From: Taylorella equigenitalis ATCC 35865
GTDB taxonomy: Bacteria > Pseudomonadota > Gammaproteobacteria > Burkholderiales > Burkholderiaceae_B
Length of the DNA: 64,000 bases
NCBI RefSeq assembly: GCF_000276685.1
Contig: NC_018108.1
Coordinates: forward strand, 682,001 to 746,000
Reading direction: 5' to 3'
Below are positions 1 through 64,000 of this stretch, one piece after another; position 1 is the stretch's first letter, and each line of letters begins with the position of its first letter. Both the position numbers and the translations under genes were made by a program. Below the pieces are notes generated by a model that searched no databases, was not told where the DNA came from, and saw nothing but the letters and a program-made list of their open reading frames with translations.

Positions 1-387
1 TTTAGCGGAATTCTCAAATAAATCTCCCGCCATTTTGTAATCTTGATTAACGAGTCCCCCTATGTAGTAGAGAGCACCTAGATTGTAAAGAGCAACAGGA
101 TTCCCAGATTTAGCAGCAAGTTCGTGATATTCTAATGCCTTTTTTGCATCGGCAGTTACGCCCTGACCACGCAGATACATGAAAGATAGTGCAACTTGAG
201 CATGTACATTATTTTGTTCAGCTACAGGTTTTAAGTATTTAAAAGCTTCCTCTTAATTTTCCTGAGCATAGAGTTCAAATCCTTTTTTATATAAAGAATC
301 TGCAGATTCATTTTGCTAAAACGCTACAGAAGATGATAAAGCAAGTGAAGATATTAATGTGGCATTGGCTTTGTTTAAGTGTTTCAT
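1..387 (-). pseudogene. Sel1-repeat secreted protein, broken, runs off the left edge
   Basis: Reading the minus strand from the ATG at 385-387 gives a signal peptide (MKHLNKANATLISSLALSSS) followed by Sel1-type helical repeats (KKALEYHELAAKSGN, YNLGALYY) in one open frame to the window edge. That frame is interrupted by TAG at 316-318, just after the signal peptide, and by TAA at 253-255, where the neighbouring paralogue has Tyr in KYEEAF. Everything else still reads as good Sel1 sequence, so this looks like a recently inactivated copy of the adjacent gene at 476-1123. Sel1 repeats are alpha/alpha protein-binding solenoids. The rest of the gene lies outside the window. Sequencing error cannot be excluded. 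Confidence 0.8.
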
Positions 388-475
388 ATTTAACTTCAAA
401 ACATGTTAATTAATCCTAAAGGGAATTGTTCCAAACTGTAGAAACATTTCCCAACAACAGCAGAGACTTGAAATA

Positions 476-1123
476 CTACTTAAGTGTATTCATTTTTTCA
501 CATGCAGGCTTGTACCCACCATCGCACGATTTTGTGTACATTTCTTTAGATTTCTCTAAATTTTGAGGCATACCCTTACCTGTTTCGTACATAACTCCAA
601 GGTTATAAAGAGAGCCAGTATGTCCTTGCGTAGCAGCTTTTTGCATCCAACTAGCAGCTTCTTTTATATTTTCAGGCCGTCCCTTACCAAAGAGGTACAT
701 AGCACCATAATCATGCTGAGCATCCCTAAGACCTAATTTAGCTGCGGCTTCAAAATAATCTGCAGCTTTATTTAAATCTAGCTTAACACCCTCACCTTTG
801 TAATACATTGTCCCAATATTGTAAATTCCCTGAGCATTTCCTGCTTTAGCACTTTTTTCAAAATATTTTGTAGCTTCATCATAATTTTTGGGAACACCTA
901 AGCCCTTAAGATACATAACACCAACTGCTACTTGAGCTTGTACTTGGCCTTGGTCAGCTGCAGGTTTTAAGTATTCAAAAGCTTCCTCATATTTTTGTTG
1001 TTTATAAAGTTCAGTACCTTTTTGGCTTAATTCGTCAGGTGATGGGTCATGAGCTAAAGATACAGATCCGAAAATAGCTATGGATGCTATAAGGGTGGCA
1101 ATGCATTTATATATAAATTTCAT
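476..1123 (-). CDS. Secreted Sel1-repeat protein
   Basis: The 215-residue protein has an N-terminal signal peptide ending near SVSLA-HD at residue 25, so it is probably periplasmic or secreted. The remainder is about five Sel1-like repeats of 36 residues with the family pattern A-x-x-x-G-x-x-x-A-x-x-x-L-G-x-x-Y-x-x-G-x-G-V (for example IYNIGTMYYKGEGV and LYNLGVMYETGKGM). Sel1 solenoids bind other proteins, and in host-adapted bacteria they often act in envelope stress or host interaction; the partner cannot be told here. It sits between a broken and an intact paralogue on the same strand, a local duplication array. The terminal SCDGGYKPACEKMNTLK holds two cysteines that could pair. Confidence 0.9.
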   Translation of the reverse strand: MKFIYKCIATLIASIAIFGSVSLAHDPSPDELSQKGTELYKQQKYEEAFEYLKPAADQGQVQAQVAVGVMYLKGLGVPKNYDEATKYFEKSAKAGNAQGIYNIGTMYYKGEGVKLDLNKAADYFEAAAKLGLRDAQHDYGAMYLFGKGRPENIKEAASWMQKAATQGHTGSLYNLGVMYETGKGMPQNLEKSKEMYTKSCDGGYKPACEKMNTLK

Positions 1124-1196
1124 ATCAAACTCTCAAACATATAGTATGAAAATTTTACTTTGTGAACGTTAAAAGTAAGTGTATGGAATTAAATAC

Positions 1197-2096
1197 CTAT
1201 TTCAGATGAGTTCTTAATTCAACCAATTGAGAGCAACCAGTTTTATCACCTTTGACACAAGACTTCTCTAATAAGTCCAAGGCCTTATTAATGTCTTTCC
1301 TTCCACCTTCACCTTTAAGACACATTAGAGCTAAATTAGTTTGAGCAAATGTATAATTTTTTGCGGCGGATTGTTCATACAATTCCCTTGCTTTTATAAA
1401 GTCTATATCTCCACCATAACCGTTGTAATACATGACAGCAAGGTTATATTGAGCATCAGCGATGCCTTTAAATGCTAGAACTTCATTCCAATATCTGGAT
1501 TTTGCTAAGTCTTTCTTTACAAGATCTCCAGTAAAATACATGGAAGCTAAATTTAACTGTGCACCTGTACTTCCATTTTTTGCCGCTTTTTCAAACCAAT
1601 ATACAGCTTTATCAATGTCACGAGGAATATATTTTGCTTTATAGTAGTGATTTCCTAACTCAAACTGAGCATTTTCAAAATTCTGATTTGCTAACATTTC
1701 TAGATATTCAATTGCCTTTGAGACATCCTTGGGTGCAAAAGTTCCTCGTAAATATGTATCATATAGAACCTTTTGAGCTTCAGAATTATTTTGTTGAGCA
1801 GACTTTGTTAGCCATTTAATACCCTCAGTGGAATTTTTTTCTTTACCATCAAATCCATAAAGATATATAACTCCTATATTAAACTGACCTATAGAATCAT
1901 TGTATTTTTCAGCTAACAACTTATAAATTTTAAAAGAAGTATCACCTTCAGGATATCTACTAATCAATGAAATCAATTCAATTTTTGACATAGAATCAAG
2001 GTCTATATCTTTGCCAACTAAATCTGATTGAGCAAAACTATGAGAGCAAGTAAAAATCAGAATATTAAGCAAAAGGAGTCTGACAAAGTTTTTCAT
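1197..2096 (-). CDS. Secreted Sel1-repeat protein
   Basis: The 299-residue protein starts with a signal peptide (cleavage near HSFA-QS, residue 22) and has roughly six Sel1 repeats between residues 70 and 285, such as FNIGVIYLYGFDG, LNLASMYFTGDLV and YNLAVMYYNGYGG. The last repeat ends with two cysteines (SCVKGDKTGCSQL), as in its neighbour. It is the first gene of a three-gene minus-strand Sel1 array and lies downstream of lysS, separated from it by a strong terminator, so it probably has its own promoter in the AT-rich 2097-2177 stretch. Function beyond protein binding is unknown. Confidence 0.88.
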   Translation of the reverse strand: MKNFVRLLLLNILIFTCSHSFAQSDLVGKDIDLDSMSKIELISLISRYPEGDTSFKIYKLLAEKYNDSIGQFNIGVIYLYGFDGKEKNSTEGIKWLTKSAQQNNSEAQKVLYDTYLRGTFAPKDVSKAIEYLEMLANQNFENAQFELGNHYYKAKYIPRDIDKAVYWFEKAAKNGSTGAQLNLASMYFTGDLVKKDLAKSRYWNEVLAFKGIADAQYNLAVMYYNGYGGDIDFIKARELYEQSAAKNYTFAQTNLALMCLKGEGGRKDINKALDLLEKSCVKGDKTGCSQLVELRTHLK

Positions 2097-2178
2097 AAAA
2101 ATTTAATCCATAAAAATATATAAATAAGATTAATCTTAAATAAGATAAATTTATCTCATATGACACCGATATGGATTG

Positions 2179-2206
2179 AAAAAAGGGTGGACCTAATGTC
2201 CACCCT
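2179..2206 (-). terminator. Intrinsic terminator of the recJ-prfB-lysS operon
   Basis: A perfect 9-bp stem (agggtggac, 2184-2192, pairing with gtccaccct, 2198-2206) has a 5-base loop. On the minus strand it is followed by a run of six U. It lies just past the lysS stop codon, exactly where transcription of that operon should end. Confidence 0.9.
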
Positions 2207-2212
2207 ACATAA

Positions 2213-3754
2213 TTAATCCTCTTTTCGTAAATGAGGAAACAACAAAACATCCCTGATAGTGCTACTATCAGTTAAAAGCATCATTAATCGGTCGATTCCT
2301 ATACCGCATCCACCTGCGTAAGGCATGCCATATTCAAGTGCTCTTATATAATCAGAGTCATAGTACATAGCTTCTTCATCACCAGCATCCTTAGCCTTTA
2401 CCTGTTCCATAAATCGGGCAGATTGATCTTCAGGGTCGTTTAATTCTGAAAAGCCATTAGCAATTTCTCGTCCTGTTATAAACAGCTCAAATCGTTCAGT
2501 TATATCGTGGTTAGCATCAGAAGCACGAGCAAGAGGAGAGACCTCTACTGGATAATCCACAATAAAAGTTGGGTTCCATAACAAGCTTTCAACGGTCTCT
2601 TCAAATAATGCTAATTGCAATGCTCCTAAACCCATACTATCCAATGCAGGTGCTTTTAACGCAATTAGTTCATTTCTAATAAAATCCGCATCTTGGAGTT
2701 GGGCTTCTGTATATTTGTCACAGTATTTTAAGATCGCCTCAACCATAGTTAGACGCTCAAATGGCTCTTCAAAACTTAATGCACGACCCTGATGAAAAAA
2801 TTGAGCAGAGCCTAAAGTTCGAACGGCAATTTCACGTAGAAGTTTTTCAGTGAAATCCATCATCCACTCATAATCCGTATATGCAGCATAAAACTCCATC
2901 ATGGTAAATTCTGGGTTGTGTCGTGGGCTAACACCTTCATTTCTGAAGTTTCTATTTATCTCAAACACACGATCAAAACCACCAACAACTAAACGTTTCA
3001 AATACAACTCTGGAGCAACGCGTAAATACATGTCCATATCAAGAGCATTGTGGTGTGTTACAAATGGTTTAGCCGTAGCACCGCCAGGAATAGGGTGAAG
3101 CATAGGAGTTTCTACTTCAAGAAAACCATGCTCAGACATGATTTGACGTAAATGCGTCATAGCCTGCGACCTAATGCGGAAGGTTTCTCTTGTAGATTCG
3201 TTCATAATCAAATCGACATAACGCTGCCTGTACCTTAATTCCTGGTCTGACAGGCCGTGAAATTTATCTGGCAATGGACGTAATGACTTGCTAATTAGCT
3301 CAATAGATTGTGCATGAACGGATAATTCTCCCTTCATGGTTTTAAATACACGACCTGATACCCCAACAATATCACCTATATCCCAACTTTTAAAATCATC
3401 ATAAGCTTCATCGCCCAGATGCTTTTTATCTAAATAGACTTGGATGCGTCCAGTTGAATCTTGCAACGTAGCAAAACTAGCCTTTCCCATAACACGTTTA
3501 AGCATCATCCGCCCAGCAACAATAGCAGGAGTCTCCAAAGGATCTAATTCTTCTTTAGAAATTTCGTCATATTTTGAATGTAGATCAGCCGCTTTGTCCA
3601 TAGGCTTAAATTTATTTGGATAAGACCAACTCTTAGACTCTCGCAGACCCTTAAGTTTTTCTCGTCTCTCTGCTATAAGACGGTTTTCGTCAATTGCAAT
3701 TTCACCTGATTCAACTTCTCTAGAATCTTCTGCATTTTTAACTTGATCTGACAT
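2213..3754 (-). CDS. lysS: Lysyl-tRNA synthetase, class II
   Basis: The 513-residue protein charges tRNA-Lys with lysine in the cytoplasm. An N-terminal OB-fold anticodon-binding domain (about residues 75-190, [21 protein letters not shown]) is followed by the class II catalytic core. Motif 2 is [20 protein letters not shown] and motif 3 is [18 protein letters not shown] near the C-terminus. Length is usual for LysS. The start lies 3 bases after the prfB stop, so the two are co-transcribed as in other betaproteobacteria. The residues before about 30 are charged and variable, so a later start is conceivable, but no better ribosome binding site was found. Confidence 0.97.
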
Positions 3755-3757
3755 TAC

Positions 3758-4862
3758 TTAAACTCCTTGTTTGAGGCTGGCTTCAATAAACATATCCAAA
3801 TCCCCATCTAAAACTTTTTGCGTATTTGATACTTCAACATTAGTTCTTAAATCTTTAATTCTGCTTTGGTCTAATACATAGGAGCGGATTTGATGCCCCC
3901 AACCAACATCTGATTTTGATTCTTCTAGCTTCTGCTGCTCTGCCATACGCTTTCGCAACTCAAGCTCATATAACTTAGATTTAAGCATAGACATGGCTTC
4001 GGCTTTATTTCTGTGCTGAGATCTATCGTTTTGACATTGAACAACAATACCAGTAGGTTCATGGGTAATACGAACAGCTGAGTCAGTCTTATTGATATGC
4101 TGACCACCAGCTCCACTTGCACGATAAGTATCTATCCTAAGATCGGCAGGATTAATATCTACCTCAATTGAATCATCAATTTCAGGATAAACATATAAAC
4201 TTGCAAATGATGTGTGCCTTCCATTAACCGAATCAAAAGGGCTTTTTCGAACAAGCCTATGTACGCCACTTTCAGTACGCAACAATCCAAATGCGTAGTC
4301 ACCTTCAACTTTAATGGTAGCAGATTTTATACCCGCAACATCGCCTGCAGATTCTTCTAAAACTTCAGTCTTAAACCCTTTACGCTCGCAATATCGCAAA
4401 TACTGTCTCAATAGCATAGATGCCCAATCTTGGGCTTCTGTGCCACCAGCTCCGAATTGAATATCAATAAAGCAATTTAGAGGGTCAGCTGGTTGAGAAA
4501 ACATACGCCTAAACTCCAGCCCCTCAATTTTCTCTAAATACTTTTTAGAATCCTCTTCTATGGCAATAAGCGTGGAATCATCGTTATCTTCCAATGCCAA
4601 AGTGTACAAATCCTTGCTATCACGGATAGATTGCTCTAATTCGGATAAAACAATTACGACATCCTCAAGAGATTTTTTTTCTTTCGATAAAGATTGAGCT
4701 TTTTCTGGGTCGTTCCAAATATTTGGGTCTTCAAGCTCCAAATTGACTACTTGTAGGCGTTCAGCCTTAGAATCGAAGTCAAAGATACCCCCTGAGGGAT
4801 TCCACGCGTGATAAATAATCCGACAGATTATTAGCGATTTGATTACTACGTTCTGCTTCCAT
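3758..4862 (-). CDS. prfB: Peptide chain release factor 2, with programmed +1 frameshift
   Basis: RF2 recognises UGA and UAA stops and triggers peptide release. The gene is in two frames: codons 1-27 run from the ATG at 4860-4862 to CTT at 4782-4784, then an in-frame TGA (4779-4781). A +1 slip makes the ribosome read GAC at 4778-4780 and continue to the stop at 3758, giving about 367 residues, the usual RF2 length. The catalytic GGQ motif is in [16 protein letters not shown] and the RF2-type SPF recognition motif is in [15 protein letters not shown]. The 327-residue stretch from 4741 is only part of the protein. It lies between recJ and lysS in one operon. Confidence 0.96.
4778..4796 (-). promoter_or_regulatory. 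RF2 autoregulatory frameshift site
   Basis: The minus strand reads an internal Shine-Dalgarno-like AGGGGG, then TAT CTT TGA C, matching the conserved prfB recoding signal. Low RF2 slows termination at the UGA, and the CTT tRNA slips forward onto UUU, restoring the reading frame. This is established for prfB in many bacteria; here it is read directly from the sequence. Confidence 0.95.
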
Positions 4863-4896
4863 TTCTAATTATTCTTAGTGAGGTAAGGAAATTTTA

Positions 4897-6609
4897 CTAT
4901 ATAACATGGTCCTGAATATTTAATTGCAGACTCTCATACCCATTGAATTGATTAACATTCATAGTAAATAAAAATTCCACTTCGTTTGGCAATGCTTCCG
5001 CAAAATTAAAATATATCGCTTTAAATTCAGCACCATCTTTTTCTAAACGTAGTCTCGAATGCTTTTCTTTTAAAACCGTTTGATCTAGTACAGTAAATTT
5101 GTCATTAAAAAGAGGAGGAGGGAATCCTGCACCCCATACGATTTTCTCAATTTCTTTGGCGGTGTCCAAATGAGCCCAAACAACATCAATTTCGCCATCT
5201 GTTTCAACTATTCTATTGAACTCAGTTATACCTGAAATATCTATAACAGCTTTATTAAATGCAACTTTAAATTCTTCTAGATATTTTGCATGCATTGTTA
5301 AACCAGCAGCCATCGCATGCCCTCCAAATTTTGTTAAAAAATTAGGATGTCTTTTTGATACCAAGTCTAATACATCTCTAAGATGTACATCAGGAATCGA
5401 TCTGCCAGAACCTTGAATTAACTCTTCGCCTGCACTAGCAAATACGATTGAAGGAACCCAGTATTTCTCCTTAAGTCTTGAGGCGACAATCCCTATAACA
5501 CCAGGATTCCAATCTTTACTATAAGATATAAGGGATTGTCCTGAGAAGGTGGTGTACTCATCTCCATTAAGGGCTTCCTGCTTAATAGTGTTTTCTATGG
5601 ATTTACGCTTTTTGTTTATTTCATTTAGTTCACTGGCGTAAGCATAGGCTTCCTCGGGGTCATCTGTAAGTAAACATTTAATACCAAGAGACATATCAGC
5701 CAGTCTACCTGCGGCGTTAATTCTCGGACCTAAAATAAACCCCAAATCTAAACTTGTAGATTTTGCAAAGTTACACGAAGCGACTTGAAATAGTGCAATT
5801 ATCCCTGGCTTAGCTTTTCCGTGCTTCATAAGGGATAGTCCCTTATCGACTAAAAGCCTGTTGTTAGAGTCAAGCTTAACAACATCAGCCACGGTACCCA
5901 AAGCTACTAAATCGACTAAATTACTTATAGGTGGCTCTTGATTGCTACTTTGCCATCTACCTCTTCGGCGAAATTCGGTTCGTAGGGCAATGAGTAAATA
6001 AAACATCACACCTACACCTGCTAAAGCTTTAGATGGAAACCTACATCCTCTTTGATTTGGGTTGATTATGCTTAGTGCATCAGGTAGTACATCTCCTGGC
6101 AAATGATGATCAGTAACTAAAACTTGGATACCCAAAGAGTTGGCGTATCTAACGCCATCCACACTTGCAATACCATTATCTACTGTGATTATTAAGTCAG
6201 GTTTTGATCTTTGAGCAAGGACTAAATCTATGAGCTCAGGAGATAGACCATACCCAGTTTCCGCCCGATTTGGTACATAAAAATCAGCATCATACCCAAA
6301 CATGCGTAGTCCACGAATTGCAACTGCACATGCTGTTGCTCCGTCGCAGTCATAATCCGCTACTATCAATATATTTTTTTTCTGCTCAATCGCATCAGCA
6401 AGATAAGAAGCAGTCATTTCCATATTAAGCATTAAATTTGGATTTAATAGATGCTTCCAATCCGTAGACATTTGTTCTTTGTCAGTAACCCCTCTAGAAG
6501 CCAATATCCTAGCAATAAGAGGATTGAATCCCTGGCTTTCAAGTGTACTCGCAATGGTTGGATTGAATTTACGTATTTTTATTTGATTTGATTCCACACT
6601 TTTACCCAA
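4897..6609 (-). CDS. recJ: Single-stranded-DNA-specific 5'-3' exonuclease RecJ
   Basis: RecJ degrades single-stranded DNA 5' to 3' in recombination and mismatch repair. The 570-residue protein carries the DHH-family metal motifs: VADYDCDGATA (near residue 100), ITVDNGIAS and the name-giving VTDHHLPGD (near 165). The DHHA1 part follows, with GGHAMAAGLT near residue 430, and an OB-like C-terminus. The ATG at 6609 overlaps the preceding gene by 31 bases. A GTG at 6597 would shorten the overlap, but no in-frame ATG lies closer. It heads the recJ-prfB-lysS set and is probably translated from the same mRNA as the unknown gene upstream. Confidence 0.95.
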   Translation of the reverse strand: MGKSVESNQIKIRKFNPTIASTLESQGFNPLIARILASRGVTDKEQMSTDWKHLLNPNLMLNMEMTASYLADAIEQKKNILIVADYDCDGATACAVAIRGLRMFGYDADFYVPNRAETGYGLSPELIDLVLAQRSKPDLIITVDNGIASVDGVRYANSLGIQVLVTDHHLPGDVLPDALSIINPNQRGCRFPSKALAGVGVMFYLLIALRTEFRRRGRWQSSNQEPPISNLVDLVALGTVADVVKLDSNNRLLVDKGLSLMKHGKAKPGIIALFQVASCNFAKSTSLDLGFILGPRINAAGRLADMSLGIKCLLTDDPEEAYAYASELNEINKKRKSIENTIKQEALNGDEYTTFSGQSLISYSKDWNPGVIGIVASRLKEKYWVPSIVFASAGEELIQGSGRSIPDVHLRDVLDLVSKRHPNFLTKFGGHAMAAGLTMHAKYLEEFKVAFNKAVIDISGITEFNRIVETDGEIDVVWAHLDTAKEIEKIVWGAGFPPPLFNDKFTVLDQTVLKEKHSRLRLEKDGAEFKAIYFNFAEALPNEVEFLFTMNVNQFNGYESLQLNIQDHVI

Positions 6610-7430
6610 TCTTTTTTAAATAATTTAGAAATTCCTCTTGGTTTATTTAAAAGCAAAATCTTATCCGTAGTTGTTAAGTAAATATCGTTAAATGTCTTAT
6701 TTTTTTGATCGATTAAAGAGTCAATCTCGTGCAATTTTTTGAACCATAATTCCCAATCATTATTTAAACTAGGTTCTCTTAAAATATCTATAATTGATAT
6801 TTCTTTTTTGGGTGGCAATGCTCCCGCACTCACTTCCTCAATCCAAATACCGTTTATATGGCTTTCATCGCTAGAGTATTGATGCATAGCCATAACAATA
6901 TGATTATAAATTTTTCTAAACTCTTTACTTTCATCATCTTCAGGCCAAAATGATGATACCGAAGTTTCCTCAATTAAAGAAGTGGTAGCCAAGTTGCCCA
7001 ATTTTCTTTTAGTTTTAATCAGCAGTTGTTTTGCACTTTTATCTATAACTTCTATATCATGATGATTTAGTTCAGATTCAATGATATCGAAAATTTTAAT
7101 TGGAACCTTAGAATTAGTTCTTTTGAAATTTGTGTTATGGTTTCCTACTTCAATTTTCCCTAAATTTATCTCGTAGATAAATCCATTTGATTCATTAAAC
7201 TCAAAATTGCTTGTCGATTTGAATGTGATTAAATTTTCTATTTCATTTAGGTCATGATGTACAAGAAATTCTTCCGATGTACATCTAAATTTCTCATAGG
7301 GAAAATCTATGACTTTAGCATTTCTAATCCTCATCACGTTTTCTAAATTAGGAAGATTTGCTTTTATATAGCTTGCACAATTAGTAATAAGTGGAGGAGG
7401 TGGTATAAAGGCCCTTACAATTAAATCCAT
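6579..7430 (-). CDS. Unrecognised protein encoded upstream of recJ
   Basis: The 283-residue protein has no motif that I can assign. The N-terminus (MDLIVRAFIPPPPL) has a short proline run and the body is mixed alpha/beta with conserved-looking tryptophans near the end (DWELWFKKLHEIDSL). There is no signal peptide or membrane segment. Betaproteobacteria often have a poorly characterised gene in this place, sometimes annotated as RpfE-type regulator or phosphoglycerate-mutase-like. That link rests on position only. Its 31-bp overlap with recJ suggests translational coupling. The start faces lolC across about 50 bases, so the gap must hold two divergent promoters. Confidence 0.75.
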   Translation of the reverse strand: MDLIVRAFIPPPPLITNCASYIKANLPNLENVMRIRNAKVIDFPYEKFRCTSEEFLVHHDLNEIENLITFKSTSNFEFNESNGFIYEINLGKIEVGNHNTNFKRTNSKVPIKIFDIIESELNHHDIEVIDKSAKQLLIKTKRKLGNLATTSLIEETSVSSFWPEDDESKEFRKIYNHIVMAMHQYSSDESHINGIWIEEVSAGALPPKKEISIIDILREPSLNNDWELWFKKLHEIDSLIDQKNKTFNDIYLTTTDKILLLNKPRGISKLFKKDWVKVWNQIK

Positions 7431-7486
7431 TTTTTTGGGGCAATCTGTTCTGCTGTTAAAATTCTAATTTTAACTGGATATTGATA

Positions 7487-8764
7487 GTGTCATTGCCATA
7501 CGAACTTTGGGTCGGAACTAGATACGCAGGTTTAACCAAATCAAAAGGTCGAGGTGCAAAACGCGACCGTTTTGTTTCATTCGTAGCTGCAAGCTCCATG
7601 GCTGGGATTGCTTTGGGGGTTGCTGCTTTAATTATTGTTCTCTCAGTGATGAGTGGCTTTCAAGTTAAAGTTCGTGATCGCATGCTCTCCGTTATACCTC
7701 ATATTCAAGTCTATTCTACAAATACAAATGCGGTAGAAGGTTTAAAAGGGTGGGAGCAGTTACGCGATCAAATTATTAAATTCAAAGATGTCACTGGGGC
7801 CTCTCCATTTGTTTCGGCTGGAGGTATGTTAGTAAGGGATCAGGTTTTACGAGGTGCTCAATTTAGAGGTATTTTACCTTCCGAGGAGGGTAATGTTTCT
7901 GAACTACCAGAACAAATAACAGAGGGCTCTTTGGAGCAGTTAAAACCTAAATCATTTGGAATTGTGCTAGGCTCAAGGGCTGCTAATTTATTGGGGGTTG
8001 GAGTAGGAGACACGTTACTAGTCATGAGTCCACAAGGTACCATAAATCCTTCAGGGTTTTCGCCTCGTATGCGACAAGTTACAGTTGTTGCTCTATTTGA
8101 CTCAGGTCATGCTGAATATGATAGTAATTTAGCATTTATGCATGCAGATGATGTTGCAGTTTTATTTAGAAATACCGCTATTTCTGGTGTTAGAGTAAGG
8201 GTTAAAGATATGCTTAAAGCTCCTGAGATTGCTGAGCTTATGACTAATACATTGCCCACAGGATATATTGCTCATGATTGGACCTACGATAATAGAACTT
8301 GGTTTGCGGCAGTTAAAGTTGAGAAAAGAATGATGTTTATGATTCTTACTTTAATTGTGGCTGTAGCTGCTTTTAATTTGCTTTCCTCTCTAGTTATGTC
8401 AGTTAAGGATAAACAGTCTGATATTGCCATATTAAGAACCTTGGGTGCGAGTCCTAGGTCTATTGGATTAATTTTTCTAATTCAGGGTGCTTTAATTGGG
8501 ATTATCGGAAGCCTTGTAGGGGTTGCATTGGGTTGTTTGATTGCATATAACATAGAAACTATTATTCCATTTATAGAAAACCTTTTAGGGATTGAGTTTA
8601 TCAATCCAGAGGTTTATTTCATTTCACAACTTCCCTCACAAGTTAATTTAAATGAAGTTTTCTTTATAGCTACTACTTCTATAATTCTATCTTTGCTTGC
8701 TACTATTTATCCAAGCTGGAGGGCATCTAAACTACAACCTGCGGAGGTTTTAAGGCATGAATAA
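7487..8764 (+). CDS. lolC: Lipoprotein-releasing ABC transporter permease LolC/LolE
   Basis: This is the inner-membrane subunit that, with LolD, extracts mature outer-membrane lipoproteins and passes them to LolA. The N-terminus (SLPYELWVGTRYAGL) matches the LolC/E family. A first membrane helix at about residues 35-60 is followed by a periplasmic domain. Three C-terminal helices form the FtsX-type permease (LTLIVAVAAFNLLSSLVM, IGLIFLIQGALIGIIGSL). No in-frame ATG exists near the start: TTG 7481, GTG 7487 and TTG 7493 are possible, and GTG 7487 best matches the family's beginning. It overlaps lolD by 8 bases, an ATGA-type coupling. A single LolC/E gene suggests a homodimer, as in LolF-type systems. 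Confidence 0.93.
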   Translation: MSLPYELWVGTRYAGLTKSKGRGAKRDRFVSFVAASSMAGIALGVAALIIVLSVMSGFQVKVRDRMLSVIPHIQVYSTNTNAVEGLKGWEQLRDQIIKFKDVTGASPFVSAGGMLVRDQVLRGAQFRGILPSEEGNVSELPEQITEGSLEQLKPKSFGIVLGSRAANLLGVGVGDTLLVMSPQGTINPSGFSPRMRQVTVVALFDSGHAEYDSNLAFMHADDVAVLFRNTAISGVRVRVKDMLKAPEIAELMTNTLPTGYIAHDWTYDNRTWFAAVKVEKRMMFMILTLIVAVAAFNLLSSLVMSVKDKQSDIAILRTLGASPRSIGLIFLIQGALIGIIGSLVGVALGCLIAYNIETIIPFIENLLGIEFINPEVYFISQLPSQVNLNEVFFIATTSIILSLLATIYPSWRASKLQPAEVLRHE

Positions 8765-9443
8765 TTTGGCCCTAGAAGCAAAAGCAGTTTTCAAGTCCTA
8801 CTCAGATGGAGATGCAAATTTAGAAATCCTAAAAAATATTAACCTTCAGATTCCCAAAGGTGAAATGCTTGCTATAGTAGGTGCATCTGGTTCTGGAAAA
8901 TCTACACTACTTCATATTATTGGTCTTTTAGATAAACCCTCAAGCGGACAAGTTGTTATTGATGGCCTTGATACAAAACATTTAACTGAGGCTCAAAAAA
9001 GTAAAGTACGCAATGAAAAATTAGGATTTGTTTATCAGTTTCACCATTTGCTCCCTGAGTTTACTGCATTAGATAATGTAGCTATGCCACTTATTCTTCG
9101 TCGCATAAATTTTGAAAAAGCAAGAAGTGAGGCAGAAATTATTCTTAAAAAGGTTGGACTTAAATCCAGAGAAATGCACCGACCAGGACAACTATCTGGA
9201 GGTGAACGTCAAAGAGTCGCATTGGCACGAGCTTTAGTTACAAAGCCAGTCTTGGTGTTAGCTGACGAACCAACAGGAAACCTAGATACAGATACGGCGG
9301 CCTCTATGTTTGACCTTCTTAAAGAAATGAACAATGAGTTAAAGACTGCTTTTGCCATAGTTACTCACGATCAAAAGCTTGCATCTATGGCAGACAGACA
9401 ACTTAGAATGGAAAACGGTACTTTAAATCCTACTCAGATTTAG
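8757..9443 (+). CDS. lolD: Lipoprotein-releasing ABC transporter ATPase
   Basis: This ATPase powers the Lol lipoprotein release complex on the cytoplasmic face. The 228 residues contain Walker A (GASGSGKST, residue 37 on), the Q-loop in YQFHHLLPEFTALDNV, the ABC signature LSGGERQRVALARAL, Walker B (VLVLADEPTGNLD) and the H-loop THD. The LLPEFTALDNVAMP segment is typical of the LolD/MacB branch. It follows lolC with an 8-base overlap. Its stop overlaps the converging hydroxylase gene by 14 bases, so transcripts from the two sides must run into each other. Confidence 0.96.
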   Translation: MNNLALEAKAVFKSYSDGDANLEILKNINLQIPKGEMLAIVGASGSGKSTLLHIIGLLDKPSSGQVVIDGLDTKHLTEAQKSKVRNEKLGFVYQFHHLLPEFTALDNVAMPLILRRINFEKARSEAEIILKKVGLKSREMHRPGQLSGGERQRVALARALVTKPVLVLADEPTGNLDTDTAASMFDLLKEMNNELKTAFAIVTHDQKLASMADRQLRMENGTLNPTQI

Positions 9444-10614
9444 TAAGCATGTTAGTAACAAATTTTTTGAAAGGAGGCAAGTTGTTACTAATTCTGAGTA
9501 TTGCAGATCTAAGGACTTTAACTGGTTCGCTATCGTTTGTAAATATACCAACCACTGCATTTGTACCGTGATATAAAAAGCGAGTTTTAAGCATGTGTTT
9601 CTGCTCATATGCACTAAGTACAGCTTGAGATGCAAAGTCTTGACCTCGTCTTTCAGCCTTAATAATCTCGGAACCCAGTATAACGGCTGATGCCAAGCCT
9701 AAGTTATATCCGTGTGCAGTGACTGGATGCATACCTACGGCAGCATCTCCTATAACAGCACAGGAAGGTCCTATAAAGCGTTTTGCATGCACACCAACTA
9801 GTGGATACGAAACCATTTCGCTATCTACTGTAATTTCACCTAATTTACCATCTAAAAGCTTATATACATCTGCCTCACGTTCCGAAGAAGACATATCTAA
9901 AATTTCGTGTGCTCTGTTTGAATCTATAGTAAAAACGCAACTACTTAAATGTTCATCTAGTGGCAATATAGCTAAAGTCCTACCATAGTGAAAACACTCC
10001 ATAGCTGTATGATTGTTAGAAATTGTATGCTTAATTCTAAAAGTTACAACGGTACGACCATAATCGTTTGAATCCGCACCAATTCCCATTTTGCGACGTG
10101 TACTTGAGAATCTGCTATCGGCTGCTACTAAAAGGCGAGAAGTGAGTTTTGTCCCATCTTCGAGTGTAACTACAGCTCCTTCGTAGTTAACCTTTACGTC
10201 TGCAACGCCTACTCCAAAACGCATCTCAACATTATCCTGCTCAAGAACGGCTTCGTATGAGGCTTTGCGTATGTGATTATTAGAAATAAAAAATCCTAAC
10301 CCCTCACCAGTGTCGAGAGATTTTTTATCTTCAAAGTGTAATGTGTAGTCTGAAGTACCGTTAAAAACTTTAGCATCATACAAAGGATAAATATGTTCTG
10401 GCTTAACTCTACCCCAAATACCTAGTTTTTTCATTGAACTTCGGGATGCATGTGTCAATGCAATTTCACGTGCATCAAACTTTGGATTAGCGATAGATTC
10501 CTGGGAGTTTTTTTCAATTAGTAAAATCTTCAGGTTGCTAGCACTTAGAGTTCTACAAAATGCTAGACCTGCAGGTCCAGCTCCCACGACAATAATATCT
10601 GCATCCATCGCCAT
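9430..10614 (-). CDS. FAD-dependent ubiquinone-biosynthesis hydroxylase, UbiM-like
   Basis: The 394-residue protein is a flavin monooxygenase of the UbiH/UbiF/COQ6 family, which hydroxylates the ring of ubiquinone precursors. Visible are the FAD-binding GAGPAGLAF near residue 11, the DG-type motif around AADSRFSSTRRKMG, and the second FAD motif VIGDAAVGMHPVTAHGYNLGL. The TAHGYNLGL form, rather than AGQGLNLGL, is what I recall for UbiM, a broad-specificity enzyme that can replace several others; that sub-assignment is tentative. It converges on lolD with a 14-base overlap and stands alone as a transcription unit. Confidence 0.8.
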   Translation of the reverse strand: MAMDADIIVVGAGPAGLAFCRTLSASNLKILLIEKNSQESIANPKFDAREIALTHASRSSMKKLGIWGRVKPEHIYPLYDAKVFNGTSDYTLHFEDKKSLDTGEGLGFFISNNHIRKASYEAVLEQDNVEMRFGVGVADVKVNYEGAVVTLEDGTKLTSRLLVAADSRFSSTRRKMGIGADSNDYGRTVVTFRIKHTISNNHTAMECFHYGRTLAILPLDEHLSSCVFTIDSNRAHEILDMSSSEREADVYKLLDGKLGEITVDSEMVSYPLVGVHAKRFIGPSCAVIGDAAVGMHPVTAHGYNLGLASAVILGSEIIKAERRGQDFASQAVLSAYEQKHMLKTRFLYHGTNAVVGIFTNDSEPVKVLRSAILRISNNLPPFKKFVTNMLTKSE

Positions 10615-10681
10615 AACATTCCCCGTGTGATGAATAATGTTAAATTAAGAATTTTCATCTCATTGTAACAAAAGAGCTCTC

Positions 10682-11485
10682 ATGTTTATAGACACGCATT
10701 GCCACCTTGACGCTTTGGATTTTAAGCAAGATTTACAAAATGTGATTTCTAGGGCACAAGATAATGGGGTTTTAAAAATAATTATCCCTGCCATAAACAC
10801 TAGTAATTACGCCATTGTTGAGGAAATTGCTAGTGGCTTTGAGGGTGGATATTTTTGTCTAGGTATGCATCCTATGTACCTAGAGGGTGCTAGTATTAAT
10901 GACCTGCAGTTTCTTGAGAAAATTTTGCGAGAAAATAAAAACCCTAAATTAATAGGAATAGGTGAAATTGGACTAGATTATTTTGTTGATTCACTCCAAG
11001 CTCCAGAGCAAATTGAAAAGCAAGAATTTTACTTTGTTGAACAGTTAAAACTTGCAAAAAAATTTAAACTTCCTGTAGTTTTACATGTTCGTAAGTCGGT
11101 AGATAGGGTGTATAAATTTCTTAATCAGATTGGGGGCCTTAAAGGGATAGCACACGCATTCAATGGAAGTGAACAGCAAGCAAAAAAGTTTATAGACTTG
11201 GGATTTTGTCTTGGCTTTGGGGGCAATATTACATATGAACGTGCCCTTCAGATTAGACGATTGGCTAAATTGGTACCTATTGAAAATATTGTTTTAGAAA
11301 CAGATTCACCAGATATAGCACCTAGTTGGATTTATAAACAAAGAAATGAACCTTATCATTTGAGACAAATAGCTCAAGTACTTGCAGACTTAAGAGAAAT
11401 TAATTTGGAAGAACTTGCTGAAGTAACTTCCGCTAACGCTGCGAGAATATTTAATTGCCCTCAATTCCAATACTATGCTCATTAG
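10682..11485 (+). CDS. TatD-family metal-dependent hydrolase/DNase
   Basis: The 267-residue protein has the amidohydrolase-like TatD fold. It begins with the metal ligands FIDTHCHLD and also shows GIGEIGLDYF, VVLHVRKS, AHAFNGS and LETDSPDIAP, the complete set for the family. TatD enzymes are 3'-5' DNA/RNA exonucleases or related phosphodiesterases. The last 31 bases overlap the start of comEC, so the two are almost certainly co-expressed. Which of the TatD, YcfH or YjjV branches it belongs to cannot be told by eye. Confidence 0.9.
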   Translation: MFIDTHCHLDALDFKQDLQNVISRAQDNGVLKIIIPAINTSNYAIVEEIASGFEGGYFCLGMHPMYLEGASINDLQFLEKILRENKNPKLIGIGEIGLDYFVDSLQAPEQIEKQEFYFVEQLKLAKKFKLPVVLHVRKSVDRVYKFLNQIGGLKGIAHAFNGSEQQAKKFIDLGFCLGFGGNITYERALQIRRLAKLVPIENIVLETDSPDIAPSWIYKQRNEPYHLRQIAQVLADLREINLEELAEVTSANAARIFNCPQFQYYAH

Positions 11486-13896
11486 CTTCAATATTAGCAT
11501 TTGTTATAGTCCAGCAATTAAGGGCATTGCCATCAAGTGAATGGTTTTACGTCGTAACGTTAATGCCATTTCTATGGCCTTATAAAACACCACTAAAAAT
11601 CATTTATGCTTGTTTTTATTTAAGCTTTGTGTATTCAAGTTATCAAGCATATGACCGACTTCAGTCACAACTGCCATCTGCACTTGAAAGGAAAACAGTA
11701 GAGACTAAGTTCTTAGTCACAAGTATTTCTACTGAAACCGAATCTAATATACAGTTTGATGCCACAATTCTTGATGTAGGCGATTTAAAGATACCTAAAA
11801 AATTAAGGGTATATTGGAATATAACTAAAGGTTTTAATCTATATAAATTTGGACCGAAAATAAACCCATTGCCAAAGATAGAACCAGGTCAGATATGGTA
11901 CGCAAATCTAAAATTACAATCGCCCTCAGGGCTAATGAATCCTGGAGGTTTCGATACACAGACCTATATGTTTCGTAAGGGCTATCGAGTAACTGGATCT
12001 ATAAAAGGGCATCCGCAATTAATAAGTAGTAAAAACTTTAATTACACTACGCGGATAGAATTTATAAGGCACAAAGTTAGAGAGAGGCTTCTGTCATATG
12101 TAAATGATAAAAAATACGGAGGCATAATAATCGCTTTGGTAATGGGCGACCAGTCTGCTATACCTCAGAGTTATTGGCAACTATTTAATCGCACGGGAAT
12201 TACGCATTTAGTTTCTATAAGCGGTTCTCACATCACCATGCTCTCAACTTTAGCGACTTTAGCTGTTTTATCGCTCGGCTCAAGAGTTCGACGAAAGGGT
12301 AAATTGTTAAATGATAAATTTAGCATTCAAAATTTAGGTTTGTTTGTAGGACTTGTAGTTGCCTTTGCTTACTGTCAGATGGCTGGATGGGGTGTGCCAG
12401 CCCAAAGAACATTTTTGATGTTGTTGGTAGTATTTCTATTCAAAATTTTCAATTTAAAAGCTACGTTTATTCAAAATTATTTACTTGTGGCTGTTGTGAT
12501 TTTGATTTTTGATCCCTGGGCCATACATAGCGTTGGATTTTATCTGTCCTTTGCTGCTGTAGCCGTTCTTCAATACATTTTAAATTTTTATAAAGAGCTT
12601 CAATATGGTGATATGAGTAAGTGGAAAAAACTTAAATCGGCCATTTTTGAATGGACTAAATTACAACTGGGTATTACTTTTGCCATAACACCTTTTTTAA
12701 TAATTTTTTTCAATCAAATTTCAATTGTCTCTCCCTTTGTCAATGCATACGCAATATTTCTTATAGGATCGATTATCACACCTGCATGCCTTCTGTTGGC
12801 AATGTTTACCTTTATCAACCCCTACCACGGGTTAAATCAACATTTTGCAGACTCCATTCATTGGTTGCTATATAAAGTTATGAAATTGACTGAATATATA
12901 AACGAATTCAGTTGGGCTAGCATTGATATTGCACACAGTCCCTTTATATGGTTGTCAGTTTTAGGAGTTGTTCTTTTTCTTGTAATCAAAAACAAAATTT
13001 TTAAGTTAATTGGTTTGGTTATGATTTTGCCTTCTGTGTTTGGCAGTGCATCATTGCCACAAAAAGGGGATTGGAAATTAATTGCATTTGATGTTGGACA
13101 AGGTGGAGGGGTTTTAATTTTTACAAAAAACAAAACTCTTTTGTTTGATACGGGCGTTAGAGTTTCTCCGAATAAAGAGGGCTTTAGCAGTGTTTTTTCT
13201 TCTAGTTTTAGATATTTAGGAGTTCACAAATTAGATTATTTAGTTGTGTCTCACGGAGATATAGACCATACAGGAGGTATGGCAGAACTAATACATAATG
13301 TAAAAGTCGGTCGGATGTTTGCCTCATTTAAAGTGGATAAATATATTGATTATGAGGAGCGTGAAACGGGAAAATTTTATAAGAGTAAAAATGAAAACCT
13401 ACAATACGACGTTTGTCGAACTGGTGTTAGTTTTACAGCAGATGGAGTTAAATTCACTTTTTTATATCCTAAGAATAGGGAGCATTGGCCTATTAAGTCT
13501 AAAAATGAAGACAGTTGTGTATTGCTTGTGGAAGGGAGGAATCATTCAGCTCTTTTGACAGGTGATATTTTGGAAAAGCAGGAATTAGGGATATTGCCAC
13601 AATTGAAGAATAAAAAAATTGATTTAATTATGGCTGCACATCATGGATCAAAATCTTCTTCTAACCAACAATTTGTGAACTTAACAAGACCTAAGATTGT
13701 TATTGCTCAGGCAGGATATATGAATATGTACGGTCATCCTCACAAAATTGTTAAAGATAGATGGACCGAGCGAGGTAGCGAATTTTTAGTAACCTTTAAT
13801 CAAGGGGCTATTGAGGTTACGTCTGATACATATGGATTAAAATGGAAGTCGTATAAAAACAAAATAAAAAAATATTGGCATAGATTGAATAAATAA
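11455..13896 (+). CDS. comEC: DNA-uptake channel ComEC/Rec2
   Basis: ComEC is the inner-membrane channel that brings one strand of incoming DNA into the cytoplasm during natural transformation. The 813 residues hold an N-terminal membrane and OB-like part, the Competence domain with several helices (LVSISGSHITMLSTLATLAV near residue 260), and a C-terminal metallo-beta-lactamase domain with VSHGDIDHTGGM and MAAHHGSKSSS. The gene looks complete. The start is the TTG at 11455, inside tatD; no ATG is in frame nearby, so the exact start is uncertain. It contains four copies of the repeated CATTGCCA octamer, discussed as a possible uptake signal. Confidence 0.93.
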   Translation: MPSIPILCSLASILAFVIVQQLRALPSSEWFYVVTLMPFLWPYKTPLKIIYACFYLSFVYSSYQAYDRLQSQLPSALERKTVETKFLVTSISTETESNIQFDATILDVGDLKIPKKLRVYWNITKGFNLYKFGPKINPLPKIEPGQIWYANLKLQSPSGLMNPGGFDTQTYMFRKGYRVTGSIKGHPQLISSKNFNYTTRIEFIRHKVRERLLSYVNDKKYGGIIIALVMGDQSAIPQSYWQLFNRTGITHLVSISGSHITMLSTLATLAVLSLGSRVRRKGKLLNDKFSIQNLGLFVGLVVAFAYCQMAGWGVPAQRTFLMLLVVFLFKIFNLKATFIQNYLLVAVVILIFDPWAIHSVGFYLSFAAVAVLQYILNFYKELQYGDMSKWKKLKSAIFEWTKLQLGITFAITPFLIIFFNQISIVSPFVNAYAIFLIGSIITPACLLLAMFTFINPYHGLNQHFADSIHWLLYKVMKLTEYINEFSWASIDIAHSPFIWLSVLGVVLFLVIKNKIFKLIGLVMILPSVFGSASLPQKGDWKLIAFDVGQGGGVLIFTKNKTLLFDTGVRVSPNKEGFSSVFSSSFRYLGVHKLDYLVVSHGDIDHTGGMAELIHNVKVGRMFASFKVDKYIDYEERETGKFYKSKNENLQYDVCRTGVSFTADGVKFTFLYPKNREHWPIKSKNEDSCVLLVEGRNHSALLTGDILEKQELGILPQLKNKKIDLIMAAHHGSKSSSNQQFVNLTRPKIVIAQAGYMNMYGHPHKIVKDRWTERGSEFLVTFNQGAIEVTSDTYGLKWKSYKNKIKKYWHRLNK

Positions 13897-13913
13897 AAAT
13901 ACAAGGAGAATAT

Positions 13914-14750
13914 ATGCTAAATGTAGATCTACACTGTCATTCGACTGCATCTGACGGATCTTATTCTCCAGATGAATTAGCCGTAATTGCTAAATCGAAG
14001 AATGTAGATATATGGAGCCTAACTGATCATGATGTACTTTCAGGTCAAGAGAGAGCCTCAAAAAAAGCACAGGAATTAGGTATTAAATATGTTTCTGGTG
14101 TTGAGATTTCCGCTACATGGGCTGGGAAAACAGTTCATATAGTTGGACTAAATTTTGATATTCATAATATAGAGATATATCAAGGGCTTGAAAGCATAAG
14201 ACGAGGTCGAGTAATACGTGCACAAGAGATGGCTTCTAAATTTGATGCACTTGGTATAAGTGGAACTTTTGAGGGTGCTATGAGATATTCTGATAAAGAG
14301 GAAAATTTATCTAGAACTCATTTTGCAAGATATTTAGTTGATGCTGGTGTGTGCTCACAGTTGCAAGAAGTTTTTGACCGTTACTTAACTCCAGGTAAGC
14401 CTGCATATGTAGCTGGAAATTGGGCTACTCTTGAAGATGCTGTTTCATGGATTGTTTCTGCCGGAGGTGTGCCTGTTATAGCCCATCCTGGGAGATATAA
14501 GTACTCAACTGATGAGTTTGTGAAATTTTTTAATCAATTTAAAGATTTTGGCGGGATGGCAATAGAGGTTGTGACGGGATCGCATTTTCCATCGCAATAT
14601 GTAGAATACGAATTCATTGCCAAAAAATATGGGTTTTGGGCTTCTTGTGGATCTGATTTTCATGGGTTGGAAAAAGACAATATGCAACTAGGTGAAGTGC
14701 CTGCATTGCCAAAGGGCTTGGATCCTGTATGGGAGCATTTTAATGAGTAG
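13914..14750 (+). CDS. PHP-domain phosphoesterase, YciV/Rnm (TrpH) type
   Basis: The 278-residue protein starts with the PHP metal motif VDLHCHSTASDGSYSP. It continues with SLTDHDVLSG, GVEISATWAG, VIAHPGRY and CGSDFHG, which together bind a trinuclear metal centre. Members of this branch hydrolyse 3',5'-nucleoside bisphosphates or act as 5'-3' exoribonuclease (RNase AM) maturing rRNA 5' ends. A good ribosome binding site (caaggag) lies 17 bases after the comEC stop. Its stop overlaps the greB start, so tatD, comEC, this gene and greB form one run. The exact activity is inferred from family only. Confidence 0.88.
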   Translation: MLNVDLHCHSTASDGSYSPDELAVIAKSKNVDIWSLTDHDVLSGQERASKKAQELGIKYVSGVEISATWAGKTVHIVGLNFDIHNIEIYQGLESIRRGRVIRAQEMASKFDALGISGTFEGAMRYSDKEENLSRTHFARYLVDAGVCSQLQEVFDRYLTPGKPAYVAGNWATLEDAVSWIVSAGGVPVIAHPGRYKYSTDEFVKFFNQFKDFGGMAIEVVTGSHFPSQYVEYEFIAKKYGFWASCGSDFHGLEKDNMQLGEVPALPKGLDPVWEHFNE

Positions 14751-15291
14751 AGCATTTGTTAAGGAAGATGCAAAAAAAGAAGAAGAATTAAATTTAGAGC
14801 CTGAGATTCCAAAGGGCATAAAAAACTATATGACTGTGACTGGATATAACAGTTTAAGAAAGGAATTATCGGATTTAGTCACTGTTGAAAGACCTGAAGT
14901 TGTCCAGGTTGTCTCATGGGCGGCTTCAAATGGGGATCGTTCTGAAAATGGTGATTATATATACGGGAAAAAAAGACTGCGAGAAATTGATAGACGCATC
15001 CGCTTTTTAACAAAACGTTTAGAAATAGCTGAAGTTATCGACCCATCCCAACAACCCAACAAGGACCGAGTGTATTTTGGAGCTACAGTAACTTACTTAA
15101 ATCCAAATAATGATGAAGTTACTGTAACCATAGTTGGTATAGATGAGGCGGATCCATTAAATGGCAAAATAAGCTGGATTTCCCCAGTAGCCAAAGCCCT
15201 TATTAAGTCAGAAGAGGGGCAAATTGTCACTCTTAAAACACCAAACGGCAAGCAGGAAATCGAAGTTCTTGAAATAGTCTATCCAGACTAA
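14743..15291 (+). CDS. greB: Transcription elongation factor GreB
   Basis: GreB rescues backtracked RNA polymerase by stimulating transcript cleavage. The family start is MSRAFVKEDA at 14743, inside the end of the previous gene as ATGAGTAG; the open frame extends further upstream to 14692 but that part is not Gre-like. The N-terminal coiled coil carries the acidic tip (SWAASNGDRSENGDYIYGKKRLREIDRRI) with the catalytic acidic pair, followed by the FKBP-like C-terminal domain (VYFGATVTYLNPNNDEVTVTIVG). The 182 residues are slightly longer than usual because of a charged insertion (KKEEELNLEPEIPK) near the N-terminus. Confidence 0.93.
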   Translation: MSRAFVKEDAKKEEELNLEPEIPKGIKNYMTVTGYNSLRKELSDLVTVERPEVVQVVSWAASNGDRSENGDYIYGKKRLREIDRRIRFLTKRLEIAEVIDPSQQPNKDRVYFGATVTYLNPNNDEVTVTIVGIDEADPLNGKISWISPVAKALIKSEEGQIVTLKTPNGKQEIEVLEIVYPD

Positions 15292-16163
15292 AGTTGGGCA
15301 GAGTGTTCTAGTAGAAAACTTGATTCACCTTTAATTCCAAGATGTTGCTTAAGAGCTGGTAAATTTATTTCTAAGGAATTTAGAAGTGTGTATGGAGGGT
15401 TGATTACGAATACACCACTTCCATATAGTCCATATCCATCTTTTGGTGGTTTAGAGATTGTGAGTTGTGCATTAATCCATTTGGTTTCTGGCAAATTTTT
15501 TAAATGCCTTAACATATCATGAACCTCAGCTCTTTGAACTAATGGATACCAAATAAGATAGCAACCTGTTTTAAATCTTTTTAAGGATTCTTTTATGCTC
15601 CGTATAACCGATTTATAGTCGGTTTTGTCTTCATAAGACGGGTCTATCAGGACTATTGCTCTTTTTGTTGATGGTGGCAATAATCCTATAAGCCCCTGAA
15701 ATCCATTTAAAAAATTAATCTGAATTTGCCTTTTAAGTTGGAGTTCATCAAAACTTAAATTATTTTTTAGAATATCTATCTCTGTAGGGTGCAATTCAAA
15801 CAACTTTAGTTTATCGGTGTCTCTTATAAATTCTAAAGCAATCCATGGAGAACCTGGATAGGCGGTAAGTGATTCTGGACCTTTATTTGGTTCTACTTCA
15901 TTAAAGTCTTTTATGTACTGGACATACTCTTTAAGTTCATACGGTAGATTTGCATTCCATAAAGCTTTAATACCAGTAACATACTCAGCCTTTGTGTTTG
16001 CCCATTCACTTGTTAAGTCATAAATGCCTGCACCAGCATGAGTATCTATAACCCAGTAGGGTGAATCTTTTTTATTAAAGTAATTGATAATATGAATAAG
16101 AGTGAAATGCTTAAGAACATCTGCATGGTTGCCTGCATGAAAAGCATGTCTGTAACTAAACAT
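15288..16163 (-). CDS. rlmJ: 23S rRNA (adenine(2030)-N6)-methyltransferase
   Basis: RlmJ methylates A2030 of 23S rRNA. The 291-residue protein begins with the family hallmark SYRHAFHAGNHADVLKH. The SAM-binding region is VIDTHAGAGIYDL, and the catalytic motif is IDPSYEDKTDY, a DPSY variant of DPPY that is normal for this family. It ends in a 4-base convergent overlap with greB. Length matches the family (about 280). Confidence 0.95.
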   Translation of the reverse strand: MFSYRHAFHAGNHADVLKHFTLIHIINYFNKKDSPYWVIDTHAGAGIYDLTSEWANTKAEYVTGIKALWNANLPYELKEYVQYIKDFNEVEPNKGPESLTAYPGSPWIALEFIRDTDKLKLFELHPTEIDILKNNLSFDELQLKRQIQINFLNGFQGLIGLLPPSTKRAIVLIDPSYEDKTDYKSVIRSIKESLKRFKTGCYLIWYPLVQRAEVHDMLRHLKNLPETKWINAQLTISKPPKDGYGLYGSGVFVINPPYTLLNSLEINLPALKQHLGIKGESSFLLEHSAQL

Positions 16164-16246
16164 TGAAGTGCTCTATTGGACGGAAACCTCTATTATAAAT
16201 CTGTTAAAATTTTCCTCTTATTTAAAACAATCTTATATGAGCATAT

Positions 16247-18181
16247 ATGTTAGAGTTTTTTCGCAAACATTCTAAATGGGTCCTATTCATAATAATAATT
16301 CTTATAGTTCCATCGTTTGTTTTCTTTGGAACGTCTAAATATTCAGGTATGAGTATTAGCGAAAAACCCCTAGTTAAGGTTAATAAAGAAAAAATTACTG
16401 AGAGACAGTTTAATAAATCTTGGACTGAGAGGCTAAATTCTTTACGTGACCAATTGGGTAATAATTTCAAAGTATCTGAAATTGATACGCCTGCAAATCG
16501 TAATCTTTGGTTAAATAAAATCGTAGATGACATTTTAATTACTCAAACTGCCAATAAAAATAAATTTTTCGGTTCTGATTCTATGGTCAGAAGTGCAATT
16601 GCTTTGGATCCTAAATTTGCGGTTGATGGAAAATTCTCAATGGAGAATTACAATGCATTTCTTACTAGTGCTAATATAACTTCTCAAGAGTATGAAAATT
16701 ATCTAAGAGCAAACACTGGTATTAATTTGGTGGTTGAACCATTAATTAATAGCACCCTAGTGCCTCTTACAACTTTGGAGGAATTAAAAAAACACGTTAC
16801 TAAAACTAGAGAAGTTCAAACAAAGATTTTTGCTAATGAAGATTTTATAAACGCAGTTTCTGTTGATGAGAAAGAGTTAGAGGATTGGTATAAGAAAAAT
16901 TCAGAAGAAAAATATCGTGTCCCTGAGTATGTAAATGTTGAATATTTCTTACTAAATCAGAAAGCTGCTGTTGATCTTGTACCTCAGCCAAATGAAGATG
17001 CACTCAAAAGTTACTATGAAAATAATAAAAATAGATTCTCCACAGAAGAGAGAAGATTTGTAAGGCATATTCAGCTTGATTCAGAAGAGAGGGCTAAAGC
17101 CATCTATGAGGAACTAAAGACAACTCCAAACAAATTTGAGGAGTTTGTTTTATCCGACTCTCTTGATGCAGGTACAAAAAATAATAAAGGTGAATTAGGT
17201 TTTCTTAAAAAATCGGATATTCCTGGTATCGAAAATACTGTTTTTGCATTGGATAAGCCTGGCATAACAGGTCCTGTTAAATTAGGAAATTCATTTCATA
17301 TATTCGATGTAGTTCAAATCGAAAAAGCGAAAGTTAAATCCTTCGAGGAACTTAAAGATACATTAGTTAATGAAGTAAAACTTCAAATAGCTTCTGATAA
17401 GTTTGCAGAACTTTCTACAAATCTTACTAATTTAGTGCATGACAGAAGTGATGATCTAAAAACTATCGCTGAAGACTTGCAGTTACAAGTTAGTCAAGTA
17501 TTTGGTCTTTCTAAAAGCGGTTTAATTTCAGATGTTCCAAATCAAATGGTCCTTAGCGATGAATTAAAGAAAATTTTTAACTCTCCAAGAGTTATAGATA
17601 CAGCTTATAGTTCTGAAGTTTATAACCAAGGACAAAACTCTGGTGTCATTGAAATTTCACCTTCAGAATTTTTAGTATTCAAAATTTTAGATAAGGTTGA
17701 ATCAAAAGTACCAGAGTTAAAAGCGGTTAAAGCTAAAGTTACACGAGATTATCAGCTTGAAAAAGGGGCAGAACTAGCTAAAAAAGCAGGTGATGAGTTT
17801 ATAAATATTTATAAAAATAATCCCTCAGAAGCACCTAAAGCATCAGATGGAAGTTCATTGCTAAGAGATCCTATTGAAACAAGTATATTTGCTAGCAATC
17901 TTCCAGAAAATTTGATGAGAGATGTTATGGCTATTCCTAACGATAAACTACCTACCTATGTAGCTGGAGAAGTACCAGATGGATATGCTGTAGTGAGGGT
18001 TATTAAGGATGCAATACCAGATGAACGTATGGTCAGGGTGTTTGAGCAACAATTTCCAATAATTGTTAAAAATGGTGTTTCCGCTCAAGTTGGTGATTCA
18101 TATAAAGCTTCACTTAGAAAAACTAACAAAGTAATTTTTACTGATGTTGCACAAAAGACTATAGAAGCACCAACTAAATAA
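16247..18181 (+). CDS. ppiD: Membrane-anchored periplasmic chaperone PpiD
   Basis: PpiD sits at the Sec translocon and helps newly exported proteins fold. The 644 residues show one N-terminal membrane anchor (VLFIIIILIVPSFVFFGTS, residues 12-30), a SurA-like helical chaperone domain, a parvulin-type domain at about 265-365 (FVRHIQLDSEERAKAIYEEL, GELGFLKKSD, GITGPVKLGNSFHIFDV) and a second degenerate domain. Length fits the family. It stands directly upstream of rpmI, where related bacteria have thrS-infC. Confidence 0.92.
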   Translation: MLEFFRKHSKWVLFIIIILIVPSFVFFGTSKYSGMSISEKPLVKVNKEKITERQFNKSWTERLNSLRDQLGNNFKVSEIDTPANRNLWLNKIVDDILITQTANKNKFFGSDSMVRSAIALDPKFAVDGKFSMENYNAFLTSANITSQEYENYLRANTGINLVVEPLINSTLVPLTTLEELKKHVTKTREVQTKIFANEDFINAVSVDEKELEDWYKKNSEEKYRVPEYVNVEYFLLNQKAAVDLVPQPNEDALKSYYENNKNRFSTEERRFVRHIQLDSEERAKAIYEELKTTPNKFEEFVLSDSLDAGTKNNKGELGFLKKSDIPGIENTVFALDKPGITGPVKLGNSFHIFDVVQIEKAKVKSFEELKDTLVNEVKLQIASDKFAELSTNLTNLVHDRSDDLKTIAEDLQLQVSQVFGLSKSGLISDVPNQMVLSDELKKIFNSPRVIDTAYSSEVYNQGQNSGVIEISPSEFLVFKILDKVESKVPELKAVKAKVTRDYQLEKGAELAKKAGDEFINIYKNNPSEAPKASDGSSLLRDPIETSIFASNLPENLMRDVMAIPNDKLPTYVAGEVPDGYAVVRVIKDAIPDERMVRVFEQQFPIIVKNGVSAQVGDSYKASLRKTNKVIFTDVAQKTIEAPTK

Positions 18182-18198
18182 AAAAGTCTAGACTTTTT
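18181..18198. other. Perfect AT-rich palindrome after ppiD
   Basis: The bases aaaaagtctagacttttt form an 18-bp perfect palindrome beginning at the last base of the ppiD stop codon. A hairpin would be short and AU-rich, so it could act only as a weak terminator; it could equally be a protein-binding site. Between here and rpmI an AT-rich stretch with ataaaatata at about 18211-18220 could hold the promoter of the ribosomal-protein operon. Confidence 0.35.
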
Positions 18199-18306
18199 AA
18201 TAACTTACTTATAAAATATACGTTTTTTAAAATAAAAAATATTAAGGATTAAGGGTTTTTGAAAGGTGCTACCATTAGTGCCTCCCGTATCTATGAAGGT
18301 AAAATT

Positions 18307-18504
18307 ATGCCAAAAATGAAAACTAAAAAAAGCGCATCCAAGCGCTTTATTGTTCGCGGTAGCGGCTCAATTAAGCGTGGTCAGGCTTTTAAGCGCCACA
18401 TCCTTACTAAAAAAACTACTAAAAATAAACGTCATCTTCGTGGAGCAACTCAGGTTCATGAGTCTGATGTTGCATCAGTTCGCGCTATGATGCCTTTCGC
18501 TTAA
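18307..18504 (+). CDS. rpmI: 50S ribosomal protein L35
   Basis: The 65-residue basic protein [16 protein letters not shown]... is L35. An open frame continues upstream to a TTG at 18259, but those residues are not part of L35, and the ATG at 18307 is the family start. It is followed after 12 bases by rplT with a good ribosome binding site. infC, normally directly upstream and part of the L20-controlled leader, is absent here. Confidence 0.97.
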
Positions 18505-18516
18505 TAGGAGATATAT

Positions 18517-18876
18517 ATGCCACGCGTAAAACGCGGTGTTACCGCACGTGCTCGTCACAAAAAAATAATTAAATTAGCAAAAGGTTTTCGTGGTCGTCGC
18601 GGAAACGTGTTCCGTGTAGCTAAGCAAGCTGTTATGCGTGCAGGTCAGTACGCATATCGTGACCGTAGAAACAAAAAGCGCTCATTCCGCTCTTTATGGA
18701 TTGCCCGTATTAACGCAGCAGTTCGTGAGCAGGGCATGACATACAGTGCCTTCATAGCAGGTCTTAAAAAAGCAGCTATTTCCTTAGACAGAAAAGTTTT
18801 AGCTGATATGGCAGTAAACGATAAACCAGGCTTTGCTGTAATTGTGAAGCAAGCAAAAGTAGCCCTAGGTGCTTAA
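18517..18876 (+). CDS. rplT: 50S ribosomal protein L20
   Basis: The 119-residue protein ([20 protein letters not shown]) is L20, an early assembly protein that binds 23S rRNA and, in other bacteria, represses its own operon. Arg/Lys-rich N-terminal extension and globular C-terminal half ([20 protein letters not shown]) are both present. The ribosome binding site is taggaga, 7 bases before the ATG. A hairpin terminator follows, separating it from pheS. Confidence 0.97.
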
Positions 18877-18904
18877 CCTAAGCTTTCCCTTTGCTTTTCT
18901 TACA

Positions 18905-18935
18905 CGGGGCTCTTTTTTGGGCTCCGTTTGTTTTT
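18905..18935 (+). terminator. Intrinsic terminator or attenuator between rplT and pheS
   Basis: An 8-bp stem with two G-U pairs (cggggctc ... gggctccg) around a T-rich loop is followed by tttgttttt. It comes 29 bases after the rplT stop and only 21 bases before pheS, so it may be a partial terminator that lowers pheST expression relative to the ribosomal genes. Confidence 0.75.
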
Positions 18936-18955
18936 AAAACTACTTGATTTCCCTC

Positions 18956-19978
18956 ATGCCTATAGATTTAGATGAATTAGTTAGAAAGGCTTCAATTGAT
19001 TTTAAAGAAGCTAAAACGCCTGCATCACTAGAAGATAAAAAAGCTATATATCTCGGTAAAAATGGGTCAATCACTCTTCTTATGAAGAGTTTAGCTTCAT
19101 TGCCACCAGAACAGAAAAAGACAGAGGGTGCTCGATTTTCAAAAGCTAAAAATGAAATAGAGACACTTCTAAGGGCTAGAAGAGATGAATTTTCTGAGAT
19201 GGCATTGCAGGAAAAACTTTCAGCTGAAAAAATAGACATTACATTGCCAGGCAGGGGTAGGGGCTTAGGTGGAATTCATCCAGTTATAAAAACTTGGAAG
19301 AGGGTGGAAGACATATTTAAATCCATAGGATTTGATATTGCAGATGGTCCAGAGATTGAGGATGATTGGACTAATTTCACTTCACTTAATAATCCAGAGA
19401 ACCATCCTGCTCGCTCCATGCAGGACACTTTTTATATTGATAAAAAGGATGCAAAAGGGCTTCCATATCTTCTTAGAACTCATACTAGTCCAATGCAAGT
19501 ACGTTATGCACGTGCTCATAAACCTCCAATTAAAGTTATTGCTCCTGGTAGGACGTATAGAGTTGATTCGGATGCTACTCATTCCCCGATGTTTCATCAA
19601 GTAGAGGGTCTTTGGATTGCACAAGATATATCATTTGCACATCTTAAGGGTGTGTACACAAATTTTCTGCAAGAATTTTTTGAGACTAAGGATCTTACTG
19701 TTAGATTTAGACCATCCTTTTTTCCATTTACGGAACCGTCAGCAGAAGTTGATATGATGTTCACTTCGGGACCTAATAAGGGCAGGTGGTTAGAGATTAG
19801 TGGGTCAGGTCAGGTGCATCCTACAGTAATTAAAAATTTTGGTTTAGATCCAGAAAAATATATAGGGTTTGCCTTTGGATCTGGACTTGAAAGATTAACC
19901 ATGCTTAGATATGGTGTTGATGACCTTAGATTGTTCTATGAGGGCGACTTAAGGTTTCTTAAACAATTTCACTCTTAG
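18956..19978 (+). CDS. pheS: Phenylalanyl-tRNA synthetase alpha subunit
   Basis: PheS is the catalytic subunit of the alpha2-beta2 enzyme that charges tRNA-Phe. The 340 residues have an N-terminal coiled coil that binds tRNA (about 1-85), then the class II core with motif 2 ([22 protein letters not shown]) and motif 3 ([19 protein letters not shown]). ATG at 18956 ([13 protein letters not shown]) is preferred to the in-frame TTG at 18944. It is followed 9 bases later by pheT. Confidence 0.96.
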
Positions 19979-19987
19979 GATACAGAT

Positions 19988-22417
19988 ATGCTAGTTTTAG
20001 ATTCATGGCTGCGAGAATTTGTAAATCCCCCAGTCTCAACTGAGGAATTGGCAGAATCCTTGACTATGGCTGGGCTTGAAGTTGAAAGCATTCAGAAAGT
20101 AGCTCCTGAATTTAGTGGAGTTGTTATAGCTGAAATTGTAAGTATTGTCCAGCATCCAAATGCCGATAAGCTAAGAATATGTCAGGTGGACTACGGAAAA
20201 GGTGAAACCATACAAATTGTTTGTGGTGCTCCTAATGCTAAAGAGGGTATAAAGGTGCCTTTGGCTACTATTGGTGCTGTATTGCCTGGTGATTTCAAAA
20301 TTTCTAAAAGCAAACTTAGAGGTGAAGAGTCATTTGGTATGCTTTGCTCCGCTAAAGAGTTGGGTATAAGTGCTGATGCTAGCGGATTATTGGTATTGGA
20401 CGAGAATCTAAGGACTGGTACTGATATTCGTGAAGCCCTGAATTTGGATGATGTAGTTTACGAAATTAAACTCACGCCTAATAGGGCTGATTGTCTTTCT
20501 GTATATGGAGTAGCTAGAGAGGTTTCAGCACTTTTTAAATTACCTTTAGAGCAAAATTCTACTTCAGAGAGTATTGCCACAAATACAAATATCAAAGTAC
20601 CTAAAGTTAATATTAAATCTTCAGATTTATGCGGTAGATTTACTGCAAGAGTAATTACAGGGGTTGATGCAAAGTGTAGTACTCCTAAATGGATGGTTGA
20701 TAGACTTGAAAGGTCTGGTCAGAGAAGCGTATCAGTTCTGGTTGACATTTCAAATTACGTCATGCTAGAACTTGGTAGGCCTACGCATATATTTGATTTG
20801 GATAAGATTCATGGAGATTTGACCGTATCTTGGGGTGCAGAGGGGCAGAAACTTAAACTGTTAAATGAAACTGATGTTGAATTGAGTTCTGATCTTGGTG
20901 TTATTTATTCGGATGCGGGTCCAGAGTGTCTTGCTGGTATTATGGGTGGGCATCAAACTGCTGTTGATCTTAATACAAAAAATATTTTTATTGAGGCAGC
21001 GTTTTGGTATCCCGATGCTATTGCAGGAAGGGCTAGAAAATTAAAAATTCCTTCTGAAGCAAGTCATAGATTTGAAAGGGGCGTAGACTATCAATCAAAT
21101 ATTGAGCATATTAACTACATAACAAAATTAATAATCGATATTTGTGGTGGCGAAGCTAGTGAAATTGATGATCAAAAAGTAAATCTACCAGCCCAAAAAA
21201 CTGTTGATATGAGATTGAGTCGTTGTCAGAAAGTGTTGGGAGTACCTGTAACTTCCACTCAAGTTGAAGAAGTATTCAAAGGCTTAGGATTTGAATTTGA
21301 TATTTCAGATTCTGAAGCTGACACTACATTTAAAGTGGTTTCTCCGTCATACAGATTTGATATTGAAATTGAAGAAGATTTAATCGAGGAAGTGGCTCGT
21401 ATCTATGGGTACGACAATATTCCTGCCCTGTCACCTAAATCTGAAGCTGTGATGCACTTTTTAAGTGAATCAAAATTTGACTCTCATCAAATCAGAGAAC
21501 TTATGGTGACTGAGGGCTTTCAAGAGGTAGTTAACTATAGCTTTGTAGATGCTAAATGGGAGGAGGATTTTTTAAAGAATCCTAATCCTGTAAAACTATT
21601 AAATCCTATTGCCTCAAATCTATCTGTTATGAGATCTAGTCTTATCTTAAGTCTAGTGAATAATATTGTCTACAACTCTAAAAGAAAGCAATCTTCCATA
21701 AAGTTATTTGAGATAGCCCGCGTTTTTGCCCATGATGAGGTTGTTCAAGATTCAGAGTTTGAAGTTAAGGGTATTTCCCAGTGTTTGAAACTTGCAGGAG
21801 CAGTTTGGGGCTTAGCCTTACCAACTCAATGGGGTATAAAAACCAGACCAGTAGATTTTTTCGATCTTAAAAAAGTAGTGGAAAATATTGTGTCAGACTA
21901 TGAGGAGTTGAAGTTTAAGTCCTATTCTTCTGACTATGCTCATGTTGCATTGCATCCTGGTAGAAGTGCCTCCATTTTTTATAAAGGTTTGGAAGTGGGC
22001 TTTATAGGTGAGTTACATCCTAAATTAACTCAAATATTTTCATTAAACAGTTCACCAATTGTTTTTGAAATTGATTTAGAAGCTGTTAAAGAAAGATCCT
22101 TACCAAAAACAAAATCCCTATCAAAACAACAAATCTCTGAGAGGGACTTAGCTATATGGATAGCAAGTAATTTAGAATACGCACAAGTGGCAGATCACCT
22201 AAGTGCATTAGTTAATTTAGATGATGAACTCTCAGTAATAAGGAATTTTTATTTATTTGATGTTTGGACTGATGAGCAAAATCCAGAAGAAAAAAGCATT
22301 GCCATCAAATTTATTTTTCAAGGAAATGAAAGCAGTTTAGAAGATGCTCAAGTAGAATCAGCTATGGATAAGATATTGAGCAATTTAACTTCTAAATTTA
22401 ATGCACGTTTGCGCTGA
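19988..22417 (+). CDS. pheT: Phenylalanyl-tRNA synthetase beta subunit
   Basis: The 809-residue beta subunit has the expected order: an OB-fold tRNA-binding domain (residues 39-150, [24 protein letters not shown] family pattern), a B3/4 editing domain (SHRFERGVD near 360), B5, a class II-like core and the C-terminal ferredoxin-fold anticodon-binding domain that begins near [13 protein letters not shown]. Length and domain set are complete. It is separated from ihfA by 11 bases, so pheS-pheT-ihfA form an operon. Confidence 0.96.
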
Positions 22418-22428
22418 TTGAGGAAAAA

Positions 22429-22803
22429 ATGAATAACACAAACTTTGATTTACAAGAAGCGGATTCTGCGGACTTTGAGGAATTAGCGGATTCTGCAGGA
22501 TTAGATGATTCAAAAACTAAAACACTTACAAAAGCTGAACTTGCGGAGATGCTTTTTGAATCTGTAGGTTTAAATAAGCGCGAGGCTAAAGAAATTGTTG
22601 ACCAGTTTTTTAACCAAATTAGAGATGCCTTAGCTAATGGCGAACATGTTAAGCTATCAGGATTTGGTAATTTTCAAGTAAGAGACAAAGCTGCTAGACC
22701 TGGCAGAAATCCTAAGACTGGGGAAGTTATACCTATCGAAGCACGTCGAGTAGTTACATTTCATGCTAGTCAAAAACTTAAAAATGCTGTAGGCGAAACC
22801 TAA
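22429..22803 (+). CDS. ihfA: Integration host factor alpha subunit with acidic N-terminal extension
   Basis: IHF bends DNA at specific sites and acts in recombination and transcription. Residues 32-124 match IhfA closely ([40 protein letters not shown], the DNA-arm motif). Before this lies an unusual, strongly acidic stretch of about 31 residues ([20 protein letters not shown]) with no internal ATG, so it is part of the protein. Its DNA holds two near-identical copies of gcggattctgc. E. coli IhfA is 99 residues and lacks this part. The palindrome taattcgaatta follows the stop. Confidence 0.94.
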
Positions 22804-22873
22804 TTCGAATTAGTGTAAAATTGCTTTTAATAGACTTTAAATGGCGGTTTTTTTGCGCCTACACTTTTAACTG

Positions 22874-23266
22874 ATGATACAAACAGAAATATTACCTACA
22901 GACTCATTGCCAGCCATACCAGCAAAGCGATATTTCGGTATAGGCGAAGTCTCTGAACTTTGTAATGTTAAACCACATGTTATAAGGTATTGGGAGAAGG
23001 AATTCACTCAGCTTAATCCAGTTAAGCGTAGGGGTAATCGTAGGTATTATCAGCATCACGAGGTATTGTTGATTCGTAGAATTCGTGAGCTTTTATATGA
23101 TCAGGGATTTACGATAAGTGGAGCACGCAATCGTTTGGCAGAGGGTAGAGATAATTCACTTATGCCAGGATCAGATGCCGCAGTTAGATTTAGTGCTAAA
23201 GAAATTGCATCTTTAAAGTCCTCACTAAATCAGATTCTAAAAGATATTGATAAACTCCTTAAATAA
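22874..23266 (+). CDS. MerR-family transcriptional regulator
   Basis: The 130-residue protein has a MerR-type winged helix-turn-helix (YFGIGEVSELCNVKPHVIRYWEKEF, then RRGNRRYYQHHEVLLIRRIRELL) followed by a short helical tail (KEIASLKSSLNQILKDIDKLL) that likely forms the dimer coiled coil. No metal-binding cysteines are visible, so it is not a metal sensor of the MerR/CueR kind. It follows ihfA, as it does in many betaproteobacteria. Its target is unknown. Confidence 0.88.
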   Translation: MIQTEILPTDSLPAIPAKRYFGIGEVSELCNVKPHVIRYWEKEFTQLNPVKRRGNRRYYQHHEVLLIRRIRELLYDQGFTISGARNRLAEGRDNSLMPGSDAAVRFSAKEIASLKSSLNQILKDIDKLLK

Positions 23267-23275
23267 GGTGCTCTT

Positions 23276-24079
23276 ATGGAAAATCTAAAAAAACTAGTTA
23301 AACCTATAGCGGTGTTTGATGCTGGTATTGGTAGTTATGCATGGGCTAGGGCCATAAGAGAAAAATTTCCTAAACAGGATATTATTTATTTTGCGGATAG
23401 GGCTAATTTTCCCTATGCATGGAAAACTAAAGATGAGCTTAAAGCTTGTATTAAGGGGGCTATAGAGCGCTTAGCTGATATGGGTGCTTGTTTGGTTGTT
23501 GTGACTTCTAATGCTCCCTCTATTACAGTTGTCAGTGAAATTAAGGAAGAGTGCTCTGTACCAGTAGTGGGTTCAATACCTCCTATTGCCTCTGGTGTGG
23601 CTACGTCCAAAACTGGAGAGATTATCAATCTAGGCGTTAAGATTTTGTCATCTTTACCTGAATTTCGTTTTTTTGTCGAATCTATATCGGATGATGCGAA
23701 AGTTCATTTGGTTAATGCTGAAGATCTAGTAACTACAGTTGAAAGTGGTCAATTTATCACTGAACATGAAAAAACTGTAGAGCAAGTCAAAAAGTTTATG
23801 GATGATGTGCGTCAAAAATATCCAAATGCGGATGTGTGTACACTTTCATCTACACATCTAACTTGGATTGTGGATATATTCCAAAAGGCAGCACCTGATA
23901 TGCAATTCATAAATCCAGTTGACCGCACACTTAAAAAAATCGAGCCCTATACATCGGAAGGCTCGGGTACTACATTAAGTTATGCGACTTCAAGCGAAGA
24001 GTATCCACTGATTGGTCTTCAGCTTATGTTTGACAAATTAGGTATACCTATTAAGTTAGTAGAAGTTCCTGCTATCTGA
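23276..24079 (+). CDS. Asp/Glu racemase family protein lacking both catalytic cysteines
   Basis: The 267-residue protein aligns by eye with glutamate racemase (MurI): VFDAGIGSYAWARAIREKFP corresponds to the DSGxGG start, and YFADRANFPYAWKT to the YxxDxxxxPYG motif. The two active-site cysteines, normally in ACNTAS and GCTHYP, are replaced: VTSNAPS has Ser78, and LSSTHLTW has Ser192. The substrate-binding Ser after the first Asp is Ala16. A classical two-base racemase is therefore unlikely. The protein is otherwise well preserved, so it may have a different activity or a regulatory role. It starts 9 bases after merR and is probably co-transcribed with it. Confidence 0.75.
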   Translation: MENLKKLVKPIAVFDAGIGSYAWARAIREKFPKQDIIYFADRANFPYAWKTKDELKACIKGAIERLADMGACLVVVTSNAPSITVVSEIKEECSVPVVGSIPPIASGVATSKTGEIINLGVKILSSLPEFRFFVESISDDAKVHLVNAEDLVTTVESGQFITEHEKTVEQVKKFMDDVRQKYPNADVCTLSSTHLTWIVDIFQKAAPDMQFINPVDRTLKKIEPYTSEGSGTTLSYATSSEEYPLIGLQLMFDKLGIPIKLVEVPAI

Positions 24080-24129
24080 TTCTGCTATCTAATCTTACTG
24101 TCTGAACTAACTATCTGATTCTGCTATCT
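24072..24129. repeat. 19-bp direct repeat spanning two convergent stop codons
   Basis: The sequence ctatctgattctgctatct occurs at 24072-24090 and again, identical, at 24111-24129, 39 bases apart. The first copy contains the stop codon of the racemase-like gene; the second contains the stop of the lactate dehydrogenase gene on the other strand. The spacer itself has related pieces (ctgtctgaactaactatctg). This looks like a small local duplication. Confidence 0.85.
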
Positions 24130-25290
24130 GAAATCATCAGGTATATACAAAATACTTTTGTTTGCTTGAGTTAGCTCAGTAATACCGCAAAATCCCATAG
24201 TCACGCTTAACTCTTTTTGCATAATATCTAGGGATTTCAAAACGCCGTCATATCCATAGGCTCCTAGGCCATAAATATATGGTCGACCTACCATAACGCC
24301 ATCAGCTCCCATGGCGTAAGCACGCAATATGTCCTGTCCTGAACGTATCCCACCATCAAGCCAAACCTCACAATTGCTAGAAATTTTATCTACAGCCTCT
24401 AATATGGGTAGCAATGCTTTAATACTAGATAGTGCACCATCCAATTGACGTCCACCATGATTTGATACAACAAAAGCATCAGCTCCAGAGTTACATGCTT
24501 CGATTGCATCATCTGGGTCCATAATTCCTTTAAGAATAATTTTTTTGCCCCATTGGCTAGCAATCCAATCTAAGTCTTTCCAGTTTAATGAAGCATCAAA
24601 CTGCCTTGCGGTCCATTCGGATAGTGCAGTGACATTTTCCATACCCTTAACATGACCTACAAGATTGCCGTAGAATCTTCTTTTTGTATGAAGCATCCCC
24701 CAACACCAATCTGGCTTTAAAGCTAGGTTTAAAAGATTAGTAATTGTAGGTTTAGGTGGGACGGTCATACCGTTTTTAACTTCGTTATGCCTTTGACCAA
24801 GAACTTGTAGATCAAGTGTTACAACTAAAGCGGAGCAGGCTTCCTTAGCTCTTTGAATCAAATCAGCCATAAACCCTCGATCTTTCATCATGTACAACTG
24901 AAACCAAAAGGGTTTTTTAGTGTTCTGGGCTACATCCTCTATAGAAGCACAACTTACAGTCGATAAAGTAAAAGGAACTCCAAATTTTTCAGCAGCTTGT
25001 GCAGATAAAATTTCACCATCGGCCCTCTGCATGCCACAAATTCCAACAGGAGCTAGTGCAAGTGGCATCGCATACTCATCACCTAATAAAGTCGCCCTAG
25101 TGGAACGATTTTCAATATCTACAGCTACTTTTTGTCTAAATTTAATTTTGTTTAAATCGCTTTCATTTGCTCTATAGGTTGATTCAGTATAGGAGCCATG
25201 ATCAGCATACTGAAAGAACATTTTAGGGACTTTAATTTTAGCTACTTTTCTTAAGTCAGAAATACTTGTTATTTTTTTTAAATAGTCCAT
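24124..25290 (-). CDS. lldD: FMN-dependent L-lactate dehydrogenase
   Basis: The 388-residue protein belongs to the alpha-hydroxy-acid oxidase/dehydrogenase family and most resembles LldD, which oxidises L-lactate to pyruvate and feeds electrons to the respiratory chain at the inner membrane. Visible are PLALAPVGICGMQ, the FMN and substrate region FWFQLYMMKDRG and VVTLDLQVLGQRHNEVKNG, the catalytic VSNHGGRQLDGA, and the phosphate-binding DGGIRSGQDILRAYAMGADGVMVGRPY. Length and residues are complete. No lactate permease or regulator is adjacent. Lactate use would fit life on mucosal surfaces; that is inference. Confidence 0.9.
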   Translation of the reverse strand: MDYLKKITSISDLRKVAKIKVPKMFFQYADHGSYTESTYRANESDLNKIKFRQKVAVDIENRSTRATLLGDEYAMPLALAPVGICGMQRADGEILSAQAAEKFGVPFTLSTVSCASIEDVAQNTKKPFWFQLYMMKDRGFMADLIQRAKEACSALVVTLDLQVLGQRHNEVKNGMTVPPKPTITNLLNLALKPDWCWGMLHTKRRFYGNLVGHVKGMENVTALSEWTARQFDASLNWKDLDWIASQWGKKIILKGIMDPDDAIEACNSGADAFVVSNHGGRQLDGALSSIKALLPILEAVDKISSNCEVWLDGGIRSGQDILRAYAMGADGVMVGRPYIYGLGAYGYDGVLKSLDIMQKELSVTMGFCGITELTQANKSILYIPDDFR

Positions 25291-25397
25291 TTCTTGAAGG
25301 TTTAATAATACTAGGTTATAAGGATATTATTGAATATACAATTTATGTTGTTGTAAAGTTTTAATTTAACTTTTAATTTTTATACTGAGAGAACTTA

Positions 25398-26393
25398 ATG
25401 TCAAGATATTTCGAAGATAATTCCCTCTCTATTGGGAATACACCGCTTATTAAGCTAAATCGTATTCTTAAAGGTGCTCATGCTGAAGTTTTAGTAAAAA
25501 TAGAAGGTCGTAATCCAGGATATTCTGTAAAAGATCGTATTGCATACGCAATGATAGATGCAGCGATAAAAGATGGATCATTAAAAAATGAATCTTCATA
25601 TAAGGAAATTGTTGAACCTACTAGCGGTAATACTGGTATAGGGTTGGCATTTGTAGCAGCATCAAAAGGTATAAAAATTACATTAGTTATGCCTGATACT
25701 ATGAGTATTGAACGCAGAAAACTTTTAGTTGCATACGGAGCTAATATTATTTTGACAGAAGGCTCAAAGGGTATGAGCGGAGCCATTGCCAAAGCAAAAG
25801 AAATTTATGAATCTGACCCAAGTCGATACATTATTCTTCAGCAATTTGAAAATCCTGCTAATCCTGCGATTCACGAAAAAACAACTGGACCTGAAATTTG
25901 GAATGCTACTGCTGGTGAAGTTGATATATTTGTAGCAGGTGTAGGTACAGGTGGCACAATAACGGGAGTTAGCCGTTATTTCAAAAAGCAAAAAGGCAAA
26001 GCCCTGGTTTCCATAGCGGTTGAACCTAGTGCAAGTCCAGTAATTACACAAACTCTAACTGGTCAGGAAGTTAAAGCTGGACCTCATAAAATTCAAGGTA
26101 TTGGTCCAGGATTTGTACCTAAAAACTTAGACCTAGGCTTGATTGATAGCGTAGCACAAGTTACTAACGAAGAAGCGATTGAATATGCCCGTAGATTGGC
26201 TAAAGAAGAGGGTATATTAACTGGTATTTCTGGGGGTGCCGCTGCAGCAGCCGCTATCGCATTAGCCTTTGATAAATCAAACGCAGGTAAAACTATAGTG
26301 GCCATCCTACCTGATTCAGGAGAGCGCTACTTAAGTACAGTCTTATTTGAGGGTATGTTTGATGAACAAGGGATAGCAATTTCAAATAATTAA
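25398..26393 (+). CDS. cysK: Cysteine synthase A
   Basis: This PLP enzyme makes cysteine from O-acetylserine and sulfide. The 331-residue sequence includes the PLP lysine in [12 protein letters not shown], the substrate loop [16 protein letters not shown], the phosphate loop [15 protein letters not shown] and [16 protein letters not shown], which favour CysK over CysM. It is a single-gene unit closed by a strong terminator. Confidence 0.94.
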
Positions 26394-26410
26394 TACCATC
26401 CCTTAAATGT

Positions 26411-26437
26411 AGCCTATGTGAGTAACATAGGCTTTTT
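26411..26437 (+). terminator. Intrinsic terminator of cysK
   Basis: A perfect 9-bp stem (agcctatgt at 26411-26419, acataggct at 26425-26433) with a 5-base loop is followed by ttttt. The stop of the converging lipoprotein gene lies within the T run, so the same hairpin may help end both transcripts. Confidence 0.92.
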
Positions 26438-26777
26438 AATTAGCTGGGGTTGAAGTGGCACTGGTTATGGGTGCTACGTTTGAACTATTGTTTACTTGAT
26501 TTTGTGGCAATGTATTAGAATTTGCACAAGTGAAGGTCATAAAATACCCATCATCTTTTGAGCCACTTCCGACGGGGTTCAGTTTCTTAACATTAACAAC
26601 TCGAAGTGGCGCACAAATCCTTTTTGCACTGACCATGCATCCCTCCCAATTAGGTTGTGAATTAGGTCCAGCTGAACACTTTAAGCCATAATTCTCTTTA
26701 TTGCTTAAATCAATACCAGTTCCAACTTGACATGCTGTTAAAAATCCAGCCAAGGCAATAATATAAATTTTTCTCAT
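26436..26777 (-). CDS. Small putative outer-membrane lipoprotein
   Basis: The true start is the ATG at 26775-26777, preceded on the minus strand by a good ribosome binding site (aaggtg); the longer open frame upstream to 27029 is antisense to the helicase gene. The 113-residue product begins MRKIYIIALAGFLTAC with a lipobox LTAC, so the Cys at residue 16 should be lipidated. The mature part has four further cysteines (LKCSAGP, GCMVSAKRICAP, TFTCANS) that could form two disulfides, and a low-complexity Ser/Thr/Asn tail. I do not recognise the family. Confidence 0.8.
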   Translation of the reverse strand: MRKIYIIALAGFLTACQVGTGIDLSNKENYGLKCSAGPNSQPNWEGCMVSAKRICAPLRVVNVKKLNPVGSGSKDDGYFMTFTCANSNTLPQNQVNNSSNVAPITSATSTPAN

Positions 26778-26887
26778 TAAACACACCTTAATTACATTTT
26801 TTAACAGACTTATTATAAGTGACTTATTTGTCCACCCCCCTATAAATCCCCTAGATTTATGTTCACAATAGTAAAAAAGGTTTTTCA

Positions 26888-28747
26888 ATGAATATAGATC
26901 AACTAAAAAACAAATTAACCCAAAATCAATACAAAGCTGCGACCAGTAATTCGCAAAATATATTGGTATTAGCAGGTGCTGGCACAGGAAAAACAAGCAC
27001 CATAATAGGAAGAGTTTCTTATTTGGCAATGCATCTGGGTATACCGCCAGAGCAAATACTTATGCTTGCTTTCGGAAAGGATGCTGCTAAAGAAATGCAG
27101 GAGAGGCTTGAAAGTGTAGATGCTCTTAAAAGCGTTGAAGTTAGGACATTTCACAGTTTGGGGTTAAATATAGTCTCTAAAGTAGAAAAGAAAATGCCCA
27201 AACTTACTAGTTTAAGTGAAGATCAAAATTTAGAAAAATACATAGAGACTATATGTACTTCTGACAGTAATAAACTTTATGAATACTTCACATTTTATGA
27301 AAATGATCTAAGCGTAAGTAATTCAAATATAACAATTTGGCGCTCACTTAGAGATGATTTTTTTGATCATCCCATAGCCCTGATAACCGCAAATATACTC
27401 TTTATGCGGGGTATTGATTACATATCGAATTGTTTATATGAAAAGGACATATATCTAATTAAAAAATACCAACCCTACGAAGTTGCCTTCTACTTACCAA
27501 AATATAAATGCTATCTAGGAATTTACGACACTGCAGAGCAAATAAATATACACAATGATTTTGGGACTAAATATATAAATTTGAATTCCATATTCGAATC
27601 ACTAGATGTGTTTGAATATTCAGAACTCTCTCAATACGCAGATAAATTTAATAGATTGTGTTCATCACATCACTGGGGAAAAGAAAAGATTTTTAACATA
27701 AATAGCAAGGGTCGAATAAAAGATTTATCAAAACTCCTTTTAGATGTGTTTTTATTTGTGAAATCAAACCCCGATGCAGACTTTACTAGATGGCAATATA
27801 AGAAAAAATTTCTAGGTCTTTGGGCAAAAGAAATACTACATAAATATAACGAAGACTTAACTTATGCCCAAGAAATTGATTACGATAGGATGATAGTCAA
27901 ATCTACTCAATACGTAGCAGAGAAAAAGTTTACTCATAATTGGAAGTGCATTTTAGTAGATGAATTTCAAGATATATCCAAATCACGTTTTGAATTATTG
28001 CAAGAACTTGTGAAGCAAGAAACAGATATAGGCTTATTTTGCGTAGGAGATGACTGGCAAACTATATATCAATTTGCAGGTAGTGAACTTAAATATATTA
28101 GAAATTTAGATCAATATGTGCAAGACTTAGAGATAATTCCTTTAGATAGAACTTTCAGGTTTCACAATGCACTTGCAAGTATAAGTTCAAAATTTGTTCA
28201 AAAAAATCCCAACCAATATAAGAAATCAATTAAAAGTCTTAGAGAGTATGATAGGGTATGTGTAAGTTTATTAGAGTATGAAATTGACTTGTGGTATGTG
28301 CTTAACCTTATAAACAAAAATCTAAGCCAAACTAAAACATGTCTGATATTAAGTAGGTTTAATTATCAGTTACCATTGCCAACTAAAATTGATTATCTAA
28401 ATTCAAGTTTTAATAATCTTGAGATTAAAGCATCGACCATTCATAAATCCAAGGGTAGGGAAGCTGATTTTGTGATTATTCTAAATGTTGAAAGTGGTGA
28501 GATGGGCTTGCCTTCAGAAAAGGAAAGTGAAATTGAGCTCTATGCATCAGAAGAAAATTTTCCGCATGCCCAAGAAAGAAGAGTATTTTATGTAGCCCTT
28601 ACTAGGGCTCGAGAGCATGTATTTATTTACTATTCAAAGGAGAAGCTCTCTTTATTTATAGAAGAACTTCTTTTGGAAGAAAAGTATGTGAAACCTTGGA
28701 ATGAATCTGAGGTTTCACAATTGCTTACTGACCGTACAGGTGATTAG
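26888..28747 (+). CDS. UvrD-like superfamily 1 helicase, HelD (helicase IV) type
   Basis: The 619-residue protein has the SF1A helicase motifs: Walker A LAGAGTGKTST at residue 30, LAFGKDAAKEMQERL, Walker B LVDEFQDISKSRFELLQ, motif III FCVGDDWQTIYQFAGSELKYI, KASTIHKSKGREADFVIIL and RRVFYVALTRAREHVFIYYS. The GDDWQxIYxFxGxE form is typical of helicase IV. The N-terminal domain of E. coli HelD is missing; Walker A is almost at the start. A middle insertion (YEVAFYLPKYKCYLGIYD) resembles the nuclease-like insert of HelD but without an obvious acidic active site. The last residues (TDRTGD) are encoded by one copy of a 27-bp repeat. Confidence 0.85.
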   Translation: MNIDQLKNKLTQNQYKAATSNSQNILVLAGAGTGKTSTIIGRVSYLAMHLGIPPEQILMLAFGKDAAKEMQERLESVDALKSVEVRTFHSLGLNIVSKVEKKMPKLTSLSEDQNLEKYIETICTSDSNKLYEYFTFYENDLSVSNSNITIWRSLRDDFFDHPIALITANILFMRGIDYISNCLYEKDIYLIKKYQPYEVAFYLPKYKCYLGIYDTAEQINIHNDFGTKYINLNSIFESLDVFEYSELSQYADKFNRLCSSHHWGKEKIFNINSKGRIKDLSKLLLDVFLFVKSNPDADFTRWQYKKKFLGLWAKEILHKYNEDLTYAQEIDYDRMIVKSTQYVAEKKFTHNWKCILVDEFQDISKSRFELLQELVKQETDIGLFCVGDDWQTIYQFAGSELKYIRNLDQYVQDLEIIPLDRTFRFHNALASISSKFVQKNPNQYKKSIKSLREYDRVCVSLLEYEIDLWYVLNLINKNLSQTKTCLILSRFNYQLPLPTKIDYLNSSFNNLEIKASTIHKSKGREADFVIILNVESGEMGLPSEKESEIELYASEENFPHAQERRVFYVALTRAREHVFIYYSKEKLSLFIEELLLEEKYVKPWNESEVSQLLTDRTGD

Positions 28748-28811
28748 GCGGGTAGATACCTCGGTCCTAGTAAATATCGTTAGTTTACTGACCGTACAGG
28801 TGATTAGGCGG
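28725..28811. repeat. 27-bp direct repeat at the end of the helicase gene
   Basis: Identical 27-base copies lie at 28725-28751 and 28785-28811, 60 bases apart. The first overlaps the helicase stop codon. The second encodes, on the minus strand, the last eight residues and stop of the small lipoprotein gene. The likely event is a 60-bp duplication of the lipoprotein gene's 3' end, which gave the helicase its present C-terminus. Confidence 0.88.
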
Positions 28812-28904
28812 AGGAACATCCTTTGGTACTGCTGGGCGCTCATCTTTCATAGCACATGCAGATAGACACATAAATAATGCTATGAAGCTTAATTTCCTAA
28901 ACAT
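28785..28904 (-). CDS. Very small lipoprotein, 39 residues
   Basis: A short minus-strand gene starts 3 bases past the yqeY stop. It encodes a signal sequence (MFRKLSFIALFMCLSAC) with the lipobox LSAC and a proline-rich tail (MKDERPAVPKDVPPPNH). The size and pattern resemble small outer-membrane lipoproteins such as YifL/LptM, but the CGxKGPL hallmark of that family is not present, so no name is given. It is translationally close to yqeY and probably in the same mRNA. Its end is duplicated in the neighbouring direct repeat. Confidence 0.7.
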   Translation of the reverse strand: MFRKLSFIALFMCLSACAMKDERPAVPKDVPPPNHLYGQ

Positions 28905-28907
28905 GAA

Positions 28908-29366
28908 TTATCCTTGATTAATCTTATCTTTAATAATTGCTGATACACGTGACATATCAGCCCTCCCAGCAAGCTTAGGTTTTAATATGCCCATAGCCTT
29001 ACCCATAGCTGGATTACCGCTAACACCCTCGGCCTTAAGTTGATTTACGACTTCTTCAACTAAGGATTGGATTTCTTCATCTGATGCTTGCTCAGGTAAA
29101 AATTCGCTTAAAACCGCTAATTCTGCTTTTTCCGATTCAGCGGATTCAGCACGTCCAGCTTGCTCGAAAGCAGCTATGGATTCACGTCTTTGCTTAATTT
29201 GTTTTTCAATAATGGCAACAATCTGGTCATCAGTTAGCTCAATTCTCTCATCGACTTCTTTTTGCTTTATGGCAGCTGAAAGAAACCTTAATGTAGAAAG
29301 TCTGTCTGTTTGTTTTGCTAGCATCGCTTCTTTAATACTGCTAGAGATGCGTGATTTTAGGGACAT
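28908..29366 (-). CDS. GatB/YqeY domain protein
   Basis: The 152-residue protein (MSLKSRISSSIKEAMLAKQTDRLSTLRFLSAAIKQKEVDER) is a YqeY-family protein, sharing the C-terminal helical domain of the amidotransferase subunit GatB. The family ends with a GNPAMGKAMGILKPKLAGRADMSRVSAIIK stretch, present here. Its role is not well established; it may bind tRNA. Elsewhere it is commonly near rpsU and dnaG, but here it stands with a small lipoprotein gene. Confidence 0.9.
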   Translation of the reverse strand: MSLKSRISSSIKEAMLAKQTDRLSTLRFLSAAIKQKEVDERIELTDDQIVAIIEKQIKQRRESIAAFEQAGRAESAESEKAELAVLSEFLPEQASDEEIQSLVEEVVNQLKAEGVSGNPAMGKAMGILKPKLAGRADMSRVSAIIKDKINQG

Positions 29367-29418
29367 AATTAGACCTAATTTTGAGTAAAATTACATTTTA
29401 ACAAAAAGAAATTTGGCA

Positions 29419-30042
29419 ATGTTTCCCTCTAAGCAGCTCCTTTCTACTCCTGATGATTTAGAACAACCTTCTCAACTGTTTATTTTAGGTTTTCCAGATT
29501 TAGAAAATTTGCGAATGATGGAAGTAGTTTCTAATGCTTATAGAGAAGTATTTCCACAGGCTCAAATGTTTGGCATTGGCATACCAAGCGAAGAAGTAAT
29601 CACAGAAACTTCAAAAATTGAAGAATTTGTTAGAAACCACAAAGTAAACCTTATCGAAACGATTAGACATATCCAAAAAGATACTAATACAGATGCTCAA
29701 TTCACGGCACTAGTAGGTAGTGGTCCAATCGGCTCTGTTAATTTATCTTTATTGGGTCTTAGTTCACCCATAGCGGGCAGGGTAATTACTTTTAATTCTT
29801 ATTTGCCTATTGAATCTGTAGGAAACAACATAAGCTTAGATTACACGGCACATCTTATATATACCGAAACTGAGTGTGAGTTTGGTAGGGAGAGGATTGA
29901 AAGCGATTTTAAATTTATAAAGGATTTAGGAGCCGATATAACTTTAGATTTGCTTGGCGGTCATGAAGACCCTATAGATACCTCAATAAACCGCCTAAAA
30001 ACTTGTATACCACTAAAAATAATCAACCAAATTAATCAATAA
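29419..30042 (+). CDS. Unrecognised cytoplasmic protein, possibly alpha/beta-hydrolase-like
   Basis: The 207-residue protein has no signal peptide or membrane segment. QLFILGFPDLENLRMM and FTALVGSGPIGSVNLSLLGLSSPIAGRVITFNSYLP look like a beta-strand then nucleophile-elbow layout of predicted esterases, but the elbow reads G-S-G-P-I-G, not the usual G-x-S-x-G, so catalysis is doubtful. The ATG at 29419 is inside a CATTGCCA octamer (as atttggcaatg); a TTG at 29413 is also possible. It lies divergent from yqeY and abuts pbpG at the stop codons. Confidence 0.65.
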   Translation: MFPSKQLLSTPDDLEQPSQLFILGFPDLENLRMMEVVSNAYREVFPQAQMFGIGIPSEEVITETSKIEEFVRNHKVNLIETIRHIQKDTNTDAQFTALVGSGPIGSVNLSLLGLSSPIAGRVITFNSYLPIESVGNNISLDYTAHLIYTETECEFGRERIESDFKFIKDLGADITLDLLGGHEDPIDTSINRLKTCIPLKIINQINQ

Positions 30043-31212
30043 CTAAAATATAGGCGGAAATTCGTTTTGTACTATATGTCTGACACGTATCGCATCTGAG
30101 AATCTTGTAGTTCCGCCCTTAGCGTTCATAAGAACAACAGCCATATCTTTACCTTTAATTTTGGTAATCATAACGATACAACGTCCAGCTTCTTTGATAT
30201 ATCCAGTTTTAGAAATATGAATATCCCACTCATTATTTCTAATAAGTCTATTTGAATTTTTATAATCCTGTACTTTACCGCCATTTGTGGTCACACTGTA
30301 ACCGTCACTTGTCGATAATTGATGTATGAGAGGTTCTTTATAAACCGCAGCCAGTAAAGTCGCTAAATCCTGTGCAGACGATACATTCATAGGAGATAAA
30401 CCAGTAGGCTCTACATAACGTGTTCTAGTCATACCTAGACTTCTAGCAGTCGCATTCATTTCTTTTACAAATGCTTCTAAACCACCTGGGTAGTGACGAC
30501 CAAGTGCATTTGCCGCTCTATTTTCCGATGACATAAGAGCAAGTAATAAAGCTTCTTTGCGTGTTAGTTGAGTTCCGATTGTTAATCGTGAACCTGTCCC
30601 TTTAAGATGATCAACATCCTCCTCGGATATAGTTATGATTTCATCCAAAGGTTGACCGCTTTTAATAACTACATAAGCAGTCATAAGTTTAGAAATTGAA
30701 GCTATGGGTTGCACTACGTTTATGTTTTTTTGATATTGAATTTGTCTATCATCTAGAGACATCACTAATGCAATCTCTGAATTAATAACATCACCATTAT
30801 CTGCAAATCCAACGATTTCTACATCTGATAATGAGTTTTTCAATTCTTCATTTGGCAAAGAATTATTTAAATTAGTAGTGGCAATAAGTGCTGGCTTAAT
30901 TGATGATTTTGATACTAATTTTCTAGGTGTTTTAGGTTTTACTCTTGTACCAGCCACAACTTTAGATTTTTTAGTTTTGGTTTTCGTGGCAATGGATTTT
31001 TTTGAATTTTTACTAGATTTAGATTTACTTCTAGCTACTTGAGCTTTAGACGTTGACTTTGATGTTTTGTATATTACAGTTTTTTTAGTTGTCTTTTTTA
31101 TAGTTTTAGACGTTTTTTGCTTTGTGGCAGCATGAACTTCCTGATTAAAGGAAGATGAAATAAAAAATACCAAAGCAAAACTTAAAATTGCTGATTTTAA
31201 AAATCCAATCAC
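30043..31212 (-). CDS. pbpG: D-alanyl-D-alanine endopeptidase, PbpG/PBP7 type
   Basis: This S11-family peptidase cuts D-Ala cross-links in peptidoglycan in the periplasm. A signal peptide (to about residue 28) is followed by an unusually basic Lys/Ser/Thr-rich linker of roughly 75 residues (TSKTIKKTTKKTVIYKTSK and onwards). The catalytic domain has the three penicillin-binding motifs: SISK (Ser and Lys, near 172), SSEN and KTG in SKTGYIKEAGR. The total of 389 residues exceeds the usual 310-340 because of the linker, which may tether the enzyme to anionic wall or surface polymers. Confidence 0.9.
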   Translation of the reverse strand: MIGFLKSAILSFALVFFISSSFNQEVHAATKQKTSKTIKKTTKKTVIYKTSKSTSKAQVARSKSKSSKNSKKSIATKTKTKKSKVVAGTRVKPKTPRKLVSKSSIKPALIATTNLNNSLPNEELKNSLSDVEIVGFADNGDVINSEIALVMSLDDRQIQYQKNINVVQPIASISKLMTAYVVIKSGQPLDEIITISEEDVDHLKGTGSRLTIGTQLTRKEALLLALMSSENRAANALGRHYPGGLEAFVKEMNATARSLGMTRTRYVEPTGLSPMNVSSAQDLATLLAAVYKEPLIHQLSTSDGYSVTTNGGKVQDYKNSNRLIRNNEWDIHISKTGYIKEAGRCIVMITKIKGKDMAVVLMNAKGGTTRFSDAIRVRHIVQNEFPPIF

Positions 31213-31393
31213 TATAGCTCCCGACCCCGATTTGTTTTAATAATTATACATAAAAATTAATGAGTTACGTAAATTATGTATAAAAAACTTTAACTTCGCA
31301 AGTCCATTAAATAACTATTTAAAAATTCTATAAATTAATTGAATTTAAAACTTGTAAAATATAGGTTTTTAAGCCCAAAAACGGATTAAAGAA

Positions 31394-34300
31394 GTGTCAA
31401 CTCATTACTACATTGAGGGTTCATCAGCCCTATCTCAATTCCAATCAGAAAAGATTATAGAAAAACTAAAAAAACTTAATGTTCCTGTTTCTAATCTATA
31501 TGCTCAATATGTGCATTTTGTATTTAGTGAACGAGAATTAGATCCAAGTGAACAACATAAACTTAAATCTCTATTAACTTACGGCAAAGAATTCTTAACT
31601 GATCAAGCCCAAGAAAATTCTCTTATTTTGCATGTGGTTCCTCGAATTGGGACTATTTCTCCTTGGGCCTCTAAAAGTACAGATATTGCCAAAAATTGTG
31701 GTTTATCGAAGGTTAACAGAATAGAGCGTGGGATTAAATTTTATTTTGTTTGCGAGCGTGGGCTACTTGGATTAAAAAAACTAAGTGATACTCAAATCTC
31801 AAGTATTGCACAAGTCATCCATGACAGGATGACTGAGCAAGTGTTTGAGGATGGCTTTGATCCGCAGATATTGAATAATGAATTACCTCCCAAAGCTCTC
31901 AATTACATAGATATAAGAACAAACGGAGAAAACGCACTGCTAGAAGCTAATGATTCTTTAGGTTTGGCATTAAGTAAAGTTGAGATTGAATATTTGCTTA
32001 AATCTTTTAATGAGATTGGTCGCAATCCAACTGATGTGGAACTGATGATGTTTGCACAGGCAAATAGTGAACACTGCAGGCATAAGATTTTTAATGCATC
32101 GTGGACCATAGACGGAGAATCAAAAGAAAAGTCGCTTTTCAGTATGATTCGAGACACCCATAAAGCTCATCCCGATGGTATGATAGTTGCTTATTCGGAT
32201 AATGCCGCTATTTTTAGCGGTCATGAAATCTCTCGCTTTTTCCCAGATTCTGATAGCAATTTTAAGTACAAATCACAAAATCGTTTAACTCACACCCTAA
32301 TTAAAGTTGAGACACACAATCACCCAACTGCAATAGCTCCATTTCAGGGTGCATCTACAGGTGCTGGTGGTGAAATTCGTGATGAAGGGGCAACTGGAAG
32401 GGGTGGTAAACCTAAAGCAGGACTTGTTGGATTTACAGTATCAAATTTACATCTAAATGATTTAGATGAGATATGGGAGAAAGACTCACATGCGATGCCA
32501 GATCGCATTGCCAACCCAAAGGAGATTATGACTCAGGGTCCAATAGGAGCGGCAAATTTTAATAATGAATTTGGCCGCCCAAATCTTACGGGGTACTTCA
32601 GGGTTTATGAGCAAACAGTTGATGGTGTTAGATGGGGATATCATAAGCCCATCATGATTGCTGGTGGGCTAGGTTCTATTGATGACTCATTAACCCACAA
32701 AAAAGTTTTTTCTGATGGAACCTTATTGATACAACTTGGTGGTCCTGGCTTTCGTATTGGTATGGGGGGCGGTGCCGCATCGAGCATGGGTGTTGGCTCT
32801 AATTCGGAATCTTTAGATTTTGATTCAGTTCAGCGCGGAAACCCAGAAATTCAGAGACGAGCACAAGAAGTTATAGATACTTGTTGGAGGATGCTTGATA
32901 AAAACCCGATACTTTCTATTCATGACGTAGGCGCAGGTGGATTGTCAAATGCATTTCCCGAGATGGTACACGATGCAGATATGGGAGCGTTATTTGATTT
33001 AAATAAAATTAATCTTGAAGAGTCTGGCATGTCTCCTGCGGAAGTTTGGTGTAATGAATCGCAAGAGAGGTATGTGCTTGCTATAGCACCTGAAAGTCTG
33101 GAAGCTTTTAGTGAAATTTGTGCACGTGAAAGATGTCCATTTAGCGTTGTTGGTATTGCTAAAGACGATAAGGATTTGCGTGTTACTGATGCTCCAAATG
33201 ATGATGCTGTAAGTTTACCTATGGATGTAATTTTGGGGTCTCTTCCAAAAGTGCATAAGCAAGTGACTACATTGGAGTTTACTTCTGTTCCGCTCGATTA
33301 TGTAGAGGCTAGTATTGAGGATCTAGCTTTAAAAGTCATGCGACACCCCACCGTTGCAAGCAAACTGTTTTTAATTACGATTGGAGACAGAAGTGTGGGC
33401 GGTCTAACTGCACGAGATCAGATGGTTGGTCCTTGGCAGGTGCCAGTGGCTGATTGCTCTGTAACATTAGATGATTATGAGGGCTATTCAGGAGAGGCAA
33501 TGTCTATGGGAGAACGTTCTCCACTTGCAATTATAAATCCCGCATCCGCCTCGAGAATGGCTATAACTGAAGCTATCACAAACATTGCCAGTGCAGATAT
33601 TAAAAGAATTGAAGACATTAAACTATCAGCTAATTGGATGGCATCTTCAGGTTCTGATGGTCAGGATGTTGCATTATATAAAGCTGTTGAGGCATGTAGT
33701 AAATTTTGTATAGATTTGGGATTATCAATTCCTGTTGGAAAAGATTCACTTTCCATGAAAACAAAAGTGGCTGATGGGGGAGATGAGCAACTTGTAATTT
33801 CTCCTGTCTCGTTAATCGTAAGTGCATTTGCAAATGTTGATGATGTTCGTAAATCTTTGACACCTCAGTTAATGCAGGGTAAGGAAGATAGCTCCGTTCT
33901 AATACTAATAGACTTAGGAGAAGGTCGACAAAGGCTTGCTGGCTCTGTACTGTCGCACGTTTTAAATCAATATGGCGACCAAACACCTGACTTAGATAAT
34001 CCAGAGTTACTCAAAGCCTTTTTTAATGCTATTAGATTTTTATCAGCTCAGAATTTAATTCAAAGCTACCATGACAGGTCTGATGGAGGTTTGTTTGCAA
34101 CCGTTGCTGAGATGGCATTTGCTGGTCATGTAGGTGTCTCTATAAATGTGGATATGCTTGTATATGATGAGCAAAGTAGTGACTTTGGTGATTACAAAAT
34201 TAGACCTGATCAAGTGGAAATTCAGCGCAATGAAAGTACGATACGTGCTTTGTTTAACGAGGAGGCTGGTGCCGTAATTCAGGTTGCTAGAGCAAATAGA

Positions 34301-35392
34301 GATAAAGTTTTAAATATTCTTAAAGACTTTGGATTATCAAAGGTCACCTATGTAGTAGGTTCTTTAAATAGTACTGACACTATTGAAATATTACGTGATG
34401 CTAAAACTGTAGCCTCTTTTGAGCGATCTCTACTAGGTAAAGAATGGTCTAAAGTAGGTTATAACATTTCGAAAAATAGAGAAAATCCTAAAACTTCTTT
34501 AGCTGAATTTAAGCGTTGGGATGATCTAAAAGATCCCGGTATGCAACCAAAAGTTGACTTTAATCCGCAAGAGGATATATGTGCACCATTTGTTGGAAAA
34601 GGCTCAAAACCCTCTATTGCAGTACTCAGAGAGCAAGGATGTAACAGTCATATCGAAATGGCCTGGGCTTTTGATAAAGCTGGTTTTCAAGCACATGATG
34701 TGCACATGACAGATTTGCTATCGGGTCGTAGAAAACTGTCTGATTTTCAGGCCATAGTTGCAGTGGGTGGATTTAGTTATGGAGATGTACTTGGAGCTGG
34801 CCAAGGATGGGCAAAGACGATATTGTTTAATGAAATTTTAGCCACTCAATTTACTGAGTTTTTTGATAGTCAAAATACTATCGCACTTGGTGTATGTAAC
34901 GGGTGTCAAATGATGGCTCACCTTGCTGGTTCTGGCATGATAAAAGGGGCGGAGCATTGGCCTGCATTCACTAATAATGTTTCTTCTAAGTTTGAGGCAC
35001 GTTTATGTATGGTTGAGGTCATGGAATCGCCTTCTATCTTCTTCAAAGGGATGGAAGGTATGCAAGCACCAGTCGTAGTTTCACATGGTGAAGGCTATGC
35101 TAACTTTGGCTCTCAAGGTGATAAAGGCTTGGTCAATAGAGCATTGCGATACGTAAATAATGTTGGGCAACCTACGGAATCGTATCCTTTTAATCCGAAT
35201 GGTAGTATAGATGGGATTACTGGGGTTACTAGTGTTGATGGACGTTTTATGATTATGATGCCACATCCAGAACGTGTCACGAGAAATGCCATGATGTCGT
35301 GGCATCCAGAAAACTGGGGACCTAAGGATACAGGCGGGGATTACTCTCCTTGGATGCGCATGTTTATGAATGCACGTGTGTTTTTTAATTAA
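31394..35392 (+). CDS. purL: Phosphoribosylformylglycinamidine synthase
   Basis: The large 1332-residue PurL converts FGAR to FGAM in purine synthesis, using glutamine. The order is complete: N-terminal PurS-like domain, the AIR-synthase-like halves (QANSEHCRHKIFNASW, ETHNHPTAIAPFQGA, SIHDVGAGGLSNAFPE) and a C-terminal glutamine amidotransferase (FSYGDVLGAG, catalytic Cys in LGVCNGCQMM, and MPHPERV). The start is GTG at 31394 (MSTHYYIEGSSALS), with no in-frame ATG upstream. guaB and guaA follow in the next 5 kb. Confidence 0.97.
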   Translation: MSTHYYIEGSSALSQFQSEKIIEKLKKLNVPVSNLYAQYVHFVFSERELDPSEQHKLKSLLTYGKEFLTDQAQENSLILHVVPRIGTISPWASKSTDIAKNCGLSKVNRIERGIKFYFVCERGLLGLKKLSDTQISSIAQVIHDRMTEQVFEDGFDPQILNNELPPKALNYIDIRTNGENALLEANDSLGLALSKVEIEYLLKSFNEIGRNPTDVELMMFAQANSEHCRHKIFNASWTIDGESKEKSLFSMIRDTHKAHPDGMIVAYSDNAAIFSGHEISRFFPDSDSNFKYKSQNRLTHTLIKVETHNHPTAIAPFQGASTGAGGEIRDEGATGRGGKPKAGLVGFTVSNLHLNDLDEIWEKDSHAMPDRIANPKEIMTQGPIGAANFNNEFGRPNLTGYFRVYEQTVDGVRWGYHKPIMIAGGLGSIDDSLTHKKVFSDGTLLIQLGGPGFRIGMGGGAASSMGVGSNSESLDFDSVQRGNPEIQRRAQEVIDTCWRMLDKNPILSIHDVGAGGLSNAFPEMVHDADMGALFDLNKINLEESGMSPAEVWCNESQERYVLAIAPESLEAFSEICARERCPFSVVGIAKDDKDLRVTDAPNDDAVSLPMDVILGSLPKVHKQVTTLEFTSVPLDYVEASIEDLALKVMRHPTVASKLFLITIGDRSVGGLTARDQMVGPWQVPVADCSVTLDDYEGYSGEAMSMGERSPLAIINPASASRMAITEAITNIASADIKRIEDIKLSANWMASSGSDGQDVALYKAVEACSKFCIDLGLSIPVGKDSLSMKTKVADGGDEQLVISPVSLIVSAFANVDDVRKSLTPQLMQGKEDSSVLILIDLGEGRQRLAGSVLSHVLNQYGDQTPDLDNPELLKAFFNAIRFLSAQNLIQSYHDRSDGGLFATVAEMAFAGHVGVSINVDMLVYDEQSSDFGDYKIRPDQVEIQRNESTIRALFNEEAGAVIQVARANRDKVLNILKDFGLSKVTYVVGSLNSTDTIEILRDAKTVASFERSLLGKEWSKVGYNISKNRENPKTSLAEFKRWDDLKDPGMQPKVDFNPQEDICAPFVGKGSKPSIAVLREQGCNSHIEMAWAFDKAGFQAHDVHMTDLLSGRRKLSDFQAIVAVGGFSYGDVLGAGQGWAKTILFNEILATQFTEFFDSQNTIALGVCNGCQMMAHLAGSGMIKGAEHWPAFTNNVSSKFEARLCMVEVMESPSIFFKGMEGMQAPVVVSHGEGYANFGSQGDKGLVNRALRYVNNVGQPTESYPFNPNGSIDGITGVTSVDGRFMIMMPHPERVTRNAMMSWHPENWGPKDTGGDYSPWMRMFMNARVFFN

Positions 35393-35424
35393 AAATTTTA
35401 TAATCTATCTTTGTGTAGGAGTAA

Positions 35425-36888
<1,464 letters not shown>

Positions 36889-36917
36889 TTAAGTTAAAAA
36901 AGGTGTCATATGAAGGT

Positions 36918-36960
36918 GGGGATGCTGAATCTTGAGAGAGGCATTGCCCCTTTATTTTTT
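36918..36960 (+). terminator. Probable terminator between guaB and nnrS
   Basis: The gggg-atgc at 36918-36925 pairs with gcat-tg-cccc at 36941-36950, with a two-base bulge. It is followed by tttatttttt. It stands 30 bases after the guaB stop, where the convergent nnrS gene also ends. Confidence 0.65.
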
Positions 36961-38205
36961 AGGGTGAAATCGATCTGCACGAGGTTTTGTTAAAAGAGGT
37001 GTGAAACGATATAAAAAAAGCCCAAAAGCGATAATCCAAAACAGAGCTGCCGTGTGCCAAAAAGCTATAATCACATTACTTGGATAGAGACCAGCCATGC
37101 GGATTACAAAAGCGATGAGTACACAAATATACATCCACACCATCCATTTATCCGCTCTTAGAGCTTGTCCAGTGTGACCGAGCGAAGTTCGAGTTATCAT
37201 ACCGATAATCATTACGGCAAACCCTCCCATACCTATGATATGCAGGTGGAATGCGGGTTTTGAAAGCATAAACGTTAAATCGTTCTGAGATCCCCATCCT
37301 TCGATAAGTGCGACATATGATGGCGAAAGCAGAAAATAAATGCCCGAAAAAATAAGCCCCACACCCAAGAAAAAATATGAAATATAGAGAACCCACAGCA
37401 GAGGAATATGTATAACTTTATGAGGTTTCCATTGCAAAAGTTGATAAATTGATATGATGCCCGTTGCGATTAAACATAACGCTGCAATGATATGTAAATC
37501 TAGCAAGGAAGCCATGAAAGTTATAACCATAAGCGACAACTGCATGGATCCTGACTTTTGATGATTTGGAATTTCGATGCTAGCTCCACGTGATGCAAAA
37601 AATGGCAATACCCTCCGAGCTATCAGCAAAGCTATATACGCCATGCCTATAAAACCAAAATCCACATATCGCGAAACACCCAAATAATCACCTTCTAGAA
37701 CTGAATATAAATAGCCTAGATCTAGAAAAGCGAGTATTAAAAGCACAAATGGCAGAATGTAATTACGTTTATTTTTTGTACTCCATAGGACGGACCACAG
37801 TCTGTAAGCTGACAAGGCGAAAAATGAAAACTCAGTTATCATGCCGATTTTGAAGGCAATAATACTCGGAACAACCAGTAAAATTCGTGAAATCCACCAG
37901 AGCAAAACTATGTACATTAATATGGAACCTTGTGCAGGGGTTCGACCTGTCCAAGTGGCACTTGCTGTAAGTAGGAATGCTACGGCAATCGTAATTACAA
38001 AACCCCACAACATTTCGTGAGCATGCCAATAGCTAGCAGTCATCGGTCCTTTAAGAGATGCTGGTACGTAAATCCAAAGAATAATAGAAACAATAGTCCA
38101 AATTGCAGCCGATAAATAAAGCGGACGAAAGCCTAATGAAAAAAGGGCTTTTAGGCTAGGTTTATCTGATTGTGATTCGCTTGTATTTTGAATATTAATT
38201 AACAT
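36952..38205 (-). CDS. nnrS: NnrS family membrane protein
   Basis: The 417-residue protein has about 12 hydrophobic segments and typical NnrS features: FRPLYLSAAIW near the N-terminus, the histidine pair in ASYWHAHEMLWGF, and FHLHIIGMGGFAVMIIGMITRTSLGHTG. NnrS is a haem- and copper-containing inner-membrane protein that helps relieve nitric-oxide stress in denitrifiers; no denitrification genes are visible here. A second, more divergent NnrS-like gene occurs at 55013-56188. Confidence 0.9.
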   Translation of the reverse strand: MLINIQNTSESQSDKPSLKALFSLGFRPLYLSAAIWTIVSIILWIYVPASLKGPMTASYWHAHEMLWGFVITIAVAFLLTASATWTGRTPAQGSILMYIVLLWWISRILLVVPSIIAFKIGMITEFSFFALSAYRLWSVLWSTKNKRNYILPFVLLILAFLDLGYLYSVLEGDYLGVSRYVDFGFIGMAYIALLIARRVLPFFASRGASIEIPNHQKSGSMQLSLMVITFMASLLDLHIIAALCLIATGIISIYQLLQWKPHKVIHIPLLWVLYISYFFLGVGLIFSGIYFLLSPSYVALIEGWGSQNDLTFMLSKPAFHLHIIGMGGFAVMIIGMITRTSLGHTGQALRADKWMVWMYICVLIAFVIRMAGLYPSNVIIAFWHTAALFWIIAFGLFLYRFTPLLTKPRADRFHPKK

Positions 38206-38320
38206 AGGCTTTCGGTATCAGTTGCGTAACGATTTGGTTGCAGATAAAAATAATTCTCAATAATAGCAAAGCTACTTTTAAAAAATAATAATGACACTAG
38301 AATTTAAGTGGGTAAAATCA

Positions 38321-38349
38321 TGTTAGCCTATGCAGTAATCTCTTATAAT
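38321..38349 (+). promoter_or_regulatory. Candidate guaA promoter
   Basis: A perfect -10 box TATAAT (38344-38349) lies 17 bases after a weak -35 (TGTTAG, 38321-38326), about 30 bases before the guaA ATG. The match is by eye only. Confidence 0.45.
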
Positions 38350-38379
38350 TTTGAAATATTTAATACTTAGGTTATTTAA

Positions 38380-39978
38380 ATGCACCAAAAAATTCTTATT
38401 CTTGATTTTGGCTCTCAAGTTACACAACTAATTGCAAGACGTGTTCGCGAGACGGGCGTATACTGCGAAATTCACGCAGGTGATGTATCTGCTGAGTTCT
38501 TACGTGAAGAGCAAGCAAAGGGCTTAAAGGGAATTATTCTTTCAGGTAGCCACTCATCGGTTTATGGAGAAGAATCGGATAAGGTAAGTGATGAAGTTTT
38601 CAATTTAGGTGTGCCTGTTTTAGGAATTTGTTATGGCATGCAGCTTATGGCTACACAACTTGGTGGACGGGTAACATGGGCAAGTCATCGTGAGTTTGGG
38701 CATGCGGAGATTGAGTTACATGGCCATTCTCAATGGTTCGAAGGCTTAAAAGATGGTGAAGTGGCAGGGGATAAGTCTCGCCCTACGTTGCATGTATGGA
38801 TGAGTCATGGCGATCAAGTAGAAATTATGCCGGCTGGGTTCGTTTGCATTGCCTCCACAGGTAGTTGTCCTATCGCTGCTATGGCAGATGAGAGTCGTGG
38901 ATTCTATGCAGTTCAATTTCACCCTGAAGTAACTCATACTAAGCAAGGGGCTGAGCTTTTGCGTCGCTTTGTTTGCGATATATGCGGATGTGAGGGCGAT
39001 TGGAATATGCCTGATTACATTGATGAGGCTGTGGCTTATATCAAAAAGACTGTGGGCGAAGATGAAGTTATATTGGGTCTCTCAGGAGGGGTAGATTCAT
39101 CAGTTGCTGCGGCTTTAATTCACCGTGCTATAGGCGATAAGTTGACTTGTGTTTTTGTTGACCATGGATTGCTTCGCGAGCATGAAGGCGATCAAGTAAT
39201 GCAAGCTTTGAATGAAAACCTAGGCGTTAAAATTATCCGTGTAGATGCTACCAATCAGTTTTTAGGCAAACTTGAAGGTGTGTCCGATCCAGAGCAAAAA
39301 CGTAAGATTATAGGACGTGAGTTTGTTGAAGTTTTCCAAGCAGAAGCTGCAAAACTTCCAAATGCTAAGTGGCTAGCTCAAGGCACTATCTACCCTGATG
39401 TGATTGAATCTGCTGGTTCCAAAACAGGTAAGGCCGTAACCATTAAATCGCATCATAATGTGGGCGGATTGCCAGAGACATTAAATTTAAAATTACTTGA
39501 ACCATTGCGTGAATTGTTCAAAGATGAAGTGCGTAAACTTGGGCTGGCTCTAGGTATTCCACAATCATTAATCTTTAGACATCCATTTCCAGGCCCAGGG
39601 CTTGGGGTACGTATTTTAGGTGAAATTAAGCCTGAGTATGTTGGCTTAATTCAAAAAGCTGACACAATTTTTATGCAAGAGTTGCATAATTTTATTGACG
39701 AAGAGACGGGTAAGTCTTGGTATGACCTGACTTCGCAAGCATTTACAGTGTTTTTGCCTGTTAAAAGTGTAGGAGTTATGGGAGATGGTCGCACTTACGA
39801 TTATGTAGTTGCTTTGCGTGCAGTGCAGACATCTGACTTTATGACGGCTGATTGGGCACCACTACCATACGCATTACTTGCGAAAGTGTCTTCACGCATA
39901 ATTAATGAGGTTCGGGGGATTAATAGGGTGACTTATGATATTAGCTCTAAACCCCCAAGTACTATAGAGTGGGAGTAA
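38380..39978 (+). CDS. guaA: GMP synthase (glutamine-hydrolysing)
   Basis: GuaA aminates XMP to GMP. The 532 residues have an N-terminal class I glutamine amidotransferase ([18 protein letters not shown], catalytic Cys in [18 protein letters not shown]), the ATP pyrophosphatase P-loop ([15 protein letters not shown], near residue 230) and the C-terminal dimerisation domain ending [11 protein letters not shown]. Complete. The 3' end of guaA is a known integration hot spot in other bacteria, and an accessory, degenerate stretch begins right after it here. Confidence 0.97.
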
Positions 39979-40842
39979 GGGGGCTTCGTTTGTCTTCGGG
40001 GCTGACAATGCCCCTCTGACTCACTCCGCCTGGGGACCATGTTGTTAGTGTGTTGTTGGTTCGTCAGGTTGTGGTGTATTGAACCTGGGGTAGAAGGGGT
40101 GTAGTGAACATTAGATGCATTCGTAATCGTGACAGGGAATGACCCTATTACTCACTCTAAGCATTTTTAATAGACATAAATTTTAAAATTGAATTTATTC
40201 ATTTTTATACGAGTAATAATTTCCGTCTGCAAATTGTCTAAAAAACATTTTTTCACTTTCTTTATACTTCATTTTCATAAATCTAAATTGTGTATTAGCT
40301 AGGGATTTATTTAGAATTCATTTCCCGACATTTGAATTGTCATAATCTATGTATGCAATTAAATCATCTCTCATAACTTCGATTTTTTCAATTTTCTTTA
40401 TAGGGTTTGCCAGCACATATATCAAAAACAAAATCTCCAAAATATTCACCTAAATGAGCATCTACACCCTCATTAAGAGCAACTTTTGTATAACCTTTCC
40501 TTTTAGGCGGTACTGCCTTAAGAATTCCTAATTTAAGCAATTCACGTTGACCTTCATTTTTTGATAAATTTATTAGTTAGAGGAGAGCATATGTCTTCAG
40601 TTTTTTTAAGTATTTGTTAAAGGTGGTCGGTAATTGAGAAATAACCCCTCTTAGAATCAGCAATCGAAAATTGACCCCTTCGTACTATAGGGGAAATACA
40701 GTTTCTCAATACTTGAACACACCCGATAAATGATACGTAATCATTTTCGTTGCCCTTTTTCGTATCATTTGCAACGAATAAAATATGATTTTGCAACGCA
40801 AAAATGTTACGTAAACGTTTCCGTTGCAATTTTTCGTTCTAA
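39979..40842. other. Degenerate non-coding stretch downstream of guaA
   Basis: About 860 bases without an intact gene. A GC stem (ggggc 39998-40002 with gcccc 40010-40014) may end guaA transcripts. On the minus strand, 40200-40580 retains two decayed coding fragments in different frames (LLKLGILKAVPPKRKGYTK, then RDDLIAYIDYDNSNVGK), broken by stops, of a protein I cannot name. At 40620-40690 the bases tcaattttcgattgctgat and tcaattaccgac (minus strand) look like the repeated ends of some insertion sequences, but no transposase remains. No integrase or tRNA was found. Confidence 0.5.
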
Positions 40843-41760
40843 TTGAAACGCCTTATCATGGAGGGGAATCAATTTAGTTATGAGGACATGCCTTCAAAGG
40901 ATCAAAATTTAACTTTTAACGAATTAGAGAAATATTTAATTAAAAAACTATCGATTGAAGATCTGGATCAGGATATTCTTAAGACTTTGGGTTTGTTAGA
41001 GGCAAAAATTGGTTTTAATCATGCAGCTCAACTATTTGCAGATAAAAACAGTTTTAAATTAGTAGATTTAGTTAGATATGGCGTTGATATAAATGAGTTT
41101 AAAGAAAGGTTAACGGTTGAAAATGAGTCTATTCTTATTGCTTATGCCAAATCACTTGAAATGTATAGAAGGTATTATCAAGTTGAAAGAATTGAGGGGG
41201 ATGAAAGGCAGAAAATTGAACTTATTCCTGAAAATGCATTTAGAGAGGCTATCGCTAATGCATTAGTTCATAGAGATTGGAGCATTAATTCTTTTATAAA
41301 AGTCGAGATGTTTGAAAATTATATAGATATCTCGTCGCCAGGTGTATTGCCAAAGGGTATAAGTGAAGAGGAATATATTAACGGTAAATTTTAATTACTC
41401 AGAAATGAAAAAGTCGGTACTTTATTTTATAGGCTTGGGATTATTGAAAAGTTTGGAACTGGAATTAAGAGGATCAAACATCAATATAAAGGCAAGTTGA
41501 AAAAGCCCATTTTTAAAGTTGGTCCTAATTCGATATATGTGCGACTACCAGTTTTGATTGATGATATGGATGATTTGAGCAAGAACTCCTCAATAATCTA
41601 TCAGAAAATGCCGAAATCAGTAGAAATGAGTAGGGATGCTATTGAAAAGATAACAGGATTCGATAAAAGTAAGGTTCTTAGAGGTTTAGAGCAGTTAATC
41701 GCCGACAATCTAGTATCTAGGGTAGGTAGGGGTAGAGGTGTGCGATACATTAAATACTGA
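40843..41760 (+). pseudogene. AlbA/Schlafen-type ATP-binding transcriptional regulator, N-truncated and with a stop
   Basis: One frame runs from 40843 to 41760, interrupted once by TAA at 41392-41394. Before the stop it encodes the GHKL-like ATPase part (IPENAFREAIANALVHRDWS, DISSPGVLPKGISEEEY). After it come RNEKVGTLFYRLGIIEKFGTGIKRI and a winged-helix end (ITGFDKSKVLRGLEQLIAD). In this family the stop position is normally Ser (G-x-x-S-x-x-RN), so TCA to TAA is likely. The N-terminal AlbA_2 domain is missing too. These proteins often occur in mobile or defence-linked islands. Low similarity to its neighbours in origin is inferred from context only. Confidence 0.82.
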
Positions 41761-41821
41761 GCCTTTCATAGATTATTGAAATTTAAAATACAATTTAAAA
41801 AATTACTTTTCTCGACGCACT

Positions 41822-42955
41822 ATGAATAGAATTACAAAATCACTCCTTATTGGCTTGGTTACGATAATTTCTGCTTGTTCTGATGAAAAATCTTCTACAA
41901 AACAGAAAGCATCAACTGAGAGTACCGCTCAATCTTCAGACTCGTCCAAGGCTACAGAAAATAAATTGCAGACTAAATTTGTGACTATTGCCACAGGTGG
42001 GGCTTCGGGGCCTACCAATATATATGCGACGACATTGGCAAATGAATATGCAAGAGTGTATGGAGTGAATTCTAAAACTCAGACGACGGGTGCATCGATA
42101 GAGAATCTCAATTTATTCAAACTTAAGAAGGTTGAGATGGCGTTTCTGATGTCGGATACTTTGATTGAGGCGGTTGAGGGGAAGCGCAATTTTTCAGAGC
42201 CTATTAAGTCGATACGGCAAATTGCGACGCTTTATCCAAATTTTGTGCATATTGTGGTGAGGGCTGATTCTGATATTAAGGAAGTGTCAGACCTTAGAGG
42301 AAAGCGTGTATCGGTGGGTGCTCAGAATTCTGCAACTGAAATGAACACTCGTGCGATTTTGAAGTTTTTCGATATTTCATATGATGATATTTATGAGGAT
42401 TATTTAGGTTATGCAGAATCGGCTGAAGCATTGCGAGCAGGGCGTGTGGACGCGGCTTTTTTAACTACAGGGATTCCGAATTCTTCATTGATGGATTTGA
42501 ATCAGACGATGCCGTTTAGATTGTTAGCATTGCCACCAGAGAAGGTGGAAGAAATTGTTAAGGAAGAGACATACTTTCAAAAGAATACGATACCTGCAGG
42601 CACCTATGGATCGAGCCCAGATGTGCCAACGATTGCGATTTTAAATGCGATGATTGTTCAGGAATCGCTTAGCGAAGATGATGTGTATAAACTTACGAAA
42701 ACGTTTTTTGAGAGCCTTCCAAAGCTTCGAGCTTCGCATCAATCCATCAAGGATGTAAATGTTATGGATGCACAAAAAGGACACGTAGCACCGATGCATC
42801 CAGGAGCTAAGCGTTACTATGATGAAGTAAATGCGAGGGGCTCTGCTGAAGGAGGTGACTCTGGGGGTGCTTCGGGAGGTGCTACTTCGTATGTGCCTGG
42901 AAGTACCCCTGCGGAGGTGCCAGGAAGCACCTCTTCGGAGGCGACTAGGTCTTAA
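41822..42955 (+). CDS. TAXI-type TRAP transporter solute-binding lipoprotein
   Basis: The 377-residue protein has a signal peptide with lipobox (VTIISAC, Cys19), a Ser/Lys/Thr-rich linker, and a TAXI periplasmic binding domain (TIATGGASGPTNIYATTLANEY, GAQNSATEMNTRAILKFF, AGTYGSSPDVPTIAILNAMI). TAXI proteins deliver organic acids such as glutamate or alpha-ketoglutarate to fused TRAP permeases; no permease lies nearby. The last 45 residues are low-complexity with a short imperfect repeat (PGSTPAEVPGSTSSEA). A 16-bp duplication covers the stop codon. Confidence 0.87.
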   Translation: MNRITKSLLIGLVTIISACSDEKSSTKQKASTESTAQSSDSSKATENKLQTKFVTIATGGASGPTNIYATTLANEYARVYGVNSKTQTTGASIENLNLFKLKKVEMAFLMSDTLIEAVEGKRNFSEPIKSIRQIATLYPNFVHIVVRADSDIKEVSDLRGKRVSVGAQNSATEMNTRAILKFFDISYDDIYEDYLGYAESAEALRAGRVDAAFLTTGIPNSSLMDLNQTMPFRLLALPPEKVEEIVKEETYFQKNTIPAGTYGSSPDVPTIAILNAMIVQESLSEDDVYKLTKTFFESLPKLRASHQSIKDVNVMDAQKGHVAPMHPGAKRYYDEVNARGSAEGGDSGGASGGATSYVPGSTPAEVPGSTSSEATRS

Positions 42956-43079
42956 ATGCGACTAGGTCTTAAACTGGATAGGATTTATAGATCCAGAACA
43001 CTCCTATGTAGGAAACTGGGTATAAGACGTAACTTAGTATCCCAGACGTACCTTAGTATCACGTAGCAACTTAGAAAAA
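42941..43079. repeat. Micro-duplications at and after the TAXI gene stop codon
   Basis: The 16-mer gcgactaggtcttaaa occurs at 42941-42956, containing the gene's TAA, and again at 42958-42973. Farther on, gacgtaacttagtatc, gacgtaccttagtatc and cacgtagcaacttag form three imperfect copies between about 43027 and 43076. These look like replication-slippage products. No hairpin terminator is obvious in this gap. Confidence 0.75.
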
Positions 43080-43553
43080 CTACTGCAGTTCTTTTAACTT
43101 ATTACAACTATCTTGATCATCTAAATCACAAGCTTTTTTGTACCACATCTTTGCAGTGTCTATATCTTTCTTAACGCCCCTGCCAGCTTCATAAAGTAGC
43201 CCAATATTATACATAGCAGCAAGATCTCCTTGATTAGCAGCTGCCTTATACCAATTCATGGCGGCGTCAAAATCTTGCTTTGTGCCAGTCCCCGTATCAT
43301 ACAGAAACCCCAAATTTGTCTGAGCAGCTCTGTAACCATGATTAGCAGCTTTAGAATACAATTCAAATGCCTTCTCGGGATTTTTTTCTACTCCCTTCCC
43401 GAATTCGTAAGCCTCGCCCAACTTAAATTGTGAGCGTGCATCGCCTTCAGCAGCATTTTGTTCCAAAGTGGCAATATCCAAGTCCTCAGCCCAACTTAGA
43501 TTGGAAAATGCCAAAGCAATTGTGGTAGCAAATATAATTTTTTTAATCATCAC
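43080..43553 (-). CDS. Secreted Sel1-repeat protein, short
   Basis: A 157-residue protein with a signal peptide (cleaved near LSWA-ED) and three to four Sel1 repeats (FKLGEAYEFGKGV, TNLGFLYDTGTGT, YNIGLLYEAGRGV), ending with a two-cysteine cap (ACDLDDQDSCNKL) like its paralogues at the left end of the window. A good ribosome binding site (aaggag) lies before the double ATG. It is a lone gene. The family role is protein binding; the partner is unknown. Confidence 0.9.
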   Translation of the reverse strand: MMIKKIIFATTIALAFSNLSWAEDLDIATLEQNAAEGDARSQFKLGEAYEFGKGVEKNPEKAFELYSKAANHGYRAAQTNLGFLYDTGTGTKQDFDAAMNWYKAAANQGDLAAMYNIGLLYEAGRGVKKDIDTAKMWYKKACDLDDQDSCNKLKELQ

Positions 43554-43980
43554 TTTCTCTCCTTTAGTGAATTTTTAATTTTAATCACCTCAGGTTACAG
43601 GTTTCGTACTAGTAGTTGATTTTCAGTTTTTTGTTATTTCAAGGGATTTACAATGTGGTATGTGTGTTAGTACTAACAGTAGTGAAGATGAAGGGTGTTT
43701 CAATTGGTTAGATTGGTTTACTTGAGATGATTGTAGTCTGCGACAGGTGATTGGAGTTTAATCAAGGTCAAACTTAAACTTGAGATAATTTTATTGTTTA
43801 GTTCAATTTTGGACTACCGTTGACAAAGATCTTAAATTGATGAAATCAAGTAATAAAATTAAGCAATGCTGTCGACAATTTAAATTTGTTAAGTTTATAT
43901 AATTTATTTGTACAAATTGAATATAAATAAAATTTTAAATAATATTCAAAGACACCTTAATATTCTTCTGAGTTTTTGAA
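43554..43980. other. AT-rich intergenic stretch before the MazG-helicase pair
   Basis: About 430 bases with no open frame of note. A consensus -35 hexamer TTGACA lies at 43820-43825 and a TATAAT at 43898-43903, but they are not spaced as a pair, so no promoter is claimed. The high AT content compared with the flanking core genes fits acquired DNA. Confidence 0.4.
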
Positions 43981-44274
43981 ATGAAAAATGTACTTGACGC
44001 CATAGACAAATTCAATACCGAAAGGAATTGGAAAAAATTTCACTCTCCTGAAAATCTTGCTAAATCAATTTCAATCGAAGCAGCAGAATTATTAGAGATT
44101 TTCCAATGGAATACTAAAGATATTGACAAAGAGCATTTAAAAGAGGAACTAGCTGATGTTCTTATTTATTGTTTAGATATGACATTAAGTTTAAATATCG
44201 ATCCCGAAAGAATAATATTAGATAAATTAAATAAAAATTCAATCAAATACCCCTTAGAGGATGTTCACCTATGA
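43981..44274 (+). CDS. MazG-like nucleotide pyrophosphohydrolase
   Basis: The 97-residue protein has the all-alpha NTP-PPase metal motif: IEAAELLEIFQW with E-x-x-E-like spacing, then KEELADVLIYCLDM. It belongs to the small MazG/DCTPP1-like group that hydrolyses (d)NTPs to NMP and pyrophosphate. Its stop overlaps the ATG of the next reading frame (ATGA at 44271), so it was translated together with the nuclease-helicase. A nucleotide-cleaning enzyme tied to a nuclease-helicase suggests phage defence; that is inference. Confidence 0.88.
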   Translation: MKNVLDAIDKFNTERNWKKFHSPENLAKSISIEAAELLEIFQWNTKDIDKEHLKEELADVLIYCLDMTLSLNIDPERIILDKLNKNSIKYPLEDVHL

Positions 44275-44417
44275 TTGTTTATACAGCAGATAAAAATAAA
44301 TTCCGTTAGGATATTTTAAATGGCAAGCTTATATCAAGTATTCAAAGTGCACTTAAGAATAATGGGATAGGTTATGGGTCTTCTGAAATTTGTTCATGGA
44401 ATTCTTCATTAAGTTAT

Positions 44418-46226
44418 ATGGATAGGGTAATTGAAGATAAAGATATTCCGAATAACGCTGGTGTAGCTATTGAATACGTTATTCCTGGAAATTCCAAAAG
44501 ATTGGACTTTCTTATTTCTGGATATGACCAAACAAATGAGTCTAATTTAGTAATTATTGAGCTCAAACAGTGGCAAAAAGCAAATGTAGATCCTAACAAG
44601 AAGGATGTAATTACTACATACGTTGGTGGTGGAGAAAGACAGGTAGCACACCCTTCATATCAAGCTTACAGTTATGGAAGATTGCTTTATGATTTTTGCG
44701 AAGTTGTTAGAAACAAACCAGTAAATATAAAAACTTGTGCTTTTCTACATAATTACCTGCTTGAAGAAGATGACCCTATTATAAATCCAAAATATTCAGA
44801 TGTAATAAAATCATCTCCTTTATACGGTTCTCAAGATGCTCAGAATTTAAGAAACTTTATAAAAGATAGTATAAAAAAAGGAGATGATATACAAATAATA
44901 CATGATATTGATTCTGGAAAAATACGTCCTTCAAAATCTCTTCAAGATTCTATTTCGAGTATGCTTGATGGTAATGAGGAATTTGTTCTAATTGATGAAC
45001 AAAAAGTTGTTTTTGAAAGAGCAATCAACTTAGCTGAAAAATGTATTGAAGATGGAAAAAAAAGAACTTTAATTGTTCAGGGAGGTCCTGGGACTGGAAA
45101 ATCAGTAGTAGCTATAAGATTATTGGCTGAGCTCATTAAAAAAGAACTTAATACGAGATACATTACTAAGACTTCTGCTACAAGAAATGTATACCAATCA
45201 AAATTAATGGGTTCTAACAAAGACATTGGTGTTATAAATTTGTTCGTGTCTTCTGAAACATTTCACAGTAAAGTTAAAGATTTTTTGGATGTTGCAATAG
45301 TTGATGAATCACACAGGTTGGTATTGAGGTCTGGGTATTATCAAAACATGGGTGAGAATCAAGTTCAAGAAATTATCAGAGCATCAAAATTTAGTGTGTT
45401 TTTTATAGACGAAAATCAAATTGTTCATGCTAAAGATGTCGGGACAATTGAAGAAATAAAAGCCTCATGCCAAAGAGAAAAATCAGATATTTATTATGAT
45501 GAATTACCAACTCAATTTAGGTGTAATGGATCTGATGGCTATTTGTCATGGTTGGATGATTTATTGCAGATTAAGAAAACTGCAAATCCACTTTTTGAAG
45601 CTGATTACAACTATGATTTTGATGTTGTTGATAGTCCAAGTGAATTATTTGAATGGGTAAAACAAAAAAACGAAGGAAGAAACCGTTCAAGGTTGCTTGC
45701 AGGTTATTGCTGGGAATGGAATTCAAAGTCAGATTATAGGGTTAACGATATTAATATTAATGATTTCTCCATGCAGTGGAACTTTAAAAATACCAAAACA
45801 TGGGCTATAGACTTTGATTCTATAAATCAAATTGGATGTGTACATACCTCACAGGGGTTGGAATTCGATTACGTTGGAGTGATTATTGGAGATGATTTAA
45901 GATTTGAAGATAATGTTGTTAAAACAGATTTTAAAAAGAGAGCTAAGTCTGATAGATCGCTTTATGGGTTAAAAACAAAAGCTCACGAGGAAATCAGAAA
46001 TTTAACTTTTGGTGAGGCTTCAAAAAAAATAGATTTAATTATTAGAAATACTTATAGAACTCTTATGACGAGGGGGATGAAAGGTTGCAGGGTCTACTGC
46101 ACTAACAAAAATCTTGCTCAATACTTTAAATTAAGGTTGGGTAAATATAAAGCCACGAGCCAAGATGTTTATGAAACACTCAAAGTGGCTGAATCTAAAA
46201 CTTCAACATATATTATTGATGAGTAA
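44418..46226 (+). CDS. DUF2075-type nuclease-helicase, N-terminus cut by a stop codon
   Basis: The 602-residue protein joins a PD-(D/E)xK-like nuclease region (RLDFLISGYD ... LVIIELKQW, residues 30-60) to a superfamily 1 ATPase: Walker A VQGGPGTGKSVVA, Walker B VAIVDESHRLV, SVFFIDENQIV, VHTSQGLEFDYVGVIIGDDL and RNTYRTLMTRGMKGCRVYC. This matches the DUF2075 family. The family normally starts at ATG 44271 (MIVYTADKNKFR), overlapping the MazG-like stop, but TAG at 44307-44309 breaks that start. The remaining frame is clean to 46226. Translation from ATG 44418 would lose 49 residues. Whether it still works is open. Confidence 0.82.
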   Translation: MDRVIEDKDIPNNAGVAIEYVIPGNSKRLDFLISGYDQTNESNLVIIELKQWQKANVDPNKKDVITTYVGGGERQVAHPSYQAYSYGRLLYDFCEVVRNKPVNIKTCAFLHNYLLEEDDPIINPKYSDVIKSSPLYGSQDAQNLRNFIKDSIKKGDDIQIIHDIDSGKIRPSKSLQDSISSMLDGNEEFVLIDEQKVVFERAINLAEKCIEDGKKRTLIVQGGPGTGKSVVAIRLLAELIKKELNTRYITKTSATRNVYQSKLMGSNKDIGVINLFVSSETFHSKVKDFLDVAIVDESHRLVLRSGYYQNMGENQVQEIIRASKFSVFFIDENQIVHAKDVGTIEEIKASCQREKSDIYYDELPTQFRCNGSDGYLSWLDDLLQIKKTANPLFEADYNYDFDVVDSPSELFEWVKQKNEGRNRSRLLAGYCWEWNSKSDYRVNDININDFSMQWNFKNTKTWAIDFDSINQIGCVHTSQGLEFDYVGVIIGDDLRFEDNVVKTDFKKRAKSDRSLYGLKTKAHEEIRNLTFGEASKKIDLIIRNTYRTLMTRGMKGCRVYCTNKNLAQYFKLRLGKYKATSQDVYETLKVAESKTSTYIIDE

Positions 46227-46263
46227 CTAAGCTCAAACGATAAGGAGAAGTGGTAGTTCACCA

Positions 46264-46528
46264 CTTCGGAGCCACTACTTTCTTTTCCTCATTCTTCTTC
46301 CGCCTCAACAGTCCCCAAAAATAACTCAAAATGTCGTTTGATGACTTCGCTTTTGACAGGTTTGGTGAATAGGTTTGAGGTTATTGCTACCGCCATTTCT
46401 AGTAGCCATGATGTAATTAGTGAATCGTGGCCAAGGGCTAGTGCTGTACCTTCTAATTTATTTATTTTGAGGTATATGTAATAGATTCGGCTATAAAAAT
46501 TCCGCTTAGGATTCCTGCGAAAGGATCG
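46264..46528 (-). pseudogene. Fragment of a sodium:solute symporter 3' end
   Basis: The minus strand encodes AGILSGIFIAE, then after a one-base deletion YYIYLKINKLEGTALALGHDSLITSWLL and LFTKPVKSEVIKRHFE, followed by a tail (LFLGTVEAEEE) to a stop. This matches the last 70 residues of the intact symporter at 47668-49149 with many substitutions and without its stop codon. It is a diverged partial copy, not an exact duplication, so it is either a relic of a second allele or the left border left by an integration event. Confidence 0.85.
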
Positions 46529-47866
46529 TGTAATAATAATGACAGAGGCAAAAGGTTCTGTAAATAAACGGGTTTTAGGTCTTTTACCAAAGTTAAAAAC
46601 TAAAAAATTAATAGTTTGTGTACTCTTTAGAGCTACAGTATGAAGTTAGTTGTTGTAAACATTACATAAGCAATAGGAGGTTTTTATAAATGTCTACGAT
46701 GAAAAAGGACACTATTGAAGCAAAATGATTTTCAATCCAAATATATACTCAGGACTTTAAAAATGACTTTATAAGTCTTACAGATATAGCAAAGTATAGA
46801 AATAGTGATGATCCACGATTTGTTATTCAAAACTGGATGAGAAATAGAAATACATTAGAGTTTATAGGATTGTGGGAAGTTCTTAATAACGAAAATTTTA
46901 ACCGTGTGCAATTCGACACGTTTAGAAATGAATCAGGACTTAACAGATTTACGATGACTCCACAAAAATGGATAGATTCTACTAAAGCAATTGGAATTAT
47001 CGCTAAGGCAGGAAGATATGGTGGCACATATGCCCATTATGATATAGCTATGGAATTTGCATCATGGCTATCTCCTGAATTTAAGCTATGTATTATTCAA
47101 GACTATAAGAGGCTTAAATCAGATGAAAATTCAAGATTATCTCTTGGTTGGAATCTTAATCGAGAAATATCAAAGATTAACTACAAAATTCATACACATG
47201 CCATCAAGGAATATCTACCATCCGATTTGACAAGTGAACAATTATCCTATAAGTAAGCAAGTGAGGGAGATATATTAAATGTTGCCCTATTCAATAAAAG
47301 GGCAAAACAGTGGCGAGAAGAAAATCCAGAACTAAAAGGGAATATGCGAGATTATGCAAGCCTGAATGAGTTATTGGTACTTGCCAATATGGAAAGCTAC
47401 AATGCTGTTTTAATTAGTAAAGGTATGAGGCAAAAGGATAGAATGATAGAACTTAGAAAATTTGCCAGAGCACAACTTCTATCCTTAGAAAAACTAAACT
47501 ATACAGGACTTAAAAGTTTAGAGGGTAAGACTAAGAGATAAATGTGAATAAACTATGAGATGGCTACCCCAAATATGGCTTTCCACTTTATAAAGCCGCC
47601 CCCTCGGAGGGGTTCTCTGCTTTCTCAAGGAGGTTCCACTTCTCCCGCCTCAACAGTCCCCAAAAAATCACTCAAAATGTCTTTGGATCACTTCATCGTT
47701 TACGGGTTTGGTGAATAGGCTTACGGTTATTGCTACCGCCATTCCTAGTAGCCATGATGTTATTAGTGAATCGAGTCCAAGAGCAAGTGTTGTGCCATCT
47801 AATTTGTTTATTTTGAGGTATATGTAATAGATTTCTGCAACGAATATTCCGCTTAGGATTCCTGCG
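46300..47866. repeat. Imperfect 220-bp direct repeats flanking the KilA-N relic
   Basis: The segment 46300-46519 is repeated, with about 15-20 percent mismatches by eye, at 47645-47866, which is the 3' end of the intact symporter gene. The 1.1 kb between them holds only the KilA-N pseudogene with its own ribosome binding site. This is the layout left by site-specific integration at a gene's 3' end or by recombination between paralogues. Confidence 0.8.
46690..47541 (+). pseudogene. KilA-N domain (phage antirepressor-like) protein with two stops
   Basis: From the ATG at 46690, preceded by a strong ribosome binding site (aggagg), one frame runs to 47541 with TGA at 46726-46728 and TAA at 47254-47256. 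The sequence is otherwise a complete KilA-N protein: FISLTDIAKYRNSDDPRF, NWMRNRNTLEFIGLWE, GLNRFTMTPQKWIDSTKAIG, YGGTYAHYDIAMEFASWLSPEF, and a C-terminal part ending KTKR. KilA-N proteins are phage or plasmid DNA-binding antirepressors. Two nonsense changes in otherwise good sequence mark a recent loss. Confidence 0.88.
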
Positions 47867-49149
47867 GTGGTTGTGTGTTTCCAGTACATTCCTAATATTA
47901 CGGCGATTGCCCAGACGCCCATCCCTCCAAATGCAAATCTGACTATTTCAAATATGCTTGATGGTTTGCATATACCAATTGTTATTCCACTTAGTCCTAT
48001 TAGTATAGTGATTATTCTTGAAAGCTTAAGAATCCTTTCGTTAGTAGATTTGGGGTTGATTATGTTTTGATAAATATCTCTTGTGATGCTTCCTGTGGCT
48101 ACCACCATAAGTGCTGAGACAGTTGACATGCCAGCAGATACTATGCCTGCGATTAATATTGAGGAGATGATACTTGAGAAGTTTTGTTGAATCAAAATGG
48201 GGACGATGAAATCGGCTTCATTGCCACGTAGGCCTGTTATTGAAATGGAGGCATTGACTCCTGACCATTCAATAAGGGTAGCGGATATAAACATCCCAAT
48301 TGTTCCAAGCAGTATTGCTTTAAACATAACTGCGTAATTTTTCATAGTGAAAAATTTAGTAAATAGTGTGGGTTGTGCGATGCTAAAAAAGCTCCATAAA
48401 AGTATCATCGAAACGTAGACACCGTAACCGTATCCGCCTTCGGCACCTGGGTGCGAAAGTAGTTTGCTATTTGTTTCTAGCATTGATTTCGTGATGTTTT
48501 CTAAGCCACCGCCAATTCTAATAGACATGATAAAAGTTGCGATAGCAGTGATAACCATGAGCAACCCTTGTAAAACGTCGGTTAGCATCGCTCCTCTCAT
48601 ACCGCTAAACATGCAGTAGAGGATGACTATTGTGCCTGTAAGTACTACGCCCGTCCACTCAGGGAATCCTGTAAATGTTTTAAAAATAACCCCAGCTCCA
48701 ACCATCTGTGCACCCATAACAGCCACGAGGAAAACAACTATCATTAGTGCATGAGAAATGCGGACTACGTTAGATTGAAATCTGTCTGCTAGATAGTCTG
48801 TCATAGTGAGGAACTGATTCTTTTTAGAGAGTTTCAATATTTTCATACCGACAACAAGTGCTGGAATAATCATAGAAAATGCAATGCCTGGTACTGATAT
48901 ACTTAGTCCTGCAAATCCCTCTCTATAAGCGATTGCAGGTACACCCATAAAAGTGCTGAAGCTATATTGAGTGGCGAAATAGGCCACGCCCGAAACTATA
49001 GCACCAGCTCTGCCTCCCATGATTAGATACTCTTTTAAATCTTTAGTTTGCTTTGCAGCTATATAACCTATGAAGGCTAGAAGCAGGAAATAGACTGCCA
49101 TAATCAAGAAAAATGAAAGTGGCATAGGGTTGATGAGGGACTCAATCAT
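47668..49149 (-). CDS. Sodium:solute symporter (SSS family, PanF-like)
   Basis: The 493-residue protein has about 13 membrane helices with the SSS signatures (YFATQYSFSTFMGVPAIAYREG near the N-terminus, GMRGAMLTDVLQGLLMV, AGIVSAGMSTVSALMVVATG). The best resemblance is to PanF-type pantothenate or related organic-anion symporters; the substrate is not certain. The ATG at 49149 has the better-spaced ribosome binding site; a GTG at 49155 is in frame. It overlaps the small-subunit gene. Its 3' end is duplicated at 46300-46519. Confidence 0.88.
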   Translation of the reverse strand: MIESLINPMPLSFFLIMAVYFLLLAFIGYIAAKQTKDLKEYLIMGGRAGAIVSGVAYFATQYSFSTFMGVPAIAYREGFAGLSISVPGIAFSMIIPALVVGMKILKLSKKNQFLTMTDYLADRFQSNVVRISHALMIVVFLVAVMGAQMVGAGVIFKTFTGFPEWTGVVLTGTIVILYCMFSGMRGAMLTDVLQGLLMVITAIATFIMSIRIGGGLENITKSMLETNSKLLSHPGAEGGYGYGVYVSMILLWSFFSIAQPTLFTKFFTMKNYAVMFKAILLGTIGMFISATLIEWSGVNASISITGLRGNEADFIVPILIQQNFSSIISSILIAGIVSAGMSTVSALMVVATGSITRDIYQNIINPKSTNERILKLSRIITILIGLSGITIGICKPSSIFEIVRFAFGGMGVWAIAVILGMYWKHTTTAGILSGIFVAEIYYIYLKINKLDGTTLALGLDSLITSWLLGMAVAITVSLFTKPVNDEVIQRHFE

Positions 49150-49384
49150 TGCCACTTACCTCATCATTTTGGCCGAATTTTTTTAGAAATTTACTTGCGT
49201 ATAGTGCTATGAGTAAGATTACGAATGTGCCATAAATTAACCATCCATATACGAATGTAGGGACACCGAACCAACCTGGGTTGTATTTTGTGCTGTAAAA
49301 GAAGGGGAAGGGAAGCATTATAAAAATATAAGCAATCCCAAAGATAATTTTCCAGGTTCTATTGAATTTATCTATTTTTTTCAT
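49142..49384 (-). CDS. Small two-helix partner of the symporter (DUF3311/YhdT-like)
   Basis: An 80-residue protein with two membrane helices (IIFGIAYIFIMLPFPFFY and VYGWLIYGTFVILLIALYA) and the P-x-x-FG-x-P-x-x-x-Y pattern of small proteins found beside SSS symporters, such as YhdT next to PanF. The ATG at 49384 (MKKIDKFNR) is preferred over the in-frame TTG at 49399. Its end overlaps the symporter start by 8 bases, so the two are made together. Confidence 0.82.
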   Translation of the reverse strand: MKKIDKFNRTWKIIFGIAYIFIMLPFPFFYSTKYNPGWFGVPTFVYGWLIYGTFVILLIALYASKFLKKFGQNDEVSGND

Positions 49385-49693
49385 TTTTCTTATTAGCAAA
49401 ATAAATTCTTCGAAGTATATTTGATTTGTATGGGGGTAAACCTAGCAATTTGTATCTACTATTTTCAGATTCTTAAGTTTCGTGTAGATATAAGACTAAT
49501 CTGTGATTAATAGAGAGTGATGAAATTAAATTAAGAAATAAATTTTTACATTAAGTAGAACCTCGATTTTTTGGGGTTCCAAAGTTTCTAAATACTTTAA
49601 AATCTCGTCCTATCAATCTTGAAAAAGAGGGGTAGGCTTTTTTGTTAACTAGAAATTATTTTTTTACTTCTTAATTTTTTTTAACTTAATTGA
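49385..49693. other. AT-rich divergent promoter region
   Basis: About 300 bases between the symporter pair (leftward) and abgT (rightward). It contains a short inverted repeat (gaacc 49558-49562, ggttc 49575-49579) and long T tracts but no open frame or convincing promoter pair. No other feature seen. Confidence 0.4.
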
Positions 49694-51190
49694 ATGAATA
49701 AATTTCTTAATTTCATTGAAAGAACTGGTAATAAACTACCTCATCCATTTTTCCTCTTCGTCTATTTATCAATTTTTGTAATTATTACGACGGCATTTAT
49801 GGCTCAGATGGATGCCTCAGCCGTAAATCCAAAGACTAATGCGGTAGTTGCTATAAAAAGCCTTCTGTCGGATTCGGGCATTCAATTTATGTTTACAAGT
49901 ATGGTTGAGAATTTCGTGAAATTCCCACCTCTTGGTATCATTATTATTGCTATGTTCGGATTCGGTTTGGCCGATCGAGTAGGGTTACTTCCTATTTTGA
50001 TACACAGTATTTTTAGTTGCGTTCCAAAACGTCTCTTAACATTTACTGTATTCGTGATTGGTATTTCAAGCAATATTGCACCTGATGCAAATATTATTTT
50101 GGTGCCACTTGTTGCTATGATTTATCACTCCTTGGGTCGTCATCCCATTGCTGGTGCGGCGGCTGCATACGGAGCCTCTGGTGCTGGTTATGATGTGAGT
50201 GTGCTCATTACGACAAGTGATATAGGCTTTGCAGGTATCACTACAGAAGCCTCCCGTTTTATCGACCCTAATTTTTACGTAAGTCCTATTGATAACTATT
50301 TTTTTGCAGTTTCGTCTGTAGTTCTTTTGGCTATCATTGGTACTATTCTTATCGATAAATTTATAGAGCCTCGTTTGAATCGCACCCTTAAAATTGATTC
50401 AAATATTCATATCACGCCCGTGATAGCATTAAGTGATCTTGAAAAGAAGGGGCTTCGCAAAACAATGTGGGCTGCCTTAATCTATATCGCAATTATGGTG
50501 GCAATACTCCTGCCTTCGACATCCCCTTTACGTAATCCCGACGGTGGTCTTGTTCCATCGCCATTTCTTAAGTCATTCGTACCGATACTTTTTGGGTTTT
50601 TCATGACCGTTGGTATCACTTTCGGTAGGACAGTTGGTCGCATTAAGAAAAGTGCAGACATACCAGCCCTTATGGTAGATGCCGTAAAAGAGATGGCAGT
50701 TACACTTGTCTTGTTTTTTATTATTGCTCAATTTATCGCTTACTTTAAGTGGTCCAATCTTGGGCAATATATTGCAATTCAAGGGTCTATATTCCTCGAG
50801 GAGGCTGGGTTTACGGGCTTTTCAATGATGATTGCTTTTATTTTGATGAGTGCACTATTGAATATTTTCATAAGTAGTGGCTCAGCTCAGTGGTCACTTA
50901 TGGCTCCCATCTTTGTCCCAATGTTAATGTTAGTAGACTATCACCCCGCATTTACATTGGCCATGTACAAAATCGGCGACTCTTCTACAAACATTATCTC
51001 GCCTATGAGTCCTTATTTCTCTGTATGCCTCGTATACATGCAAAGATATAAAAAGGATCTTGGGATGGGTTCTTTGCTATCTATTATGCTTCCAATTACT
51101 ATAGCATTTCTCTTCTTTTGGACTATACTGATTCTAGCTTGGGTTGGGCTAGGATGGGAGTTAGGTCCAGGTATATTGCCCCATTTATAG
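49694..51190 (+). CDS. AbgT-family transporter
   Basis: The 498-residue membrane protein has the AbgT pattern: NKLPHPFFLFVYLSIFVII at the start, two reentrant-loop halves (SSNIAPDANIILVPLVAMIYHSLGRHPIAGAAAAYG and SSGSAQWSLMAPIFVPMLM) and GDSSTNIISPMSPYF. Family members import p-aminobenzoyl-glutamate (E. coli AbgT) or export sulfonamides (MtrF, YdaH). Which direction applies here is unknown; no aminobenzoyl-glutamate hydrolase is adjacent. Confidence 0.92.
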   Translation: MNKFLNFIERTGNKLPHPFFLFVYLSIFVIITTAFMAQMDASAVNPKTNAVVAIKSLLSDSGIQFMFTSMVENFVKFPPLGIIIIAMFGFGLADRVGLLPILIHSIFSCVPKRLLTFTVFVIGISSNIAPDANIILVPLVAMIYHSLGRHPIAGAAAAYGASGAGYDVSVLITTSDIGFAGITTEASRFIDPNFYVSPIDNYFFAVSSVVLLAIIGTILIDKFIEPRLNRTLKIDSNIHITPVIALSDLEKKGLRKTMWAALIYIAIMVAILLPSTSPLRNPDGGLVPSPFLKSFVPILFGFFMTVGITFGRTVGRIKKSADIPALMVDAVKEMAVTLVLFFIIAQFIAYFKWSNLGQYIAIQGSIFLEEAGFTGFSMMIAFILMSALLNIFISSGSAQWSLMAPIFVPMLMLVDYHPAFTLAMYKIGDSSTNIISPMSPYFSVCLVYMQRYKKDLGMGSLLSIMLPITIAFLFFWTILILAWVGLGWELGPGILPHL

Positions 51191-51268
51191 CTAGTGTTTC
51201 CCCTGAGTTTTCAGGGATATTATTGCTACTGTAAAACAAGTATTATTTATTTTATTTTGGAGATTTAT

Positions 51269-52903
51269 TTGAGAATAAATTTAAAAATAGCATTTTCAAT
51301 TCTTTCTACTTCATTTATGCTTACGTCTGTTGCGTATTCTGCTGTTATCCCAGTTGGTACTGAACTTGCGGATAAGCAAGAAATTACTATTAATAACGGG
51401 AATGAGCCTACGAGTATCGACCCTCATAAAATTGAAGGATATCCTGAAGCTGAAGTTGTGTATCAGCTTTTTGAAGGTCTTGTGACAAAGGATGAAGAGG
51501 GTAAAGCAATCCCTGGCATTGCAGAGTCATGGAAAAGTTCAGAGGATTTCAAAACATGGACTTTTACTTTGCGTGAGGGTGCGAAGTGGTCTAATGATGA
51601 ACCTGTTACCTCTTATGATTTTGAGTTTTCATTTAGAAGGCTTGCAGATCCTAAAACCGCCTCTCCCTATGCAAGTTATTTAGAGTATTTGCAAATTCAA
51701 AATGCAAAAGATGTTATTGCTGCAAGAAAGCCTGTTACTGAGCTTGGTGTTCGTGCGGTAGATGATAGGACTTTGGAATTTACATTAAGCAGTCCAATTC
51801 CTTATCTTGTAGATATGATGACGCATTTTGCTGTATTGCCAGTTAATAAATCATTTGTAGAAAAGTACTCTGATGATTGGGTTAAGCAAAAGGATTTCCC
51901 TGTAAATGGGGCTTATGCATTAGCTGATCATGTAGTAAATGAAAAGATGGTTTTTGTACGTAATAAAAAATATTGGAACGATAAAGAAACTGTTATTGAA
52001 AAGGCAACTTTTTTGCCGATTGAAAGTGCAAATACTGATGTTTTGCGTTATCGTGCAGGCGACCTTCAGATTACTAATTATCAAATTCCGCCAGAGCAGT
52101 TCAAGACACTTAAAAGAGAACTTCCTAATGAGTTAAGAATTGTCCGTATGCTTGGTACTTATATGTATCAAATTAATAATTCCAAGTCTCCTTTGACTGA
52201 TGTACGCATACGTAAGGCTTTGAATTTATCCTTAGACCGAAATATCCTAACAGATAAGGTACTTGCTCAAGGGCAGACTCCAACGTATGTGTTTACACCG
52301 CCTTATATTACGGACGGAGAGTTAATTAAGCAACCTGAGTATTCTAAACAGGATATGGCTAGTAGAAATGCTGAAGCTGTGAAATTACTTAATGAGGCTG
52401 GTTACAGCAAGTCAAATCCATTGAAGTTAACCGTTCTTTATTTCACAAACGATGAAAACAAGAAAATTGCTGTTGCGGTTCAATCTATTTGGAAGAAAAA
52501 CACTGATGGTATTTTGGATATTAAATTACAAAGTCAAGAGTGGAAGACGTATTTAAATACTTTGCGTGAGAAAAAATATGACATTGCCAGAGCGGGATGG
52601 ACAGCTGATTATAATCAGGCGTCAACCTTTGGCAGTTATTTTCTTTCAGACTCTAGTAATAATACAGCTTTCTATATGAGTGAGGCTTATGATAGCAAGT
52701 TTAATGAGTCGTACAAGTCAAGCACTGCGAAGGGGAGGGCTGAAGCTTATGCTGCCGCTGAGGCACAGCTGGCTGAAGATTATGGGACAATTCCATTTTT
52801 TAATCGAGTAAATATCCGTCTTGTTAAACCAACTGTAGGTGGTTACACAGGAAAGGATCCTCAGGACGTATTGTTCTTACGCAACTTTTATATTAAAAAG
52901 TAG
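51269..52903 (+). CDS. Oligopeptide-binding protein OppA/MppA-like
   Basis: The 544-residue periplasmic protein has a signal peptide (SILSTSFMLTSVAYSA) and the SBP family 5 pattern: EPTSIDPHKIEGYPEAEVVYQLFEGL, FTLREGAKWSNDEPVTSYDFEFSFRR, DVRIRKALNLSLDR. It most resembles E. coli OppA/MppA. The start is the TTG at 51269 with the ribosome binding site ggag just before it; the open frame upstream to 51194 is not signal-peptide-like. No Opp permease or ATPase genes are next to it, so it must use a complex encoded elsewhere. Confidence 0.9.
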   Translation: MRINLKIAFSILSTSFMLTSVAYSAVIPVGTELADKQEITINNGNEPTSIDPHKIEGYPEAEVVYQLFEGLVTKDEEGKAIPGIAESWKSSEDFKTWTFTLREGAKWSNDEPVTSYDFEFSFRRLADPKTASPYASYLEYLQIQNAKDVIAARKPVTELGVRAVDDRTLEFTLSSPIPYLVDMMTHFAVLPVNKSFVEKYSDDWVKQKDFPVNGAYALADHVVNEKMVFVRNKKYWNDKETVIEKATFLPIESANTDVLRYRAGDLQITNYQIPPEQFKTLKRELPNELRIVRMLGTYMYQINNSKSPLTDVRIRKALNLSLDRNILTDKVLAQGQTPTYVFTPPYITDGELIKQPEYSKQDMASRNAEAVKLLNEAGYSKSNPLKLTVLYFTNDENKKIAVAVQSIWKKNTDGILDIKLQSQEWKTYLNTLREKKYDIARAGWTADYNQASTFGSYFLSDSSNNTAFYMSEAYDSKFNESYKSSTAKGRAEAYAAAEAQLAEDYGTIPFFNRVNIRLVKPTVGGYTGKDPQDVLFLRNFYIKK

Positions 52904-52910
52904 TCGCTCA

Positions 52911-52957
52911 TTGGGATTAAACTAAATATAGGGAGATTATATTTAGGAGGATCCCAA
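52911..52957 (+). promoter_or_regulatory. Hairpin that sequesters the ribosome binding site of the cysteine hydrolase
   Basis: In the 54-base leader an inner perfect 9-bp stem (ctaaatata 52922-52930 with tatatttag 52938-52946, 7-base loop) is enclosed by an outer 7-bp stem (ttgggat 52911-52917 with atcccaa 52951-52957). The ribosome binding site aggagg (52945-52950) lies between the arms, immediately before the ATG at 52958. Translation would need this structure to open. It could be a thermosensor, a protein-binding site or part of a regulatory RNA; which one is not known. Confidence 0.6.
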
Positions 52958-53479
52958 ATGAAAAAATTACTCGTAGTAGTTGATTTTCAGAAGGACTTTG
53001 TGGATGGTGCTCTTGGATTTGAAGGGGCTTCCATCCTAGAGCCAGTTATCGTCAATAAAATAAAAGAGTATGAAGCTGCTGGATACGATATTGTATTTAC
53101 TCTTGATACGCATGGGGCAAATTATTTAGAAACAATGGAAGGTAAGTGGTTGCCCGTGCCTCATGTTATTAAGGGTTCTGAGGGTCATCAGATTTATGGA
53201 CGAGTTCGAGAATTATCTAAAAAGCACACCTGTATCGAAAAGCCAGCATTTGGGTCCTTGTGTTTGGTTGACTATATACAAGAACACGGGTTTTACGATG
53301 AGATTGAGTTATGTGGACTTGTGAGTACTATTTGCGTTTTTTGTAATGCAATTATTGTTAAAGCGGCAAGTCCTGAAAGTAGAATTTTTATTGATTCTAA
53401 GGCTACTGATTCTTTTGATAAGGAGATGCAAGTGAAGTGTTATGATTTATTACGCCATAATCATATTGAAGTTGTGTAA
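52958..53479 (+). CDS. Isochorismatase-like cysteine hydrolase
   Basis: The 173-residue protein has the catalytic triad of this family: Asp9 in VVVDFQKDF, Lys95 in EKPAFGS, and Cys126 in GLVSTICVFCNA, with metal ligands near DTHG (residues 50-53). It is shorter than most nicotinamidases (about 180-215). Family members hydrolyse amides or vinyl ethers, for example nicotinamide; the substrate here is unproven. It has a strong ribosome binding site inside a hairpin and stands alone between oppA-like and MFS genes. Confidence 0.87.
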   Translation: MKKLLVVVDFQKDFVDGALGFEGASILEPVIVNKIKEYEAAGYDIVFTLDTHGANYLETMEGKWLPVPHVIKGSEGHQIYGRVRELSKKHTCIEKPAFGSLCLVDYIQEHGFYDEIELCGLVSTICVFCNAIIVKAASPESRIFIDSKATDSFDKEMQVKCYDLLRHNHIEVV

Positions 53480-53613
53480 CTCTTAATGGGTGCTTTATCG
53501 ATGAAGATTTGTAGGGGCTTTTTTCTTAATTTCTAAGTGTTTTTTACACGTAATTTATTGTTTTTATAAATATTTCTTTATAATTTTTTCGCTTATAGTT
53601 CTTTGGAGAATTA

Positions 53614-54804
53614 ATGCTAAAACTTTCACCTATCCAACTTCGTGTGTTTCTACTTACATTCTTCATTGCGTTTTTCGACGGATATGATACGGCTGCGATT
53701 GGGTATATTGCACCTAGCTTATTGGCAGAATGGGGATTAGCAAAATCTGCTTTGGCACCAGTTTTAAGTGCGGCTTTGTTTGGGCTTGCTTTGGGTGCGG
53801 TGTCTTTTGGACCTGTAGCTGACCGTTTTGGACGCAAAATTACCTTAATTGTTTCTGTAGCTATTTTTGCTATAGGGGCTATTGTTTCTTCTTACGCAGG
53901 ATCATTGAGAGAACTTGAGATTTTGCGATTTATCACAGGTATAGGTTTAGGGGCTGCTATGCCTAATGCAGTAACGATCCTATCTGAGTATGCACCATCA
54001 GAAAAACGATCTTTTATCGTAAACACCATGTTTTGTGGGTTTCCACTTGGTATTGCGATTGGAGGGTTTATTGCTGCATGGCTAATTCCGAATTATGGAT
54101 GGCAGTCTACATTGTTGTTCGGAGGGGTATTGCCACTTATACTTGTTTTCTTGATGACGTTTTTACTTCCTGAATCACATGATTTTATGCGTATACGTGA
54201 GCAAAAAGACATTGAAGTTCGGGGTGTGCGTGTGGTTTTATCTCCTGAATATATAGCTGGATCTATTCTTTTATGGATTACTTACTTTATGGGACTTGTT
54301 CTGTTCTATGGGGTGATTAACTGGATGCCTACACTATTTCATGAGATCAATATGTCTCAAGGTACTGCTTCTATTGTTACGGGTTTGTTTGCTATAGGTA
54401 CTTTGGGGGCTATTGGAAGCGGGTGGCTTATGGATAAATGGAACCCAGCACGTTTGATTTCTATTCTATGTTTGCTTGCATGCATTGGAGTGGCTTTAAT
54501 TGGTGCTGTGGTTGAGCAGAACCTATGGGTGTTAATAGTTGTGATTTTAATATCCGGTGTGTTTATGAATACGGCTCAGAGCTCATTGCCAGCATATGCT
54601 GCGGGGTTTTTTCCGACAGAAGGGCGTACTACAGGTGTTTCTTGGATGCTTGGGATAGGTAGATTCGGCGGTATTGCAGGCTCGTTCTTAGTTGCTCAGT
54701 TGGTTGATTGGGATTTTTCCGTATCGCATATTTTTTATGTTCTTGCTATACCAGCATTAATTCAGGCTATTTGTTTGTGGCTTAAAGATATGTTATATCG
54801 ATAG
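53614..54804 (+). CDS. MFS transporter, aromatic acid:H+ symporter (AAHS) type
   Basis: The 396-residue protein has 12 helices. The DGYD motif in helix 1 (FFIAFFDGYDTAAIGYIAPSL) and GPVADRFGRK between helices 2 and 3 place it in the AAHS branch, whose members import 4-hydroxybenzoate, protocatechuate or related acids. The helix 5 to 6 region (GFPLGIAIGGFIAAWLIPNYGW) fits too. No aromatic-degradation genes are near, so the real substrate may differ. Confidence 0.88.
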   Translation: MLKLSPIQLRVFLLTFFIAFFDGYDTAAIGYIAPSLLAEWGLAKSALAPVLSAALFGLALGAVSFGPVADRFGRKITLIVSVAIFAIGAIVSSYAGSLRELEILRFITGIGLGAAMPNAVTILSEYAPSEKRSFIVNTMFCGFPLGIAIGGFIAAWLIPNYGWQSTLLFGGVLPLILVFLMTFLLPESHDFMRIREQKDIEVRGVRVVLSPEYIAGSILLWITYFMGLVLFYGVINWMPTLFHEINMSQGTASIVTGLFAIGTLGAIGSGWLMDKWNPARLISILCLLACIGVALIGAVVEQNLWVLIVVILISGVFMNTAQSSLPAYAAGFFPTEGRTTGVSWMLGIGRFGGIAGSFLVAQLVDWDFSVSHIFYVLAIPALIQAICLWLKDMLYR

Positions 54805-54817
54805 GGAAAGATGCTTC

Positions 54818-54996
54818 ATGTGTGATGAAGAAGATTTTTATAAATTAGCTGCTCATGAATTGTATTATGCCCAAAAGGTTTCTAGAACAATAGATTCATA
54901 AGTACGACATATTTGCTTGATTGGGATGCATTAGGGGAATACAGAAGTGAAAGCATTGCCTTCTTGCGTGAAGCACCAGTCCACATAATAAGTTAA
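54818..54996 (+). pseudogene. Possible small frameshifted gene after the MFS transporter
   Basis: ATG 54818 opens a 27-codon frame (CDEEDFYKLAAHELYYAQKV) ending at 54901. A second frame then continues from 54901 to 54996 as STTYLLDWDALGEYRSESIA and REAPVHIIS. The joined text reads like one small acidic protein of about 58 residues with a one-base shift. I do not recognise it. It may be chance, a decayed gene or a sequencing slip. Confidence 0.3.
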
Positions 54997-55012
54997 AACT
55001 TTACTATACTCA

Positions 55013-56188
55013 TTAACGCTCGATTGGGCTGGGTGCAAGAGCTGGATATTTAGTATATATTCTAGCAAATACGGGTATATAAATGATAAATGCTAGTGAT
55101 ATGCATATGGCTGGTAGATACCATGCTAAAAATGTGTAATTTAAGGACCATCTATTGCTAATTATTCCAGCAAATGCTCTGCTTAAAGTTGCAAGCAAAA
55201 TAAAAAATAAACTTATTCTACTTGTATTTGGATATGGTAAATCAAGGCTACTATGTACAGTACCAGCAATACTAAAAGCTTGCATAACCATCATCAAGAA
55301 ACCTCCAATCATTATTAAATGAAAGGGATAAATGGTGTTTCCATCACCAAGTAATACCGTATAACCCTGCCAGCAATACCCGATGCCAATACACAAAAGT
55401 GTGACATAGTACCATCGTACGAATGGCTGTTTTAAAAGAACAAAATAATGCCAATCTCTAAGCCTTCCAATAATTGCTAGTCCAATTGCAAGGCTTATCC
55501 ATGCAATCGTCATTGGATTTTCTCCAGCTAGATTACTCACTATATATAAATAGAGACATATAACTGATATGTTTCGATAAAAAGGATTTGGGACGAAATT
55601 GCAATGTGATAGTTTTGATAATTCTAATGCCTTACTACCAAGTGCCTTTCCTATTCTAAAGATAACTAAAGATACTGCAATAATGTATGAATGTGCTAAT
55701 TGTTTAATTATTAGAATACTTGGTTCAAAAGCGTAAAAAGCATTCAAAAAACATAAAACTATTAATAAGACGATAATATTAATGTGTCTATTGTCTTTTG
55801 CCTTGATACTTAAATTTATAGAAAATAAAGTAAAAAGCAACCAAAAAATCGATGCAAAAATCGCACTGATGCTAGTGTCGATAAAAGCACATAGGATTAT
55901 TAATAACCAGACAATTAGGCTTAAGAGGCATATTTTGCTGAGGTCCTTAGTATAGTGTGTCCACTCAGGTACTGCAGTAAATAAAAATCCACCAAAAGCA
56001 GCCGTACCAAAAACGTTTATAAATCCCCAACTGTGAAATGAGATAGGATCAGAAATCCATAACCAGAAGCCTTCTCCAATCATTAGCCAAGTACAAGAAA
56101 TAGGAATGATGATAAAACTAGCTACTAGAAAATAAAATCGGAAAGGGTTACGAATCCAATCTTTCAAAATGCTAATCATGATAAGCAC
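55013..56188 (-). CDS. NnrS-like multi-helix membrane protein in the ABC operon
   Basis: The 391-residue protein has about 12 membrane segments. Its pattern (FRFYFLVASFIIIPISCTWLM, FHSWGFINVFGTAAFGGFLFTAVPEWTH, FHLIMIGGFLMMVMQAFSIAGTVHSSL) matches the NnrS family, whose members hold haem and copper. It is quite unlike the other NnrS protein here (36952-38205). The 17-base overlap with the ATPase gene makes it the last gene of the Fur-box-preceded ABC operon. It could be an accessory haem- or copper-binding part of that system; that role is inferred from position alone. Confidence 0.78.
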   Translation of the reverse strand: MLIMISILKDWIRNPFRFYFLVASFIIIPISCTWLMIGEGFWLWISDPISFHSWGFINVFGTAAFGGFLFTAVPEWTHYTKDLSKICLLSLIVWLLIILCAFIDTSISAIFASIFWLLFTLFSINLSIKAKDNRHINIIVLLIVLCFLNAFYAFEPSILIIKQLAHSYIIAVSLVIFRIGKALGSKALELSKLSHCNFVPNPFYRNISVICLYLYIVSNLAGENPMTIAWISLAIGLAIIGRLRDWHYFVLLKQPFVRWYYVTLLCIGIGYCWQGYTVLLGDGNTIYPFHLIMIGGFLMMVMQAFSIAGTVHSSLDLPYPNTSRISLFFILLATLSRAFAGIISNRWSLNYTFLAWYLPAICISLAFIIYIPVFARIYTKYPALAPSPIER

Positions 56189-56906
56189 TCCAAAAACTTT
56201 CTTTTAAGTATTTATTAATAAAGCTTTCGTCTCTTTGAGAATATGGTGTTTCGATATTAAGAATTTGCCTACATGATGTTGGCTTATCTTTTAATAAGTA
56301 AATAGTATTTGCTAATTTAAGAGATTCAAATCTGTCATGCGAAACCATTACGATTGCACAGTCATCTTTAACATACTCATGCAAAAACTCATACAACTCT
56401 AGTTTTAGCTCGTAGTCTAAAGCGGTAAAAGGTTCATCTAAAAGAAGTAGATCTGGATTACCTATAAGTGCTCTGGCAATGGATGTGCGTTGCTTCATTC
56501 CACCAGATAATTCAGAAGGATATTTTTCTAAATCTTTCTGAGTAAGATGTAATTTTCTAAGTAGTGCTTTGGCACGTTCTATATTCTGTGGATCTTTTGG
56601 GTTTTTCGTGACTAAGAGTACATTATCAAGCACTGTTCTCCATTGGAGTAATCTATGTTCTTGAAATAGGTAAGAGCATACTTTTGTATTTCTATAAATG
56701 TGTCCACTATCGCAATCAATTAGACCTGCAATAATACGTAAAATAGTGGTTTTTCCGCAGCCCGAAGGTCCATACAGACAGGCAATTTCACCTTTTTTTA
56801 TTTTCATTGAAAATAGATTTATTACTTCCTGACCCATTAGGCTATGATTTAGATTTTTTATTTCAAGTTTAAATTTTTCACAAGTACTTGATGATGGTTT
56901 CATCAT
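56172..56906 (-). CDS. ABC importer ATPase, NitT/TauT type
   Basis: The ATPase has Walker A (GPSGCGKTTILRIIAGLIDCDSG), the Q-loop YLFQEHRLLQWRTVLDNV, the signature LSGGMKQRTSIARAL, Walker B LLLLDEPFTALD and the H-loop VSHDRFES. The LLQWRTVLDNV form is typical of the SsuB/TauB/NrtD group. The likely start is ATG 56906, in the ATGATGA that overlaps the permease stop. An in-frame TTG at 56915 gives three more residues. It lies between the permease and NnrS-like genes of one operon. Confidence 0.9.
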   Translation of the reverse strand: MMKPSSSTCEKFKLEIKNLNHSLMGQEVINLFSMKIKKGEIACLYGPSGCGKTTILRIIAGLIDCDSGHIYRNTKVCSYLFQEHRLLQWRTVLDNVLLVTKNPKDPQNIERAKALLRKLHLTQKDLEKYPSELSGGMKQRTSIARALIGNPDLLLLDEPFTALDYELKLELYEFLHEYVKDDCAIVMVSHDRFESLKLANTIYLLKDKPTSCRQILNIETPYSQRDESFINKYLKESFWSAYHD

Positions 56907-57700
56907 TTCTCCCAAGGCATCAATAAGATGCGAAGCGGTTCAACTATTAGGTACTCAATAATAAAAATCATTGCTAGAATTAAAATAACAAAAGCCAGGA
57001 CAGTTTGAGTTTCAAGCATGGCACGAGCACTTGCAATCTGAGCTCCAATGCCCTGGTTTGCTCCTAAAAGCTCCGCCATAATCGTAATCTTAATCCCCAT
57101 ACCAACAGCTACAGTAATTGCAGGAAGAACAAAATTTAGAAGATGAGGAATATAAAGATTTTTTATTGTTCTGTAACAGGGTATTTTGTAAACCTGAAAC
57201 ATCTCTTTTAGATTGTTATCCAGTGTCATCATCCCACGCATGGCGGAGGCAAACGTTAGAGGGATAACCGTAACTATTGTAGTGAAAATAGTACTTGTGG
57301 AACCTAATCCAAACCAAAACAATGCTAATACAACCCATATAATAGGTGGCATACCAAGCAATATGCTTATTACTGGTTTAAACATTATCGCTATGGTTTT
57401 GTACGATCCAGCAATAAGTCCAAGTGTCATTCCGATAAAGATTGATGCTGTTATTCCAATAATCGATCTAAAAATAGTTATGTGTACATCATGAACTGAA
57501 TAGTTTTTAACAATTTCTATAGCTTCTCGAAAAACCGAAAGGGGTTCTGGTAGTACTAAGTCACCTAAAGCAATTGATGCTATTTGCCATAAAGCACAAA
57601 ATAGAGCAATTATCGCTGCGGAACTAAAAGCACTCCATAAGAAAAACAATATTTCAGATAATCTACCTCTTTTAATAGGACGACCGTCTTCGAGAATCAT
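56903..57700 (-). CDS. ABC importer permease, NitT/TauT type
   Basis: The 265-residue permease has six membrane helices and the EAA-like loop of SsuC/TauC permeases (RGMMTLDNNLKEMFQVYKIPCYRTIKNLYIPHLLNF), with GIKITIMAELLGANQGIGAQI, the segment conserved in this group. Stop overlaps the ATPase start (ATGA). It is 6 bases after the binding-protein gene. Substrate cannot be read from the sequence; typical members carry sulfonates, taurine, nitrate or thiamine precursors. Confidence 0.9.
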   Translation of the reverse strand: MILEDGRPIKRGRLSEILFFLWSAFSSAAIIALFCALWQIASIALGDLVLPEPLSVFREAIEIVKNYSVHDVHITIFRSIIGITASIFIGMTLGLIAGSYKTIAIMFKPVISILLGMPPIIWVVLALFWFGLGSTSTIFTTIVTVIPLTFASAMRGMMTLDNNLKEMFQVYKIPCYRTIKNLYIPHLLNFVLPAITVAVGMGIKITIMAELLGANQGIGAQIASARAMLETQTVLAFVILILAMIFIIEYLIVEPLRILLMPWEK

Positions 57701-57706
57701 TTTTTG

Positions 57707-58690
57707 CTAAATAGAAAATAGACTCTCTGATGGCATTTGACCTCCAAGAATTTTTGGATTTAATTTATATAATTCTTCAAAAAAAACCATAATATCTTTG
57801 CTGATAGTTTCGGCTTTTATAGCCACTAAGTTTGCGTATGGCAATGCTCTTTTAATTGCAGGACTTGGAATTTTTAATAAAGAAGACCCTATTGATATAG
57901 CCTCACTCTTATGATCTTCTGATTGTGCCCAAATCACGGCTTTTTCTATGTCACTTTGAAGTGTATTTACAAATTCTGGATATGATTTGTAAAAGGATTC
58001 TGTAACCATTAATCCTGCTTGTGGGATGCCTCCACTAACTCCCATAGTTTGTGTCCAAAGTTTATTTATATCTAGAACTCTAGAAACATCACTACCGCCC
58101 TTAACGGTAGCCATACTAGCTAAGGGTTCGGGTAATATAGCAAAATCTACTATTTCCTTTAAAAATAGACTCATAGCTTCAGGAGGGGTGCTAGTGTAGG
58201 TGATTTCAATGGAATTAAGGTCAATATTCAATTTTGAGCATAATGCTTGGAAAATTAGATCAGGCATATCATTTTTGAAAGGAATAACTAGCTTTTTTCC
58301 TTCAATTTCAGATAAGTTATTTAAATTGCCACCTCGTCCAACAATTTGCACAAGACCAAAAGTCATAATATTTATTAATTTAACGGGAATTCCTCTATTT
58401 GAGAAATTAGCTGCCACATAACTTGGAACAATACTTAAATTAATTGATTGATTAACAATTCCTGCTCTAAGTACATCAACAGTTCTCCAAATTTCGGCTT
58501 CTATCTCATATTTATCTTTTAAATCCCCATATTTTTGTACCACACCAAGCAACAGGGTAGGCATAGCAGGGGGGCCGTAGAGAGTTGTCTGTCCCAATGC
58601 TGGATTTTTTATAGCTTGTGCTAAAACTTCAGGATTCTTAACCATAAAAGGTATGAGTGATAGCATTTTTAACATTGAGCGTCGATTCAT
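57707..58690 (-). CDS. ABC importer substrate-binding protein, twin-arginine signal
   Basis: The 327-residue protein starts NRRSMLKMLSLIPFMVKN, a twin-arginine-like signal with a weak hydrophobic core, then a NMT1/SsuA-type binding fold (TLLLGVVQKYGDLKDKYEIEAEIWRTVDVLRAGIVNQSINLSIVP in pattern, and FLKEIVDFAILPEPLASMA). The ATG at 58690 has better spacing to the ribosome binding site (gggag) than the ATG at 58696. It is the first gene after a Fur-box-like promoter. Tat export would fit a protein that folds with a cofactor such as haem before export, but this is speculation; the ligand is unknown. Confidence 0.87.
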   Translation of the reverse strand: MNRRSMLKMLSLIPFMVKNPEVLAQAIKNPALGQTTLYGPPAMPTLLLGVVQKYGDLKDKYEIEAEIWRTVDVLRAGIVNQSINLSIVPSYVAANFSNRGIPVKLINIMTFGLVQIVGRGGNLNNLSEIEGKKLVIPFKNDMPDLIFQALCSKLNIDLNSIEITYTSTPPEAMSLFLKEIVDFAILPEPLASMATVKGGSDVSRVLDINKLWTQTMGVSGGIPQAGLMVTESFYKSYPEFVNTLQSDIEKAVIWAQSEDHKSEAISIGSSLLKIPSPAIKRALPYANLVAIKAETISKDIMVFFEELYKLNPKILGGQMPSESLFSI

Positions 58691-58707
58691 ATTCATCTCT
58701 CCCTATT

Positions 58708-58743
58708 GATAATGATTATTATTTTCAATTTCTCTTGTTTCAA
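58708..58743 (-). promoter_or_regulatory. Fur-box-like promoter of the ABC-NnrS operon
   Basis: On the minus strand a TTGAAA (58738-58743) and AATAAT (58715-58720) are spaced by 17 bases. Overlapping the -10 is gataatgattattattttc (58708-58726), close to the Fur consensus GATAATGATAATCATTATC. Binding of Fur there would block the operon in iron-rich cells. Confidence 0.75.
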
Positions 58744-58777
58744 AGTCAAATAATTTACAAAAAAATCACACAAACCC

Positions 58778-58798
58778 ATAAAACCTTTAGGGTTTTAT
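58778..58798. other. Inverted repeat in the divergent promoter gap
   Basis: The bases ataaaacc (58778-58785) and ggttttat (58791-58798) form a perfect 8-bp stem around tttag. It lies between the two Fur-type promoters. It lacks a downstream T run and may be an operator or insulating structure. Confidence 0.4.
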
Positions 58799-58866
58799 TT
58801 GAGTTGATGAATAGCCAATCTTGAATGTGAATCCAAAAATTGCACAGATTAATGACACGAAGTTAA

Positions 58867-58896
58867 TTGAAAATGATAATAATTATCATTTACTAT
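58867..58896 (+). promoter_or_regulatory. Fur-box promoter of the receptor operon
   Basis: A perfect 9-1-9 palindrome (aatgataataattatcatt, 58872-58890) matches the Fur consensus very well. It fills the 18-base spacer between TTGAAA (58867-58872) and TACTAT (58891-58896), so Fur binding would exclude RNA polymerase. Transcription should begin near 58903, downstream of the ATG at 58900, which helps to choose the receptor's start. Confidence 0.88.
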
Positions 58897-58932
58897 GTAA
58901 TGAATCGTAACTTATTTTACTCACTCTTAAAA

Positions 58933-61900
58933 ATGAAAATAAAACAAAGAAAATTATCGGTACTTTATCTTTTGATATCTAATATAACTTTTGTTAACCC
59001 TATAGTTGCTCAAGAAAAAGATGTCGCACTAAAAAACGTAGAAGTCATAGCTGATCCCATAACTGTGGATGAAAGAGGAAAGTTCGACGAATTTAACAAA
59101 AGCGTGTCTAACCTTTATATGACTAGAGGAGAAATAGAAAATTATCGAGTTAATGCAACTGGTGATCTATTAAAAGGATTAAATGGTGTTTATAACATGT
59201 CCACACGTACAGCTGGATCAGCTATTTCACCAAATATTCGTGGGGTTGCAGGAAAGGGTAGAATTCCAGTAACTATAGATGGTACAGAACAAACAGTTGA
59301 TGTGTGGCTAAATAACTATGGGATTGCTGATAGAAACTATATAGATCCTTCAATGATAAGAAGTATTGCCGTAGAAAAAAGTCCTGGCTTAACTAGAGGT
59401 CTAAAGACAGGCGTTGGGGGTGGTATATCATTTAGAACTATAGAAGCTGATGATATTATCAAGGGTAATAAAAATTGGGGATTTCAATTTTCTTTAGAAG
59501 GTGCAAATAACGCCAATCAACCTAGAACTAGACTAGAGGAGATGCTTGGAAAAGACTATAGAACACTAGGTGCTGTTTCTGGTGGTGTTTTCCTCCCAGA
59601 TGCAGATAACTTGCATGCAATTATCCCCGTTGTTATTGATTCTGAGGGTAATGAAGTCTTTCAGCCAAATAAGAAAGAAAATGATAAATTATTTAAATTT
59701 AAAAATGACTATAACCTTTTTGTTGCAGGTGCTTTTAAGAACAAAATGTTTGATGTGCTTGCAGCTTATGGATATAGAGAAAAAGGGAACTACTTCTCTG
59801 GTAGAAAAGGAGGTGATAGATATTTAAATAATCCACTATATAACTGGGAACCAGAAAAACCAATTGAAACTAAGCTTTCTTCAACATTTATACCAAACAT
59901 AGCTAAACAGTTTAAACCTGGTCTTGAAGTGCTAAATTCTAATACATCAACTGAAAGTTTATTAATTAAAAATAATTGGTATCTACCAAACGATCAAAAA
60001 TTGGGTTTTCAATTCATGAGAACTGACGTTAAGTTTGGTGAGATAAATCCTATTTATTCAATGTGGATACTCAATTACACTGAGCAAGATGATTACACAT
60101 TTAAAGGGGGTGATGCACCTTTTCAAGTGCAAAATTTGGTTTCTGATGTAAAAACAGATTTGTATAAACTGAGTTATTCATGGAAGCCTCAAAATAATCC
60201 ATATATAGACCTTAAAGCTAATTTGTGGCGGTTAAAAACTAAAAGTAATCGCCATCAAAGCGGAGGGTTTTCTTTAGCTACTGGTATTATGGATTCAGAG
60301 TGGGATTTTTGGTACACATGTCATATCAAAAAAAAAGAAGAAGTGGTTATATGGGGCAATTATTCTAAGTGTTCTGACGAGATTCCAAATTATCCAGATA
60401 TAAACGAAAATACCACCGTAGATGAAATGTTAAAAAGAAACCCAAATGTAAATGGAAAATTTAACGTTTTATCTGGGGCCAAACAGCACACAGAAGTTAC
60501 TAGAAATGGATTTGATATAAGTAACGTTGCGACTTTTAATGATAAGTTACAACTGCTCGTGGGAGTAGATTATCAAAGAGAATATGTCGATGAAAAAAAT
60601 AACATAGTAAATAGCGGTGACATGTTTAATGTTGTTGGCATGATAACCTCTTTAACTAAATTGGGTGGTCCTAGAGAAGGAAAAAGAAGTGAATGGGGCG
60701 TTAATCTTGCATTAAATTACAAACCTATTGAAAGATTAAAAATTGAAGCTGGTGTTCGAATTCATGGATACGAGGCCGAAGATATTACCTTAAAAAAAGA
60801 AAGAGAAAAAAGAAATCCTTTATACGCTATCACCCCTGGGCAATATGAGAAAAATGATGAAGGTACAGATTGGAAAAGAGATGAAAATGGTAATCCTATT
60901 GCTACATTCCCTATAAACCAAATTCTAAACCACGTGGTAATTCCATATTATGAGTTGGTCACTTCAAAAGAAGAACACGACGAAATTAAGGCACTGATAA
61001 AGGAAAATTATAAATATGTAGATGTGCCTTTAAATACTTCAGAAGCAAAACAAGGGTATGAAAGATATATTGAAAGGGCTAAAAACTTTTATAGAAAATA
61101 CGGACACGATTTTGCCGAGGTTGTTCCATATTCTAATAATTTTAAGAAAAAAAATAAAGACGAAGATTCAATATATTATAGATTTGATGAGGATAATTAC
61201 GTATTTTATAAAACTAAATACACAGTCTTTGATATTAAAAATAATTTACCGCAATTAAGACCAGGTTTTAACAATTATATTGCCTTTTCGGATTCTAAAC
61301 TTAATGAGGAAGTGAGTAATTTAAGTTGGATTGACGGGGAATTTCGAAGGTATTATGGAGAATTTGCTAATACAAAATTTCTAAATAGTTTAGAAGGCAA
61401 ACACTGGTGGAGGTTTTACCAAGCTATTTATGACAGTTATTCGTATGGTGATATTGCTTACGATTTAAGTGAGAAGTCTGCAGGAAAAAAAAGATTTATA
61501 TCAAGAGATGGTATAGATGAAGAATCTGAATTCTCTGGATCACTAGAACGTTATAACAAACGTGGAGAACATTATTATTGTGTTGGGACTAGAGAAACGG
61601 ATTTTTCGGGTTATGCTTGTCCTGGGGCAAAATTTACATATGTGACAAAAATCAATCCCGATGATTATGAAACATTATTTGCACCGCCAGGTAAATGGAA
61701 GGGGACCGCAATCTCTCCTATGATTGCATTGACTTTTGATACAACTGACAGATTTAAGCTCTTTACTAGATATTCCATTTCTCACAGATTTCCAAGTTTA
61801 TATGAAATTTCTGGGACATCTTTCGTAGGATATATTGATAATAATATAACTGATATTAACATGAGATTGGATCCAGAAAAGAGCATCAACTACGAATTTG

Positions 61901-62562
61901 GTGCCTCGTACGACTTTTCTAATCTATCACCCTCACTAAGACAAGCCGATATTAGGCTTACCTACTTTAGTAATACTATTGAAAATGTAATAGATACTCT
62001 TGAGAATCGTAGGGTTGTTCAATTTGAAAAAAAAATAACTAAAGGCTTCGAATTGTTGACTAGATTTGATGCTGGTACTGTTTTTGGTTCTTTAGGTTTA
62101 AGTTATAGAACTAAGCAATTGATGTGTGACTCTAAGGTATCTCTTTTAATTAATATGCAAGGTAAAGTACCCGAATGTTTTGAAGGAGGTTTTGGTGCAA
62201 CGAAATTCTATCAAGCATTGCAACCCAAATACTCATTAAATTTTGAAGTAGGAACTAGATTATTTAAAGAGAAACTTGAAATGGGTTTGCGTGGTATATA
62301 TCACAGCAATGTTGACTTAAGAAAATATGACGATTTTGTCAAATCTACAGGTATAGATGTATATAACTGGAGTCAGAGACCATATCACTGGAAATCAGAA
62401 TTAACAATGGATTTTTACGCTAAATACAAGCCAATTGAAAATTTAGAGTTGAATCTTGGTGTAACTAATATTACGGATAGATACTATTTGGATCCTATGT
62501 CTACGGTTCCAGTACCTGGTCCTGGAAGAACATTTAAACTTGGCCTAAAAGCTAGGTTTTAA
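58933..62562 (+). CDS. Very large TonB-dependent outer-membrane receptor (hemophilin-receptor/HphR-like)
   Basis: The receptor is 1209 residues from ATG 58933 (MKIKQRKLSVLYLLI, signal peptide to PIVA-QE). Upstream in-frame codons run through the Fur box and cannot be translated from this promoter. The plug domain is at about 30-170 (GDLLKGLNGVYNMSTR, SAISPNIRGVAGKGRIPVTIDG), and the C-terminal beta-barrel ends GRTFKLGLKARF with a terminal Phe. Residues about 600-920 form an exceptionally long, charged insertion before GTAISPMIALTFDTTDRF. Most relatives are 650-1000 residues. Two runs of nine A (60328-60336, 62027-62035) are possible slippage points. Confidence 0.9.
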   Translation: MKIKQRKLSVLYLLISNITFVNPIVAQEKDVALKNVEVIADPITVDERGKFDEFNKSVSNLYMTRGEIENYRVNATGDLLKGLNGVYNMSTRTAGSAISPNIRGVAGKGRIPVTIDGTEQTVDVWLNNYGIADRNYIDPSMIRSIAVEKSPGLTRGLKTGVGGGISFRTIEADDIIKGNKNWGFQFSLEGANNANQPRTRLEEMLGKDYRTLGAVSGGVFLPDADNLHAIIPVVIDSEGNEVFQPNKKENDKLFKFKNDYNLFVAGAFKNKMFDVLAAYGYREKGNYFSGRKGGDRYLNNPLYNWEPEKPIETKLSSTFIPNIAKQFKPGLEVLNSNTSTESLLIKNNWYLPNDQKLGFQFMRTDVKFGEINPIYSMWILNYTEQDDYTFKGGDAPFQVQNLVSDVKTDLYKLSYSWKPQNNPYIDLKANLWRLKTKSNRHQSGGFSLATGIMDSEWDFWYTCHIKKKEEVVIWGNYSKCSDEIPNYPDINENTTVDEMLKRNPNVNGKFNVLSGAKQHTEVTRNGFDISNVATFNDKLQLLVGVDYQREYVDEKNNIVNSGDMFNVVGMITSLTKLGGPREGKRSEWGVNLALNYKPIERLKIEAGVRIHGYEAEDITLKKEREKRNPLYAITPGQYEKNDEGTDWKRDENGNPIATFPINQILNHVVIPYYELVTSKEEHDEIKALIKENYKYVDVPLNTSEAKQGYERYIERAKNFYRKYGHDFAEVVPYSNNFKKKNKDEDSIYYRFDEDNYVFYKTKYTVFDIKNNLPQLRPGFNNYIAFSDSKLNEEVSNLSWIDGEFRRYYGEFANTKFLNSLEGKHWWRFYQAIYDSYSYGDIAYDLSEKSAGKKRFISRDGIDEESEFSGSLERYNKRGEHYYCVGTRETDFSGYACPGAKFTYVTKINPDDYETLFAPPGKWKGTAISPMIALTFDTTDRFKLFTRYSISHRFPSLYEISGTSFVGYIDNNITDINMRLDPEKSINYEFGASYDFSNLSPSLRQADIRLTYFSNTIENVIDTLENRRVVQFEKKITKGFELLTRFDAGTVFGSLGLSYRTKQLMCDSKVSLLINMQGKVPECFEGGFGATKFYQALQPKYSLNFEVGTRLFKEKLEMGLRGIYHSNVDLRKYDDFVKSTGIDVYNWSQRPYHWKSELTMDFYAKYKPIENLELNLGVTNITDRYYLDPMSTVPVPGPGRTFKLGLKARF

Positions 62563-62607
62563 TGTAGGGCGTTTTGCCAATTTTTGTTTTTTTATAAGGA
62601 TATTTTT

Positions 62608-63522
62608 ATGAAAAATTTATTAAAATTTTTATTAGTAGCTTCTGCTACTTATTCTTCAATTACGTATGCAGGTGTATTAGGAAATTCCAATGATCGCAGT
62701 AAAATTAAACCTGGACCTTCAACTGCAAAACCTTTTGGTGCTGGTAAACCTGGTATCCAAATAAAAGGAACCAACATATCAATTAATCTTGAGGATGGTC
62801 CAATTAAACACATAGGCAAAAAATATAATCAAACACCTATAATTAGTGGTCCTAACGCTGCTACTACTGATGTTAAGCTTACGGCCTCTGATGTTATCCC
62901 TGTAATAGGTTGGTTTATCAAGGATCCTTTAGGGCAAGTTTGGTTTGAAAAGCCAGCAGATAAAGATACTGAGTTTTACAGTGTACGTCAAATAGCTGAT
63001 CCTAAAGTGACATTTGCACCAAAATTTGGTGGTCTAGTAATAGGTAAGGTCCCAAATCTTCCAAGTGATACGAGTGTATATTTTGGCGAATGGGGTCCAC
63101 GTTCTGGTACACCTACTCAAGGTTCAAGTACAGACCTTAATCTTAATAATGAAGATCATACTGTATGGTATGTAGGTAAAGATGAAACAGGTAAAACTAC
63201 TGGTCTAGCAACTGCAAAATATGATGTCCTTGGGGTAAATCAACATACTCCTGGTAAAGATGATTTCTACAGAGGAGAGATAACCGCTAATTTTGGTAAT
63301 GGTTCCACTGGTTCAATGTCTGGAAAATTAACAAGGGCAGGATCGCCTGATGTTGATTTTACTGGAGTTCAAATCGATAATTCAAAAGGTACCTTCAATA
63401 ATGGAGTATCTAAAGTAGAAGGTCGCTTTTACGGCAAAGGTGCTTCTGCTATGGCTGGTTTTGCCACAATGAATACGACCACTAATGTAGATGACGTTGC
63501 GTTTGGTGGGACTAAAAAATAA
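62608..63522 (+). CDS. Secreted hemophilin/TbpB-barrel-like Slam substrate (HphA-like)
   Basis: The 304-residue protein starts at ATG 62608 after the ribosome binding site taagga. The signal peptide (LLVASATYSSITYA-GV) has no lipobox Cys, so the protein is released, not lipidated. The C-terminal barrel (GEITANFGNGSTGSMSGKLT, KVEGRFYGKGASAMAGFATM, ending DDVAFGGTKK) has the GxFYGxxAxxxAGxxxxxxxxxxxFGGxK signature of TbpB-type, Slam-dependent proteins. The N-terminal half should hold the ligand-binding handle. It lies 45 bases after the receptor and before a Slam gene, the HphR-HphA-HsmA layout known in Acinetobacter. Ligand (haem, haemoglobin or other) is inferred. Confidence 0.85.
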   Translation: MKNLLKFLLVASATYSSITYAGVLGNSNDRSKIKPGPSTAKPFGAGKPGIQIKGTNISINLEDGPIKHIGKKYNQTPIISGPNAATTDVKLTASDVIPVIGWFIKDPLGQVWFEKPADKDTEFYSVRQIADPKVTFAPKFGGLVIGKVPNLPSDTSVYFGEWGPRSGTPTQGSSTDLNLNNEDHTVWYVGKDETGKTTGLATAKYDVLGVNQHTPGKDDFYRGEITANFGNGSTGSMSGKLTRAGSPDVDFTGVQIDNSKGTFNNGVSKVEGRFYGKGASAMAGFATMNTTTNVDDVAFGGTKK

Positions 63523-63541
63523 GTTAGTTAACCTATGATTG

Positions 63542-63577
63542 GTAGCATTCCATAGATTTGGGATGCTACTTTTATTA
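63542..63577 (+). terminator. Hairpin between the hemophilin-like and Slam genes
   Basis: The arms gtagcattcc (63542-63551, one bulged t) and ggatgctac (63561-63569) pair, followed by tttttatt. It may reduce transcription into the Slam gene so that the secreted protein is made in excess of its translocon. Confidence 0.75.
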
Positions 63578-63591
63578 TGTGATTTGTTTCA

Positions 63592-64000
63592 ATGAAATCC
63601 AAGTTTTTTCTTTACTGTACTTTATATGTAATCAGTATAAATTGCCAATCAATTGAAACTCACAACGAGATTTCAAATGATTTTAACGTCCAAACTAAAA
63701 ACTTTATATCCAATACAAATGAAAATTCGCTTTTGGATACATCATTGATTTCTCAAACACAAAACGCAACCTATATAACAATTAATGGTTCTACTTACTT
63801 AGTTCCACATACCGAACATGATTTAAGATTAGCTATTTATCATGCGATTAATGCAAATCTTTGGGGCGATTTATCGGAATTAATAGAAATATATCAGACA
63901 TTGCCAAACCATCAGAAACAACTGGTTTATATGGCACAGGGGTTGTTGGAACGTAGCCGGGGATATATTAATAAAGCCTTAACTCATATGCAAAGGGCAT
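63592..64000 (+). CDS. Slam (surface lipoprotein assembly modulator), N-terminal part, runs off the right edge
   Basis: From ATG 63592 the frame is open to the window end (136 codons). After a signal peptide (FFLYCTLYVISINCQS) and a low-complexity linker, residues 75-136 (DLRLAIYHAINANLWGDLSELI, LPNHQKQLVYMAQGLLERSRGYINKALTHM) match the TPR-like N-terminal domain of Slam/DUF560 proteins. These move partner proteins across the outer membrane through a C-terminal barrel that lies outside this window. Its partner should be the adjacent TbpB-barrel protein. Confidence 0.85.
   Translation, partial: MKSKFFLYCTLYVISINCQSIETHNEISNDFNVQTKNFISNTNENSLLDTSLISQTQNATYITINGSTYLVPHTEHDLRLAIYHAINANLWGDLSELIEIYQTLPNHQKQLVYMAQGLLERSRGYINKALTHMQRA

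Follow-up and report, generated by a model that had tools for sequence, protein, structure and literature searches.

Do a small MazG-like pyrophosphatase gene and the nuclease-helicase gene that it overlaps in Taylorella equigenitalis ATCC 35865 constitute one unit of defence, and in which manner might the two products cooperate? The pair is located in a window of 64,000 nucleotides, which covers positions 682001-746000 of the 1,732,123-base host genome. The combination of MazG with DUF2075, to which the nuclease-helicase belongs, is widespread in bacteria and archaea and is often encountered among virus-defence genes, yet it is unstudied as a unit. PADLOC-DB 2.0.0 contains no model describing the MazG-DUF2075 pair as a system, and the literature search returned no paper naming DUF2075 together with MazG or with defence and none on Schlafen with MazG; judging by titles and abstracts, none of the papers on DUF2075 alone studies the family.

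The gene pair in the Taylorella equigenitalis window

The features of the locus, numbered within the window, are listed below.

43981..44274, + strand: gene for a MazG-like all-alpha NTP pyrophosphatase, 97 aa, intact, PF12643
44271..44274, + strand: ATGA overlap of the MazG stop and the original DUF2075 start, read from the sequence and also present in T. asinigenitalis
44271..46226, + strand: DUF2075 (SLFN-g3 helicase) nuclease-helicase frame, 651 codons, interrupted
44307..44309, + strand: in-frame TAG at codon 13 of the DUF2075 frame, read from the sequence
44418..46226, + strand: open part of DUF2075 from the next ATG (codon 50), 602 aa
44271..44876, + strand: predicted N-terminal PD-(D/E)XK-type nuclease domain (E68, D79, E97-x-K99, Q131xxxY135; model; fold match)
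45060..46103, + strand: SF1 / Schlafen group 3 helicase domain (PF09848; whole-protein fold)
46294..46519, - strand: partial duplicate of a symporter 3' end, about 228 bp, 86%, directly behind the pair

The overlap described in the initial annotation was confirmed, the MazG TGA (44272-44274) running over the ATG (44271-44273) of the DUF2075 frame, and the AT-rich setting ascribed to the pair was borne out by its GC content of 31.4% against 36.4% for the window. The MazG-like frame, which gave a single genomic match and is the only copy of its type in the host genome, was assigned to PF12643 by the Pfam profile search (E 5.6e-14, 52.6 bits against a cut-off of 27). The metal-binding acids of its EXXE...EXXD motif (E33, E36, E56 and D59) are present, being invariant in the 13-member family alignment and near-invariant across 51 partner proteins. 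Its nearest PDB match is the pyrophosphatase 4qgp (1.2e-19), while dCTP pyrophosphatase 1/RS21-C6 was matched at 3.9e-12; from relatives such as these, which are of low identity, we infer its substrate.

The open part of the second gene (602 aa) matches PF09848 with E 4.5e-93 and 312.8 bits against the Pfam cut-off of 24. The SF1 motifs are all present, namely the Walker A GGPGTGKS, DESH (DEAH in the relatives), QFRCNG, HTSQGLEFDYVGV and TRGMKGC, and the nuclease-domain residues E68, D79, E97-L-K99 and Q131xxxY135 vary in none of 42 relatives, so that the earlier description of a D...ExK nuclease-like region combined with SF1 helicase motifs holds. The Q-x3-Y spacing recalls what we take to be the RecB-family motif. 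When the first 202 residues were modelled alone (pLDDT 92), helix 37-54, strands 64-70, 77-85 and 91-99, helix 128-142 and strand 152-159 were obtained, which is the alpha-beta-beta-beta-alpha-beta order of a PD-(D/E)XK core and includes the D...ExK arrangement; the best PDB fold match, to Card1, is weak (E 3.5e-3, prob 0.89). For the whole protein, which was modelled from the intact sister-species protein (pLDDT 83), the closest solved folds were Dna2 (5eaw), a deep-sea helicase, SLFN11 (7zel) and RecD2, at TM-scores of about 0.3. The sequence gave no convincing match among solved structures, and a search of the viral structure library yielded generic SF1 helicases. As predicted from its motifs and models, the DUF2075 protein joins a PD-(D/E)XK nuclease to a Schlafen-type SF1 helicase.

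A syntenic, intact 651-codon DUF2075 frame, 85% identical and free of indels, is carried by the sister species Taylorella asinigenitalis (L003/L015), where the pair has the same ATGA overlap. Recoding of the TAG in the window copy was considered and rejected, as a sense codon occupies this position in the sister species and nearby genes are broken by interruptions of their own. Within 7 kb, three accessory genes (DUF2075, KilA-N and an AlbA/RecG-C-like gene) contain one internal stop each. The KilA-N gene (46690-47256, + strand; PADLOC PDC-S22, E 1.7e-70) has a single in-frame TGA at codon 13 (46726-46728), its listed ORF beginning at 46837, and the AlbA/RecG-C-like gene (40843-41760, + strand) is interrupted once, by an in-frame stop that ends at 41394. 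Both neighbours fit the claim that the pair stands beside relics.

It is rather likely, and compatible with all of the readings discussed below, that the local unit is simply dead, consisting of a pseudogene and a leftover MazG. With the stop at codon 13 and the restart at codon 50, the window copy lacks a complete PD-(D/E)XK core; the restart at 44418, near which no close ribosome-binding site was seen, would lose the first 49 residues, including most of helix 37-54 with E39, W43 and S46, and the two neighbouring accessory genes are likewise interrupted. Against this stand the facts that the TAG is the sole internal stop, with no further lesion across 651 codons, and that the 602-aa restart product would keep D79, ExK and all helicase motifs. 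Moreover, the dN/dS values with respect to the sister species are 0.13 for DUF2075 and 0.17 for MazG, which implies that selection acted on both genes through most of the divergence. The local copy is probably in decay, and the unit in the window, its nuclease gene being broken near the start, is probably inactive or weakened.

The dS of the pair (0.47-0.64) is low against the 1.4, 2.4 and 2.6 of three nearby genes, these being simple Nei-Gojobori estimates with the neighbours near saturation, which suggests that the pair was exchanged between the two Taylorella species after their split. The duplicate at 46294-46519 copies the 3' end of a sodium:solute symporter gene (47668-49155, matching stretch 47639-47866), and a related symporter fragment also lies behind the pair in T. 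asinigenitalis (L015:11984-12062); the duplicate is a possible footprint of this exchange.

Recurrence of the pairing and its genomic context

The pairing was further examined in 79 non-Taylorella loci, which were fetched by DUF2075 similarity as the top 80 of 581 and are biased to close relatives; four of them touch a contig end and were left out, leaving 75 scorable loci. A MazG gene was located within 100 nt on the same strand in 39/75, upstream of DUF2075 in 17 and downstream in 22, and within 1.2 kb in three more, while 33 had no nearby MazG. Wherever the two genes adjoin in the 79 loci, they are on the same strand, in either order, and the pairing was found across phyla in both bacteria and archaea. 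The pair in the window is not a chance arrangement, because its pairing is conserved elsewhere.

The distribution is patchy. A full-length DUF2075 protein occurs in 9 of 397 Pseudomonadota genomes, with a MazG partner at 8 of the 10 loci inspected, and 6 of 299 unselected genomes of Bacillota (the phylum of a Pseudobutyrivibrio genome) carry DUF2075, MazG lying beside it at five of the six loci examined; each of these two random samples thus has DUF2075 in about 2% of its genomes. The distance matrices of MazG and DUF2075 over 51 pairs are correlated at r=0.60, a value to which shared host ancestry can contribute and which was reached by 0 of 2000 permutations, the best giving 0.20. That orphan DUF2075 genes might draw on a spare MazG elsewhere in their hosts was rejected, since only 6 of 17 genomes with an orphan locus have one. 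MazG is therefore not obligatory, being absent from the neighbourhood in the above 33 loci and, for this type, from the whole genome in 11 of those 17.

Could the two genes then be separate defence genes that merely adjoin, DUF2075 acting alone in the manner of the single-gene Nhi and MazG being a passenger or a second system? Orphan loci are indeed common, both gene orders occur, and the PADLOC models of Nhi and AbiO match the helicase part. The invariable shared strand of adjacent cases, the overlapping stops and starts and the correlated distances nevertheless argue against this explanation, which is considered improbable.

The pair was also found on mobile replicons, with Halalkalicoccus, Priestia and Lactobacillaceae as plasmid carriers and a Microcystis phage as phage carrier. 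In the 22-kb record of Microcystis phage Mwe-JY31 (L013:14131-19643), MazG-DUF2075 is flanked on one side by a TPR protein and on the other by a protein of 416 aa that has no Pfam match. The DUF2075 locus of some Bacilli lies near an rlmH-like gene (L035:4107-4598, L020:12606-13097), rlmH being a known insertion site of mobile islands. No DNA-level match to two Pseudomonadota pairs was found in E. coli genomes, so that screens performed in E. coli may have missed the pair, although a DNA search is insensitive at such distance.

The neighbours of ten Pseudomonadota copies include GajA, GajB, two ThsB, a CBASS phospholipase and a type II methyl-directed enzyme, together with type IV enzymes and several PADLOC candidates, whereas seven control stretches from the same genomes, which form a small control, gave mainly kinase-type matches. 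Near plasmid copies stand BREX-4, R-M, type I and ABC-three-component genes, so that Gabija, Thoeris, CBASS, restriction and BREX are all represented around the pair. The MazG-like family alone is no defence marker, because its lone relatives on plasmid records mostly have no adjoining nuclease-helicase. The findings that would have spoken against the proposed defence pair, a pairing that fails to recur or a lack of defence genes nearby, were looked for and did not emerge, and the proposal is supported. The copy in the window, with its stop at codon 13, is probably not a working system. The MazG-DUF2075 pair is very probably a defence unit of some kind.

A housekeeping or repair function in replication or damage processing, with Schlafen-like translation control as a sub-variant, might be suspected from the resemblance of the fold to Dna2 and SLFN11 and from lone MazG relatives in housekeeping settings, for instance beside ribonucleotide reductase in Listeria. 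A pair confined to about 2% of genomes, carried by plasmids and a phage, placed among defence genes and showing a raised horizontal signal is hard to reconcile with such a role, which is regarded as very improbable.

The SauUSI-NUDIX parallel and a possible mechanism

Within 6 kb of the 79 loci, the recurrent neighbours comprise HNH nucleases (9), NUDIX proteins (10) and SauUSI-like PLD-helicase-DUF3427 enzymes (7), the last of which are called type IV by PADLOC. In an unselected sample of 14 DUF3427 loci (L182-L195), a NUDIX gene was found within 1.6 kb in 12, immediately adjacent in 11, with eight of the 12 on the same strand and four convergent, and in none of the 14 did MazG take its place. 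The two kinds of pair can share one neighbourhood: L029:1004-8146 encodes as an operon on one strand MazG, a DUF3427 enzyme, a NudG-like NUDIX, a small protein, HNH and DUF2075, where the small protein, without a Pfam match, resembles by eye a HisE/MazG-type pyrophosphatase, and the order on plasmid L158 is NUDIX, DEAD helicase, MazG and DUF2075. Of the NUDIX neighbours tested, the majority have their highest score with the pyrimidine dNTP diphosphatase model, though they stay under its cut-off, and one of two compared with the PDB has as its best match the CTP pyrophosphohydrolase 2rrk. This entry is presumably E. coli Orf135/NudG. By sequence comparison, the NUDIX partners of DUF3427 enzymes look NudG/Orf135-like.

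Orf135, RS21-C6 and DCTPP1 have been reported to hydrolyse 5-methyl-dCTP (PMC10742078), and SauUSI cuts m5C/hm5C DNA as a single polypeptide with no partner needed (PMC3874153), so that no activating role has to be assumed for the partner. That MutT homologues adjoin SauUSI homologues had already been remarked on in a figure legend (PMC7641849); the systematic two-way parallel, of SauUSI-like enzymes with NudG-like NUDIX proteins and of DUF2075 with MazG, appears to be new and was not found in the literature searched. The known activities of both partner types therefore meet at modified dCTP, and the preferred reading is accordingly that host DNA is kept free of modified dC by the pyrophosphatase.

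According to this preferred reading, the two genes would travel horizontally as a single unit directed against invaders, in which a restriction nuclease that senses modification is accompanied by a cleaner of the dNTP pool; this is advanced tentatively, at somewhat less than even odds. The DUF2075 protein would be the cutter, its SF1 ATPase/helicase loading on or scanning foreign DNA that the nuclease then cuts, and MazG, as a dNTP pyrophosphatase of the type of DCTPP1/RS21-C6, would remove particular nucleotides from the pool, 5-modified dCTP being the most likely. If restriction depends on modified bases and the pyrophosphatase keeps these out of host DNA, invader DNA alone would be left as substrate of the nuclease. 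We infer DNA as the target, modified cytosine as the signal and pool cleaning as self-protection, and the link from SauUSI to DUF2075 and modified bases is drawn by analogy; a search of the DUF2075 protein for a domain that reads modified bases identified none. The modified-base and pool-cleaner mechanism, taken by itself, is accordingly offered as a possibility, somewhat short of an even chance.

The same defence unit might instead operate by other chemistry, MazG lowering dNTPs (or NTPs) on infection and thereby lifting an inhibition of the nuclease or starving phage replication. Precedents exist in GajA, on which NTP/dNTP act as inhibitors until they are depleted (PMC8136825), and in Ppl, another nuclease held off by nucleotides (PMC12904381); MazG in addition figures among predicted defence domains that await validation (PMC13092281), and its catalytic acids are near-invariant. 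Depletion as a trigger would explain the presence of a dNTP hydrolase nearly as well as pool cleaning. However, many loci lack MazG, a constant drain on the pool needs a trigger and none was seen, and SauUSI works without its NUDIX neighbour (PMC3874153), so that depletion is judged rather unlikely.

A more doubtful generalization of the pool-cleaner reading is that of a class of methyltransferase-free restriction, in which a nuclease-helicase directed at modified cytosine would be spared self-attack by a dedicated dNTP-pool cleaner that denies modified dCTP entry into host DNA, and which would be represented independently at least twice, by DUF2075-MazG and by SauUSI-NudG. If true, the pool-cleaner idea would explain why nucleotide pyrophosphatases recur beside restriction nucleases and would provide modification-dependent restriction with a self-protection step.

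Comparison with known systems

Dna2 and Schlafen 11, the best whole-protein folds, combine an N-terminal nuclease with a C-terminal SF1 helicase as DUF2075 does, although the TM-scores are only about 0.3 and no convincing sequence match to solved structures exists. For the small protein, the all-alpha dCTP pyrophosphatases DCTPP1 and RS21-C6, which share the MazG fold, are the best characterised PDB relatives; their identity to the local MazG is low, and a common substrate is a prediction.

Among defence systems, the Staphylococcus nuclease-helicase immunity protein Nhi and AbiO are likewise nuclease-helicases with a related SF1 helicase, but they are single-gene systems without MazG, and their PADLOC matches are confined to the helicase part. 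Identity with Nhi was rejected, as the model covers residues 187-370 only (E 2.1e-11) and a MazG partner is present, and so was identity with AbiO (residues 186-526 only, E 3.3e-14). Gabija resembles the pair in having two genes, a nuclease, an SF1 helicase and a link to nucleotides; in contrast, GajA/GajB divide nuclease and helicase between two proteins, both from families other than those described here, and include no gene for a pyrophosphatase; identity was rejected on a short P-loop match to GajB alone (E 0.0016).

Type IV SauUSI combines a PLD nuclease, an SF2 helicase and DUF3427, whereas the protein described here has a predicted PD-(D/E)XK nuclease and a helicase of another family; it contains neither a PLD nor a DUF3427 Pfam domain, and identity with SauUSI was rejected on that ground. 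In its architecture SauUSI with NUDIX nonetheless parallels DUF2075 with MazG, for it too sets a single-chain nuclease-helicase beside a small dNTP pyrophosphatase, and the genes of both pairs sometimes share one operon.
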